Assembly (NCBI GenBank): GCA_947259375.1
Contig: CAMYLZ010000030.1
Coordinates: 1-48,003, forward strand
Direction of reading: 5' to 3'
DNA: 48,003 bases
From: an uncultured Parvularculaceae bacterium
GTDB taxonomy: Bacteria; Pseudomonadota; Alphaproteobacteria; Caulobacterales; Parvularculaceae
The position numbers and the translations under genes were made by a program. Below, piece after piece: positions 1 to 48,003 of the stretch. The notes beneath the pieces are model-generated. The model was given only the letters and a program-made list of their open reading frames with translations. It had not been told where the DNA came from and made no database searches. Each line of letters opens with the position of its first letter. The stretch's first letter is position 1.

Positions 1-556
1 AGAAATATGCTCCGCCCGGGATCAATAGTCGGCGGTAATTCGGCATGGCGAAACAATAGCCAATGCACATGCCCAATGATAGATTATATGGTGCATTGCG
101 CCTCCGGCTTAATGCACCCTACTTGCTTGCTTCCCGATGAAGCTGCCGGGATGGTCGCGGCGAACACGGCCCAGGCGAGGCTTAAATTCAGCGCCGCCGC
201 CGTCTCCGATTAAATCAACACCATCCCTACGCGACATGCCGACAATTGCAGCACGGGAACAACGATCCGTACAGGGTAAAAATCGGGGGATTGCGTGAGG
301 GATTTGCAGGTTTCCGCAGGGTTCTGCGGCGTTTCGCGTGTCGATGCGCACAATCGTGAAGGGGCGCCGCAACCGACTCGTGTTTTCCTGCGCGCCATCA
401 AACGCCTAACGCGAAGCGTGTGCATATCAGGCGCCAAAATGGCGCCTCGACCGAGACCGATGGCGCCAGCTTGCACCATCAAAAACCGTGTGCAGACAAT
501 GCGATAGCGGGAACATGGCGCCGCAAGCGCCGTTCCCTTTATCTTGCCGTACCTGA
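1..556. other. Gene-free stretch with hairpins downstream of the Rhs/TPR remnant
   Basis: I see no convincing gene here; the short open frames have no recognisable domains and overlap one another on both strands. Two structures stand out. A perfect 7-bp inverted repeat with a 5-base loop lies at 429-447 (arms AGGCGCC/GGCGCCT). A larger imperfect hairpin lies at 509-537 (outer arms GGGAAC/GTTCCC, inner arms GGCGC/GCGCC). The second sits 20 bases past the stop codon of the minus-strand TPR gene and could end its transcript, although no clear T-run follows on that strand. Confidence 0.5.
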
Positions 557-1051
557 TTATCGACGCTGCTGGCCTAGCTCTTTCATACCAGCAAGAGCTA
601 GCGATTCTTCCGGATCAATTAGAAGGGCTGCTTCATATGCTAATTGCGCTTGCTTCAACTGGCCCAACTGCTCAAGACAAAATCCTTTTTGGGCAAGAGC
701 GTCTGCAGTATTGGGAGCTATTTGAAGCACATGATCGTAATCCTGAATTGCTTCAACAAATTGCTCTAGCTCTTCATGACAACGTCCACGAAGAAAGAGC
801 GTATTCCGAGCACCCGGCTTCAAAGAAAGGGCCTTTGAAAAATCGTCAATTGCCGCCCGATAATCTTCGGACTTGTATCTTGCAAAACCTCGATGCGCAT
901 ATAATTTTGCAATTGACCGTGGTTTTTCAAGCAGCCGATCAAGAACAGATAACGCCTCATTATACCGCTCTTGGTCGAGAAGAATTGACGCTTTATTCCA
1001 GTCTTCTTTTTCGGGTTCGTTTAGATCAATTGGGGTCATCATAGTCTTCAT
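557..1051 (-). CDS. Small TPR-repeat protein following an Rhs fragment
   Basis: About 164 residues if translation starts at the ATG at 1051 (MKTMMTPID); ATGs at 1042 and 1039 are alternatives. The longer open frame reaching 1279 is just a second frame through the Rhs tail, so I did not use it. After a short acidic N-terminus come about three tetratricopeptide repeats (for example [20 protein letters not shown], then [19 protein letters not shown], then [19 protein letters not shown]). There is no signal peptide, so it is probably a cytoplasmic protein-interaction scaffold. The start lies 24 bases inside the Rhs reading frame, so the two are probably translationally coupled. A gene placed immediately after an Rhs toxin tip is often its immunity gene; that role is inferred from position only. 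Confidence 0.7.
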
Positions 1052-1976
1052 CGATTTGTTCTTTTGTCCGATCTCCTTCCCCGGACTCTTTTTCGTCATG
1101 TCCACGTCGACGCTCCTCCTTGCCGCCCCGTTTTTCGGCCTCGCGGGCCTTCCATTTAGCATATCCTTCTGAGGCAGGTTCTTCGTAGTCCGCATCGCCG
1201 TGTTTTTGCTCATTTTCTTCGCGCCGCTGCCGCGCTCTCCTGTCCTTCGCCTTTCCGCGCTTCGGCTTTTCGGCACCATCTTCTACCGCATCATTTGTAA
1301 CAGCAATAACCGCTGCAGCCGTTGCTGCGATAGCTGCATAACCAACCCATTTGTATACGACTGCATCAGATGGATCAGGGACCGCAACATCTGCTCCGAT
1401 TCCCGCCAATGCGCCTTGAGCTACTAACCGAGCACCTGCTGCTATCCCAATCTGTCCGTTGGGATCCACCATGTTTATAGGATCGTTTGCGACATAGGCA
1501 TAGAGGTTCATCTGGTCCTCGTAGCCAATCGGATCAGTCTGCAGGAAGCGGCCGAGATCGGGGGAGTAGAAGCGGGCCTTGTAGTGATAGAGCCCGACTT
1601 CGGTGATGAAGGTCTGGCCGGTATATTGGAACCGGCCAATATTCTGCGCGCCCGGCTTGCCATAGGCGTCATAGGTGTTGACGGCGAGGACCGCGCCGGC
1701 GGCGTCGGCGACCGCGACCACCGAGCCGCGCTCGTCGGCGAACAGCCAGCGGCGATCGGATGTGGCGGCGCCTTCATACCATACCAGCGGCTCGTCCACA
1801 TTGACGCCATGGACATAGCGCCGCTGGAGATTGTCGCCGGCGTCAAACTCGCCGATCAACCGGTCGCCGGCGTAGAGATATTGCGTGGTGGCGATTAAAT
1901 CATCGCCAATGTTGCGCGCGCTCCGTGTACATTGGGGGTGCAAAACGGCTACAAACATCCGCAAAATACCGCGCAT
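1026..1976 (-). pseudogene. 5'-truncated Rhs repeat-associated core protein with variable C-terminal tip
   Basis: The open frame encodes 316 residues. From about residue 33 it is a clear Rhs/YD-repeat C-terminal core: [13 protein letters not shown], then [35 protein letters not shown] and the closing MVDPNG motif near residue 173. After this comes a hydrophobic stretch (around 200-225, [18 protein letters not shown]) and a very charged Arg/Lys/Glu-rich tail ending in DEDYDDPN. That is the usual place for a polymorphic toxin domain, but I do not recognise the toxin family. Intact Rhs proteins are over 1,000 residues; here the shell-forming N-terminus is missing and the frame runs into the dusA upstream region. 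I read it as a decayed or displaced Rhs end. The first about 30 residues are probably not original Rhs sequence. Confidence 0.75.
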
Positions 1977-2022
1977 CCGTGCGCAGATATTCGCTTATAG
2001 CTCGCTGTTTTTTTCAGGAAAA

Positions 2023-3006
2023 ATGCAGAAAAAACAACCACATAAATTCTGTGTTGCGCCGATGATGGACGGGACGGACCGTCATTGCCGTTATTTTCAC
2101 CGGCTGATGACCCGGCACGCGCTGCTTTACACGGAGATGATTACCGCCGAGGCGGCGATCCATGGCCAGCGCGATTATCTGCTTGGCTTTGATGAGACTG
2201 AGCACCCGGTCGCCTTGCAGCTTGGCGGCAGCGATCCGGAAAAGCTCGCCGAGGCGGCGCGGATCGGCGCGGGCTTTGGTTATGATGAAATCAATCTCAA
2301 TGTCGGCTGTCCGTCGGACCGGGTGCAATCCGGCGCGTTCGGCGCCTGCCTGATGAAAACGCCGGACCTTGTTGCCGATTGCGTCGCCGCCATGAACGCG
2401 GCCGTCGATATTCCGGTTACGGTCAAATGCCGGATCGGCGTCGACGACCAGGACCCGGAAGAAAGCCTCTTCACGCTGGTCGACAAGGTTTCTGCGGCGG
2501 GATGCAAGATTTTTATCGTGCATGCGCGCAAGGCATGGTTGCAGGGGCTGTCGCCAAAGGAAAACCGCACCGTGCCGCCGCTCGACTACGACCTTGTGCG
2601 GCGGCTGAATGCCGCGCGGCCGGAATTGTGCGTGGTGCTGAACGGCGGCGTTGAAACCGTCAATGACGCGGCGATGCTGGCGGCCGATTTCGACGGCGTC
2701 ATGCTGGGGCGCGCCGCTTACGGGGCGCCTTATCTGTTGGCGAGCGTTGATGAGATGTTTTTCGGGGACAGTGGTCCGGGCCCCGCACGCGAAGAGGTTG
2801 TCCGGTTGATGTCCGCTTATGTGAAGCGTGAGTTTGAAAAGGGCGTGCGGCCGCATTCGGTGACCCGACACATGCTCGGGCTTTATCATGGCGCGCCGGG
2901 CGCGCGGGCCTGGCGCCGGTTCCTGTCGGAACATGCGAGTGCCGCGCGCGCCGATATTCTCGACCGAGCGCTTGCCGCCTTGCAGGCGCGCGAAGCGGCG
3001 GCCTGA
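2023..3006 (+). CDS. dusA: tRNA-dihydrouridine(20/20a) synthase
   Basis: A 327-residue FMN-dependent enzyme that reduces uridine to dihydrouridine in the D-loop of tRNA, in the cytoplasm. Family hallmarks: CVAPMMDGTDRHCR at 10-23 (FMN-binding start of the TIM barrel), NVGCPSDRVQSG at 93-104 with the catalytic cysteine at 96, a VTVKCRIGVDD strand, HARKAWLQGLSPKENR, and a C-terminal four-helix region containing the DusA-type RHMLGLYHG. The ATG at 2023 is preceded by a CAGGAAAA ribosome-binding site; the frame is open further upstream, but those residues are Arg/Ile-rich with no homology. The TauE/SafE gene starts 3 bases after the stop, so the two are likely co-transcribed. Length fits the family. 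Confidence 0.95.
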   Translation: MQKKQPHKFCVAPMMDGTDRHCRYFHRLMTRHALLYTEMITAEAAIHGQRDYLLGFDETEHPVALQLGGSDPEKLAEAARIGAGFGYDEINLNVGCPSDRVQSGAFGACLMKTPDLVADCVAAMNAAVDIPVTVKCRIGVDDQDPEESLFTLVDKVSAAGCKIFIVHARKAWLQGLSPKENRTVPPLDYDLVRRLNAARPELCVVLNGGVETVNDAAMLAADFDGVMLGRAAYGAPYLLASVDEMFFGDSGPGPAREEVVRLMSAYVKREFEKGVRPHSVTRHMLGLYHGAPGARAWRRFLSEHASAARADILDRALAALQAREAAA

Positions 3007-3009
3007 ACG

Positions 3010-3834
3010 ATGGCGGCGGCGGCCGAATATGGGCCCCTCGTGGTGCTGTTGCTGTTCGTGGGGTTTGCGGCCGGTTTCACCGGCGGCCTGTTCGGGGTTG
3101 GCGGCGGCGTGGTGACGACGCCGGCGCTTTACGCTGTTTTCAAGGCGCTTGGCTTTGGTGAGGATGCGAGCCTCAAGACCGCGATCGGCACCTCGCTGGC
3201 GGTGATTGTCGTTACGTCCGTTCGCTCGCTCGCCACGCATCATCGCGCTGGCCACGTGGATGGCGTCATGCTGCGCGCCTGGGCGCCGTGGATCGCATTT
3301 GGCGCGGCGGCAGGCGGCCTTATGGCGCGCTGGGCCCCAGCCGAAGGATTGACGGTGATATTTGCCGGCGGCGCAATCTATGTCGCGTGGCGCAGGCTGT
3401 TCGCCCCGGTGAAGACACATGCAGCGCCGGTTAACCTGGTGCGTAAGCGGATGAAAATTCCGCTTGGCCTGGGTACAGGGTTTTTCTCCAGCCTGATGGG
3501 CATTGGCGGCGGCGCGCTTGGCGTGATGGTGATGACTGTCGCCGGCCGCAGCATGCATCAGGCGATTGCGACCTCCGCCGGTTTCGGTGTTGCTGTCGCC
3601 GCCCCGGGGGTGGTCGGTTTCATGGCGTCTGGCTGGCGCGCGCCGGATCTGCCGCCGGCGGGGCTTGGCTATGTCAATATCGCCGCCTTCATGACCATGG
3701 CGCTGATGGCCGGCGTCGCCGCGCCATTGGGCGCGCGCGCCGCGCACCGGCTGAGCGGCGATTTTCTGTCAACCATATTTGGAATTTACGTGCTAATTGC
3801 CGCAGGCGCTCTGAGTTGGGATGTTTTCCGCTAA
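3010..3834 (+). CDS. TauE/SafE-family inner-membrane permease
   Basis: A 274-residue integral membrane protein with about eight hydrophobic segments. The family signatures occur twice, as expected for the inverted duplication: GFTGGLFGVGGGVVTTPAL at about 22-40 and a matching FFSSLMGIGGGALGVMVM motif near 158-175. The family exports sulfite, sulfoacetate or other small organosulfur anions; the substrate cannot be told from sequence. The ATG follows the dusA stop by 3 bases and the last dusA codons provide the upstream translation, suggesting coupling. No sulfur-metabolism neighbours help define the role. Confidence 0.88.
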   Translation: MAAAAEYGPLVVLLLFVGFAAGFTGGLFGVGGGVVTTPALYAVFKALGFGEDASLKTAIGTSLAVIVVTSVRSLATHHRAGHVDGVMLRAWAPWIAFGAAAGGLMARWAPAEGLTVIFAGGAIYVAWRRLFAPVKTHAAPVNLVRKRMKIPLGLGTGFFSSLMGIGGGALGVMVMTVAGRSMHQAIATSAGFGVAVAAPGVVGFMASGWRAPDLPPAGLGYVNIAAFMTMALMAGVAAPLGARAAHRLSGDFLSTIFGIYVLIAAGALSWDVFR

Positions 3835-3941
3835 ATAAGGTGGATTTTCGCAGGGCAATCCTACTATAGATAACAGCTTCGTGAGTTAGCTTTGCCAATA
3901 GTGGACTGAGCGTCTCGTTGCGTTGCGGAGGGGCCAAGCGC

Positions 3942-4919
3942 ATGTCGACGATAGAAACCGTCATTTCGGGCGTTGGATCCTATCTGCCGAAAAATGTTGT
4001 GACCAACCACGACCTCGCCAAAAAGGTCGATACGGCGGATGAGTGGATCCGCTCGCGCAGCGGCATCGGCCAGCGCCATTTCGCGGCGGATGATGAAGCA
4101 ACTTCGGATCTCGCCGCCAAGGCCGCATGGCATGCGCTCGATCAGGCGGGCCTCAAACCGCGCGATATCGGGCTGATTATCGTCGCCACCGTGACGCCGG
4201 ACAGAACCTTTCCTTCGACCGCCGTTTATGTGCAGGAAAAGATCGGCGCCCCGCCGGGGATCGCGTTTGACATCTCGGCCGCCTGCGCGGGTTTTTTATA
4301 CGCGACCAATATCGCCCATGACTTTATCCGCACAGGCCAGATAAAGCACGCGCTTGTCATCGGCGCGGAAAAACTCTCCTGCTTCCTCGATTGGGAAGAT
4401 CGCGGAACCTGCGTCCTGTTCGGTGACGGGGCAGGGGCGGTGGTGCTCTCCGGCGAGCCGGCGCAGACCGCGCGCGAGCCGCGCGGCATTCTCGCTACCT
4501 ATCTTTCCGCAGACGGACGGCTGGCGCCGCATCTTTACGCCGATGGCGGGCCGTCAACCACCGGCACAGTCGGCAAGGTGCGCATGAACGGCAAGGAGGT
4601 CTTTCGCAACGCGGTGGAGGAAATATCCGGCGCGGTGTTCGAAGTCACCGAACGCGCCAAGGTCGCACGCAGCGAGATCGACTGGTTCGTGCCGCATCAG
4701 GCGAATATCCGCATCATTCAATCTTGCGCGAAGAAGCTGGAACTTTGCGAGTCGAAAATCATCGTGACGATTGAAAAGCACGCCAATACGTCATCGGCTT
4801 CCGTGCCGCTGGCGGTGGACGCAGGGATTCGCGACGGACGAATCAAGCGCGGCCAGTTGCTTGTGTTTGCCGCGCTTGGCGGCGGCCTTGCCTGGGGCTC
4901 GGCGCTGGTGCGGTATTAG
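3942..4919 (+). CDS. fabH: Beta-ketoacyl-ACP synthase III
   Basis: A 325-residue thiolase-fold condensing enzyme that joins acetyl-CoA with malonyl-ACP to start type II fatty-acid synthesis. The catalytic triad is visible: Cys115 in SAACAGF, His252 in PHQAN and Asn282 in KHANTSSAS. The N-terminal SGVGSYLPKNVVTN and TADEWIRSRSGIGQRH are typical, and the GGGLAWGSALVRY ending is canonical. I chose the ATG at 3942 because GGAGGGG precedes it; an earlier in-frame start at 3918 would add residues with no family match. The gene stands alone here rather than in the usual plsX-fabH-ihfA cluster, so a second copy elsewhere or a role in a special lipid cannot be excluded. Confidence 0.93.
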   Translation: MSTIETVISGVGSYLPKNVVTNHDLAKKVDTADEWIRSRSGIGQRHFAADDEATSDLAAKAAWHALDQAGLKPRDIGLIIVATVTPDRTFPSTAVYVQEKIGAPPGIAFDISAACAGFLYATNIAHDFIRTGQIKHALVIGAEKLSCFLDWEDRGTCVLFGDGAGAVVLSGEPAQTAREPRGILATYLSADGRLAPHLYADGGPSTTGTVGKVRMNGKEVFRNAVEEISGAVFEVTERAKVARSEIDWFVPHQANIRIIQSCAKKLELCESKIIVTIEKHANTSSASVPLAVDAGIRDGRIKRGQLLVFAALGGGLAWGSALVRY

Positions 4920-4933
4920 GCGTGTCGCCGGCT

Positions 4934-5215
4934 TTATTGTCCGTATAGGGACTGGGCTTCCGCCGGAACAGCCTCCATACGAATGGTGATGCCCCGCGCC
5001 GCCGCAAGTTGGCCGATTATCTCGCCGATTTGTGCGGGGCTAAGGTCGTCGGCACTCGCGACTTCTTTGGCTACGTCGTCAAAAAACTCCTCGAAACCGC
5101 CTTTTGTCGCGGCCATCAGCACGACAGCCTCCTCGTCGCCGTCATTCCAGAACGCATGAAGATGATCGCGGGTCAGCGCAGCGAAACCGCCAGAGCCCAT
5201 GGTGATACGGATCAA
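4934..5215 (-). pseudogene. C-terminal half of a cupin-domain protein
   Basis: The frame gives 93 residues from a TTG at 5215, or 88 from the ATG at 5200. GGFAALTRDHLHAFWNDGDEEAVVL followed by ATKGGFEEFFDD is the second half of a single-domain cupin of the quercetinase-like type (the HAFWNDGDEPA... and GGFE.FF motifs). The first half, carrying the HxH...E metal ligands, is missing. An alpha-helical tail follows. The TTG overlaps the phosphomannomutase stop (TTGA), so it could still be translated by coupling. Neither start has a clear ribosome-binding site. I read it as a truncated remnant; a functional small protein remains possible. Confidence 0.55.
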
Positions 5216-6699
5216 ATTTTCTGGTTGTAATCCCCGACTTCCGGGTGAGTGCGCAACACGGCGTCAAGCTCGGCGAACATCGCCTTCATGTTTTCCTCCG
5301 ATGTCGGACTTTCGACGACGACGACCAGTTCCGGCTTGTTGGACGAGGCGCGGATGAGGCCCCAGGTGCCGTCTTGGGCCGTAATGCGCACGCCGTTGAC
5401 AGTCACGACACCGCGCACCCGTTGGCCGATAATTTCGGTGCGCTCCGAAAGCGCGGCGACGACCTTGTCGACCACGGCGTATTTTTTCTCGTCGTCGCAA
5501 TGAGGCGACATGGTCGGCGACTGCCAGGTTTTGGGCAGTGACTTTCTGAGGTCCGACAATTTCTTGTCCGGGTTGTTGTCGAGCATTTGCAACAGCGCGA
5601 TGGCGGCGACGAGCCCGTCATCATAGCCGCGCCCGAGCGGGGCATTGAAAAAGAAATGCCCGGATTTTTCAAATCCGGCGAGCGCGCCGACCTCGTGACT
5701 CTTGCGCTTGATATAGGAATGACCGGTCTTCCAATATTCGGTTTTTGCGCCATTGCCGACGAGCACGGGGTCGGTGAGGAACAGGCCGGTGGATTTCACA
5801 TCGACCACAAATTGCGCATTTTCATGCCGGGCGGAGAGGTCGCGCGCCACGAGAACGCCGATTTTGTCGGCGAAAATTTCCTCGCCTTCGTCATCGACAA
5901 CGCCGCAGCGATCGCCGTCGCCGTCAAAGCCGAGCGCCATGTCCGCGCCATGTTCCTTTACCGCCGCCTGCATGGCGTGCAGCATCTCCATATCTTCTGG
6001 GTTCGGATTGTAGCGCGGGAAGGTGTGGTCAAGCTCCGCATCCATGGGGATCACGTCAACGCCGAGGCGCGAAAGCGCTTCGGGCGCATAGGCGCCAGCC
6101 GTGCCGTTGCCGCAGGCGGCAACGACTTTGAGCTTGCGCTTGATTTTAACGCCAGAAGCGATATCGGCGATATAGCGCTCACGCATGCCTTCGACATAAT
6201 GATAAGCGCCGCCGGGGCGGGCTTTTCCCTCTCCCTTGAGAACAATCTCTTTCAGCCGGCCCATTTCGTCAGGACCGAAGGTGAGCGGTTTTTCAACACC
6301 CATCTTCACGCCGGTCCAGCCGTTTTCGTTATGGCTCGCGGTGACCATAGCGACGCAGGGAATATCGAGCGCGAATTGCGCGAAATAAGCGACCGGCGAC
6401 AAGGCGAGGCCGATATCGTGAACCTCGATCCCGGCGCTCATCAACCCGACGGTCAGCGCCTGCTTGATCGAGGCCGAATAGCCGCGGAAATCATGGCCGA
6501 CAACGATGCGCGGTTCCTTGCCCATTTCGTGGATTAGCGCGCCAAGCCCCAGGCCCAACGCCTGTACGCCGAGAAGGTTGATTTCCTTTTCAAAGACCCA
6601 GCGCGCATCATATTCGCGAAAGCCGGTTGGCTTGACGAGCGGCGTGATTTCATAATCGAGCGTGTTCGCTTTGAGATCGGCGCGAGGGGCAGGCAGCAT
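5212..6699 (-). CDS. Phosphomannomutase/phosphoglucomutase
   Basis: A 495-residue alpha-D-phosphohexomutase that interconverts mannose-6-P/mannose-1-P and probably the glucose equivalents, feeding GDP-mannose and surface polysaccharide synthesis. Four-domain family marks, numbered from the GTG at 6702: FREYDARW near the N-terminus (substrate loop), TASHNENGWTG with the phosphoserine at about Ser123, the Mg-binding DGDGDR at about 260-265, a sugar-binding GFEKSGHFFF loop, and a phosphate-binding RASSNKPELVVVVES loop near the C-terminus. I prefer the ATG at 6699 because AAGGAA lies at a workable distance; the overlapping GTG at 6702 is too close. No other nucleotide-sugar genes are adjacent. 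The cupin remnant follows with overlap. Confidence 0.92.
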   Translation of the reverse strand: MLPAPRADLKANTLDYEITPLVKPTGFREYDARWVFEKEINLLGVQALGLGLGALIHEMGKEPRIVVGHDFRGYSASIKQALTVGLMSAGIEVHDIGLALSPVAYFAQFALDIPCVAMVTASHNENGWTGVKMGVEKPLTFGPDEMGRLKEIVLKGEGKARPGGAYHYVEGMRERYIADIASGVKIKRKLKVVAACGNGTAGAYAPEALSRLGVDVIPMDAELDHTFPRYNPNPEDMEMLHAMQAAVKEHGADMALGFDGDGDRCGVVDDEGEEIFADKIGVLVARDLSARHENAQFVVDVKSTGLFLTDPVLVGNGAKTEYWKTGHSYIKRKSHEVGALAGFEKSGHFFFNAPLGRGYDDGLVAAIALLQMLDNNPDKKLSDLRKSLPKTWQSPTMSPHCDDEKKYAVVDKVVAALSERTEIIGQRVRGVVTVNGVRITAQDGTWGLIRASSNKPELVVVVESPTSEENMKAMFAELDAVLRTHPEVGDYNQKI

Positions 6700-6702
6700 C
6701 AC

Positions 6703-7110
6703 AGTTCCTTGATTGTTGTCTGTTGTGACCGTTAATTTGCACCACGCACTTTAGGGGTGCTGCGACAAGACGCAACTGGCTTGTCTGCCTGCGAATGCCG
6801 CCCGCTTCGAGACCGCTTTGACCAATGCCCATGACCCGGCTAGAACCGTTTGCGGGTGCGGCTATAGGGGCTTGCCGGCGGGAGCGGCTTGACGGCGGGG
6901 CGCAAATATCCAACCATCCGCGGCTAACAGAAATTCACTCAACGAATCAAGATCAATTAGGGTTTAAACAAAGTAGCTTACCGCGCTTTATTCTGAGCTG
7001 ACGATCCTCCTGCGCTAATTGTCCGTAGACGACGCGCCGCAGCTCGGATAACGACGAATCGGTCGCTTCGCTGATTTTTTTTCGCGCGCTACGGAAACAT
7101 AGGATCATCC
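6703..7110. other. Intergenic region between divergent phosphomannomutase and nucleoside-transporter genes
   Basis: About 400 bases without a credible gene; the short frames here show no domain. Both flanking genes are transcribed outward, so promoters for both must lie here. A relatively AT-rich segment around 6935-6990 is the most likely place for the transporter promoter, but I cannot assign hexamers with confidence. I see no tRNA, riboswitch fold or strong terminator. Confidence 0.5.
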
Positions 7111-8379
7111 ATGGACGCGAACAATCTGGGCGCCAGTATTTCGGACATTCTCAACGGGCGTTTCGTCGGGCTTTTCGGCGTTGCGGCAATTTTTGCGATC
7201 GCGTTGCTGTTCTCGCGCAACCGCAAGGCCATAAATCTGCGGATCGTAGCGAGCGCATTCGGCTTGCAGGTCGCCGTCGCTTTTTTTGTCCTTTACACCT
7301 CAGTCGGGAAAGGCGTCATCGGCGCCATGTCGCAAGGCGTGACCAGCATTCTCAGCTTCGCCAATGCGGGCATAGAAATGGTGTTTGGTCAGCTCGCCGG
7401 CGCCGGTTTCGGCACGGTCTTCGCCATTCACGTCCTGCCGATCATCATTTTCTTCTCGGCGCTGATGTCGGTGCTTTATCATTTGCGCATCATGCAGGCG
7501 GTCGTCGCCGGCGTGGGCGGTTTCCTGCAGATCATCATCGGCACGCGCCCGGTGGAATCGCTGAACGCAGCGGCGAATGTATTTGTCGGGCAAACCGAAG
7601 CGCCGCTTGCCATCAAGCCTTATCTCGATCGTGTCACAGGCCCACAGCTTTTTGCGATCATGGTGTCCGGGCTTGCTTCCGTCGCCGGCACAGTGCTCGC
7701 CGCATATGCGCAGCTCGGAGTGCAGCTCGAATATCTGCTTGCGGCGAGCTTCATGGCGGCGCCGGGCGGGTTGTTGATGGCCAAGCTCATATTGCCGGAT
7801 GATTCCAAAAAGAAAGAAGAAAACGAGCTGACCGTGCTGGCGATTACCAAGGAGCGCTCGCCGCACGCCAATGTCTTTATGGCTGCGGCGGAAGGGGCGC
7901 AGGACGGCCTCAAGCTGGCGTTGACGATCGGTGCGATGCTGATCGCCTTTGTCGGGCTTATTGCGCTGGTGAACGGCCTGCTTGGCGGGGTTGGAGGCCT
8001 TTTGGGAATGGAAGATCTTTCCGCGCAGAAAATTTTGGGTTGGGTGTTTGCTCCCCTGATGTTTCTGTTGAGCGTGCCCTGGGCCGAGGCGCAGGCCGCC
8101 GGCGCCATTTTCGGTGAAAAACTTATCCTAAACGAGTTTGTCGCCTATATCAGCCTGATAGGACAAGCTGATGCGCTAAGTCCTAAGACGGTGGCGATCG
8201 TCACTTTTGCGCTTTGCGGTTTTGCGAATTTCTCGTCGATTGCGATTCTGCTTGGCGGCCTTGGCTCGCTTATGCCTGATCGGATGAGCGAAATCGCCAG
8301 ATACGGCATACACGCTATATTGGCGGGATCGCTCTCCAACTTGATGAGCGCTGCGCTCGCCGGAATGATCCTTCCCTGA
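7111..8379 (+). CDS. Concentrative nucleoside transporter (CNT/NupC family)
   Basis: A 422-residue polytopic inner-membrane protein importing nucleosides with H+ or Na+. The family motif GQTEAPL is at 160-166, within the [15 protein letters not shown] segment that contributes to the nucleoside site. A second conserved stretch is [10 protein letters not shown] followed by [19 protein letters not shown], the C-terminal half of the transport domain. The N-terminal [18 protein letters not shown] is also standard. Length fits bacterial CNTs. It is alone on its strand, with divergent phosphomannomutase upstream. Substrate preference (pyrimidine versus purine) cannot be read from sequence. Confidence 0.93.
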
Positions 8380-8485
8380 TCGCCAAGCTTGCATCCCTCG
8401 CGCATTTGTCAGATCCGCAGCGGTTGATTTTTGGACGGCGTGAACGAGAAATACTAGGCCGATCAGTTCAATCTTGAGGAATTGT

Positions 8486-9085
8486 GTGGCCGATCAACTG
8501 GACGCCATCGTCGCTGACATTCGCGCTTGCCGGATCTGCATGGACGCGCCCAAAGGCAAAATGCTGGCGCATGAGCCGCGGCCTGTCTTGCAGGTTTCCA
8601 AGCGCGCGCGGCTTGCGATATTCGGCCAGGCGCCGGGCAATCTCGTCAATCAAAGCGGCCGGCCGTTTACTGATCCCTCCGGCGTGCGCCTGCGAGAATG
8701 GATGGGCGTTTCGGATGAAGAATTTTATGATGCGGATCGCGTTGCAATCATTCCGATGGGGTTCTGTTTTCCGGGCTATGACGGCAAGGGCGGAGACCTG
8801 CCGCCACGCAAGGAATGCGCGCCAGCTTGGCGCGAGCGGTTAATGGCGGCGCTGCCGAATATTGAATGCGCGATCCTTGTCGGCGCTTATTCGCAAAAAT
8901 GGCATCTTGGCGACGGCGCGGAGAAGACGTTGACCGCCACGGTGGAAAAATGGCGGGCGTTTGCACCGCGTTTTTTCCCGACGCCGCATCCGTCCTGGCG
9001 CAATAATGGCTGGCTGCGCAAAAATCCGTGGTTCGAGGCGGAATTGCTGCCGGTCTTGCGAGCCCGCATTCGCGCGCTGATCTAA
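8486..9085 (+). CDS. Uracil-DNA glycosylase superfamily protein
   Basis: A 199-residue single-domain protein of the UDG fold. Visible motifs: IFGQAPG at 45-51 (active-site motif A region), a GRPFTDPSGVRLREWMG segment, and the C-terminal PTPHPSWRNNGW near 166-175 that carries the DNA-intercalation His-Pro-Ser loop. It resembles the uracil-DNA-glycosylase-like family often labelled only by superfamily. An N-terminal CRIC pair is present, but I do not see the four cysteines of iron-sulfur UDGs. Start chosen as GTG at 8486, preceded by GAGGA at 8476-8480; an in-frame TTG at 8474 overlaps that ribosome-binding site and is less likely. Activity on uracil is inferred from the fold only. Confidence 0.85.
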   Translation: MADQLDAIVADIRACRICMDAPKGKMLAHEPRPVLQVSKRARLAIFGQAPGNLVNQSGRPFTDPSGVRLREWMGVSDEEFYDADRVAIIPMGFCFPGYDGKGGDLPPRKECAPAWRERLMAALPNIECAILVGAYSQKWHLGDGAEKTLTATVEKWRAFAPRFFPTPHPSWRNNGWLRKNPWFEAELLPVLRARIRALI

Positions 9086-9095
9086 TGTCGCTCGC

Positions 9096-9995
9096 CTAGC
9101 GGCGGAATGTGCGCCAATCGTCAATGCGGGCGTAAATCACAAACAGCACCGCGAGAATGATCAGGATCAGCAGGGCGAACTGGACCTGCGCCTCGACCGC
9201 GTGAACCTCATGCTTTGAAGGCCTTCCGGAAGGCACCTCGACCATCTCGACAGTCTCGCCGTCATGTCCATTTGGGGCTTCATCGCCTTCGCCGACATGC
9301 GGGGCGTCGCCGGCGCTGGCGCCAGGCGCTTCGGTAAGCCCGGCGCCCGACTCGATATTGGTCTCGATCTGGTCGAGCTCTTCGGCATTGTCGCGGCCCA
9401 TGGTCGAAGAGGCGACGCCTGCCCCGCCGGCGATCGCGGCGCCCTGAACTGTCCGGCTTTGTGCGACATTGCCTCGCCGCGGCGCTTCTTCGACCGGGCC
9501 GATGCGAGAGTTTTCTGCGATATTTTCCGGGTCTCGTACGGGCAGCGGCCCGTCCGGCGTCAGGAACAGCGCGCGTTCAGATGCGCGCCGCCGCGTCAGG
9601 CCCAGGACTTCGCGTAGCACCCCGCCAACGGTCGCCTTGTTCCACCAGGTCAGGGCGTCGGCGGCGCCGACACGGTCGCCGCGATTGAGCCGTTTAAGCG
9701 CCGTCGAGCCGCGAAACGCGCCGGCGCCCACATTATAGACAAAGCTGACCAGCGCATCGAATTCGTTCTGGTTGACCGGGACCTTCACCGCATTGGCCAC
9801 CGCCTGTTCGCGCGGTTTGAGATCGCGCCGCAGCAATTCTTCCGCCTCGCGTTCGCTGATTCGCATGCCCGGCTGCACGTCATTGCCCGTATGGCCGTAG
9901 CCGATTGTCCAGATCCCGGCGATATCCTGATAGGCCTCAAGCTCGAGCCCTTCGAATCGTTTGATCAGTTCAATGCCGCTTTGTGAAGTTTTCAC
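9096..9995 (-). CDS. GH24 lysozyme with C-terminal transmembrane tail
   Basis: A 299-residue protein starting at a GTG preceded by GGGAGC. Residues 5-150 are a T4/lambdoid-phage-type muramidase cleaving peptidoglycan: the catalytic triad Glu15 (KRFEG), Asp24 (AYQD) and Thr30 (WTIGYGHT) is intact, and FNSL-type helices follow (NQNEFDALVSFVYNVG, then STALKRLN). A long low-complexity Ala/Glu/Gly-rich linker (about 170-260) leads to one hydrophobic helix near 271-288 and a short basic tail. There is no N-terminal signal peptide. Phage genes are absent nearby, so it looks like a domesticated endolysin domain. A C-tail anchor without a signal peptide would leave the enzyme cytoplasmic unless exported another way, which is odd. 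Confidence 0.88.
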   Translation of the reverse strand: MKTSQSGIELIKRFEGLELEAYQDIAGIWTIGYGHTGNDVQPGMRISEREAEELLRRDLKPREQAVANAVKVPVNQNEFDALVSFVYNVGAGAFRGSTALKRLNRGDRVGAADALTWWNKATVGGVLREVLGLTRRRASERALFLTPDGPLPVRDPENIAENSRIGPVEEAPRRGNVAQSRTVQGAAIAGGAGVASSTMGRDNAEELDQIETNIESGAGLTEAPGASAGDAPHVGEGDEAPNGHDGETVEMVEVPSGRPSKHEVHAVEAQVQFALLILIILAVLFVIYARIDDWRTFRR

Positions 9996-10250
9996 AGGAA
10001 AGCTCCCACACCCCGCTTCGGGTCGTAGTCTAACGTTAAATCTAGGCGAAATGTAGGAGCTTGCGGTCGCAAAATTAACCGATCCGCACAAGCGCCGGAA
10101 TTGGGCTGTTCGCGCCGTAAAACGGTTCAGCGGTACGATATTGGTAATAAATTCTGGAGGTTAGATTGTGCATGCCAAATCACCAGCGCTGCGGCGTCGA
10201 CGATCTTTCCGGTCAAGATTTGGCGAGGCTTCGGGCTTTTGTGCTGTTTG

Positions 10251-10568
10251 TCAGGCGCGGGCGAGCAGCGATTGCTGACGTGCAACGCGTGCTTCGAACG
10301 TCTCGGTTAACGCCCGCAGATCCGTCAGCAGGCGTGTTTCGACCGTCCCGAATGCGGCGCGGTTGGCGGCGAGCGTGCGGGTCGAACGCGCATGGGACGC
10401 CGCTAGCCGGGCCTTTTCAGCTTGCAATGGGCCAAGCTCTTCCGGCCGGCCATTGGCGAGGGCGAGGTTTTCCTGACCGATGATGTCGTTGAGCGCTTCG
10501 GTGACGCTAATCAGCGAATGAATGCAATTTGCGGCGTTATAGTCGCGCTCAAGCGGGACGGCGGGCAT
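10251..10568 (-). CDS. FlgN-like small coiled-coil protein
   Basis: A 105-residue all-helical protein. HSLISVTEALNDIIGQENLALANGRPEELGPLQAEKARLA resembles the N-terminal part of alphaproteobacterial FlgN-type chaperones, which bind hook-filament junction proteins FlgK/FlgL before flagellar export. No other flagellar gene is in the window, so the call rests on the pattern alone. The start ATG at 10568 is preceded by GGAGTGAAGA. It lies about 250 bases from the lysozyme gene on the same strand, and a link to flagellar rod/peptidoglycan penetration is conceivable but unproven. Confidence 0.5.
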   Translation of the reverse strand: MPAVPLERDYNAANCIHSLISVTEALNDIIGQENLALANGRPEELGPLQAEKARLAASHARSTRTLAANRAAFGTVETRLLTDLRALTETFEARVARQQSLLARA

Positions 10569-10868
10569 TCTTCACTCCAATATTCGACTGGATTTGAGCA
10601 ATAGGCCGATACGAAAAACAAACCGTTGCGCAATTACATGAAATTGTCGGCAGTAGGTCTGGCGTTGCCGCTGCTTGTCGCAGTGCAGCGAAACCCGCGC
10701 CTGAAACCGAAACAAAAAATCAACGGTTCAGTATTAATTAACCAGATGTGCGACCGGGCCGGCGGCGACAAAATCATAGCTTGAGCCGCCGGTTGCGCAT
10801 CGGTATAGAGAGCCGCGACGAGGCTGAACGTCTCGTCGGCTCAAGGGGTGAAAAGCTGGGAGAACAGC
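10569..10868. promoter_or_regulatory. dksA leader with strong hairpin
   Basis: This 300-base gap separates the divergent FlgN-like and dksA genes. It has one notable structure: a hairpin at 10810-10842 with arms GAGCCGCGACGAG and CTCGTCGGCTC (11 pairs with a 2-base bulge), ending 14 bases before the GGGAG ribosome-binding site of dksA. There is no T-run, so it looks like an mRNA leader element rather than a terminator. An AT-rich patch (TTCAGTATTAATTAACC, 10727-10743) further upstream may hold the promoter. Any regulatory role is inference. Confidence 0.45.
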
Positions 10869-11285
10869 ATGTCGGCGTCCGATGTTGAAGAGTATCGTCC
10901 GTCCGAGGACGAACCATTCATGTGCGATCGGCAAAAGGAGTACTTCAAAAAGAAACTACTGTCCTGGAAGCAGGATATAATTCGGGAAAGCGAAGGCACG
11001 CTCAACAATCTGCAAGAAGATAACAATCACTTGCCGGACATTGCTGATCGCGCTTCGAGCGAAACCGAAAAAGCGCTCGAACTGAGAACCCGCGATCGTC
11101 AGCGTAAACTGATCTCCAAGATCGATGCGGCTTTACGCCGGATCGAGACCGGGGAATATGGCTATTGCGAGGAAACCGGCGAGCCGATTGGCGTGCGTCG
11201 CCTCGACGCCAGGCCGATCGCGACGCTTTCGCTGGAAGCGCAGGAAAGACACGAGCGCGAAGAAAAGGTGTACCGCGACGACTAG
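10869..11285 (+). CDS. dksA: DksA/TraR-family RNA polymerase-binding protein
   Basis: A 138-residue protein that binds the RNA-polymerase secondary channel and, with ppGpp, adjusts rRNA and amino-acid promoters. The N-terminal helices and coiled coil (KEYFKKKLLSWKQDII ... DIADRASSETEKALELRTRDRQ) include the tip DxxDxA residues needed for function. The zinc-finger region reads YGYCEETGEPIGVRRLDARP then LSLEAQERHE: only the first cysteine of the canonical four remains. This cysteine-poor form is typical of alphaproteobacteria. Start ATG at 10869 is preceded by GGGAG; an in-frame GTG at 10848 is less likely. Length fits. Confidence 0.92.
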   Translation: MSASDVEEYRPSEDEPFMCDRQKEYFKKKLLSWKQDIIRESEGTLNNLQEDNNHLPDIADRASSETEKALELRTRDRQRKLISKIDAALRRIETGEYGYCEETGEPIGVRRLDARPIATLSLEAQERHEREEKVYRDD

Positions 11286-11548
11286 CGCCCTGGCGCGCCG
11301 TCAAGGAATGGCGGTCGGCCCGCCAACAACCACTTGCGAACAGGCGAGGGTGCGCCTATATGCGCAACTGCAAATTTTTGTTTTGGGCCGCAGCCGAACC
11401 GCGGCCGACTTTATCTGTCTGCTAAGCTAATCTGCCACTTCCCAGACAAAAGGTTGCGCTAACAGGCTTCGTCCGGACCGGGCGGAGTCATTTCAAAACG
11501 CGCCCCTTAGCCGGGCGTGACGCGCCTAAGTCACGAAGGAGACGAAAA

Positions 11549-11752
11549 ATGGCGACAGGTACTGTCAAATGGTTCAACGGCCAAAAAGGTTATGGTTTCA
11601 TTCAGCCGGATGACGGCGGCAAAGACGTATTCGTTCACGTCACCGCTGTTGAGCGCGCCGGCCTCGCGCCGCTCGAGGAAGGTCAGAAGCTTTCCTATGA
11701 GCTGGAGACCAATCGCGGCAAGACCTCTGCGGCCCAGTTGCAGCCTCTTTAA
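11549..11752 (+). CDS. cspA: Cold-shock domain protein
   Basis: A 67-residue single cold-shock domain that binds single-stranded RNA/DNA and keeps mRNA unfolded. RNP1 (KGYGFIQPD) and RNP2 (DVFVHVTAV) are intact, and GTVKWFNGQKGYGFI is canonical. A clear AAGGAG ribosome-binding site lies about 8 bases upstream. The 262-base gap upstream contains no other gene and could include the long leader typical of cold-inducible csp mRNAs, but I see no diagnostic cold box. An intrinsic terminator follows 25 bases after the stop. The exact paralogue (A-E) cannot be decided. Confidence 0.95.
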   Translation: MATGTVKWFNGQKGYGFIQPDDGGKDVFVHVTAVERAGLAPLEEGQKLSYELETNRGKTSAAQLQPL

Positions 11753-11776
11753 GGCTTTAATAGCTTGACAAGCTTG

Positions 11777-11807
11777 AACGGCGCTTCCCTCGGGGAGCGC
11801 CGTTTTT
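11777..11807 (+). terminator. Rho-independent terminator of the cold-shock gene
   Basis: Perfect 9-bp outer stem AACGGCGCT (11777-11785) / AGCGCCGTT (11796-11804), extended by further inner pairs around a small loop, and followed by TTTTT (11803-11807). It sits directly after the cold-shock stop codon and before rlmE, so it insulates the downstream operon. Confidence 0.9.
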
Positions 11808-11857
11808 GCATTGCACATAAGGGGTTGAAAGCGGCCGTGACTCCGCTATGAAGGCCC

Positions 11858-12735
11858 ATGGAGCGACGCAATCCCTCATCCAAACCGGGCGCGAAACGTA
11901 GATCCGGATCAAAAGCGGGCCGCGGGACGCAACCGAGTCGCACTGGTGCGCCCGATCGCGCGGATGAGCGCTCCAGCAAGCCCAAACGCATTAAAAAAAC
12001 CAATATCGCCACAACTGCCCTCGGCGCCGAGCCGGAAAAGCGCAGCCGCAAGAAAACGGCGCCCACCAAAGGCGAGGCCGGCAATCGTGAGCTCAATGTT
12101 CACGTGAAAACCGCCAAGCGGCGGGAATATGGCTCGACCTTGTGGCTGAAGCGCCAGCTCAACGATCCTTATGTGAGGAAAGCCAAAGCCGAAGGCTGGC
12201 GCTCGCGCGCCGCGTTCAAGCTGATCGAACTTGATGAGAAATTCGCCCTGTTGAAACCGGGCGCGCGCATTGTCGATCTCGGCTGCGCGCCGGGCGGCTG
12301 GTGCCAGGTGGCGGCCAAGAAAGTCGGAAGCAGGGGCCGCGTGGTCGGCATTGATTATCTTTCCATGCCGGCGGTGCCCGGAACCGATGTGCTGGAAATG
12401 GACTTTCTTGACGAAGCCGCGCCGGACAGGCTGAAGGACATGCTCGGCGGCGAGGCGGATATCGTTCTTTCCGACATGGCCGCGCCGACGACGGGGCACA
12501 AATCCACTGACCATTTGCGCATTATCGCGCTCGCCGAAGCGGCGCTCGATTTCGCCGAGGACGTTTTGGCGCCCGGAGGCGCGTTCGTCTGCAAGGTGTT
12601 CGCCGGCGGCGCGGAGGGCGATTTGCTGGTCCGGCTGAAGACGCTTTTTGAATCTGTCAAACACGCCAAGCCGAAAGCCTCGCGCTCGGACTCGGCGGAG
12701 AAATATGTTGTGGCGACCAGCTTTCGGGGGCGCGC

Positions 12736-12745
<10 letters not shown>
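11858..12745 (+). CDS. rlmE: 23S rRNA (uridine-2'-O-)-methyltransferase RlmE (FtsJ/RrmJ)
   Basis: A 295-residue SAM-dependent enzyme methylating U2552 of 23S rRNA during late 50S assembly. The K-D-K-E catalytic tetrad is visible: Lys121 (RAAFKL), Asp206 (LSDMAAP), Lys246 (FVCKVF) and Glu281 (SAEKYVVA). The SAM motif is IVDLGCAPGGW at 138-148. The first 85 residues are an extra, low-complexity Lys/Arg/Ser/Pro-rich extension absent from the roughly 210-residue E. coli enzyme; such basic tails occur in alphaproteobacterial homologues and may help RNA binding. Its last 10 bases overlap the next gene, making it the head of the guaBA operon. Confidence 0.95.
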
Positions 12746-14790
<2,045 letters not shown>

Positions 14791-14791
<1 letters not shown>

Positions 14792-16158
14792 TGCGCCTGT
14801 CCGGACGGCTTTCCGCCGCAATAGAAATTCTTGAAGATTTCGAGGCGCGCCGTGTGCCGCTGAAAACCGCGATCGCCGACTGGTCGCGGTCGAACCGCTA
14901 TGCGGGCGCGAAAGACCGCGCGTGGATTTCAGGGCTGTGTCTCGATGCGTTGCGCAGGCGGAACTCGCTGGCGGCGGCAATGGGCGATGCGCCCGCCCGC
15001 GCGCTTGTGCTCGCCGCTATGCGTTTTATGTGGGCGAAGCCGCTCGATGATCTCGCCGAGGCTGCCGCCGAAGAACCGCACGGACCTGGCGCGCTGAGTG
15101 CTGAGGAAGCGGCCTCGCTGGAAGCGCGGGATACGGCGGTTTCTTCTTCGCCATGCAGCGCGGGTGACGTGCGGGAAGAAGAAAAGCGTCTCGCGTTGAG
15201 AAAAGCCCATATCGCTGGCGACTTTCCCGAATGGCTGGCGCCGCATATCACCCGTGTTTTCGGCGATGAGGCGGCGACTGTCATGGCCGCCTTTGCCGAG
15301 CGCGCTGACATCGATCTGCGCCTTAACACGCTGAAAACGGCGCCGGGGAAAGCGCTGGCGGCGCTTAAACCCGTTAAGGCCGGCGCCATTCCCATGCTGA
15401 CGACGGGTGCGCGCATCGCAGCGCCGGATCCCAGCGAAAAGGCGCCGGGCGTCACGGTCATCCCCGCCTTTAACAAGGGCTGGGTTGAGGTGCAGGATTT
15501 AGGCAGCCAGATAGCCGCTTGCGCCGCCGGCGACATTAAGGGCAGCCAGGTTCTTGACTATTGCGCCGGCGGCGGCGGCAAGACGCTGGCGCTTGGCGCG
15601 CTGATGGAAAACACCGGCCAGCTTTATGCCTATGATAGCGACCCACGGCGGTTAAAGCCGCTGTTTCATCGCGCCAAACGCGCCGGGGTGCGCAACCTGC
15701 AAATCCGGTCGCCGGCCGGCGGCGAAGGCCTCGATGACCTGGCGGGAAAAATGGACGTGGTGTTCGTCGACGCGCCTTGCACCGGCGCCGGCACCTGGCG
15801 GCGCCACCCCGACACCAAATGGCGGCTGACCGAAAAGCAATTGCAGACCCGGATGCGGGAACAGGATCAGGTGCTTGAGCAAGCGTCCCGCTTCGTCAAA
15901 CCGGGCGGGCGGCTCGTCTGGGTGACTTGTTCTTTCCTGATGGAAGAAAACGAAGACCGTCTGGCGGCATTTCTCGAAACGCGCGATGAATTCTCGCAAA
16001 AGCAGGCGCTTGATACCATCGCGGCTTCAGGCTTGCTCACCGATGTGGGGCGGGACGCGCTTGGCCCTTGCGTAACGCCCCAAGGCGCCATCCGCATCAC
16101 GCCGGACAAACTGCGTGCGGACGGATTTGTTGTCGCGACTTTGAAGAGAACCGGATAA
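14791..16158 (+). CDS. RsmB-like (Nop2/Sun family) rRNA cytosine-C5 methyltransferase
   Basis: A 455-residue SAM-dependent RNA m5C methyltransferase. Both hallmark cysteines are present: Cys330 in [16 protein letters not shown] (motif IV) and Cys380 in WVTCSF (motif VI). The SAM-binding motif is [19 protein letters not shown] at about 254-272. The N-terminal 150 residues resemble the NusB-like/RsmB-N helical part. The target is probably 16S rRNA (C967-type), but other rRNA positions are possible. It is embedded between guaB (1-base overlap) and guaA (10-base gap). That pairing with GMP synthesis is common in alphaproteobacteria. Confidence 0.9.
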
Positions 16159-16168
16159 TACATTCCTT

Positions 16169-17743
16169 ATGACCCTCGATCCTCATGCAAAAGTTCATGA
16201 ACGCGCCCTGATTGTCGATTTCGGCAGCCAGGTGACACAGCTAATTGCGCGGCGCCTGCGCGAGGCTGGCGTTTATTGCGAGATCCATCCCTTCAATCGC
16301 ATCGATGCGGCGTTTCTTGACGAATTCGCGCCGAAGGCGGTGATCCTGTCGGGCGGGCCGGCAAGCGTAAAGACTGAGACGAGCCCCCGGGCGCCGGCGG
16401 AGCTGTTCGCGCTCGGCGTGCCGGTGCTTGGCATATGTTACGGCGAACAGACGATCTGCGCGCAGCTTGGCGGCGATGTGGAGCGCTCCGACCATCGCGA
16501 GTTTGGCCGCGCCCATATCGAAGTGGTGAAAGACAGCGCGCTGTTCGACGGCATGTGGGAAAGAGGTTCGCGCCAGCAGGTATGGATGAGCCATGGCGAC
16601 CGGGTGAATGCGATCCCCGAAGGATTCGAAGTGATTGCAAAGTCTGAGGGGGCGCCCTTTGCGGCCATCGCCAATGAAGCGCGGCGCTTTTACGGCGTGC
16701 AGTTCCACCCGGAGGTTGTGCATACGCCGGACGGGGCCAAGCTGCTGAAAAATTTCGTGCAAAAGATCGCCGGGCTTTCCGGCGACTGGACCATGGCGGC
16801 GTTTCGCGAGGAGGCGATCGCCGAGATCCGCCGCCAGGTGGGCGATGCGCGCGTTATTTGCGGGCTTTCGGGCGGCGTTGATTCATCCGTAGCCGCTGTG
16901 CTTATTCACGAAGCGATCGGAGAGCAGCTCACTTGCGTTTTTGTCGATACCGGGCTGATGCGCGCCGGCGAAGGCGAAGAAGTGGTGCGCCTTTTCCGCG
17001 ATAGCTACAATATTCCGCTCATCCATGTTGAGGCGGCGAATCTGTTCCTCGGCAAGCTAAAAGGCGTCGATGACCCGGAAAAGAAACGCAAAATTATCGG
17101 TGCGACATTCATCGACGTTTTCGAAGCCGAAGCGGGCAAGATCAAAAACGCGGCGTTTCTCGCGCAGGGTACGCTGTACCCGGACGTGATCGAAAGCGTT
17201 TCCTTCGATGGCGGTCCATCGGTGACGATTAAATCGCACCATAATGTCGGCGGATTGCCGGAACGCATGAACCTCAAGCTGGTCGAACCCTTGCGCGAGC
17301 TTTTCAAGGATGAAGTGCGCGCACTCGGACGCGAGCTTGGCCTGCCGGAGCATTTCGTCGGTCGTCACCCGTTTCCAGGGCCGGGCCTAGCAATCCGCAT
17401 TCCGGGCGAGGTGACGCAGGAAAAAGCCGACATACTGCGCAAGGCGGATGCGATTTATCTCGATGAAATTCGCAAAGCCGGTCTTTATGACGCGATCTGG
17501 CAGGCTTTCGCCGTTTTGCTCCCGGTACGGACAGTGGGCGTAATGGGGGACGAACGCACCTATGACCATGTGCTCGCTCTGCGCGCGGTTACCTCTACCG
17601 ATGGCATGACGGCGGATTATTATCCGTTCTCGCATGAATTCCTGAGCGCCTGTGCAACGCGCCTCATCAATGAAGTGCGCGGCGTTAACCGCGTTGTTTA
17701 TGACGTTACCTCAAAACCACCCGGCACGATCGAGTGGGAATGA
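16169..17743 (+). CDS. guaA: GMP synthase (glutamine-hydrolysing)
   Basis: A 524-residue two-domain enzyme converting XMP, ATP and glutamine to GMP. The class-I glutaminase domain has Cys90 (GICYGEQ) and His180/Glu182 (QFHPEV). The synthetase domain starts near residue 210 with the ATP pyrophosphatase P-loop SGGVDSS at 234-240, and the dimerisation domain contains [12 protein letters not shown] and ends in KPPGTIEWE, the usual XMP-binding C-terminus. It is the last gene of the rlmE-guaB-guaA operon, and converges with the sugar-ABC ATPase gene 145 bases downstream. Confidence 0.98.
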
Positions 17744-17888
17744 CGGTGCGTCCGCTGCGGTCTGTTGCGCAAAACCAGAATTGCGTTCGGGAGTGCATGT
17801 ATTCTCATAAGCTTGGTGGCGCATTGCGCTTCGCTTGATACTTCCGTCCTTGCCAGCGGCAATGACTGGAACCCATTATTTTGATCTG

Positions 17889-18992
17889 CTAGGGCGCCGG
17901 GCAGCGGGGCAACGCGAAGCCATCCACATCAAAAACATGACATTTATCAGGCGGAAGGTAGATTTGGACCGCTTCGCCGCTCCTGACAGGAAAATTACCC
18001 GGCGCCTCTATTACGGAAAGGTTCGCCGCATGCGGAGTGCGTACATAGATGAGCGTGCGGCTTCCAAGTTGCTCGGTCAAATCGACAACCGCGTCCACCA
18101 TGTTTGGTTTGGCCTCTCTGCCAATCGCCAGATGCTCGGGGCGTATGCCGATAGCGACGTTGGCGCCGATCGCGATTCCGTCACACATGGCTGCAATTTG
18201 CAATTTGGTCCCGCCCTTGAGCTGAACAAGCATGCCCGCAGAATTGGCTTCTGAGATCGTCCCATCAAAGAAGTTCATGGCTGGCGAGCCGATAAAACCT
18301 GCGACAAAGCGGTTTGCGGGCCGCTCGTACAAGTCTTGTGGAGGGCCGGATTGTTCAACACGACCGTTTCTGAGAACGACGATGCGGTCAGCGAGCGTCA
18401 TCGCCTCTGCCTGATCGTGAGTGACATAGATCATTGTCGTATTCAGCTCGTCATGAAGGCGCGCGAACTCGTGGCGCATTTTCAACCTCAGCGCGGCGTC
18501 GAGATTGGATAGCGGTTCGTCAAAAAGGAAAATCCTGGGCTTTCGGACGATGGCTCGTCCGATCGCTGTACGCTGCCTTTCGCCGCCGGAAAGCTCTCTT
18601 GGTCGACGATCGAGGAGGTCTACGAGACCGAGCGTCTCCGCGGCGGACTTAACGGCTAGCTCAATTTCATCCCGCGAAGCGCCGGCGATCTTCAATCCGA
18701 AAGCAAGGTTTTCGTAGACGGTCATGTGAGGGTAGAGTGCATAAGACTGGAATACCATGGCGATGCCCCTTTGGGCCGGAGCAATTCCTGCAACGTCAAC
18801 GCCGTCGATCAGGATTTCGCCATCATCGATTTCTTCAAGCCCGGCAATTATTCGAAGGAGTGTTGATTTTCCGGACCCGGACGGGCCGACGAAGACAGCA
18901 AACTCTCCGTCTGTAATGTCGAGGCTCGCGCCTGAAATTACCTCGGTTTCGGAAAAAGTTTTTGAGACGTTTTTAAGAGAGAGTTTCGCCAT
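17889..18992 (-). CDS. Sugar ABC transporter ATPase (MalK/UgpC type)
   Basis: A 367-residue nucleotide-binding subunit. Walker A GPSGSGKST is at 36-44, followed by a Q-loop (MVFQSYALYPHMTVYEN), the signature LSGGERQRTAIGRA, Walker B IFLFDEPLSNLDA and the H-loop YVTHDQAEAM. After about residue 235 comes a TOBE/MalK-type regulatory domain (GIRPEHLAIG). Such CUT1-family ATPases power oligosaccharide importers. The ATG at 18992 lies 20 bases inside the GH1 gene, so the two are translationally coupled. The longer frame to 19109 only re-reads the GH1 tail. It is the last gene of the sugar operon, separated from its permeases by GH1. Confidence 0.93.
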   Translation of the reverse strand: MAKLSLKNVSKTFSETEVISGASLDITDGEFAVFVGPSGSGKSTLLRIIAGLEEIDDGEILIDGVDVAGIAPAQRGIAMVFQSYALYPHMTVYENLAFGLKIAGASRDEIELAVKSAAETLGLVDLLDRRPRELSGGERQRTAIGRAIVRKPRIFLFDEPLSNLDAALRLKMRHEFARLHDELNTTMIYVTHDQAEAMTLADRIVVLRNGRVEQSGPPQDLYERPANRFVAGFIGSPAMNFFDGTISEANSAGMLVQLKGGTKLQIAAMCDGIAIGANVAIGIRPEHLAIGREAKPNMVDAVVDLTEQLGSRTLIYVRTPHAANLSVIEAPGNFPVRSGEAVQIYLPPDKCHVFDVDGFALPRCPAP

Positions 18993-20367
18993 AGCCTTCA
19001 AGGACCTCGAACAACGGTTCATCGAGCGCTGCGCCGTTTGTTTCGATGATTTTTGCGAAGTACCGGGCGCTGTCTTTCGGGGTGCGAGTGAGCGTGTCAA
19101 AATCGACATGCACTACTCCGAACCGTTTGGAATAGCCCAGCGACCATTCGAGATTGTCGAGAAGCGACCAAGCCATGTAGCCACGCACATCCGCGCCTTG
19201 GTTTATTGCTTCGCGCACTGCCTTAATATGTTCATTCAGGTAATGAATGCGCAATGGGTCAGGTACGCGGCCGTCGATGGCTTTGGGCGGATCGAAAAAC
19301 GCCGCTCCGTTTTCTGTGACAAAAATTGGCTGACGGCCATAGCGGTCGGTGACCCAAAGCAATGTATCGACAAAACCTTGCGGGTACATCTCCCAGCCCG
19401 TTTCTGTATAGGTGGCGCCGGGCTGGCGGGCAGACGCAGCCTGTACCGGCCATGCATTCGGCTCATGGCGTGTCACGCCGCGAGTATAGTAGTTGATCCC
19501 AAGAAAATCGATTTTCTGGCGGATAAGGTCGAAATCTGAAGCCGGCCAATCTGGCCACGCATTGCCAAATATCTCGTGCATTTCCTCCGGGTACTCGCCG
19601 AAGAAAATCGGATCGAGATATTGCCGATTCATATACGCATCTGCGCGAGCGGTAGCGGCGAGATCTGCGTGGTCCTTGCTATGTGGGTATTTTGGTTCGA
19701 GATTGACAACGAGCCCGATTTCATTGCGGCCTTCCGCCCGATAGGCTTTGACAGTCTCTCCATGTGCTCGGAGAAGGTTGTGCGAAGCGATCGGCGCTTC
19801 ATAGAGGTTCGAATGGCCAGGCGCCAATGCGCCGTGTAGATAGCCCCCGTCGGCGACAACCCATGGCTCGTTGATTGTCGTCCATTTCTTCACACGCCCG
19901 TCATAACGTTTGAACAGCGCCGCGCCGTAGTCTGCGAACCAGCCAGCAATGTCACGATTGAGCCAACCGCCGAGATCGTCGAGCGCAGCGGGAAGGTCCC
20001 AGTGATATAGTGTGACTAAAGGTTCGATGCCGGCGGCTAGAAGCGCATCAATCAGGCGCTCGTAATGGTCGAGCCCTTTTTCATTGATGCGCCCTTTTCC
20101 TTCGGGAAAAATGCGGCTCCAGCTAATGGAAAAACGATATGCGTTGAGGCCGAGTTCGCGCATGATTGCGATGTCTTCGCGCCAGCGATTGTAATGATCG
20201 CATGCAGTATCGCCGGTATCGCCATGCGCAGTTCGGCCAGGTGTGTGTGCAAAGCGTTGCCATATACTCGCGCCGGCGCCGTCAGCGAGGGGCGCGCCTT
20301 CAACCTGATAAGCTGCAGTCGCAGCGCCCCATAGAAAAGTCTTGGAAAATCGTCCTTGCTCTTTCAT
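18973..20367 (-). CDS. GH1 beta-glucosidase
   Basis: A 464-residue (beta/alpha)8 retaining glycosidase with no signal peptide, so cytoplasmic. The acid/base is Glu167 in TTINEPW, the nucleophile Glu352 in FVTENGAAF. N-terminal FSKTFLWGAATAAYQVEG, LYHWDLPAAL and C-terminal SLLDNLEWSLGYSKRFGVVHVD are classic. It would hydrolyse imported beta-linked disaccharides or short oligosaccharides to glucose. It lies inside the ABC-transporter operon (69 bases after the permease, 20-base overlap with the ATPase), strongly suggesting that the transporter's cargo is its substrate. Confidence 0.95.
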   Translation of the reverse strand: MKEQGRFSKTFLWGAATAAYQVEGAPLADGAGASIWQRFAHTPGRTAHGDTGDTACDHYNRWREDIAIMRELGLNAYRFSISWSRIFPEGKGRINEKGLDHYERLIDALLAAGIEPLVTLYHWDLPAALDDLGGWLNRDIAGWFADYGAALFKRYDGRVKKWTTINEPWVVADGGYLHGALAPGHSNLYEAPIASHNLLRAHGETVKAYRAEGRNEIGLVVNLEPKYPHSKDHADLAATARADAYMNRQYLDPIFFGEYPEEMHEIFGNAWPDWPASDFDLIRQKIDFLGINYYTRGVTRHEPNAWPVQAASARQPGATYTETGWEMYPQGFVDTLLWVTDRYGRQPIFVTENGAAFFDPPKAIDGRVPDPLRIHYLNEHIKAVREAINQGADVRGYMAWSLLDNLEWSLGYSKRFGVVHVDFDTLTRTPKDSARYFAKIIETNGAALDEPLFEVLEGYGETLS

Positions 20368-20435
20368 AAATTTCCTACGTATTTTCTTTCATTTCAAAAC
20401 CGCCATGCGCCATGCGATCTTGGCCGAGTGGAAAA

Positions 20436-21266
20436 TCATCCTTTCACGCTTCCGATGAGCAGTCCTCGAATATAGAATCGCTGCAAGGCGATAAACAGCA
20501 CCAATACTGGCGCGATGGTGACGACAGCGCTAGCCATCATCAATTCAACATCCTGCACGTGTTGGCGAGAGAGCGCGGCGAGTGCAACAGGCAGCGTGTA
20601 TTTATGTTCGTCTGTCAGAACAATCAGTGGCCAGAAGAAATCATTCCAGACAGCTAGGAATGTGAATGTGCCGAGCGTTACGAGAACTGGCGTCAGTGAA
20701 GGCAGCACGATCGAACGGAAGATGCGTAGCTCGCTGGCGCCTTCCATACGCGCGGCTTCGATCATTTCTGTTGGAATTGAAAGTGCGTATTGCCGAACGA
20801 GGAATATCCCAAAGGTTCCGGCGGCAAACGGAATAAGAACGCCAATCCAAGTATTGACGAGTCCAATCGTCTTCAGCATGAGAAACAGTGGTATCATGGC
20901 CACCTGTGCAGGAATGACGAGAGTGGCGAGCATAAGGCGGAAAACGAGATCGCGCCCTTTGAAATCAAGCTTGGCGAAGGCGTAGCCAGCCGTAACGTTA
21001 AAGGAAAGCGACAGCACAGTCGCAAAAGAGGAGACAATGAGCGAGTTAATAAAATAGCGGCCGATATGCGCCTGCTCGAACAACGCCCGATAATTAGTCA
21101 GTGTCGGATATTTCGGTAAGAGAGGTGGAGGAAAGTTACTAGCTTCGCCGGGCAACATGAGCGAGACGCTGAGCATCCAGAATAAGGGAAAAAGCGCAAT
21201 TACGGCAATTGTAAAAAGCCCGATCGTAGCGGCGGCGCCAGTGCGGGTTGGTGCCGAAAACCTCAC
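20436..21266 (-). CDS. Carbohydrate ABC transporter permease (MalG type)
   Basis: A 276-residue inner-membrane permease with about six helices. The EAA motif contacting the ATPase reads IEAARMEGASELRIFRSIVLPSLTP. Start chosen as the GTG at 21266: it overlaps the upstream permease stop by 4 bases (GTGA) and has GGAGG just upstream. The frame continues to 21374, but those residues are a second frame through the neighbouring permease. It pairs with the MalF-type gene to form the membrane channel. Confidence 0.93.
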   Translation of the reverse strand: MRFSAPTRTGAAATIGLFTIAVIALFPLFWMLSVSLMLPGEASNFPPPLLPKYPTLTNYRALFEQAHIGRYFINSLIVSSFATVLSLSFNVTAGYAFAKLDFKGRDLVFRLMLATLVIPAQVAMIPLFLMLKTIGLVNTWIGVLIPFAAGTFGIFLVRQYALSIPTEMIEAARMEGASELRIFRSIVLPSLTPVLVTLGTFTFLAVWNDFFWPLIVLTDEHKYTLPVALAALSRQHVQDVELMMASAVVTIAPVLVLFIALQRFYIRGLLIGSVKG

Positions 21267-22144
21267 GTAGCGCCTCCCATTCGGCGAGTCACAAGAAGCT
21301 GCAAACTTGCAACCGCCAACATGAACAAGAACAGGATGAAAGCAATTGCGGAAGCGGACCCGAGGCTCCACCATTTAAACGCCTGCTCGTACATCAAATA
21401 AAGAACGCTAAGTGTGCTTTGTACCGGCCCGCCTTGCGTCATCACATAAGGCTCGGCAAAGAGCTGGAAATACCCTGCCATCGTGAGGATGCCGACGAGA
21501 AACAGTGTCGGTGCGAGGCCCGGTAGCGTCACATGCGCGAATTGTCGGAAGTTTCCCGCGCCGTCGATGCGGGCCGCTTCATAAAGCTCCTTCGGAATCG
21601 CTTGAAGGCCCGCCAGAAGGATAATCATATTATAGCCGAAATTCTTCCAAGTGGCGAAGAGGATGATCGCCGGCATCGAAAAATGCGGGTCTCCTAGCCA
21701 GTCGACCTGGGGAAACCCAAGCGAGGTGAGCGAGAAGTTCACCATCCCGTATCTCGTATGCAGAAGATAGCGCCAGATAACCGCGACTGCGACCAGCGTT
21801 GTAATAACGGGTGCGAAAAGCGCTGTTCGAAAGAATGCCTTGAAGCGTGCAGCTTGAGTATTGAGAAGCAAGGCTGCGCCGAGCGATGCCGCGATCGACA
21901 ATGGGCCGCCAATGGCGACAAAGTAAAGCGTGTTGGCCAGCGCGCGCCAGAACAGGGGAGCTTGTACGAGCTCAATATAATTCCGCAGACCGACAAACCG
22001 AAGATTCTTGAGATCGGCTAGAGCGTAAATATCGAAATCGGTGAGGCTTACGGCGAAGGCTGCCGCGACAGGAAGGACGAAAAAGACAGCGATGATGGCC
22101 ACGCCTGGGCCGGCAAACGCCCAGGCCGCTAATGAATGTCTCAT
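21263..22144 (-). CDS. Carbohydrate ABC transporter permease (MalF type)
   Basis: A 293-residue inner-membrane permease of the CUT1 sugar-importer family. The EAA loop is YEAARIDGAGNFRQFAHVTLPGLAP, and about six hydrophobic segments are visible beginning with AWAFAGPGVAIIAVFFVLPVA. Start set at the ATG at 22144, which overlaps the binding-protein stop by 4 bases (ATGA). Gene order binding protein - MalF - MalG is the standard one. Substrate is inferred from neighbours. Confidence 0.94.
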   Translation of the reverse strand: MRHSLAAWAFAGPGVAIIAVFFVLPVAAAFAVSLTDFDIYALADLKNLRFVGLRNYIELVQAPLFWRALANTLYFVAIGGPLSIAASLGAALLLNTQAARFKAFFRTALFAPVITTLVAVAVIWRYLLHTRYGMVNFSLTSLGFPQVDWLGDPHFSMPAIILFATWKNFGYNMIILLAGLQAIPKELYEAARIDGAGNFRQFAHVTLPGLAPTLFLVGILTMAGYFQLFAEPYVMTQGGPVQSTLSVLYLMYEQAFKWWSLGSASAIAFILFLFMLAVASLQLLVTRRMGGAT

Positions 22145-23442
22145 AATCCGCTCCCTGAGCGCATTAACATGAAGCGGCGCTTTTCCAGGATCGCGTCGAC
22201 GCGACGGTCGAGTTCGGATGCTGTTCTTTCGGCGCTCCAGTCCTCGTGCACAGCGCGCTCGGTTACAATTCGAAGTTCTTGCGCGATGCGTTCCCATTCC
22301 GGAACCTGTGGCGCGGGGAGCACGCGCTCGAGCTGATCGCGAAACGCGTCGACTTTGGGATCATCGGCCAGGTGAGGTTTATCCCAGCTTGACCGACGCG
22401 GAGGGAGATTGCCGCTAAGAGCGTAGAATCGCGCCTGAATGTCCGGCCGTGATAAAAACGCTATGAGTTTGAACGCCGCGTCACGTTTTCGGCTTTGCTT
22501 AAAAACGACAAGGCTCGATCCGCCGGCGATTGATACGCCGGGGCCGTCTGGCCCCGGTAATGGCGCTGTCATCCAGTTATCCTGAATTTCAATTGGCAAG
22601 CGTCTGCGAAACTCCTCGATGTTCCAAGGGCCGGAGATATAAAAAGAGAAATATCCACGGGCAAATTCGTTCCACACGTTGGCAAGCTCGCTTTCACTCA
22701 CAGGCGGGGCGAGCCCGTCGCGAAAAAAAGAGAGGTAAAAATCAATTGCTTGGCGTTGGCCGGCGGAAGAGAAATTTCCATAGCGGCCGCCTTCGCGCAA
22801 AATCGGATCTTTTTGCTGCAGCGCCAGCATTACTTGAGGTTCGAATTCATTGAGCGGAATAAACGCAGCGAAGTTTCCTGGACCGGCGCGCTCTTTGAGA
22901 GCTTCGGCTGCGGCACGCCATTGCGCCCAATCGCGGGGCGGATGCTCAAAGCCAGCGTCTTCGAGAATATCTGAGCGATAAAACAGCAGCCTTGTATCAA
23001 CGTACCAAGGAATGCCCAGAACGGCGTCGTCGAGGACATTGGTTGCCCAGATGCCAGGAAAGTAATCGGCTTTATCTATTGTCACCGAGTTATGGACGGC
23101 GCTCGAAAGGTCGGAGAGGGCGCCGAGAGCGTCCAGTTCAGCAATCCAAGTGTTGCCTAACTGGGCGACATCAGGCAAGGCCCCGCCGACAAAGGCCGTG
23201 AGCAGTTTTTCATGAGCGCCATCCCATGGAATCTGCTGAACTTTTACGTGAATGCCGGGATTTTCCGCTTCGAATTCTTCTATTATGATAGGAACAATTT
23301 CGCCCTCCCGACCCATCGTCCAAAATTCAACCTCGACAACACCGGGCTCTTTTTGTGAGCAGGAGACAAGCATCGAAGCGCTGATAATGATTGCGACAGA
23401 GAGGCGCCTGAACCATACAGCAGTGGTGAGAGCGAATATCAT
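22141..23442 (-). CDS. Sugar ABC transporter solute-binding lipoprotein
   Basis: A 433-residue family-1 solute-binding protein. The N-terminus has a lipoprotein signal ending in MLVSC (Cys28), so it is anchored to the membrane facing the periplasm. EVEFWTMGREGEIVPIIIEEFEAENPGI is the usual start of lobe 1, GIPWYVDTRLLFYRSDIL the hinge-region motif, and GGSSLVVFKQSRKRDAAFKLIAFL the lobe-2 motif. Family members bind oligosaccharides. Its ATG overlaps by 4 bases (ATGA) the end of a decayed upstream frame, which suggests that frame was once an operon member. Confidence 0.93.
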   Translation of the reverse strand: MIFALTTAVWFRRLSVAIIISASMLVSCSQKEPGVVEVEFWTMGREGEIVPIIIEEFEAENPGIHVKVQQIPWDGAHEKLLTAFVGGALPDVAQLGNTWIAELDALGALSDLSSAVHNSVTIDKADYFPGIWATNVLDDAVLGIPWYVDTRLLFYRSDILEDAGFEHPPRDWAQWRAAAEALKERAGPGNFAAFIPLNEFEPQVMLALQQKDPILREGGRYGNFSSAGQRQAIDFYLSFFRDGLAPPVSESELANVWNEFARGYFSFYISGPWNIEEFRRRLPIEIQDNWMTAPLPGPDGPGVSIAGGSSLVVFKQSRKRDAAFKLIAFLSRPDIQARFYALSGNLPPRRSSWDKPHLADDPKVDAFRDQLERVLPAPQVPEWERIAQELRIVTERAVHEDWSAERTASELDRRVDAILEKRRFMLMRSGSGL

Positions 23443-23963
23443 TCCTTGGCCCCGTCGCTTCTGAAATTGACAGTAGAATCAACCGCAAACCGTGCGAAAC
23501 CGCCTATGTACTCGTCCATTTCTAAAACGTGGAATTGAATAAGCAGCATATTCGGTCCGTTAGCTTGAGTGCGCCAATTCATTAGGGCGCGCCCATCAAA
23601 ATGCGCGAGGCCGGCGGTGTTGGCTCATGAGCATCCAATCTTCTTACTTTGCCACACTGGGCGGAAATCCGGTATGCGGAAAGCGCTAGACCAATTGCGG
23701 CGCCAGCAGCGGTTTGGAATTGTGTGCACTGTCGGCGGATAGACTACATCTGGGATTGTGCTTCCAAAAAAAGCAAGCTGCGTCTCGTAAAATCACCGAC
23801 AATTGCCTCGTCGCCAATTCCAGCCAGCCTTTTGTCATTTAGGAATGGCGCCGTAGGGGATTGCGTTGCGACAAGCTTAGGAAAAATGTTGCTGTCCGTT
23901 TGTGCACGAGCGTTCTCGGCGAAAAGTACGATGAGGAAGGCGAAAAAACCCGAACCGTCGCAT
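23439..23963 (-). pseudogene. Decayed secreted-protein gene at the head of the ABC operon
   Basis: Found by reading the minus strand across a 750-base gap. From the ATG at 23963 the frame MRRFGF runs into a run of six T (plus-strand A at 23943-23948). With one T fewer it continues as FAFLIVLFAENARAQTDSNI, a clean signal peptide with an ARA cleavage site, then about 50 more residues to a TAG at 23744. Near a seven-T run (plus-strand 23765-23771) another frame takes over, meets one in-frame TGA, and reads about 60 coherent residues (ANTAGLAHFDGRALMNW ... MDEYIGGFARFAVDSTVNF) to a stop overlapping the binding-protein start as ATGA. So about 174 codons appear split by two indels and one stop. Family unknown. 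Sequencing error in the T-runs is an alternative. Confidence 0.5.
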
Positions 23964-24193
23964 CGTTTTCGACTGAAATGTCCTCACTTGGCTATTTGAA
24001 TTCGTCGCGACGTGGGATGAATTCAAACCAACATCCTTCTACCAGACGGTTATCTGCGCGGCCGCGACGGGAGGACATCGCGACCGCGCTTGCAGCGCGG
24101 CTGGAGTAAGTCGCCTTATGATACTTGCGGAAACCTACTCCGAAATTGTCACGCTACTATTTCGTGAAGTGACCTTTGCATCCAGCGCTGTCA

Positions 24194-27067
24194 CTAAAAG
24201 CTTATTTTTGCGCCGAACTGGATTGTGCGCGGCGGACCGGCCAATCCGTTTCGGTTCCCGAAATTTGGATTCACCCCAGGGAGCGGCGGGATGAAGCCGT
24301 CCCGGCCACCGATGTTTTCCGTATCGAAAATGTTAAGCGCCTCGGCGAAGAGGCTTACGGTATCGTCCTTGCCGACCTTGATATCTTTCTGCAGACGAAG
24401 GTCGACTTGTTTGAAACCGAAGACGCCGGGTTGATCGCCGAAATTCCCGAGGTTTATCACGTCGCCGCCGAAGCCTTGCGAGGCATCAACAACAAAGAAA
24501 GGTTGGCCTGAGGCGAAGGTCGACAGAGTCGAGAGCTTCAATCCTAGAGGCAAATCGACGATCCCGGATACGACGATCCGGTGGCGTTCGTTCGCAGCGT
24601 TCGGATGAAATTGCGCTTCTTCGACATTGGGAAAATCAAAATTGAAGAGGAATCCTTTTTCCTTAGCGAAAGCGAGCGTATAGGCGATGTTCAGTCCCCA
24701 GTGCGAGTGCTCAGTGTAGGGTCGATCAAGCGTAATGAAGAGGGAATTGAACCGTGTTTCGCGTTCGTCGTTTGATGCGACTACATTACCGAACCCGGTT
24801 ACCGGGATGAAGTCGAAAAATCCGTCTACGTTTGGTTCAACTGACCGGTTTGCAGGGAAATATGATATGTCGTTCTTGCCGATAATGTGGCTGTAGGTGA
24901 ACGATGTTTGGAATTCCCAAATACGCTGGCGTATGCCGAAGCTGAATTGATCGGAGCGTGGCGGTTTCTGGTCGTTTTTGAAGACACGCAGCTCTCCGTT
25001 AGGCGCCACATTTGTTGCGATCAACCCTTCAAGCCCTTCGCGCGAGAGGAAACTCGGATCCCAGACGATTGTCGGCCTTCCGTTACGCGGCGCGCCGTCA
25101 AGAGAGAACTGGAATTCGCGGATCGCGAATTGGCGGAATATCGATTCTTCCGCAGCGTTGCGGAAAAGCGTGCGGTCGAACGAACGGCCCCATCCGCCGA
25201 AGACGACAGTAGCTTTATCACCGAACACGTCATAGGAGAATCCGAGGCGCGGCTGGATCGCCTTGAAGAACGGGCTTCGATTGTTGCCGGTAGAAATGTA
25301 GTCCGATGCCTTGAAGAAGTTTCCAGGTTGGGTCGAAAGAACCGCTTCGAGTTCATTAAGGGCTGCAACGGCATCTGACGGGGTTACAAAGTCTTTGTTG
25401 TTGGAGTTTGTCTCCACATCCCAGCGGACGCCGATATTGAGTTGCAGCTTGTCGGTGACGTCCCAGTCGTCCTGCACGAATACGCCAAACTGTTTGTTAT
25501 TCGCACTTACCGCCGGATCCCCCAGTCCAAAGCGGGCGACTTCGGGAAATGTGAAGTCAAGGCCGCGCGAAGGATCGTTGACGAACACGAATTCCGGGTT
25601 TCCAAACTGGTCGAAAAGCACGTCGTAATTCTGGAACGATGCACGGAGCCCGGCCTTTACGATATGGTTTCCATGCCATGATAAGTTCGAAAATGTGACG
25701 TTGTTACGGAACGTGAAGTTTTCTTCCTCGACGTCCTGAATGGTCGGCCGCCCCCCCAGGTTGATCGCGCCTATATAGACACGGCCTGGAACGTCAGGAT
25801 TAAGGGGCGAGGGTTCAAAACTAGACGTTAGATAATCGAATGAGAACTCATTCAAGAAGGCATCACCGGCATATTGGTGCTTAAATCGCGCTGTGATGAC
25901 ATCATTTTCTATGTTTTCGGCGCGTTCCAAGCTTTCCGGACCATTCCCAAAGCCACGAATGTCGCTTTCATTCCGAATACTGAAAGTCGCCTCAGCCGTT
26001 TGACGGTCGGAGATGTTCCAGTTGAGCTTGGCGAAGCCGAGATGCTCGCGAAACGGACTAGTCCTTGAGCCGAGGAACGGGGTTACGTCGAATGGAAGCA
26101 GGTCCTCTAAGCCGCCAGGCGTGACGGTGAATTCACGGTCCTGATAGTTACCTTCATAGGAGACAAAGAAAAACAGTTTGTCTTTAATGATCGGCCCGCT
26201 TAGATCGGCGCCGAACTGATAGCGTTGAAACTCAGGCTTTGGATTGCCTCGGTCTTCGGATATCGCATCGTTCTCTCTAAGGGCCCGGCCGGCGAACAGG
26301 CCGAATACGTCGCCGTGAAACTCATTCGTTCCAGACTTTGTCACAGCCGTGATGATAGATGAGCCGGCTTGTTCGAATTCAGCCTTGAAGTTTTGCGACA
26401 GCACGCGGAACTCTTGGACTGCGAGCTGACTGAACGGATTGCCACGGCTTGAATCTTGACCGACGAGTCCGCCTTGGTTGACGTTGCTTTTCAGGCTTAC
26501 GCCGTCAATGAAGACGTTGGTCTGTCCAGCGGAAAGAGATGAGCCCTCTGCATTGCTCGCACCGCCAGAGAAAGATTGCCGGAACTCGTCACGCGATACG
26601 CGTACGCCCGGTGCGAGTTGTGCAAAATTGAGGAAATTTCTTGATGACTGAGGCAAGAGATCGATTTGCTCAGTTGTGATATTGGTCGCAACCTCCGAGG
26701 TGATTACCTCGTTGCGCGTACGCACGCCGGTGACCACGATTTCGTCGGACGTGTCCGATCCAAGGTCGACAATGAGCGACTGGCCCACTTGCAGCCTGAC
26801 GATTTCTTCCGTGTTGTCCGATGTAATCGTGTAGGTGCCGGGCGGCAAACCGACGAGAGAGTAGGTCCCATCCGCCGCAGTACGAACAGCCCGGGTCAAT
26901 CCTGTCTCGTCGTTCCGCGCAGTTACGGTTTCACCTGCACCAGCGCCTTGAACGTCGCCACGGATCGTGCCGGTCGTTACCTGTGCAAGCGCTGGTGTCG
27001 CCGTCAGCAAGGTCGTAGCGAGCAGGGTCGCTCGCAAGCACCCAAACCCCAACTCTTTAACTTTCAT
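24194..27067 (-). CDS. Oar-like TonB-dependent receptor
   Basis: A 957-residue outer-membrane receptor. A signal peptide (ATLLATTLLTATPALA) is followed by a carboxypeptidase-regulatory-like beta-sandwich (TGTIRGDVQGAGAGETV ... DGTYSLVGLPPGTYTI), a plug domain (DEIVVTGVRTRNEV to about residue 230, with VFIDGVSLKSNVNQGG) and a beta-barrel ending in FGAKISF with a terminal aromatic residue. Proteins of this layout import polymers or oligosaccharides in alphaproteobacteria, Xanthomonas and Bacteroidota. The ATG at 27067 is preceded by AGGAGACGACG, and earlier in-frame ATGs lack this. It lies 61 bases downstream of the LacI gene on the same strand and upstream of the ABC operon, supporting a role in outer-membrane uptake of the locus sugar. 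Confidence 0.9.
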   Translation of the reverse strand: MKVKELGFGCLRATLLATTLLTATPALAQVTTGTIRGDVQGAGAGETVTARNDETGLTRAVRTAADGTYSLVGLPPGTYTITSDNTEEIVRLQVGQSLIVDLGSDTSDEIVVTGVRTRNEVITSEVATNITTEQIDLLPQSSRNFLNFAQLAPGVRVSRDEFRQSFSGGASNAEGSSLSAGQTNVFIDGVSLKSNVNQGGLVGQDSSRGNPFSQLAVQEFRVLSQNFKAEFEQAGSSIITAVTKSGTNEFHGDVFGLFAGRALRENDAISEDRGNPKPEFQRYQFGADLSGPIIKDKLFFFVSYEGNYQDREFTVTPGGLEDLLPFDVTPFLGSRTSPFREHLGFAKLNWNISDRQTAEATFSIRNESDIRGFGNGPESLERAENIENDVITARFKHQYAGDAFLNEFSFDYLTSSFEPSPLNPDVPGRVYIGAINLGGRPTIQDVEEENFTFRNNVTFSNLSWHGNHIVKAGLRASFQNYDVLFDQFGNPEFVFVNDPSRGLDFTFPEVARFGLGDPAVSANNKQFGVFVQDDWDVTDKLQLNIGVRWDVETNSNNKDFVTPSDAVAALNELEAVLSTQPGNFFKASDYISTGNNRSPFFKAIQPRLGFSYDVFGDKATVVFGGWGRSFDRTLFRNAAEESIFRQFAIREFQFSLDGAPRNGRPTIVWDPSFLSREGLEGLIATNVAPNGELRVFKNDQKPPRSDQFSFGIRQRIWEFQTSFTYSHIIGKNDISYFPANRSVEPNVDGFFDFIPVTGFGNVVASNDERETRFNSLFITLDRPYTEHSHWGLNIAYTLAFAKEKGFLFNFDFPNVEEAQFHPNAANERHRIVVSGIVDLPLGLKLSTLSTFASGQPFFVVDASQGFGGDVINLGNFGDQPGVFGFKQVDLRLQKDIKVGKDDTVSLFAEALNIFDTENIGGRDGFIPPLPGVNPNFGNRNGLAGPPRTIQFGAKISF

Positions 27068-27128
27068 CGTCGTCTCCTGTATCATACCATTACCCCCGTT
27101 GCGGCGCATTTCATTGCACCGTAAAAGT

Positions 27129-28157
27129 TCAGTTTTTAGCTGTCGCGCCGCACGACCTTCGGACTATCAATTTTGTTTGGATGGTGATGTCCTCGCAGGC
27201 GGAGTTTTCGCCATCGATCCGGGCAAAGACCTTTTCCAATGCTTTTCGCCCTAGACCAGCGATGTCGACACCGATGGTCGTCAGTGTTGGATTTACAAAC
27301 CGCGCCAATGGAATGTCGTCGAATCCGACGATGGCGACGTCACGAGGCACGTTCAGACCGGCTTCGGTTAGCGTTGCGAGGCATCCAAGCGCCATGATAT
27401 CGTTGGCTGCAAAGACGGCGTCAAAATTTTCCGCGCGAGCTGCGATTTCCAGGCCGGCTTTGGCGCCCGCTGTCTCGGTAAAGTCACCCGGCAGTATAGC
27501 TGTTTGAAGACCGCCTGATTCCGCGAGCGCGCATTCATAACCGGCGCGACGTTGTTTTGCTTCAATGTTGTCGTTCGGACCGGAAATGTGCGCTATTTTT
27601 TTTCGGCCGACGGAGATCAAGTGACGTATCGCCATGTGCGCCGCCGCAAAATTATCGATCGAAAAAGAATCGATTTGGTCTCCGGCCGTGCTGTTCAACA
27701 GCACGGTTGGTAAGTCCTGTGCGAGCGCTAATGTCAATTCCTTCGATTCGAGATAGGGCGACATTAATATAAGACCGTCGACACGCCCGTGCATTTCGCG
27801 GATTAAACCATGCGCCTCTGCGGCGTCGCCGTGGGAGCCGGCCACGAGAAGGTGAAGACCGCGCTCGCGCGCCGCGTGATCGATGCCGCGCACCAATTCT
27901 GAAAAGTACTCGCCGTAGATATCCGGCAGAATGACGCCGACAAGACCACTACGCCTTGTCGCGAGGGCCCGTCCTGCACTGTGAGGCATATAGCCAAGTC
28001 GGTTGACTGCTTCCATGACGGCTTCGCGCGTAGGTGCGGCGACATTGTCATGTCCGTTGACAACGCGGGACACTGAGGCGATCGAGACGCCCGCAGCTGC
28101 GGCAACCTCTTTTACAGTAACCTTTTCTAATTTTAGAGAATTTTTTCCTTGTTCCAC
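27129..28157 (-). CDS. LacI-family transcriptional regulator 1
   Basis: A 342-residue repressor with an N-terminal helix-turn-helix (VTVKEVAAAAGVSIASVSRVVNG, about 13-35), hinge helix (RALATRRSG) and a periplasmic-binding-protein-like effector domain (VGVILPDIYGEYFSELVRGID; FAANDIMALGCL; VAIVGFDDIPLARF). It probably senses a sugar from the locus. It starts at a GTG and is transcribed toward the TonB receptor, which follows in the same direction. Two palindromic TGTAAACGSTTACA sites lie 80-150 bases upstream, in the region shared with the divergent symporter, so self-regulation and control of both flanks are likely. Confidence 0.93.
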   Translation of the reverse strand: MEQGKNSLKLEKVTVKEVAAAAGVSIASVSRVVNGHDNVAAPTREAVMEAVNRLGYMPHSAGRALATRRSGLVGVILPDIYGEYFSELVRGIDHAARERGLHLLVAGSHGDAAEAHGLIREMHGRVDGLILMSPYLESKELTLALAQDLPTVLLNSTAGDQIDSFSIDNFAAAHMAIRHLISVGRKKIAHISGPNDNIEAKQRRAGYECALAESGGLQTAILPGDFTETAGAKAGLEIAARAENFDAVFAANDIMALGCLATLTEAGLNVPRDVAIVGFDDIPLARFVNPTLTTIGVDIAGLGRKALEKVFARIDGENSACEDITIQTKLIVRRSCGATAKN

Positions 28158-28237
28158 ACCGTGTCCTACCCCTTGCCCTTGTTTTTTTCTTCAGCCGTAC
28201 AGCCGAAAGTTTTGGGCTTTTCCATGCGCTTGCAATT

Positions 28238-28251
28238 TGTAAACGCTTACA
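28238..28251. promoter_or_regulatory. LacI-type operator 1, TGTAAACGCTTACA
   Basis: A near-perfect 14-bp palindrome (half-site TGTAA, central CG) of the type bound by LacI/PurR-family repressors. It lies 81 bases upstream of the LacI gene start, on the divergent side toward the symporter. A matching copy lies 53 bases away centre to centre, about five helical turns, allowing the same repressor to bind both on one face. Confidence 0.72.
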
Positions 28252-28290
28252 TGGTGGCGCGTATATCGCATTCAGCGCCAGCTGACAATA

Positions 28291-28304
28291 TGTAAACGGT
28301 TACA
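28291..28304. promoter_or_regulatory. LacI-type operator 2, TGTAAACGGTTACA
   Basis: Second copy of the palindrome, differing only at one central base from the first. Together with the copy at 28238 it brackets the promoter zone between the LacI gene and the sodium/sugar symporter gene. Assignment to the adjacent LacI protein is by position. Confidence 0.72.
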
Positions 28305-28454
28305 AAGACAGTCTGATCCAGCAGAAAGGAGGGTGTTATTAAAGGAGTTAGGCCGCATTGATCCTACGGCTCGGCCGGTTCTGCAGGGCGCGAAACCCAA
28401 CGCTGTCCGGGCGGGACCCATGGCGCACCATTTTTCCTGCATCGCACCTTGCGT

Positions 28455-28470
28455 ATGACAACGATGTCAT
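28455..28470. promoter_or_regulatory. Palindrome ATGACAACGATGTCAT upstream of the symporter
   Basis: A 16-bp inverted repeat with only two internal mismatches, about 93 bases before the symporter start. The same TGACANCGNTGTCA core occurs in the GH3/GH144 divergent region (34454-34467). It differs from the TGTAAACG pair, so a second repressor (possibly the second LacI protein) may use it. Confidence 0.55.
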
Positions 28471-28562
28471 ACTAAGTCTCGCATTTGGCCGCGCGCATGT
28501 GCGGCCAATTCTGTCGGCAACCGCCAATGCAGATTGGCGGGAAAACCTGTTTGGGAGGTTCC

Positions 28563-30203
28563 GTGGGGCTTGCGCTGTTGGATTATGTGGTTCTCGGGGG
28601 CTATGCCGTCATGCTGGTCGCCGTCGCCTGGACCGTATCGCGTGAAAAAGGCGGCGCTACGAAAAACACCAACGACTATTTCCTGGCGAGTAATGCGCTT
28701 CCTTGGTGGGCGGTGGGCGCATCTTTGATCGCCGCCAATATTTCCGCCGAACAAGTGATCGGCATGTCCGGCTCGGGCTTCGCGCTCGGTCTGGGCATTG
28801 CTTCCTATGAATGGATGGCGGCGCTGACATTGTTAATTGTCGGCAAGTATTTCCTGCCGATCTTCCTGAAAAAGGGCATTTACACGATGCCGCAATTCCT
28901 GGAGCAGCGATTTAATGGAACGGTGCGTTCCGTTATGGCGGTCTTCTGGCTCGGTGTGTACACGCTCGTCAATCTGACGTCGATTTTGTGGCTTGGCGCG
29001 TTGGCGGTTAACGCGCTGACGGGGCTTGAGTTGTTCTATGGCCTTGTTGCATTGGCCGCGTTCGCTGCGGTTTACTCACTGTACGGTGGTTTAAAGGCTG
29101 TTGCACTTACCGATATTGTACAAGTCGTGATGCTTATCCTTGGTGGTGTTTTCATCGCCTACCTGACCCTTGATGCGGCTGCAGATGGCGCAGGGCCGGT
29201 CGCGGGTCTTGGGGTTTTGATGGAAAAGGCGCCCGGGAAATTCGACATGATCCTAGATAAAGAAAATCCGTTTTACGCGGACCTGCCTGGGCTATCGGTC
29301 CTGATCGGCGGGCTATGGATCATGAATCTTTCTTATTGGGGATTCAACCAGTACATCATTCAGCGGGCGCTGGCGGCAAAAAGTCAGAAAGAAGCGCAGC
29401 TTGGTATTGTATTTGCGGCGTTCTTAAAGCTGTTAGTGCCGGTTCTTGTCGTCCTACCCGGGATTGCGGCATTTGTTCTGCATCCTGACATTGCATGCGC
29501 TGACGGCGCAAGTCTTGTTGCGGGGGCGGATGGTGGTAAGCCCGTTTGCCAACCCGGCGAGGGTAACCCGAATTACGACCTTGCCTACCCAACGATGATG
29601 GGTTTGGCGCCGGAAGGCGTGCGTGGTCTGATTTTCGCGGCGCTTGTCGCCGCGATCGTCTCCTCGCTCGGGTCGATGATGAATTCGATTGCCACGATTT
29701 TCACGATGGACCTTTATCGGCCTGTGTTCAAAAGCACTTCTGAAAACAGGCTTGTGTGGATCGGTCGAACCGTTGCGCTGACAGCGCTGATCATCGCTGT
29801 CATTGCCGCGCGCCCGCTGCTCGGCAATGCAGAGCAGGCATTCCAGTATATTCAGGAATTCACAGGCTTCTTCACGCCGGGAATCGTTGCGCTGTTTTTG
29901 CTCGGCATGTTCTGGAAGAAAACCACGGCCCTAGGGGCGCTTGCCGCGGCCATGGGTTCGGCGGTCTTTTCGCTGGCGTTTAAAATTGGCCTGCCAGCGA
30001 TGCCCTTCATGAACCGCGTCGGTTATGTTTTCATCTTGTGTGTGACGGCCGCAGTTCTGGTATCGCTTTTCTTTGGCCGCGGGCGCGATCATGAAAATGC
30101 GATCGACCATGCGGGGGTCAGCTTTGCGACTAGTCGCTTTTTCAACATTGCGGCTGCGGTTCTGGCCGCGGTGTTGATCGCGCTATATTGGCTTTGGTGG
30201 TAG
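28563..30203 (+). CDS. Sodium/solute symporter (SSS family, SGLT-like sugar symporter)
   Basis: A 546-residue inner-membrane protein with about 14 hydrophobic segments. It matches the sugar branch of the SSS family: YFLASNALPWWAVGASLIAANISAEQVIGMSGSGFA, then FGLV-type core helices (YSLYGGLKAVALTDIVQVVML), then LSYWGFNQYIIQRALAAKS and AALVAAIVSSLGSMMNSIATIFTMDLY, the sodium-site helix. It probably imports glucose, galactose or a released disaccharide with Na+. Start is GTG at 28563, with GGGAGG 6 bases before it; the longer frame upstream crosses the regulatory region. It is a second uptake route beside the ABC importer. Confidence 0.9.
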   Translation: MGLALLDYVVLGGYAVMLVAVAWTVSREKGGATKNTNDYFLASNALPWWAVGASLIAANISAEQVIGMSGSGFALGLGIASYEWMAALTLLIVGKYFLPIFLKKGIYTMPQFLEQRFNGTVRSVMAVFWLGVYTLVNLTSILWLGALAVNALTGLELFYGLVALAAFAAVYSLYGGLKAVALTDIVQVVMLILGGVFIAYLTLDAAADGAGPVAGLGVLMEKAPGKFDMILDKENPFYADLPGLSVLIGGLWIMNLSYWGFNQYIIQRALAAKSQKEAQLGIVFAAFLKLLVPVLVVLPGIAAFVLHPDIACADGASLVAGADGGKPVCQPGEGNPNYDLAYPTMMGLAPEGVRGLIFAALVAAIVSSLGSMMNSIATIFTMDLYRPVFKSTSENRLVWIGRTVALTALIIAVIAARPLLGNAEQAFQYIQEFTGFFTPGIVALFLLGMFWKKTTALGALAAAMGSAVFSLAFKIGLPAMPFMNRVGYVFILCVTAAVLVSLFFGRGRDHENAIDHAGVSFATSRFFNIAAAVLAAVLIALYWLWW

Positions 30204-30567
30204 GAATCTCCGCTCAATCAACCTCGTAATCGCGACGATTGTGAAAGTCGGGAACCGCCACGACGTATTTTGTGTTCAATGCGGCTGATGAGTTGCTGGG
30301 GCACGAGCTGGAGAACATTCGTTCTGAATGATGAGACGGCAGGGCGACCCTCCGCTCGGACCGGTATCGTCCCTAGCCTGACCATTGATGACGACGGGTT
30401 TGCTGGATTGTCGCGTTCTACCGGGGATTAACCGAACGAACTGGGCTTCGCGACATGGCGGAAAGGTTCGAGAATGGGGCGGGAGGGCGGCAGCCAGTCC
30501 CAAAAAAAATTGTGGAATGGCGATTCATATTTTAACGCGGCGGATTCCCGCCGCGGTTATTCGAGCC
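30204..30567. other. Intergenic region between convergent symporter and LacI 2 genes
   Basis: A 364-base gap with no credible gene. A GC-rich inverted repeat at 30537-30554 (GCGGCGG/CCGCCGC, 4-base loop) lies 14 bases beyond the LacI 2 stop and may serve as transcription end for one or both strands, though no clean T-run follows. Nothing else is recognised. Confidence 0.45.
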
Positions 30568-31614
30568 TTAGTGTTCTTCCTTGTCTGGTTTCGGCGGCCG
30601 GCCGGTTGATCTGCGAAAGACGACTTCGGTAGGTATCGGTGCGCACCGTTCGGTATCATGGCCGATAATCTTATGTATCAGGTTCTGAGTGGCCTGTTGC
30701 CCCATCCTCCGCACAGGTTGACGTATGGTCGTTAGTCCCGGCCATACTCGCGATGCAACGGGCGTGTCATCAAACCCCGCGATGCTGATGTCTTCAGGGA
30801 CGCGTAACCCCGCCTCATGAGCTTCAAAAATGGCGCCGGCCGCCATGTCGTCATTGGCTGCAAAAATCGCTGTCGGGCGCGGAGACTTTAGAAGTAGGCC
30901 AGCGGCAGCGCGACGGCCGCTGGAAAAGGTGTTGAAGCCTTGCGCGACCGCTAGCGTTACGGTGTCTCCTTGGTTTTTGAATTCTTCGATGCATTCACGC
31001 ACGCCGGTCAATATTTCCGCCATTGCGAGGTGCTCGGGATCACCGCTTATGTAACCGATCTCGCGGTGGCCAAGATCGAGGAGGTGGGCAGTGATCTCCT
31101 TGCCCGCAATGCGGTTTGTTGTGACGACGTCGCAATCCTGCAACGGCCCCGTGCCCGGCGATATTCGTCCATAGGGAATGTTTTCGCTTTCCAGCGCAGC
31201 CAGAAGCTGCTCATCGTCGGTCAATGGGGGCATGAGGACGGCGCCATCCAGCCGCGAACGTTCAATAAAGTCCAGCACTGATGCGATCAGGCGTGATCCT
31301 CTCGCCGACGTTTCGTGAATTGTGAGTTCGTAGCCGTTTTGCTGGCAGGTTTGCCTTATCCCTTCGATTAGCGAAATGACAAAGTAAGAGGCCGGATTCT
31401 CATATAGGAATGCGATATTGTAAGATTTGCCTGATCGCAGACCCCGAGCCTTCACGTCAGGCTGATAGTTTAAATCGGAAATAACCTTTTCGATGCGCCG
31501 GCGTAACGCGTCACTGACATTCGCCTCATTGTTGATTACCCGAGATACCGACTTTCGGGAGACGCCTGCGCGGCGAGCAACGTCTGTAATGCTGGCCCGC
31601 CTTATGTGCGACAT
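30568..31614 (-). CDS. LacI-family transcriptional regulator 2
   Basis: A 348-residue repressor. N-terminal helix-turn-helix ITDVARRAGVSRKSVSRVINNE (about 9-30), hinge (KARGLRSGKS), then effector domain with IAFLYENPASYFVISLIEGIRQ, FAANDDMAAGAIFEA and ISIAGFDDTPVASRVWPGLTTIRQP. The SRKSVSRVINNE recognition helix differs from LacI 1 (SIASVSRVVNGH), so it should bind a different operator. A second palindrome class, TGACANCGNTGTCA, exists near the symporter and in the GH3/GH144 region and is the natural candidate. This group resembles repressors linked to glycoside-hydrolase/TonB loci in Caulobacter-like bacteria. Confidence 0.92.
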   Translation of the reverse strand: MSHIRRASITDVARRAGVSRKSVSRVINNEANVSDALRRRIEKVISDLNYQPDVKARGLRSGKSYNIAFLYENPASYFVISLIEGIRQTCQQNGYELTIHETSARGSRLIASVLDFIERSRLDGAVLMPPLTDDEQLLAALESENIPYGRISPGTGPLQDCDVVTTNRIAGKEITAHLLDLGHREIGYISGDPEHLAMAEILTGVRECIEEFKNQGDTVTLAVAQGFNTFSSGRRAAAGLLLKSPRPTAIFAANDDMAAGAIFEAHEAGLRVPEDISIAGFDDTPVASRVWPGLTTIRQPVRRMGQQATQNLIHKIIGHDTERCAPIPTEVVFRRSTGRPPKPDKEEH

Positions 31615-31885
31615 GAGTTCTGGTCCGAGTGACTGCGCCCCTGGTGCGGAAAATCAGGAACCTAATGATTTGACTTATTTCTAGGGTTATTCAACTGCCT
31701 GTACAAGGCGGAGCGTATGTACGGAGGCCGTCGTTCGGCGCGCCTTCCCAGCATATTAGAAGCAACCGTTATGCGGCGTCGTCGGCCGGCGTCAATCCGC
31801 AAATTAGCGCGCGAGAATCGGCCGGAACAAAGATGATTACGGGCCAATAGCACCCTGTCATTGTTCCAGCATTCGTTCTTGCCGG

Positions 31886-34213
31886 TTAGTTTGTTGTGAC
31901 CTCGAAGTCCGCTTCGAGGACGTCATCGGACGAGCCGCCAATGAATACCTTGAATGCGCCCGATTCGAGGCCGAATGTCATGTCGGCTCGATAAAAGGCG
32001 AGGTCTTCCGGCGTGATTTCAAAGGAAACAGTACGTCGCTCGCCCGGTTTGAGCATGATTTTTTCAAACCCTTTCAATTGTTTGACCGGCCGCGTCACCG
32101 ATCCAACCAGGTCTTGAATATAAAGTTGAATAGTTTCCTCGCCTGCGCGCGCGCCGGTATTGGCGACGGTGACGGAGGCCGTCAGCGACTGGTTTGCGGA
32201 AATGGACGCCTGGCTCAGCGAGAGTGCAGAGTATTCGAACGTCGTATAGCTCAGGCCATAGCCGAATGCGTATAGCGGGCTGTTCGGCGTCGCCAGGTAG
32301 CGCGAAAGGTATTTCTGGCCTTGTTTCTCTTCCGTATACGGTCGGCCAGTGTTTTTCATGTTGTAGTGAATAGGAACCTGACCGACATTGCGCGGAAAGG
32401 TGACAGGCAGTTTGCCTGACGGATTGTAGTCGCCAGAAAGAACGTCGGCGATGGCGTGTCCGCCCATCGTGCCGGGGTACCAGGCCTCGAGGATGGCATC
32501 GACATTGGCGTCAGCCCACTCAATCGACAGCGGGCGACCGTTCATCAGGACAAGCACGACAGGTTTGCCGGTCTCTTTCAACGCTTCAAGAAGTTCGCTC
32601 TGTGCGCCCGGAAGCGTTAGCGAGGTACGGCTTGCCGCTTCGCCCGTCATGTCCCAGCGCTCACCGGCGGCGACGACGATTAGGTCCGACTTTTTGGCGG
32701 CGTTTATCGCCTCTCGCAGCATCTTACGGTCCGGATTGGCGTCAAATTCGTAACCGGCGCCTCTAGCGTAATGCAATTGAACATTGTCTCCGAAGCGCGC
32801 CTTCAGGCCTTCGAGCAATGTCACGGGTTTCGTTTCGCGATCGCCAGCCGCGGCCCAGCTTCCGATCATGTCCGCTTTGCTGTCCGCAAGCGGGCCAATG
32901 ACAGCTATTGATTGAACAGAATTCTGGATAGGAAGCGTGTCATTGGCGTTTTTCAGCAAAACCATAGAGCGTCGAGCGACGTCCCGGGCGTCGTCGAGGT
33001 TTGCGTCTTTGTAGATTTCCGCCTTTTCTCGCGCTTTATCGCTGTAGCGATAGGGGTTTTCGAATAGGCCGAGCCGGTATTTCAGTTCCAGGATGCGGCG
33101 TACGGCTGTGTCAAGCTGCTTCTCGGATATGCGGCCATCGGCGACGGCGTCAGGCAGGTGATTCATGAAAACAGCGCCCTGCATGTCCATGTCGACGCCA
33201 GCGTTAACCGCTAACTCGCCAGCGTGGTCTTCGTCGCGGGCGAAGCCGTGCGGGACCATTTCGTTGATGGAGGTGTAATCGGTAACGACAAACCCGTTGA
33301 AATCCCATTCATCGCGCAGAACATCTGACAGCAGATATGTGCTGCCAGTCGCCGGGATGCCGTTCAGTTCATTGAATGCGGTCATGAATGTAGCCGCGCC
33401 TTCGTCGAGCGCCGCCTTAAAGGGCGGAAGATAGGTCTCGCGGAGTTCGCGATCGGACATGTTTGTGGTGTGGTAATCGCGCCCGGCCTGCGCGGCGCCA
33501 TAAGCAGCAAAGTGCTTTGCCGTTGCGAGGATCGTGTCGACCGCCGCCAGATCATCGCCTTGATAGCCGCGCACGCGCGCGCGGGCAATTTCTGAGCCAA
33601 GATAAACGTCTTCCCCCGAACCTTCAGACATGCGGCCCCAGCGCGGGTCACGGGCGACGTCGACCATGGGCGCGAACGTCCAGTGAATGCCCTCGGCCGC
33701 GGCTTCTCTTGCAGAAACGCGTGCGCTGCGTTCAATCGCTTCCAAGTCCCAGCTGGCCGCTTCGCCAAGCGAAATCGGGAAAATGGTGCGGTGTCCGTGA
33801 ATGACGTCATATCCAAAAAGGAGCGGGATGCCGAGGCGCGTTTCCTCGACGGCCATACGTTGTAATTCCCGCGTGTAATCCGCCGTGTAAGCGTTGAAGA
33901 CGGCGCCGACTTTGCCCGCTTTGATGTCTTCCAGATAATTGTCATTCATGGTCGGGCCGGTGACGCTCCAGCCGCTGGTGAACAGCGTCATCTGGCCGAT
34001 TTTTTCCTCGAGCGTCATTTTTGCGATCAGCTTGTCCGCGAACGCATCCATTTCGGGCGAGGGAGCCCAAATGTTGCGGGCGACATCGCTTGCTGCATGG
34101 TTTGATTGCGCGGTGTCCGGCGCAAGCGTAGTCGCCACGCAAGCGGTCAATGCTGCGGCGGAAGCGGAAAGCAGCATGATGCGAAGCATGCCGGCGAAAT
34201 TTGTCGTTTTCAT
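31886..34213 (-). CDS. GH3 beta-glucosidase lipoprotein (BglX-like)
   Basis: A 775-residue retaining exo-glycosidase. The N-terminal lipobox LTAC (Cys25) predicts membrane anchoring in the periplasm. The first domain holds KIGQMTLF, the substrate-binding KHFAAYG and DYHTT and the nucleophile Asp312 in GFVVTDYTS. The second, alpha/beta domain carries VLLKNANDTLPI and VVVAAGERWDMTGEAA. A C-terminal fibronectin-III-like domain (VTVANTGARAGEETIQLYI) completes the BglX layout. It would strip glucose or disaccharides from beta-glucan oligomers before import. Divergent from GH144 over a 609-base regulatory region; LacI 2 lies downstream on the same strand. Confidence 0.94.
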   Translation of the reverse strand: MKTTNFAGMLRIMLLSASAAALTACVATTLAPDTAQSNHAASDVARNIWAPSPEMDAFADKLIAKMTLEEKIGQMTLFTSGWSVTGPTMNDNYLEDIKAGKVGAVFNAYTADYTRELQRMAVEETRLGIPLLFGYDVIHGHRTIFPISLGEAASWDLEAIERSARVSAREAAAEGIHWTFAPMVDVARDPRWGRMSEGSGEDVYLGSEIARARVRGYQGDDLAAVDTILATAKHFAAYGAAQAGRDYHTTNMSDRELRETYLPPFKAALDEGAATFMTAFNELNGIPATGSTYLLSDVLRDEWDFNGFVVTDYTSINEMVPHGFARDEDHAGELAVNAGVDMDMQGAVFMNHLPDAVADGRISEKQLDTAVRRILELKYRLGLFENPYRYSDKAREKAEIYKDANLDDARDVARRSMVLLKNANDTLPIQNSVQSIAVIGPLADSKADMIGSWAAAGDRETKPVTLLEGLKARFGDNVQLHYARGAGYEFDANPDRKMLREAINAAKKSDLIVVAAGERWDMTGEAASRTSLTLPGAQSELLEALKETGKPVVLVLMNGRPLSIEWADANVDAILEAWYPGTMGGHAIADVLSGDYNPSGKLPVTFPRNVGQVPIHYNMKNTGRPYTEEKQGQKYLSRYLATPNSPLYAFGYGLSYTTFEYSALSLSQASISANQSLTASVTVANTGARAGEETIQLYIQDLVGSVTRPVKQLKGFEKIMLKPGERRTVSFEITPEDLAFYRADMTFGLESGAFKVFIGGSSDDVLEADFEVTTN

Positions 34214-34453
34214 AGATCACACTACTTAGCGGTTCGAATTGATTTAACGTTAGGCGCGTTTTTGGAAGAAGCGTCCGGCCGGTATTTCTCCGGCGCAGTG
34301 TCCGGGGCTCTGGTTTGGCGGTTTTAAACCGCTGAATTCTGATAGAGTCCCCACTCACGCTTCCTGTAGTCGCTCTCTTGCACGCCAAGGGCGGGATGGC
34401 GCATTGGCTTGACGGGGCATAAAAATTTAGTGCGCCAGAAATGTCAAGCAAAA

Positions 34454-34467
34454 TGACACCGATGTCA
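34454..34467. promoter_or_regulatory. Operator-like palindrome TGACACCGATGTCA
   Basis: 14-bp inverted repeat with TGACA/TGTCA arms and a CCGA centre. Same class as 28455-28470. Located about 240 bases from the GH3 start and 355 from the GH144 start. Binding by LacI 2 is inferred. Confidence 0.55.
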
Positions 34468-34506
34468 AATTAATATTTTTCACCCATAAAAGAGCTGAAT
34501 TATGGT

Positions 34507-34520
34507 TGCAACCGTTGTCA
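34507..34520. promoter_or_regulatory. Operator-like palindrome TGCAACCGTTGTCA
   Basis: A weaker member of the same class: the right arm TTGTCA is intact, the left arm is TGCAA instead of TGACA. It lies exactly 53 bases from the site at 34454, matching the spacing of the paired sites near LacI 1. Confidence 0.42.
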
Positions 34521-34822
34521 TGTGTGGTAGCTGGATAATGTCAGCAATACGGTTCGTGTGGTGACATAAAATTTGTTACTCGACTGTTCAGGCAAGTGAG
34601 GAACGGTGACGAATTGTGAGGGGCAAAGATGGCGTTGTCGCCAGATTGGATAACGGCGTGACCTCCAATCATTTGCTTGGCGCGTCCATGGTTGTGATGG
34701 CTGGTGGATTGGGCACCAAAGCTTTGTTGGGCAGTTAGCCGTCGGCTCGCGGAGAGCGCGAGAACAGCCCTTCCTTTAAGCTATCGCTTTATACGTATGA
34801 AGCTCAGAACAGGAATCTAAAG

Positions 34823-36349
34823 ATGTTTGTCCGTTCCAAATTCGTAATCGCCACAATCATTGCATTATTAACCACAGCTTGCAGCGGCGGTGCGATTCCC
34901 AGTAATGAGGGGGGCGCCGATATTTCTCGCGCAGCCGGAGTAAATGTGGACTTTGGCTGGGCGGATTATCGCCCAAGCGCGGCGGAACGGTCTTTCCTCG
35001 ACGATCTCAGCCAGCGGACATTTAACTATTTCTGGGAAACGACGGATCCGGAAACTTGCCTTGCTCCTGACCGATGGCCGTCGGCGCCGTTCTCAAGCGT
35101 TGCTGCGGTCGGTTTTGCGATCACCGCTTACGGCGTTGGCGTTGAGCGCGAATATGTATCGCGTGAGGCAGCAGCCGAACGTACCTTAAAATGCATTGAG
35201 TATTTTCTGGAGGCGCCGCAAGGGCCCGATGTCGAAGGCGTTTCCGGGCATCAGGGGTTTTTCTATCATTTCCTTGAATTCGAGACGGGCGCGCGGCGCG
35301 GCTCGACGGAGCTGTCGACCGTGGATACAGCTTTGCTGCTCGGCGGCGTGTTGTTCGCGCAATCCTATTTTGACGGGGATGCGGAAATCGAAGCGACGAT
35401 TCGGTTAAAAGCGGATGAGCTCTACCGCCGGGCTGACTGGACTTATTTTCTTCGGAACCAAACCGGCACGCAAGCAGCGAATCTCGAAAATTCTCAGGCT
35501 ATCACCATGGGGTGGAAGCCGGAAAAGGGTCATGAGCCCTATGACTGGGTTGGATACAATGAAGGGATGCTTGTCTACGTACTCGCCTCTGGGTCGCCGA
35601 CACATCCTGTATCGCGTGTGGCCTGGGACAAGGGCTGGGCGGCAAACCTCGAAGAAGACTGGGGTGAGTTCTACGGCCAAGAACACCTCGGATTCGAACC
35701 GCTTTTCGGCCATCAGTACTCGCATATTTTTATCGACTTTCGCGGGATTCAGGACGAATTCACACGATCCAAGGGAATCGACTATTTTGAAAACAGTCGG
35801 CGTGCGACTTATGCGCAACGCGCTTACGCTGAAGACAATCCGATGGAATGGAAGGGCTACAGCGGGTCGGTTTGGGGGCTGACAGCAAGTGACGGACCTG
35901 GCGGCAACGGAGCAGTCGAACTGAACGGGAAGCGGCGGGAGTTTTGGCGTTATCGCGCGCGTGGCGTAAGTCACATTCGGCAAGTTGATGATGGTACGAT
36001 TGTCCCGACAGCGGCTGGCGGGTCAATCCCGTTTGCGCCCGAGATCACTATTCCGGCTTTGATGTCGATGAAGGAACAATACGGCGATAATCTTTACCAG
36101 GAATATGGTTTTAAGGACGCGTTCAATCCGACCTTCTCATTTGAAGACGCAAAAAGCGACACAGGCGTCGTCACGGAGGACGGCTGGTTCGCTAATGACT
36201 ATCTCGGGATTGATCAAGGCCCGATTTTGTTGATGCTTGAAAACTATCGCAGCGAACTGGTCTGGAAGACCTTGCGCAAGAATCCGTATGTTCAAAAAGG
36301 CTTGCGTGAGGTTGGGTTTTCGGGCGGTTGGTTGGATGGGGCCGAATGA
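34823..36349 (+). CDS. GH144-type glucoamylase-like lipoprotein (probable beta-1,2-glucan hydrolase)
   Basis: A 508-residue lipoprotein (lipobox LTTAC, Cys20) with a single (alpha/alpha)6-type domain of the Pfam glycoamylase family. Family marks: FLDDLSQRTFNYFWETTD, CLAPDRWP then FSSVAAVGFAITAYGVGVE, GQEHLGFEPLFGHQYSHIFIDFRGI, and GWFANDYLGIDQGPILLMLENY. Proteins of this kind characterised so far (GH144) act on beta-1,2-glucan, endo or releasing sophorose. An AGGAA ribosome-binding site precedes the ATG. Adjacent GH3 and GH1 beta-glucosidases, a TonB receptor and an oligosaccharide ABC importer fit a beta-1,2-glucan utilisation role. Related families exist, so substrate is not certain. Confidence 0.8.
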   Translation: MFVRSKFVIATIIALLTTACSGGAIPSNEGGADISRAAGVNVDFGWADYRPSAAERSFLDDLSQRTFNYFWETTDPETCLAPDRWPSAPFSSVAAVGFAITAYGVGVEREYVSREAAAERTLKCIEYFLEAPQGPDVEGVSGHQGFFYHFLEFETGARRGSTELSTVDTALLLGGVLFAQSYFDGDAEIEATIRLKADELYRRADWTYFLRNQTGTQAANLENSQAITMGWKPEKGHEPYDWVGYNEGMLVYVLASGSPTHPVSRVAWDKGWAANLEEDWGEFYGQEHLGFEPLFGHQYSHIFIDFRGIQDEFTRSKGIDYFENSRRATYAQRAYAEDNPMEWKGYSGSVWGLTASDGPGGNGAVELNGKRREFWRYRARGVSHIRQVDDGTIVPTAAGGSIPFAPEITIPALMSMKEQYGDNLYQEYGFKDAFNPTFSFEDAKSDTGVVTEDGWFANDYLGIDQGPILLMLENYRSELVWKTLRKNPYVQKGLREVGFSGGWLDGAE

Positions 36350-36533
36350 CTTTGACCGATAGGGGTGCAAAATGAAAGCAAGAGCTTTCTATGTTATTCG
36401 CAGATTTGCGGTAGGCTGACCATAATAAATTTCGTGGACTATAATCAGTATGGAATGAAAGCCGAGTTTTTCAACCCGAATCGTGAAAGCGTTTAAAATC
36501 AGAGGGAACGGCAAATATCTCGCCGTGCATCAA

Positions 36534-36806
36534 CTATGCGATGCCTAATCTAAAGCATTGAAAAATAGTTTTGCCATCCTCGAACGCTGCGGCGAATAAT
36601 TTATTGCGACAAACACGGTTCCGGGCGCGAGGCGGTCCGACGCGCCGATCTTCAAGGCCTTTCAGCCCAAATCGCTCAAACAGATCACACCAGCGATGGA
36701 ACGTAGATCGTGACACGCCAATCTTATCGAGCGTGCGCCTCGCCGAGAGATGCGAGTGTTCAACCAGGCGAATGATCTCCAGCTTTTCAGAGGCGGGGTA
36801 TTTCAT
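36534..36806 (-). pseudogene. IS3-family transposase OrfB, N-terminal fragment
   Basis: Ninety residues. KYPASEKLEIIRLVEHSHLS followed by SRSTFHRWCDLFERFGLKGLEDR is the N-terminal helix-turn-helix of an IS3-type OrfB; the match ends near residue 62 and the DDE catalytic core (usually another 200+ residues) is absent. Its ATG overlaps the orfA stop by four bases (ATGA). Non-functional as a transposase. Confidence 0.75.
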
Positions 36807-37174
36807 TCGAGGTCGCCCCCATCCCCGGTCATGCTTTTTTTAAGCAGGCGGTTCTCAAGGGTGAGTTCGGCGACGACCTCTTTCAGATCGCTGGCTTCAC
36901 GGCGCAGATCATTCACTTCCGGCGATGTCGCCTGACGCGCCGTATCGCCAGCCAGGCGTTTCTTGCCAGCTTCCAAAAATTCGTTCGACAAGCTGTAATA
37001 GAGGCTCTGCGCAATGTTCTCCGGGCGGCACAGCTCGGCGATTGAATACTCGCCGCGCAGTCCCTCCAGAACAATGCGGATCTTTTCCTCTGTCGCATGA
37101 CGCTTACGCGTAGCACGGCGGATGTCTTTGACTGTCTTTTCGGCTGATCCTTCAGGCCCGGATTTGTTTCTCAT
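36803..37174 (-). CDS. IS3-family transposase OrfA
   Basis: A 123-residue helix-turn-helix protein: RKRHATEEKIRIVLEGLRGEYSIAELCR, then SLYYSLSNEFLEAGKKRLAGDTA, then a leucine-zipper-like DLRREASDLKEVVAELTLENRLLKKS. Canonical homologues read YSWSKEFLEAG, so YYSLSNEFLEAG shows slight drift. It can no longer drive transposition because OrfB is truncated, though it might still bind the element ends. Confidence 0.8.
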   Translation of the reverse strand: MRNKSGPEGSAEKTVKDIRRATRKRHATEEKIRIVLEGLRGEYSIAELCRPENIAQSLYYSLSNEFLEAGKKRLAGDTARQATSPEVNDLRREASDLKEVVAELTLENRLLKKSMTGDGGDLE

Positions 37175-37257
37175 CTTTGCTCCTCCTCAGAGCTACGATG
37201 AACCAAAATCCTCCGTTAGAAAATCAACTCAGAAAGTCCCATGATCGATGACGGGGT

Positions 37258-38066
37258 ACAATCATGACCATCCCGGAAGTCGAGACGGTCTACGGCGAGG
37301 CGGGCCGCGCAGAGACCGCGACGGACCCGGCGCGGCTGCCGATGATCGAGACGACGATCCAGTTGAAACCGCGCGATGAATGGCGTCCCGGCGTCACGAT
37401 GGATTCCTTGAAAGCCGAACTCAATGCGCTGGTCGATGTGCCCAGCCTCACCAATGTCTGGATCATGCCGATCAAGAACCGGCTCGACATGCTGGCGACG
37501 GGAATCAAAACCCCGGTCGGCGTAAAGGTCGCCGACCCTGATCTCAATGTCATCGCAGAAGTCGGCCGCGACATTGAGAACGTCTTACAGGATGTTGGCG
37601 GCACGGCTTCCGTCTATGCCGAGCGCGTGATCGGCGGGCGCTTTATCGATGTTGACATTAACCGTGAGGCCGCTGCGCGTTTCGGTCTCAATATTGCCGA
37701 CATACACGATATTGTTCGCACGGCGATTGGCGGTATGACCATCTTCAGAGCGTTGAAGGTCTTTAGCGTTTTCCGATTAATCTTCGCTATCCGCGCGATG
37801 TGCGCGATTCGCCGCAAACTCTGCGTGAATTGCCGATCGTTACGGCGTCGGGCGCGCAGATCCCCTTGGGGCGTGTTGCTGAAATTCGCATCAATGAAGG
37901 CCCAACGATCATCCGCAACGAAAACGCGAGGCTGAATGGCTGGATCGATGTGGATATTGCCGGCAGGGATATCAGTTCATATGTCAATGAGGCGCAGCGT
38001 AAGGCGCGATGCGTCATTGTTAAGTCAGAAGCGGATTATCAAGCCGAGCTATTGAATGTGCAGTAA
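37258..38066 (+). pseudogene. Internal fragment of a CusA/CzcA-type RND metal-efflux pump
   Basis: The frame from 37264 encodes part of the periplasmic pore region: VETVYGEAGRAETATDPA, IQLKPRDEWRPG, WIMPIKNRLDMLATGIKTPVGVKV and ADIHDIVRTAIGG. Near 37735-37755 the reading frame shifts. In the new frame the sequence continues VEGL-stop-RFPINLRYPRDVRDS, where a TAG replaces the usual Glu codon, then RELPIVTASGAQIPLGRVAEI up to about 38010, after which it departs from the family. Both ends of the roughly 1,050-residue protein are missing. So it is a fragment with a frameshift and a nonsense codon, bordering the IS remnant. Confidence 0.85.
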
Positions 38067-38424
38067 GCAGACGGGTTTTCAGAACCGTTTCGCCGCACAT
38101 AAAAAACGCGAAATATGCAGGAAAGGGGGGATGCGGAGGGAGGACGGTTCATTACACGGCAAAAAGTCGGGAAAATAATTAGTGTGCGAACATAACGCGA
38201 CTTGACACATTCTTTTGTCAACGCTTGAAGTGCGCGCTAGGCCTAGCCGTTAACCAGAAATCGAGCCTTTAAAGGGGTTTTATGCCCTGCGTCGTGCGCA
38301 TCGCCCCGGGCCCGCTCCTGCACATGCACGCAACTTTCCCCAGTTTTCCTCCGTAAAAACTGACATCGGCGCAGATCGTCCGGCAGGACGCGCCTGTCCG
38401 ACAGTATAGATCAAAACGGAGTTA
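38067..38424. promoter_or_regulatory. Upstream region of the DUF4331 gene
   Basis: A 358-base gap without genes. Holds an inverted repeat TTGACA-N8-TGTCAA at 38202-38221, and an ECF-type promoter candidate at 38330-38357 listed separately. The segment between them is GC-rich and shows no other element I can name. Confidence 0.55.
38330..38357 (+). promoter_or_regulatory. ECF-type promoter for the DUF4331 gene: GCAACT-N16-CGTAAA
   Basis: A -35-like GCAACT (38330-38335) and a -10-like CGTAAA (38352-38357) separated by exactly 16 bases. The predicted start point near 38363 leaves a leader of about 62 bases before the ATG, with GGAG at 38416. The same architecture occurs before four other units of this island. 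Confidence 0.6.
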
Positions 38425-39909
38425 ATGATGAATACGAAGACGCTACTGACCGCCGCGGCGGTCGGCCTGGCGGCGCTCGCGCCGTTCGCGGCGCACGCCT
38501 CCAGCCATATGGATGCGCCGTTAATTACGTTCGACGATGCGGCGAACACGACGGACGTTTATGCTTTCCTGAGCGAGGACGCCAAGGGCCAGCTTTACCT
38601 CACGACAGCGCTTTCCGTATTCCCGTTCGAGGAGCCGGGGATTGGTCCGAACGCCTATCGCTTTGACGATCGTGTGCGCTATTCAATCCATGTGGCGCTT
38701 GGCGACAATGCTTCGAAAGGCGAGGCGGATCTTACCTATAATTTCGATTTCTCAACGCAATATGACAACCAGAACACCATTTTGCAGGCCTTCCAGGGCG
38801 TCGTTGCGCCCGGCGGCGAGAACCAGAACCTGCAACAGACCTATCGCGTCACCAAGGTCGACCGCACGCAGAAACGTTTGCGCAAGCGCTTGACGGTGCT
38901 CGGCAAAGGCAAGCGTGACGGGTTGATCGTGCCGCCTAACAATCAGGGATTGTTGACGCCGCTTTACAACCAGAACGATAATGGCGACATGCCAGCGAAG
39001 CCGGGCGTTGCGAGCGTTGAAAAGCTTGATCCGTATACGAAGTCCGGCATCGCGAAGCTGGATCGCGGTTACATGACGTTTGCCGGTCAGCGTGATGACG
39101 GCTTTTACGCCGATATACAGTCGATTTTTGACTTGGACCTAAGCTTCGGCGCCGCCACCGGCACGCAGACCAAACCGTTCGACAGCCAGGGCGGTTTCAA
39201 CCTTCATACGATCGTCTTGAATATTCCCATTGAAGAGTTGAAAGGCGCGAAAATCGCCGGCGTTTACGCGACGACCAGCCGCCGGCCCGGTTTTGACGAG
39301 GAGACCAAGGAGTTTGAAGAGTTTTCGCCGCAATTTGGTTTCTTCAAACAGGTCGGCCGTCAGGGCAACCCGCTGTTTGTTGAAGCGCTGCTTCCGATCA
39401 AAGTCAAAGATGGCTACAATCAGGGCTCGCCGACAGACGATTTCAAATTCCAGGAGATCGCCGCTAATCCGCAACTGGCCGGTTTTGGTCCAGGACCGCT
39501 TCTGCCGGGGCTGCTGGAGCAGATCTATATTCCGGACCTTATCAAGATTGACTTGACGACAGGGCCGGTGCGCCAGCCGGGCCAGGACGGGTTTAACCGC
39601 CTTGGCGTGTTTGGCGGCGATATCGTTAAAAGCGAAGCGCAAGACCCCTTCGGCAATGGCGGGTTCATCCCAGGCGGTTGGCCGAATGGTCGCCGGTTTG
39701 GCGATGATGTTGTCGACATTGCTGTGATCGCGCTTGGCCTGACCGGTATTGTTCCGGGGCCGGAGGATGACATCACGTCAATCTTTGCGGATGTTAATGT
39801 CGATGGCGTCGACCAGAATGACATCACCTACAATCAGGTGTTTCCATATGCTGCGACGCCGTTGAACGGCCGCAATCACGGACACCATTCGGAAAGCAAC
39901 GCTGAGTAA
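38425..39909 (+). CDS. Secreted DUF4331-family protein
   Basis: A 494-residue exported protein of unknown function. A signal peptide (LLTAAAVGLAALAPFAAHA) precedes SSHMDAPLITFDDAANTTDVYAFLS, the family's characteristic start (usually SSHREAP...DNTDVYAF). It ends with a Ca-binding-like DVNVDGVDQNDITY stretch and a His-rich tail (NGRNHGHHSESNAE). GGAG lies before a tandem ATGATG, either of which may be used. In many bacteria this family is found with ECF sigma factors, TPR and TonB genes, as here. Its own ECF-type promoter and a terminator after the stop make it a monocistronic unit with some read-through to the TPR gene. Confidence 0.88.
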   Translation: MMNTKTLLTAAAVGLAALAPFAAHASSHMDAPLITFDDAANTTDVYAFLSEDAKGQLYLTTALSVFPFEEPGIGPNAYRFDDRVRYSIHVALGDNASKGEADLTYNFDFSTQYDNQNTILQAFQGVVAPGGENQNLQQTYRVTKVDRTQKRLRKRLTVLGKGKRDGLIVPPNNQGLLTPLYNQNDNGDMPAKPGVASVEKLDPYTKSGIAKLDRGYMTFAGQRDDGFYADIQSIFDLDLSFGAATGTQTKPFDSQGGFNLHTIVLNIPIEELKGAKIAGVYATTSRRPGFDEETKEFEEFSPQFGFFKQVGRQGNPLFVEALLPIKVKDGYNQGSPTDDFKFQEIAANPQLAGFGPGPLLPGLLEQIYIPDLIKIDLTTGPVRQPGQDGFNRLGVFGGDIVKSEAQDPFGNGGFIPGGWPNGRRFGDDVVDIAVIALGLTGIVPGPEDDITSIFADVNVDGVDQNDITYNQVFPYAATPLNGRNHGHHSESNAE

Positions 39910-39924
39910 CCGGCGGGTTTATGC

Positions 39925-39960
39925 GGCGGGCGGGATGTTTCCCGTCCGCCGATTTTCTTT
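39925..39960 (+). terminator. Terminator between DUF4331 and TPR genes
   Basis: Ten-pair GC-rich stem GGCGGGCGGG (39925-39934) / CCCGTCCGCC (39941-39950) with one G-T pair and a 6-base loop, followed by GATTTTCTTTT. It lies only 16 bases upstream of the TPR gene's ATG, so the TPR gene probably depends on read-through, giving a graded expression step-down. Confidence 0.8.
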
Positions 39961-39975
39961 TGAGAAAGTTTCACC

Positions 39976-41181
39976 ATGAATATTACGCTTCCGCGCTTCG
40001 CCTGCCGCAGTTGGCGCATGATGGGCATCATTGCGATGTCGGCGGTATTTCTTGTCGGTCCCGCAGCGGCCCATCCGCGCGGCCATGATGATGCGCAAAA
40101 GGCGCCGGATGCTGGGCGTCAATTGACCCTTGCTGAGAGCGAGGCGCTGTTGCTCCTTGAAGAAGCGTTTGAGAAAAATCGGGGAGACGCGGGCGCCGCA
40201 GCGGCATTTGCCCGTTTGGCTGCGTCCCAAGCGCGCCGGCTTGGCGATACTGACTTGCTGCGCCGCGCGGATGTGAGTCTGGCGGCCTGGGAAGATGATG
40301 CGGCTGCGCCGACGGAGATTTTGATTGTCCGCGCGAATATCCGCCAGATCGATCATCGGTTCGAAGACGCGCTGATCGATCTCGGGACGGTGATAGAGCG
40401 CGATGCGGACAATCCGCAAGCGCGGTTGTCGCGGGCGTTCGTTCTGGCGACGATGGGCGAAGCGGGGCGCGCCAAAGCGGATTGCATGGCGCTGACGCCG
40501 CGCGTTTCAATCTATGTGCGTGAGACCTGCAATGCGCGCATCGCCAGCCTGACGGGCGGACTTGATGACGCGGCAAAGCGCCTGGAAGCGCTTTTGGGGG
40601 CGGTTCGCGCCTCATCGAAAACCGAGCTGTCATTCGCGTTGTCCGTAGCTGCAGAAATCGCCGAGCGGCGCGGGGACGAGGAGAAGGCTGAGAACTATTA
40701 CAAAATTCTCCACACTGCCGACACGAAATCGGTTTATGCGCGTGCGGCCTATGCGGATTTTCTCATTACCAACGGCCGGGCCGCTGAAGCGCGTAAAGTG
40801 ATTGGCAAGACGCCCGAGACCGAGGCGTTGTTGCTTCTCAGTGCGCTCGCCGGGAAGGACGATGACACCACCGTCGGCGCGCAATCGGCGAAAGTGCTGA
40901 AAACCCGTCTCGCGGCGGACCGGCTCGAAGGCGATTACGCCCATGCGCGCGAATATGCGCGCTTCGGTCTCGATTATCTGGGCGACGCCGAACTGGCGTT
41001 GACCATGGCGCAAGAAAACTGGCGCGTGCAAAAAGAGCCGATAGATGCACGCATTCTTGTCCGCGCAGCAAAAGCGGCGAATATCGCGGACCCGATTTCC
41101 GAAGTGATGCGTTGGGCGGCGCGAAACGCGATTGAAGATGCGCTGCTTGAAGCGATGCTTGCCGGATCAACGGTTGAGTAG
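39976..41181 (+). CDS. Exported TPR-repeat protein
   Basis: A 401-residue protein with an N-terminal signal-like segment (GIIAMSAVFLVGPAAAHPRG) and a largely alpha-helical body with tetratricopeptide-like repeats (for example IDHRFEDALIDLGTVIERDADNPQARLSRAF and ERRGDEEKAENYYKILHTADTKSVYARAAYADFLITNG). Probably a periplasmic interaction scaffold working with the DUF4331 protein upstream, as the two families often travel together. GAGAAAG precedes the ATG. No enzymatic motif is visible. Confidence 0.82.
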   Translation: MNITLPRFACRSWRMMGIIAMSAVFLVGPAAAHPRGHDDAQKAPDAGRQLTLAESEALLLLEEAFEKNRGDAGAAAAFARLAASQARRLGDTDLLRRADVSLAAWEDDAAAPTEILIVRANIRQIDHRFEDALIDLGTVIERDADNPQARLSRAFVLATMGEAGRAKADCMALTPRVSIYVRETCNARIASLTGGLDDAAKRLEALLGAVRASSKTELSFALSVAAEIAERRGDEEKAENYYKILHTADTKSVYARAAYADFLITNGRAAEARKVIGKTPETEALLLLSALAGKDDDTTVGAQSAKVLKTRLAADRLEGDYAHAREYARFGLDYLGDAELALTMAQENWRVQKEPIDARILVRAAKAANIADPISEVMRWAARNAIEDALLEAMLAGSTVE

Positions 41182-41303
41182 GGCGCGCGACAAGAAATGG
41201 CCGGCCTCACGTCTCTGTGATGAAATAAACCTTCCGCCCCGTGAACCTTTTCCGAAGCGCAGCGTATCCACCTGCGATTTTCGAAACGGAGAATGGGGCT
41301 AAC

Positions 41304-41876
41304 GTGAACGCGTCAGACGAGACGATTATACTGGAAGGGCTTTTGCAGCGTGTGGGAGCCCGTGATCGAAAAGCGTTTGCGTCGCTTTACGAACAAACCT
41401 CGTCGCGGCTTTACGGCGTGCTCATGCGTATCCTGAGCGATGAGCGCGATGCTTCCGATGTGTTGCAGGAAGTCTATGTTTCCATCTGGAACCGGGCGGG
41501 CCAGTTCGATCCGGCGAAAGGAAAGCCGCTTGCATGGATGGGCGTCATCACCCGCAACGCCGCGATCGATGCGATCCGCCGACGCCGGCCCGGTCACGTC
41601 AGCGATGAGAATTGCCATGAGCTGGAAGATGGCGGGCGTTCGCCGCTTGAACAGCTTCAGCAAACGATGCTCCGCCGGGCCGTCCAGCGCGATCTTGAGA
41701 CGTTGCCGGCCAAGCAGCGCGATGCGCTGCGCATGTACTATCTCGAAGAACGTTCGCTGAATGAAGTGGCCGAAATTATGAACGCGCCCGTCAATACGGC
41801 GAAGTCCTGGGTGCGGCGCGGCATTGCCAACCTTCAGGGCAAGAACAAGGATCGTTCGATCAGCGACTATCTTTAA
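41304..41876 (+). CDS. ECF sigma factor 1 (SigK/RpoE-like)
   Basis: A 190-residue ECF-type sigma factor. Region 2 reads FASLYEQTSSRLYGVLMRILSDERDASDVLQEVYVSIWNRAGQFDP with PLAWMGVITRNAAIDAIRRRR; region 4 reads LETLPAKQRDALRMYYLEERSLNEVAEIMNAPVNTAKSWVRRGIANLQG. I prefer the GTG at 41304, preceded by a purine-rich GGAGAATGGGG; a GTG at 41241 would add residues with no family match. No anti-sigma gene follows directly: 9 bases later the convergent TonB receptor ends. The cupin-type anti-sigma gene at 46643 may be its distant partner. Its promoter resembles the shared motif only weakly. Confidence 0.9.
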   Translation: MNASDETIILEGLLQRVGARDRKAFASLYEQTSSRLYGVLMRILSDERDASDVLQEVYVSIWNRAGQFDPAKGKPLAWMGVITRNAAIDAIRRRRPGHVSDENCHELEDGGRSPLEQLQQTMLRRAVQRDLETLPAKQRDALRMYYLEERSLNEVAEIMNAPVNTAKSWVRRGIANLQGKNKDRSISDYL

Positions 41877-41885
41877 CGGTTACGC

Positions 41886-43940
41886 CTAAAACGCCGCAGT
41901 GAGCGATACGCGCAATTGCCTCGGTTCGACCGGGTGAAAATGGATATCCGCCACGGGCGCCGTTTCGCCAGCCAGCCGTGACTCAAAAAAGTAGGTGATG
42001 TCGGCGTCTTTGGAATCGAAAAGGTTGAGAATATCGACGCCGAGCCGCAAATGGTCGAACTGGTAATAGGTTCCGAGATTGATGACCGTGGTGGGTTCTG
42101 AAAACACGGTTCCGTCTTCGATCAACGGCGCCTTACCAAAACGGCGCAAGCGCAAGCTGGTCGTTAGGTTGCGCAAAGGCTCCAGGGTCATGCCGGCGCT
42201 GAAGACATTTTCGACCGCCTGCGGAATGCGGTTCTCGCCGGACGGCGCGGTCTTGAATCGCGCTTGCGTCAAAGCGGCGGATGCATCGAGCGCCAGCCAG
42301 TCCGCCGGCCGGTAAAAGCCGTTGAATTCGACACCAAAACGGCGCGTGGCACCATTCGGTTCGGTCGTGCCGGCGTCGCCGACAAAGACAAGCTCGCCGT
42401 CAAGTTCCAGCCAGAAGCCGACGACAGACGCCTTTAGCCGCGGCGCCTCAAAACGCGCCCCGACCTCCGCTCCTTCGGCCTTGACGAGAATATCGACAGC
42501 GTCGACTGGCTCAAGGGTGCGCGGATCAACGCGCGTAACCGCGCCGCGTATGTCGTTGGAATGAAACCCCTGTCCGTAATTCGCGTAAAACTCCAGGCTG
42601 TCGGTCGCGCGCCAAGCGAGCGCCGCGGTAGGCGTCAGGAGGAAATCATCGGCGCGCCCGGAATTAGCGTCCAACTGGGCGTCGACGCGGCCCCGAAAAT
42701 AATCGCCGCGCAAGCCAATAGATGCGCGCAGGCGGTCCGTCGCTGCAAACTCGGCGTCGGTGAAAAAGCCGAGGCTGAACTCGCTTACTTCATCGCTGCG
42801 GATCGTGTTAAAGCGTTCGCGGCTGTCCGTATTAAATAATCCGAGCCCGAATATGTCATCGTAACGAGCATCAGCGCCGATGCGCATTTCCACGGGGCGG
42901 GATAGAAATTCGGCATCCCAACGTTTCGTCAAGGCGCCGCCCAGCGCGAAACGCTCGTCGCGTTGTTCAAACTCGTCGCCGGCGAGGTCATTGTCGGCAA
43001 AATAGGTGAAGTTCGAAAACAGCGCAAAGTCGTAATAAAGCGCATAGGCTGAGACGGTGAGGTTTTCGCTTTCAAATCCGCCATTGAGCGCGATGCGCGT
43101 CGTCTCGCCGCCAAGGTCCGGATCGATGAAACCGAGCCGCGAGATAAGCCCCTGCTCGATGGCCCGTCGCGGGACCTGGTCCGTCGAACGCCAGCGCGCA
43201 TCATAAGCGCTCAAGGAAAGCCGCCACTCACCGCCGCCGGCGTTTTGCGTCAGCTTGGCGAAGGCGTTGAATTTCTCAAGCTCTTCATCAAGTAGGTAAG
43301 CGCCATCGGCGAAGACTGTTTCCGCAGCAATCAGAAAATCGCCATTGCCCGTATCGAAAGAGCCGGCGACGAGACCGCGCCGGTACCCGTTCTCGCCGAT
43401 TGTCGCTTGTGCAATTGAATGGTCGAGGCGGTCATATGTGCGAAAGGATGCTGTTGCGGCCGGTGAAAAATCACCCACATCTGCGTAATATGGGCCCTTG
43501 CGATAATCGACGCGCTCGATGATTTCAGGGATGATGAAATTGAGGTCGAGATAGCCCTGCCCATGGCCATGGGTTCTGAAATTGATTGGCGCGCCGTCGA
43601 TAAACGCAGCAAAGTCAGTGCCGTGATCAAGGTTGAAACCACGAAGGAAATACTGGTTCGCCTTGCCGGAGCCTGAATGCTGCGTGGCGACGGCGCCGGG
43701 AATGACTTCGACCAGCTCTCCGACCCGCGATAAAGGCCGGTTTTCAAAATCTGAATAGCCGACCACCCCTTCGGAACCCGCGCGAGCACTGCCGATCAGC
43801 TCGAAAGCGCGGCCGAAAACAACGATTTCGTCCTCGACCGGGCCTTCCGCGCGGGCGTCGCCGGCCTCAAGCGCAATGGCGAGGGCGAGCAGGGAAACGG
43901 AGAGAGTTTTGTGAAAAGGCGATTTGCAGCGCGCAGCCAT
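41886..43940 (-). CDS. TonB-dependent receptor of the ECF island
   Basis: About 684 residues. A signal peptide (LSVSLLALAIALEAGDARA) precedes a plug with VGELVEVIPGAVATQHSGSGKANQYFLRGFNLDHG and a His/Gly-rich HGHGQGYLDLNF, then a 22-strand-type barrel ending in RQLRVSLTAAF with the C-terminal Phe needed for assembly. The substrate is unknown. The start is uncertain: ATGs at 43940 and 43961 are both plausible, and no strong ribosome-binding site is seen. A promoter candidate on the minus strand (44071-44096) lies inside the 5' end of the divergent sigma gene. It shares the island's promoter motif, tying the receptor to the ECF regulon. Confidence 0.85.
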   Translation of the reverse strand: MAARCKSPFHKTLSVSLLALAIALEAGDARAEGPVEDEIVVFGRAFELIGSARAGSEGVVGYSDFENRPLSRVGELVEVIPGAVATQHSGSGKANQYFLRGFNLDHGTDFAAFIDGAPINFRTHGHGQGYLDLNFIIPEIIERVDYRKGPYYADVGDFSPAATASFRTYDRLDHSIAQATIGENGYRRGLVAGSFDTGNGDFLIAAETVFADGAYLLDEELEKFNAFAKLTQNAGGGEWRLSLSAYDARWRSTDQVPRRAIEQGLISRLGFIDPDLGGETTRIALNGGFESENLTVSAYALYYDFALFSNFTYFADNDLAGDEFEQRDERFALGGALTKRWDAEFLSRPVEMRIGADARYDDIFGLGLFNTDSRERFNTIRSDEVSEFSLGFFTDAEFAATDRLRASIGLRGDYFRGRVDAQLDANSGRADDFLLTPTAALAWRATDSLEFYANYGQGFHSNDIRGAVTRVDPRTLEPVDAVDILVKAEGAEVGARFEAPRLKASVVGFWLELDGELVFVGDAGTTEPNGATRRFGVEFNGFYRPADWLALDASAALTQARFKTAPSGENRIPQAVENVFSAGMTLEPLRNLTTSLRLRRFGKAPLIEDGTVFSEPTTVINLGTYYQFDHLRLGVDILNLFDSKDADITYFFESRLAGETAPVADIHFHPVEPRQLRVSLTAAF

Positions 43941-43977
43941 GTGATACACTCGAGACGACATTTTTTTAGACGTGCGG

Positions 43978-44005
43978 GCACCCCCGCGGCTGCTCCGTGC
44001 GTATA
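43978..44005 (+). promoter_or_regulatory. ECF-type promoter for sigma 2/ChrR: GCACCC-N16-CGTATA
   Basis: GCACCC (43978-43983), 16 bases, CGTATA (44000-44005). The predicted start point near 44012 lies 25 bases before the ATG at 44036, which supports that start over the GTG at 43997. An ECF factor activating its own operon is the usual arrangement. Confidence 0.52.
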
Positions 44006-44035
44006 GGCAACTGGAGAGGTGAAAAGGGGTTCGGG

Positions 44036-44644
44036 ATGTGCCTGTCGCATAATTCAATCAACGATCTGAATACGCGAGGGGCGGAGCGGGAGTTGCATAG
44101 AGATGTTGAGGAAAGAACGGTTTTTCTGGCGCAGGTGAAAACGCGCCGGTGCAAGGCATCATATGAGCGCTTATATCAATATTATGCGCCGCGCATCTGT
44201 GCTTTTCTGCGCCAAAAAGGCGCGGATGAGCGTATCTCTCAGGAAATTATGCAGGATGTGATGACTCGCGTGTGGCACAAGGCTGATCAGTTCGATGAGA
44301 AAAAATCGTCAGCGTCGGCATGGATTTTCGCCATCGCCCGTAATCGCTTTATCGACGTCATCCGTCAGTCGAAACGCAGCGAGGTGGACCCGAATGATCC
44401 GCTTCTCGCGCATCGCGAAGAGCCCGCGCCGGATTCGAGATTGCAACAGGGCGAGCGGATCAGCGCGCTCAAAGCCGCGATTTCAGAATTGCCTGGCGAC
44501 CAGGCGGAAGTCCTGCAACTCGTTTATTTGAGCGGGATGACGCAGCAGACAGCCGCGGATCGGTTGTCGATCCCGTTGAATACTGTGAAGTCGCGCCTGC
44601 GGCTGGCGCTTGAAAAACTCCGCCGTCGAATGGAGTATGTCTGA
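44036..44644 (+). CDS. ECF sigma factor 2 (RpoE of the RpoE-ChrR type)
   Basis: A 202-residue ECF sigma factor. Region 2: YERLYQYYAPRICAFLRQKGADERISQEIMQDVMTRVWHKADQFD and ASAWIFAIARNRFIDVIR. Region 4: AISELPGDQAEVLQLVYLSGMTQQTAADRLSIPLNTVKSRLRLALEKLRRRM. It is followed immediately by a ChrR anti-sigma gene (stop TGA then ATG, no gap), the arrangement that in Rhodobacter responds to singlet oxygen and organic peroxides. Start ATG at 44036 has AAAAGGGG upstream. It is divergent from the TonB receptor gene, with promoters interleaved in each other's 5' region. Confidence 0.93.
   Translation: MCLSHNSINDLNTRGAERELHRDVEERTVFLAQVKTRRCKASYERLYQYYAPRICAFLRQKGADERISQEIMQDVMTRVWHKADQFDEKKSSASAWIFAIARNRFIDVIRQSKRSEVDPNDPLLAHREEPAPDSRLQQGERISALKAAISELPGDQAEVLQLVYLSGMTQQTAADRLSIPLNTVKSRLRLALEKLRRRMEYV
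44071..44096 (-). promoter_or_regulatory. ECF-type promoter for the TonB receptor: GCAACT-N16-CGTA
   Basis: On the minus strand GCAACT (44096-44091), 16 bases, then CGTATT (its first four bases 44074-44071). It is located inside the coding start of ECF sigma 2 and points toward the receptor gene, leaving a leader of about 105-125 bases. Same -35, spacing and CGTA core as the DUF4331 promoter. Confidence 0.55.
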
Positions 44645-45313
44645 ATGGCGCAATATCATCCCGATGATGAATGGCTGACCGGCTATGCCAGCGGCGCGGT
44701 GAACGAGCAGACATCGGTCCTGGTGGCGACCCACCTGACCTATTGTCCGCAATGCCGAGAGGAAGTCGCGCGGCAGGAAGAAATCGCCGGTGCGATGTTA
44801 GATGCGCTCGAACCGGAAGATGCGGCCGCGGAAATCTGCGCGCGCGAGATTGCGGCGCCGGCCTCACGCAGCGTTGGCGCAAAGGGCGAGGCCGCGCCTC
44901 GCGGATCGTTCAACGCCATCGCGCCGGCCCCGCTTATCCAATATGTCTATGAGAAAACCGGGACGACGGACATCGACCGGCTTCCATGGTCGTTTTACGG
45001 GCCAGGCATCGAGCGCGCGATTCTCGTGGAAGACAAAGAAGGCGCGATCGTCCGGCTCTTTCGCGCGCAGCCTGACGCAAAGTTTCCTGATCATGAGCAT
45101 GGTTCAGATGAGCTGACGGTCGTGCTGACCGGCGCCTATAGCGATCACACCGGGCGCTATGCCGTCGGCGACGTGCAATGTGCGCCCAAAGAAATCTCGC
45201 ATCGGCCTGTGGTGGAGAAAGGCGAGATATGCATCGCGCTCGTCGTTTCTGAAAAACCGGCGGTTGCGAAAAGCTTCGCCGTTCGCATGGCACAGCGCAT
45301 TCTTGGCAGATAG
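44645..45313 (+). CDS. chrR: ChrR-type zinc anti-sigma factor with cupin domain
   Basis: A 222-residue cytoplasmic anti-sigma factor holding the preceding sigma inactive. The N-terminal zinc-binding domain has His5, His30, Cys34 and Cys37 (THLTYCPQC), the same positions, shifted by one, as the ligands in Rhodobacter ChrR. The C-terminal cupin has His150/His152 (PDHEHGSDE), Glu156 and His186, matching the second metal site needed for singlet-oxygen response. Its ATG directly follows the sigma stop codon, so one mRNA makes both in ratio. No terminator with a T-run follows on this strand. Confidence 0.94.
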   Translation: MAQYHPDDEWLTGYASGAVNEQTSVLVATHLTYCPQCREEVARQEEIAGAMLDALEPEDAAAEICAREIAAPASRSVGAKGEAAPRGSFNAIAPAPLIQYVYEKTGTTDIDRLPWSFYGPGIERAILVEDKEGAIVRLFRAQPDAKFPDHEHGSDELTVVLTGAYSDHTGRYAVGDVQCAPKEISHRPVVEKGEICIALVVSEKPAVAKSFAVRMAQRILGR

Positions 45314-45384
45314 CCTCGATCAGCATGCAGGATTCGCGCGCTGCCGATTGTCGGCAATCGGAGCGGTTGTTCAGTGGTGCTCGC

Positions 45385-45430
45385 AAAAAAATAGCCCCGG
45401 CGTTGGCGGAGGGCCTTCAACGCCGGGGCT
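45385..45430 (-). terminator. Terminator of the ferritin-like/cytochrome c unit
   Basis: Perfect 13-bp stem: minus strand AGCCCCGGCGTTG (45430-45418) pairs with CAACGCCGGGGCT (45405-45393) around a 12-base loop, followed by ATTTTTTT (plus-strand A-run at 45385-45391). It lies 18 bases after the cytochrome c stop and faces the convergent chrR gene. Confidence 0.92.
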
Positions 45431-45448
45431 GGGACTCGCAGCCGGGGG

Positions 45449-45844
45449 TCAATTCGACTGCGATTTCAAATATTCGATGATGGTCGCGCGCTCTTCAGCG
45501 TTGGAAAGGCGATAACCCATTTTTTGCCCGGGAACGACGGCTTCGGGATTGGCAAGCCAACTATCAAGGCGCGCGTCATCCCAGACGAAATTCGAATTTC
45601 GCAGCGCGTCGGAGTAATTATAGTCGGAAACGCTGCCGGCTTTGCGGCCGACCACGCCGAGATGGCGCGGGCCGATCCGGTTCGTCTCGATAGAATGGCA
45701 GGCTCCGCAACGGCGTTGATAGAGGTTTTCCGCGTCCAGGTCGGCTGCGGCGGCTGGCGAAAGAAGGCTTATTGCGGCTGAGCACAGCGCAGCGAACGCA
45801 GCGGTTCTCGCAAGTCGCGATTGATGAAGAATATTCGTGTGCAT
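45449..45844 (-). CDS. Exported class I cytochrome c
   Basis: A 131-residue small periplasmic electron carrier. Signal peptide about 1-34 (FAALCSAAISLLSPAAAADL), heme-binding CGACH at 46-50, and axial Met109 in GQKMGYRL. The spacing and GPRHLGVVGRKAGSV segment are those of cytochrome c2/c550-type proteins. It lies 84 bases after the ferritin-like gene on the same strand. A stem (CCCCCG/CGGGGG) lies in that gap but has no T-run, so co-transcription from the ECF-type promoter upstream of the ferritin-like gene is likely. In Rhodobacter, cytochrome c2 is a target of RpoE, which fits. Confidence 0.9.
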   Translation of the reverse strand: MHTNILHQSRLARTAAFAALCSAAISLLSPAAAADLDAENLYQRRCGACHSIETNRIGPRHLGVVGRKAGSVSDYNYSDALRNSNFVWDDARLDSWLANPEAVVPGQKMGYRLSNAEERATIIEYLKSQSN

Positions 45845-45928
45845 AATAACCTGTTCAGTGCGGCCCCCGAAAGTAGGTTCCGGGGGAGGACTTCCGGAGG
45901 CCGCGTCGCTACGACGAATGACGGGAGG

Positions 45929-46537
45929 TCAGGCGCCGAAGGAAAGCGCTTTTTTAGGCAGCATGCCGCCAAGCGCAGATGTGAGCGCAGTCCAATGCAT
46001 GGTTTCGTCGGCCGCGAGCCGCGCAGAAACCTGGGCGAGGTCGTGGCTGTTGAAGGACGGAATGACGCCAAGATAGGCGTTGGCTGCGCCAAGCTCGAGG
46101 CGGGCGGCTAGCTGAACAACATCCGCTTGCGATTTCAGCGACGACGCGTTGAGCGCTTTGGCGTAGTCGGAAAGCTTTTCCGCTTCCGCGGCCTCGCCGC
46201 CCATGGCGCGAATGGCGTCAATCAGCGCGTCCCGGTGCTCTTTGTGATGCGACTGGAACTGAACCGCGACATTGAGCACGTCTTTCGAAAGCAAGCCGCT
46301 TTCCGCGCCGAGCTGGTATGCGCCGATGGCTTCGTGTTCAAGGCCGAGCGCGACATTGAGGATCGCAACATCCTGTGCGGCGTCGCCCGACGAGGCATAG
46401 GCGCGTGTCATCGCAGCGCCGGCGCCCGAAAGCGCGACGATTGCCGAGGCGGACAGCGCCGTCTTGGCGCCGCCTGCAAGAAAAGAACGCCGAGAGGGCG
46501 ACTGTTTACTGGTGGTCAGCGTGGAAGATCCGGTCAT
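45929..46537 (-). CDS. Tat-exported ferritin-like domain protein
   Basis: A 202-residue four-helix-bundle protein. The twin-arginine signal SRRSFLAGG (residues 15-23) and a hydrophobic stretch predict export folded with its metal. Helix motifs include GLEHEAIGAYQLG, FQSHHKEHRDALIDAIRAMGG and RLAADETMHWTALTSALGG, with Glu and His residues positioned for a di-iron site. Function is unknown; it may be a peroxide- or metal-handling stress protein. It has its own ECF-type promoter (46598-46625). Confidence 0.88.
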   Translation of the reverse strand: MTGSSTLTTSKQSPSRRSFLAGGAKTALSASAIVALSGAGAAMTRAYASSGDAAQDVAILNVALGLEHEAIGAYQLGAESGLLSKDVLNVAVQFQSHHKEHRDALIDAIRAMGGEAAEAEKLSDYAKALNASSLKSQADVVQLAARLELGAANAYLGVIPSFNSHDLAQVSARLAADETMHWTALTSALGGMLPKKALSFGA

Positions 46538-46597
46538 TTAAAATCCTTTCGCCGCCTCGCCACGGGCGGTGCGGGCTTGATGGTGTTTGCGATAGGA

Positions 46598-46625
46598 TTT
46601 ACGCGGATAGCCGTCGCGAGGTTGC
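46598..46625 (-). promoter_or_regulatory. ECF-type promoter for the ferritin-like gene: GCAACC-N16-CGTAAA
   Basis: On the minus strand GCAACC (46625-46620), exactly 16 bases, CGTAAA (46603-46598). The predicted start near 46592 leaves a leader of about 55 bases before the ATG at 46537, with AAAGGATTT as ribosome-binding site. It matches the DUF4331 promoter at 11 of 12 positions. Confidence 0.62.
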
Positions 46626-46642
46626 ACTAATGCGATGCGACC

Positions 46643-47185
46643 TTAAACCGATCCTCTGATAAAAAGCCGGCAGCCGCTTTCAGATCGGCAGCACGCGTGG
46701 CCGGAGTTGGCTGGCGCGGCATGGTAATCGCCGGCGGTGAGCCGCAAATCGCCAATGATGAAATCGCCCGAAAGGACAAGACAATCTTCCGGGCCGGGAT
46801 GATCATGTTCAGGCAGGCTGGCGCCCGGATCAAGCTCAAGAAGAAAGGCTTCTACGCCATCGGCGTCATCATGGAACAAATGCTTTCGGCGGACCCCCGG
46901 GGAGATCACGATCCAGCGACCTTCCTTGTCGCGCACGGTCGTCGAGGCGCGCGAACCGGAGGCGGTTTGGCGATTCAGGCGTTCTTCGATTGCCGCAAAC
47001 AGGTCGGCAGGCGGCGTTTCGCCTTCATTCTGATCCAACAGGGGCGCGAAACGGTTTGTCCACCAGGCGACCTGTTCGGCAAAGGCCTCGTCCTCGCTCA
47101 TGCGCGTTTCCGCGCGCTGCCGGTCGGCGTCGGAAAGGATGTCAAGGGCGTAATCCGAGGCAAGGATTTCAAGCGCGCTGGTCAT
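46643..47185 (-). CDS. Anti-sigma factor with RskA-like N-terminus and ChrR-like cupin
   Basis: A 180-residue protein. Residues 1-50 (LEILASDYALDILSDADRQRAETRMSEDEAFAEQVAWW) look like the zinc-free N-terminal domain of RskA/SigK-type anti-sigma factors; none of the ChrR HxxxCxxC ligands is present. Residues 95-180 are a ChrR-like cupin with His127/His129 and Glu133 (PEHDHPGPED), then His155/His163. This is a different combination from the ChrR gene nearby. No sigma gene is adjacent; ECF sigma 1 at 41304 lacks a partner and is the natural candidate. No ribosome-binding site is obvious, and a 23-codon frame (47253-47182) ends overlapping the ATG by four bases, so coupling is possible. Confidence 0.78.
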   Translation of the reverse strand: MTSALEILASDYALDILSDADRQRAETRMSEDEAFAEQVAWWTNRFAPLLDQNEGETPPADLFAAIEERLNRQTASGSRASTTVRDKEGRWIVISPGVRRKHLFHDDADGVEAFLLELDPGASLPEHDHPGPEDCLVLSGDFIIGDLRLTAGDYHAAPANSGHACCRSESGCRLFIRGSV

Positions 47186-47312
47186 GGCCGCGGTCCGGAC
47201 CTGCCGCTTGAGCTGCCGCTATTTATGGCGCGCGTTATATGGTTGTTTCGCATTGTCTCACGTCCTGCCGCTCGTACCCGGCGCAAAGCCGGATTTTTTG
47301 TTGTTTCATGAA

Positions 47313-47340
47313 TATACGCGCCGCGCCGGGCAAAAGTTTC
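47313..47340 (-). promoter_or_regulatory. ECF-type promoter for the second anti-sigma gene: GAAACT-N16-CGTATA
   Basis: On the minus strand GAAACT (47340-47335), 16 bases, CGTATA (47318-47313). The predicted start near 47306 leaves a leader of about 120 bases before the ATG at 47185. Same spacing and CGTA core as the other island promoters. Confidence 0.52.
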
Positions 47341-47388
47341 GGCGACGTTAACGTGCATCGCCCGTGATGCAATATGGCCGGGAAGCAA

Positions 47389-47425
47389 TTGCGCCGGCGC
47401 GCCCTTGGAAGGACGGCCGGCGCAA
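47389..47425. repeat. Inverted repeat after the RTX gene
   Basis: Perfect 10-bp arms TTGCGCCGGC (47389-47398) / GCCGGCGCAA (47416-47425), 17-base loop, 34 bases after the RTX stop codon on the minus strand. No T-run follows, so it may be a factor-independent pause, an mRNA 3' stabiliser or a weak terminator. Confidence 0.5.
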
Positions 47426-47458
47426 AAGCGTTAATTGCGGAAACCGGGCAGGGGCAGT

Positions 47459-48003
47459 CTAGAACGTGATCTGTTCCATATCTGTGAAGTTGAGGGTGGC
47501 GCCGTCGGCAAATGTAATCACGCCGTCTGCGTCATCGCTGAAGACGATGCCGTCTTCGGTTTCTGAAACAATCGTTCCCTGCGTCAGTTCAACGGTCCAG
47601 TCGACTCCATATTCACCGAGCGGTGTTTCCCCATCGGCAAGCTGGATGGTGTCTGTCCAGTTGCCCGCGCCGCCGTCGATGCGATCGGCGCCGTCGCCCA
47701 TTTCATATACGAAGACATCATCGCCATCGCCGCCATAAAGGCGGTCATTGCCGCCTCCGCCGGTGATGACGTCATCGCCCGCGTCGCCATATAGGCGATC
47801 GTTGCCGTCCCCACCTTGGAGTTGGTCGTCATCCTCTCCGCCGCGGAGATAATCATTACCGTCGCCGCCTTTGATGACATCATCGCCAGCGCCGCCATAT
47901 TGCAGGTCGTTGCCGTCGCCGCCGATCAGCGTATCGTCGCCGCCATTGCCAATTTGCGTCACGCGCTCGGTCATGCCGGTGGCGTCAAGATGGTCATCGC
48001 CGC
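47459..48003 (-). CDS. RTX-type calcium-binding repeat protein (5' end outside the window)
   Basis: The open frame runs off the right edge, so only the C-terminal 181 residues are visible. They contain about eight glycine/aspartate nonapeptides (GGDGNDLQYGGAGDD, GGDGNDYLRGGEDDD, GGDGNDRLYGDAGDD, GGGGNDRLYGGDGDD) forming a Ca2+-bound beta-roll, then a C-terminal block (TDTIQLADGETPLGEYG ... INFTD-type ending TLNFTDMEQITF) that serves as the type I secretion signal in such proteins. The ATG at 47974 is internal, since upstream codons continue the repeat (GGDDHLDATG). The protein's activity is unknown because the functional N-terminus is not in the window. Confidence 0.9.
   Translation of the reverse strand, partial: GDDHLDATGMTERVTQIGNGGDDTLIGGDGNDLQYGGAGDDVIKGGDGNDYLRGGEDDDQLQGGDGNDRLYGDAGDDVITGGGGNDRLYGGDGDDVFVYEMGDGADRIDGGAGNWTDTIQLADGETPLGEYGVDWTVELTQGTIVSETEDGIVFSDDADGVITFADGATLNFTDMEQITF

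Follow-up and report, generated by a model that had tools for sequence, protein, structure and literature searches.

The locus raises the question of whether a single ECF-type promoter motif ties a DUF4331 gene to its neighbours and, if so, which sigma factor reads it. The window, the whole stretch of 48,003 nucleotides analysed from an uncultured Parvularculaceae bacterium, contains the following features.

38330-38357, plus strand: site 1, GCAACT-N16-CGTAAA, predicted promoter of DUF4331, perhaps also of TPR and sig1
38425..39909, plus strand: DUF4331 protein, 494 aa (PF14224)
39924..39951, plus strand: terminator-like hairpin directly 3' of DUF4331, 12 pairs with a T tail
39976..41181, plus strand: TPR protein, 401 aa (PF14559)
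41304..41876, plus strand: sig1, ECF sigma factor (Sigma70_r2/r4)
41886..43961, minus strand: TonB-dependent receptor (PF00593, PF07715)
43978-44005, plus strand: site 4, GCACCC-N16-CGTATA, predicted promoter of sig2-chrR
44036..44644, plus strand: sig2, ECF11-type sigma factor, best solved match RpoE of Rhodobacter
44069-44096, minus strand: site 3, GCAACT-N16-CGTATT, candidate promoter of the TonB receptor gene, within sig2 codons
44645..45313, plus strand: ChrR anti-sigma factor, with H5, H30, C34, C37 and a cupin domain
45449..45844, minus strand: cytochrome c (PF00034, E 9.9e-6)
45929..46537, minus strand: ferritin-like protein (Ferritin_2; PF13668, E 2.8e-22)
46598-46625, minus strand: site 2, GCAACC-N16-CGTAAA, predicted promoter of ferritin-like/cytochrome c
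46643..47185, minus strand: asf2, anti-sigma-like, with a ChrR-type cupin and a helical domain that lacks the ChrR zinc motif
47313-47340, minus strand: site 5, GAAACT-N16-CGTATA, unsupported as the asf2 promoter

The original prediction described five strings with identical spacing, and a sequence check confirms this observation, locating every string in its place with a gap of 16 bases. Site 1 lies 67 bases from the DUF4331 ATG, and site 4 lies 30 bases 5' of the sig2 ATG at 44036. Site 3 starts 33 bases from the sig2 ATG, inside the coding region.

Comparison of the same intergenic regions in relatives finds the motif kept at DUF4331, sig2 and the ferritin-like gene, in letters that were widened (T at position 4; CGTT) only once the relatives' upstream DNA had been seen. 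With gene starts set by hand (14 DUF4331, 5 sig2 and 8 ferritin-like regions), GCAHCY-N16-CGTA stands 5' of sig2/chrR in all five examined relatives (shuffles expect 0.003), 5' of the ferritin-like slot in 8/8 examined genomes (shuffles expect 0.005), and 5' of DUF4331 in 4/14. The loose form, G(C/G)AHCY-N16-CGTW, is found 5' of DUF4331 in nine of the 14 genomes (shuffles expect 0.05) and is absent from the remaining five. The narrow form, GCAACY-N16-CGTA, occurs at the same loci in 6/8 ferritin-like slots, 0/5 sig2 and 0/14 DUF4331 regions. The 14 DUF4331 regions are our choice from a larger set (80 genome-contig loci plus relatives) and omit G009 despite its loose site (L064); because G019, G026 and G009 are mutually close, the counts represent fewer independent lineages than their size suggests. 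In one relative (L035), DUF4142 and cupredoxin-like genes replace the ferritin-like/cytochrome c pair, with the same motif upstream.

The spacing was scanned from 8 to 24 bases, applying the widened letters at every gap and leaving out rows below per-gene identity floors. DUF4331 carries the motif at 9/80 loci at N16 versus at most three at any other gap, and the ferritin-like gene (6/6) and sig2 (5/5) likewise peak at N16, with at most one elsewhere. Outside the Marinicaulis group, ATCY-N16-CGTW lies 5' of 8/32 ECF sigma genes near DUF4331 (0.33 expected from shuffles; mean 0.54 and maximum 3 at other gaps) and 5' of DUF4331 itself in just 6/77 (0.74 expected), four genes with fewer than 150 bases upstream having been dropped (one each of DUF4331, asf2, TonB and sigma). 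De novo counts of 4+4 dyads outside this group were dominated by GC-rich pairs. The sequence data establish the motif itself, its constant spacing and its retention in relatives, and the motif presumably acts as a promoter.

The shared promoter once predicted for all five genes holds, by its retention in relatives, for DUF4331, sig2/ChrR and ferritin-like/cytochrome c, while the TonB site is weak and the second anti-sigma site is unsupported. The TonB string and its gap are present, with a chance of 0.004 in 200 bases; the site is weak because it is placed inside sig2 codons, and its single equivalent among the relatives examined, in G013, comes without a TonB gene. Site 5, with a chance of 0.011 in the 273-base gap, is not conserved: relatives carry there a third ECF gene, sig3, directly followed by the anti-sigma gene, and the look-alike in G013, G019 and G026 falls within the sig3 coding sequence. 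A sig3 remnant beneath site 5 was rejected, tblastn giving no convincing trace, and no sig3 ortholog was found elsewhere in the window's genome, the best matches being sig1 and sig2. Site 5 and the majority of distant matches look like chance.

In the genome-wide scan bearing on the proposed regulon, strict GCAACY-N16-CGTAWW has five matches in the 3,198,438-base genome, three of them gathered within the cluster's 8-kb stretch, versus two for the reversed control, an enrichment that is partly circular because the strict and broad patterns were both built from the window's own sites. Retention in relatives is the stronger test. Broad GCANCY-N16-CGTAWN shows no genome-wide excess, with 20 matches (four in the cluster) versus 24 for the control. 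A genome-wide regulon was rejected since the broad pattern is not enriched, and the circuit is local. Outside the cluster, the strict match at C26:34054 is antisense within a coding frame, and that at C25:195383, 43 bases 5' of the ATG of an esterase-like gene, is still a candidate.

The DUF4331 protein matches PF14224 with E 8.5e-68 and 229.9 bits against a cut-off of 27. Its predicted model (mean pLDDT 78.2) matches no solved fold at E <= 0.001, and sequence comparison gives two weak matches only (E about 0.7), so that no function is inferred from the fold; no paper on DUF4331 or PF14224 was found in the searched open-licence literature. DUF4331 occurs across many phyla. Outside the Marinicaulis group, 30 loci offer 20 kb or more of DNA; an ECF sigma gene lies near DUF4331 in 18 of them and a cupin anti-sigma in 12. 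The TPR gene follows DUF4331 in three of the four relatives having the cluster. The intervening hairpin may lower read-through to TPR and sig1; the hairpin scan finds nine such sites in the region versus a mean of 13.7 in shuffles.

Sig2 falls among sigma factors encoded beside ChrR (12-row clade, 100/99) in a tree limited to hits of at least 400 bases and proteins of 120-260 aa, with no C25 row. The adjoining ChrR scores 140 bits with TIGR02451 (curated cut-off 124.5) and aligns with solved ChrR 2z2s at E 5.8e-31, including H5, H30, C34 and C37, which we take to be zinc ligands. The CGTA box and 16-base gap of the canonical RpoE-ChrR regulon are present at the sig2 promoter, with a -35 box reading GCACCC in the window and GCATCY in 5/5 relatives instead of TGATCC. 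A second ECF11-ChrR pair in the same genome, adjoining an amine-oxidase/DUF1365 operon, has the promoter TGATCC-N16-CGTA. Among seven standard ChrR loci, six with a sigma gene, TGATCC-N15/16-CGTA lies upstream on the sigma strand in G000, G061 and G063, and no TGATCC site does in G011, G013 and G065. Because the second pair carries the published promoter, the standard singlet-oxygen regulon more likely sits there, and a photo-oxidative or peroxide label for the window's circuit would draw solely on resemblance to ChrR.

Sig1 has SigK as its nearest solved chain (4nqw, E 1.6e-22) and stays under the curated SigK cut-off (PRK09646, 126.9 bits versus 226); in the tree it groups with sig3 and with the sigma factors of L037, L040 and L041 as a single clade. 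Asf2 matches PF12973 at E 6e-16, and its top Foldseek match is ChrR 2q1z (E 3.2e-11, TM 0.47). In its cupin, H127, E133 and H163 are invariant and H129 nearly so; RskA_C was not found, the domain search giving Cupin_7 and Cupin_2 only. Sig1 presumably pairs with asf2.

We consider it fairly probable that these genes form a compact, self-regulating ECF circuit in which two sigma lineages use one promoter class. Two ECF sigma factors (three in relatives) would be held inactive by two anti-sigmas, ChrR and asf2, each with a metal-binding cupin sensor. A signal, presumably redox or metal, would free the sigma, and RNA polymerase would then start at GCA(A/C/T)C(C/T)-N16-CGT(A/T), with both sig2 and the SigK-like sigma reading the motif. 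The output would comprise DUF4331, with TPR and sig1 by read-through, sig2-chrR as feedback, and the ferritin-like protein with its electron carrier, possibly joined by the TonB receptor. Since the motif is kept before the same genes in relatives, DUF4331 and the iron-storage-like protein are probably members of one small stress-response circuit. Counted for the proposal are the relatives' footprints with their shuffle controls, the peak at 16 bases, the gene replacement under the same motif in L035, the concentration of strict matches at the cluster, the different promoter of the genome's other ECF11-ChrR pair, the ATCY form at ECF sigma genes near DUF4331 outside the Marinicaulis group, and the sites of G066, a genome with no ChrR above the cut-off. 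Counted against it are the lack of excess for the broad pattern, the post hoc widening of letters, the five DUF4331 regions lacking the motif, the low count of the ATCY form before DUF4331 outside the Marinicaulis group, the absence within that group of any motif directly upstream of sig1 and of one matching the -35 box upstream of sig3, the hairpin possibly blocking sig1 transcription, and the variable fourth base of the first box.

Which sigma reads the motif, a point the original prediction left undecided, can be narrowed: sig2 carries the motif at its own promoter, but genomes without a ChrR above the family cut-off also have it at DUF4331. That sig2-ChrR is the sole reader, with sig1 a bystander serving another target, is rather unlikely. 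Such a reading accounts for the motif at sig2's own promoter in every relative examined, for a CGTA box and 16-base gap matching the ECF11 motif TGATCC-N16-CGTA in the excerpts of PMC5507510 and PMC4336711, and for the Marinicaulis group, where no motif lies directly upstream of sig1. It does not fit G062, G064 and G066, which have the motif 5' of DUF4331 (G066 also at its ferritin-like gene) yet no ChrR above the family cut-off. Two such Alphaproteobacterial loci (L037, L041) adjoin a SigK-like sigma of the sig1/sig3 clade, and the ATCY form stands before 8/32 ECF sigma genes near DUF4331 in other phyla.

Because the fourth base of the first box differs from gene to gene, different sigma factors may share out the sites. 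In a rival reading, each sigma would have its own slightly different promoter: sig1 GCA(A/C)C-N16-CGTT at DUF4331, sig2 GCATC-N16-CGTA at itself, and a third sigma GCAAC-N16-CGTA at the ferritin-like gene. The variant does track the gene in the Marinicaulis group (GCAAC, GCATC and CGTT, respectively, at the ferritin-like gene, sig2 and DUF4331), but independent lineages are few, the window deviates with CGTA at DUF4331 and GCACC at sig2, and it retains the ferritin-like site without sig3, making this division of labour unlikely.

The alphaproteobacterial general stress sigma EcfG has the promoter GGAAC-N16/17-CGTT. G003 carries GGAACT-N16-CGTAAC at DUF4331, with the window's sigma genes unmatched in the 20 kb covered, and CGTT ends 4/9 DUF4331 sites; against this, G003 alone among the motif-bearing regions examined has the GGAAC box, the second base being C rather than G in all others, and strict sites cluster locally instead of across the genome, so assignment to EcfG is very improbable. 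Chance matches in GC-rich DNA, in keeping with the unenriched broad pattern and with site 5 and the majority of distant matches, are scarcely credible given the shuffle controls and preferred gap, which disfavour them for three of the five sites.

The two-lineage circuit would make DUF4331 one of the products switched on by sigma factors under the control of cupin-bearing anti-sigma sensors, and makes concrete promoters, partners and inducers available for testing. A more specific version, possible but doubtful, is that ECF11 (sig2) and SigK-like (sig1/sig3) factors, each with its own cupin anti-sigma, converged on one promoter class, sig2 leaving TGATCC for the GCATCY of the SigK-like circuit. 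If true, one circuit would join two sensors to one output, and a core in which DUF4331 accompanies an ECF sigma and a cupin anti-sigma, in many cases alongside TPR, HupE/UreJ-like and TonB genes, would be a widespread cross-phylum module, apparently undescribed. The locus may thereby offer a natural promoter-specificity shift between paralogous sigma factors of one genome.

Among known systems, SigK-RskA (ECF18/ECF19) contains sig1's nearest solved chain, and the asf2 helical domain resembles, by eye, the AS19-1 consensus in the excerpted part of PMC7406223; it differs in that asf2 carries a cupin and gives no match to RskA_C, with sig1 below the SigK cut-off. The RpoE-ChrR pair of Rhodobacter sphaeroides (ECF11) is the solved pair closest to sig2 and ChrR. 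It shares the order of sigma 5' of chrR in one operon, and the ECF11 motifs in the same excerpts (PMC5507510, PMC4336711) have the CGTA box and 16-base gap seen here. It differs in the first box, GCAHCY here and TGATCC there, the latter being used by the genome's separate pair, and in the predicted targets, here DUF4331, ferritin-like/cytochrome c and perhaps TonB. For PSPTO_1043/ChrR of Pseudomonas syringae, the excerpts of PMC5507510 give TGATCC-N16-CGTA from ChIP-seq and apparent autoregulation, with one listed site starting gcATCC and one lying 5' of a TonB-dependent receptor that showed no significant change in expression. That system has 137 putative sites genome-wide according to the same excerpts (PMC5507510), whereas the sites described here form a local cluster.

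The five motif strings were all located at their stated positions in the window, each with a box-to-box gap of exactly 16 bases, and conservation gives good support to a predicted promoter common to three of the five genes. The original prediction, in which a single ECF-type motif defined a five-gene regulon, holds for DUF4331, the ferritin-like/cytochrome c pair and sig2-chrR (an ECF11-type sigma gene beside its anti-sigma partner), whereas its TonB receptor site is weak and its site for asf2, a second anti-sigma-like protein with a cupin, is not supported. Four relatives (G011, G013, G019 and G026) keep DUF4331, sig1 (a SigK-like ECF sigma), sig2, ChrR, cytochrome c, the ferritin-like protein and asf2, with a TPR gene accompanying DUF4331 in three of them; a fifth locus, L035, from a record titled Gammaproteobacteria, keeps most of the cluster. 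With motif letters widened only after the relatives' upstream DNA had been viewed, GCAHCY-N16-CGTA precedes sig2 in 5/5 relatives and occupies the ferritin-like slot in 8/8, against 0.003 and 0.005 expected from dinucleotide shuffles, and occurs in 4/14 regions upstream of DUF4331, where the looser G(C/G)AHCY-N16-CGTW reaches 9/14 against 0.05 by shuffles. Unwidened GCAACY-N16-CGTA occurs in the same regions in 6/8 ferritin-like slots, 0/5 for sig2 and 0/14 for DUF4331. A scan of gaps from 8 to 24 bases with the widened letters singled out 16 for all three genes.

The window is a complete contig (C30) within a genome of 3,198,438 bases. Strict GCAACY-N16-CGTAWW gave five matches genome-wide, three inside an 8-kb stretch, against two in the reversed control, and broader GCANCY-N16-CGTAWN gave 20 (four in the cluster stretch) against 24, with no excess; both patterns derive from the sites themselves, and such counts cannot prove the motif. 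The motif is therefore the mark of a local circuit, not of a large regulon. GCAACT-N16-CGTAAT at G000:C25:195383-195410 (L171), 43 bases upstream of the ATG of an esterase-like protein, is a possible further target.

The TonB candidate site lies inside sig2; among the relatives an equivalent exists only in G013, where no TonB gene follows. Outside the Marinicaulis group (which takes in several of the nearest relatives), the motif was present at one of 11 TonB genes tested, against 0.15 expected: L044, from a Lysobacterales MAG, has close to its DUF4331 gene a TonB gene of 45% identity with GCATCC-N16-CGTATG upstream. In G013, G019, G026, G009 and L035, asf2 stands immediately downstream of sig3, any overlap depending on start codon choice:

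L020:10274-10819 (also in L022, L023, L035 and L169), in relatives: sig3, a third ECF sigma gene directly upstream of asf2

The site is not supported as an asf2 promoter, because its look-alikes in G013, G019 and G026 fall within sig3 codons and the window genome yielded no sig3 ortholog, nor the window any convincing remnant; its chance occurrence in the gap upstream of asf2 is 0.011. An RTX calcium-binding repeat protein occupies window positions 47459-48001, its frame running past the contig end.

In a tree of 54 sigma proteins, sig2 falls within a clade of ChrR-adjacent factors (support 100/99), and sig1, sig3 and the sigma of L037, L040 and L041 form another (95/86); among solved structures the closest chain to sig2 is Rhodobacter RpoE and the closest to sig1 is SigK. 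That sig2 is the only reader of the motif is opposed by G062, G064 and G066, where GCATCC-N16-CGTA precedes DUF4331 and no ChrR passes the family cut-off, although these MAGs may be incomplete. The local sigma, where visible (L037 in G062 and L041 in G066), is of the sig1/sig3 type; no sigma gene was found on the G064 contig (L039). G065 also has the motif, but its ChrR lies elsewhere in the genome. Outside the Marinicaulis group, ATCY-N16-CGTW lies upstream of 8/32 sigma genes near DUF4331 against 0.33 by shuffles (other gaps: mean 0.54, maximum 3) and of 6/77 DUF4331 genes against 0.74 expected (other gaps: mean 1.04, maximum 3). The eight sigma genes come from records titled Acidobacteria, Verrucomicrobia (including Brevifollis), Planctomycetota, Gammaproteobacteria and Deltaproteobacteria. 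Two sigma lineages may use one promoter class.

Clustering of neighbours within 9 kb of DUF4331 covered 81 loci (80 genome loci and the window), with family names assigned by Pfam on representatives: TPR-like proteins were found in 43, HupE/UreJ-like in 32, ECF sigma in 25, cupin anti-sigma in 16 and TonB receptors in 12. Restricting the count to the 30 loci outside the Marinicaulis group that span 20 kb or more gave 18 with a sigma and 12 with a cupin anti-sigma; for comparison, one ECF query gave seven matches in the 3.2 Mb window genome. The regulon claim should narrow to the three genes with conserved sites and widen to a sigma/cupin anti-sigma/DUF4331 module. HupE/UreJ-like membrane proteins (e.g. 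L037:12790-13905 and L041:12835-13968) did not turn up in the window cluster. A further DUF4331 gene lies far away in the genome (G000:C12:141055-142488; L010, L027), and none of its neighbours in the 17.5 kb covered matches the window sigma or anti-sigma genes. No fold match was found for the predicted DUF4331 structure, and no paper in the open-licence literature searched names DUF4331 or PF14224.

In L035, DUF4142 and cupredoxin-like proteins (5768-6871; both copper-domain matches fall slightly under their cut-offs) replace the ferritin-like/cytochrome c pair behind the same motif, GCAACT-N16-CGTAAT; this swap may reflect selection acting on the output as such, namely a ferritin-like protein together with an electron carrier. 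The ferritin-like/cytochrome c pairing recurs at G000:C25:23366-25184 (L162), immediately behind another ECF sigma gene, and comparable ECF-ferritin arrangements occur in G022, G027 and G058.

Window ChrR passes its cut-off, and the residues that make up the zinc motif in the solved structure are retained. asf2 combines a helical domain lacking the zinc motif with a cupin in which His and Glu positions are conserved; judged by eye, the first helices of asf2 are similar to the AS19-1 consensus of PMC7406223. Its predicted model (mean pLDDT 84.5, pTM 0.53) best matches ChrR 2q1z (E 3.2e-11) with a TM of 0.47, and domain placement therefore differs. With sig3 gone from the window, sig1 is a possible partner of asf2.

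Although sig2 belongs to ECF11, its predicted promoter departs from the published ECF11 motif, given as TGATCC-N16-CGTA in PMC5507510 and PMC4336711: the CGTA box and 16-base gap are common to both, and the first box is not TGATCC. The window genome also holds a standard system:

G000:C17:2168-5774 (L163): a further ECF11-ChrR pair, whose sigma is preceded by TGATCC-N16-CGTA

Among six standard ECF11 loci with a sigma found, three (G000, G061 and G063) carry TGATCC upstream on the correct strand, the gap being 15 or 16 bases; G011, G013 and G065 have no TGATCC upstream of the sigma on its strand. TGATCC-N16-CGTA adjoins the standard pair in G011:C63 (L177) and G013:C1 (L178), pointing away from the sigma. 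In L163, a divergent GCATCC-N16-CGTATA upstream of an amine oxidase/DUF1365 operon raises possible cross-talk with the window circuit. By analogy with RpoE/ChrR, as originally predicted, a photo-oxidative signal for the window circuit is possible; that role more likely belongs to the C17 ECF11 system elsewhere in this genome.
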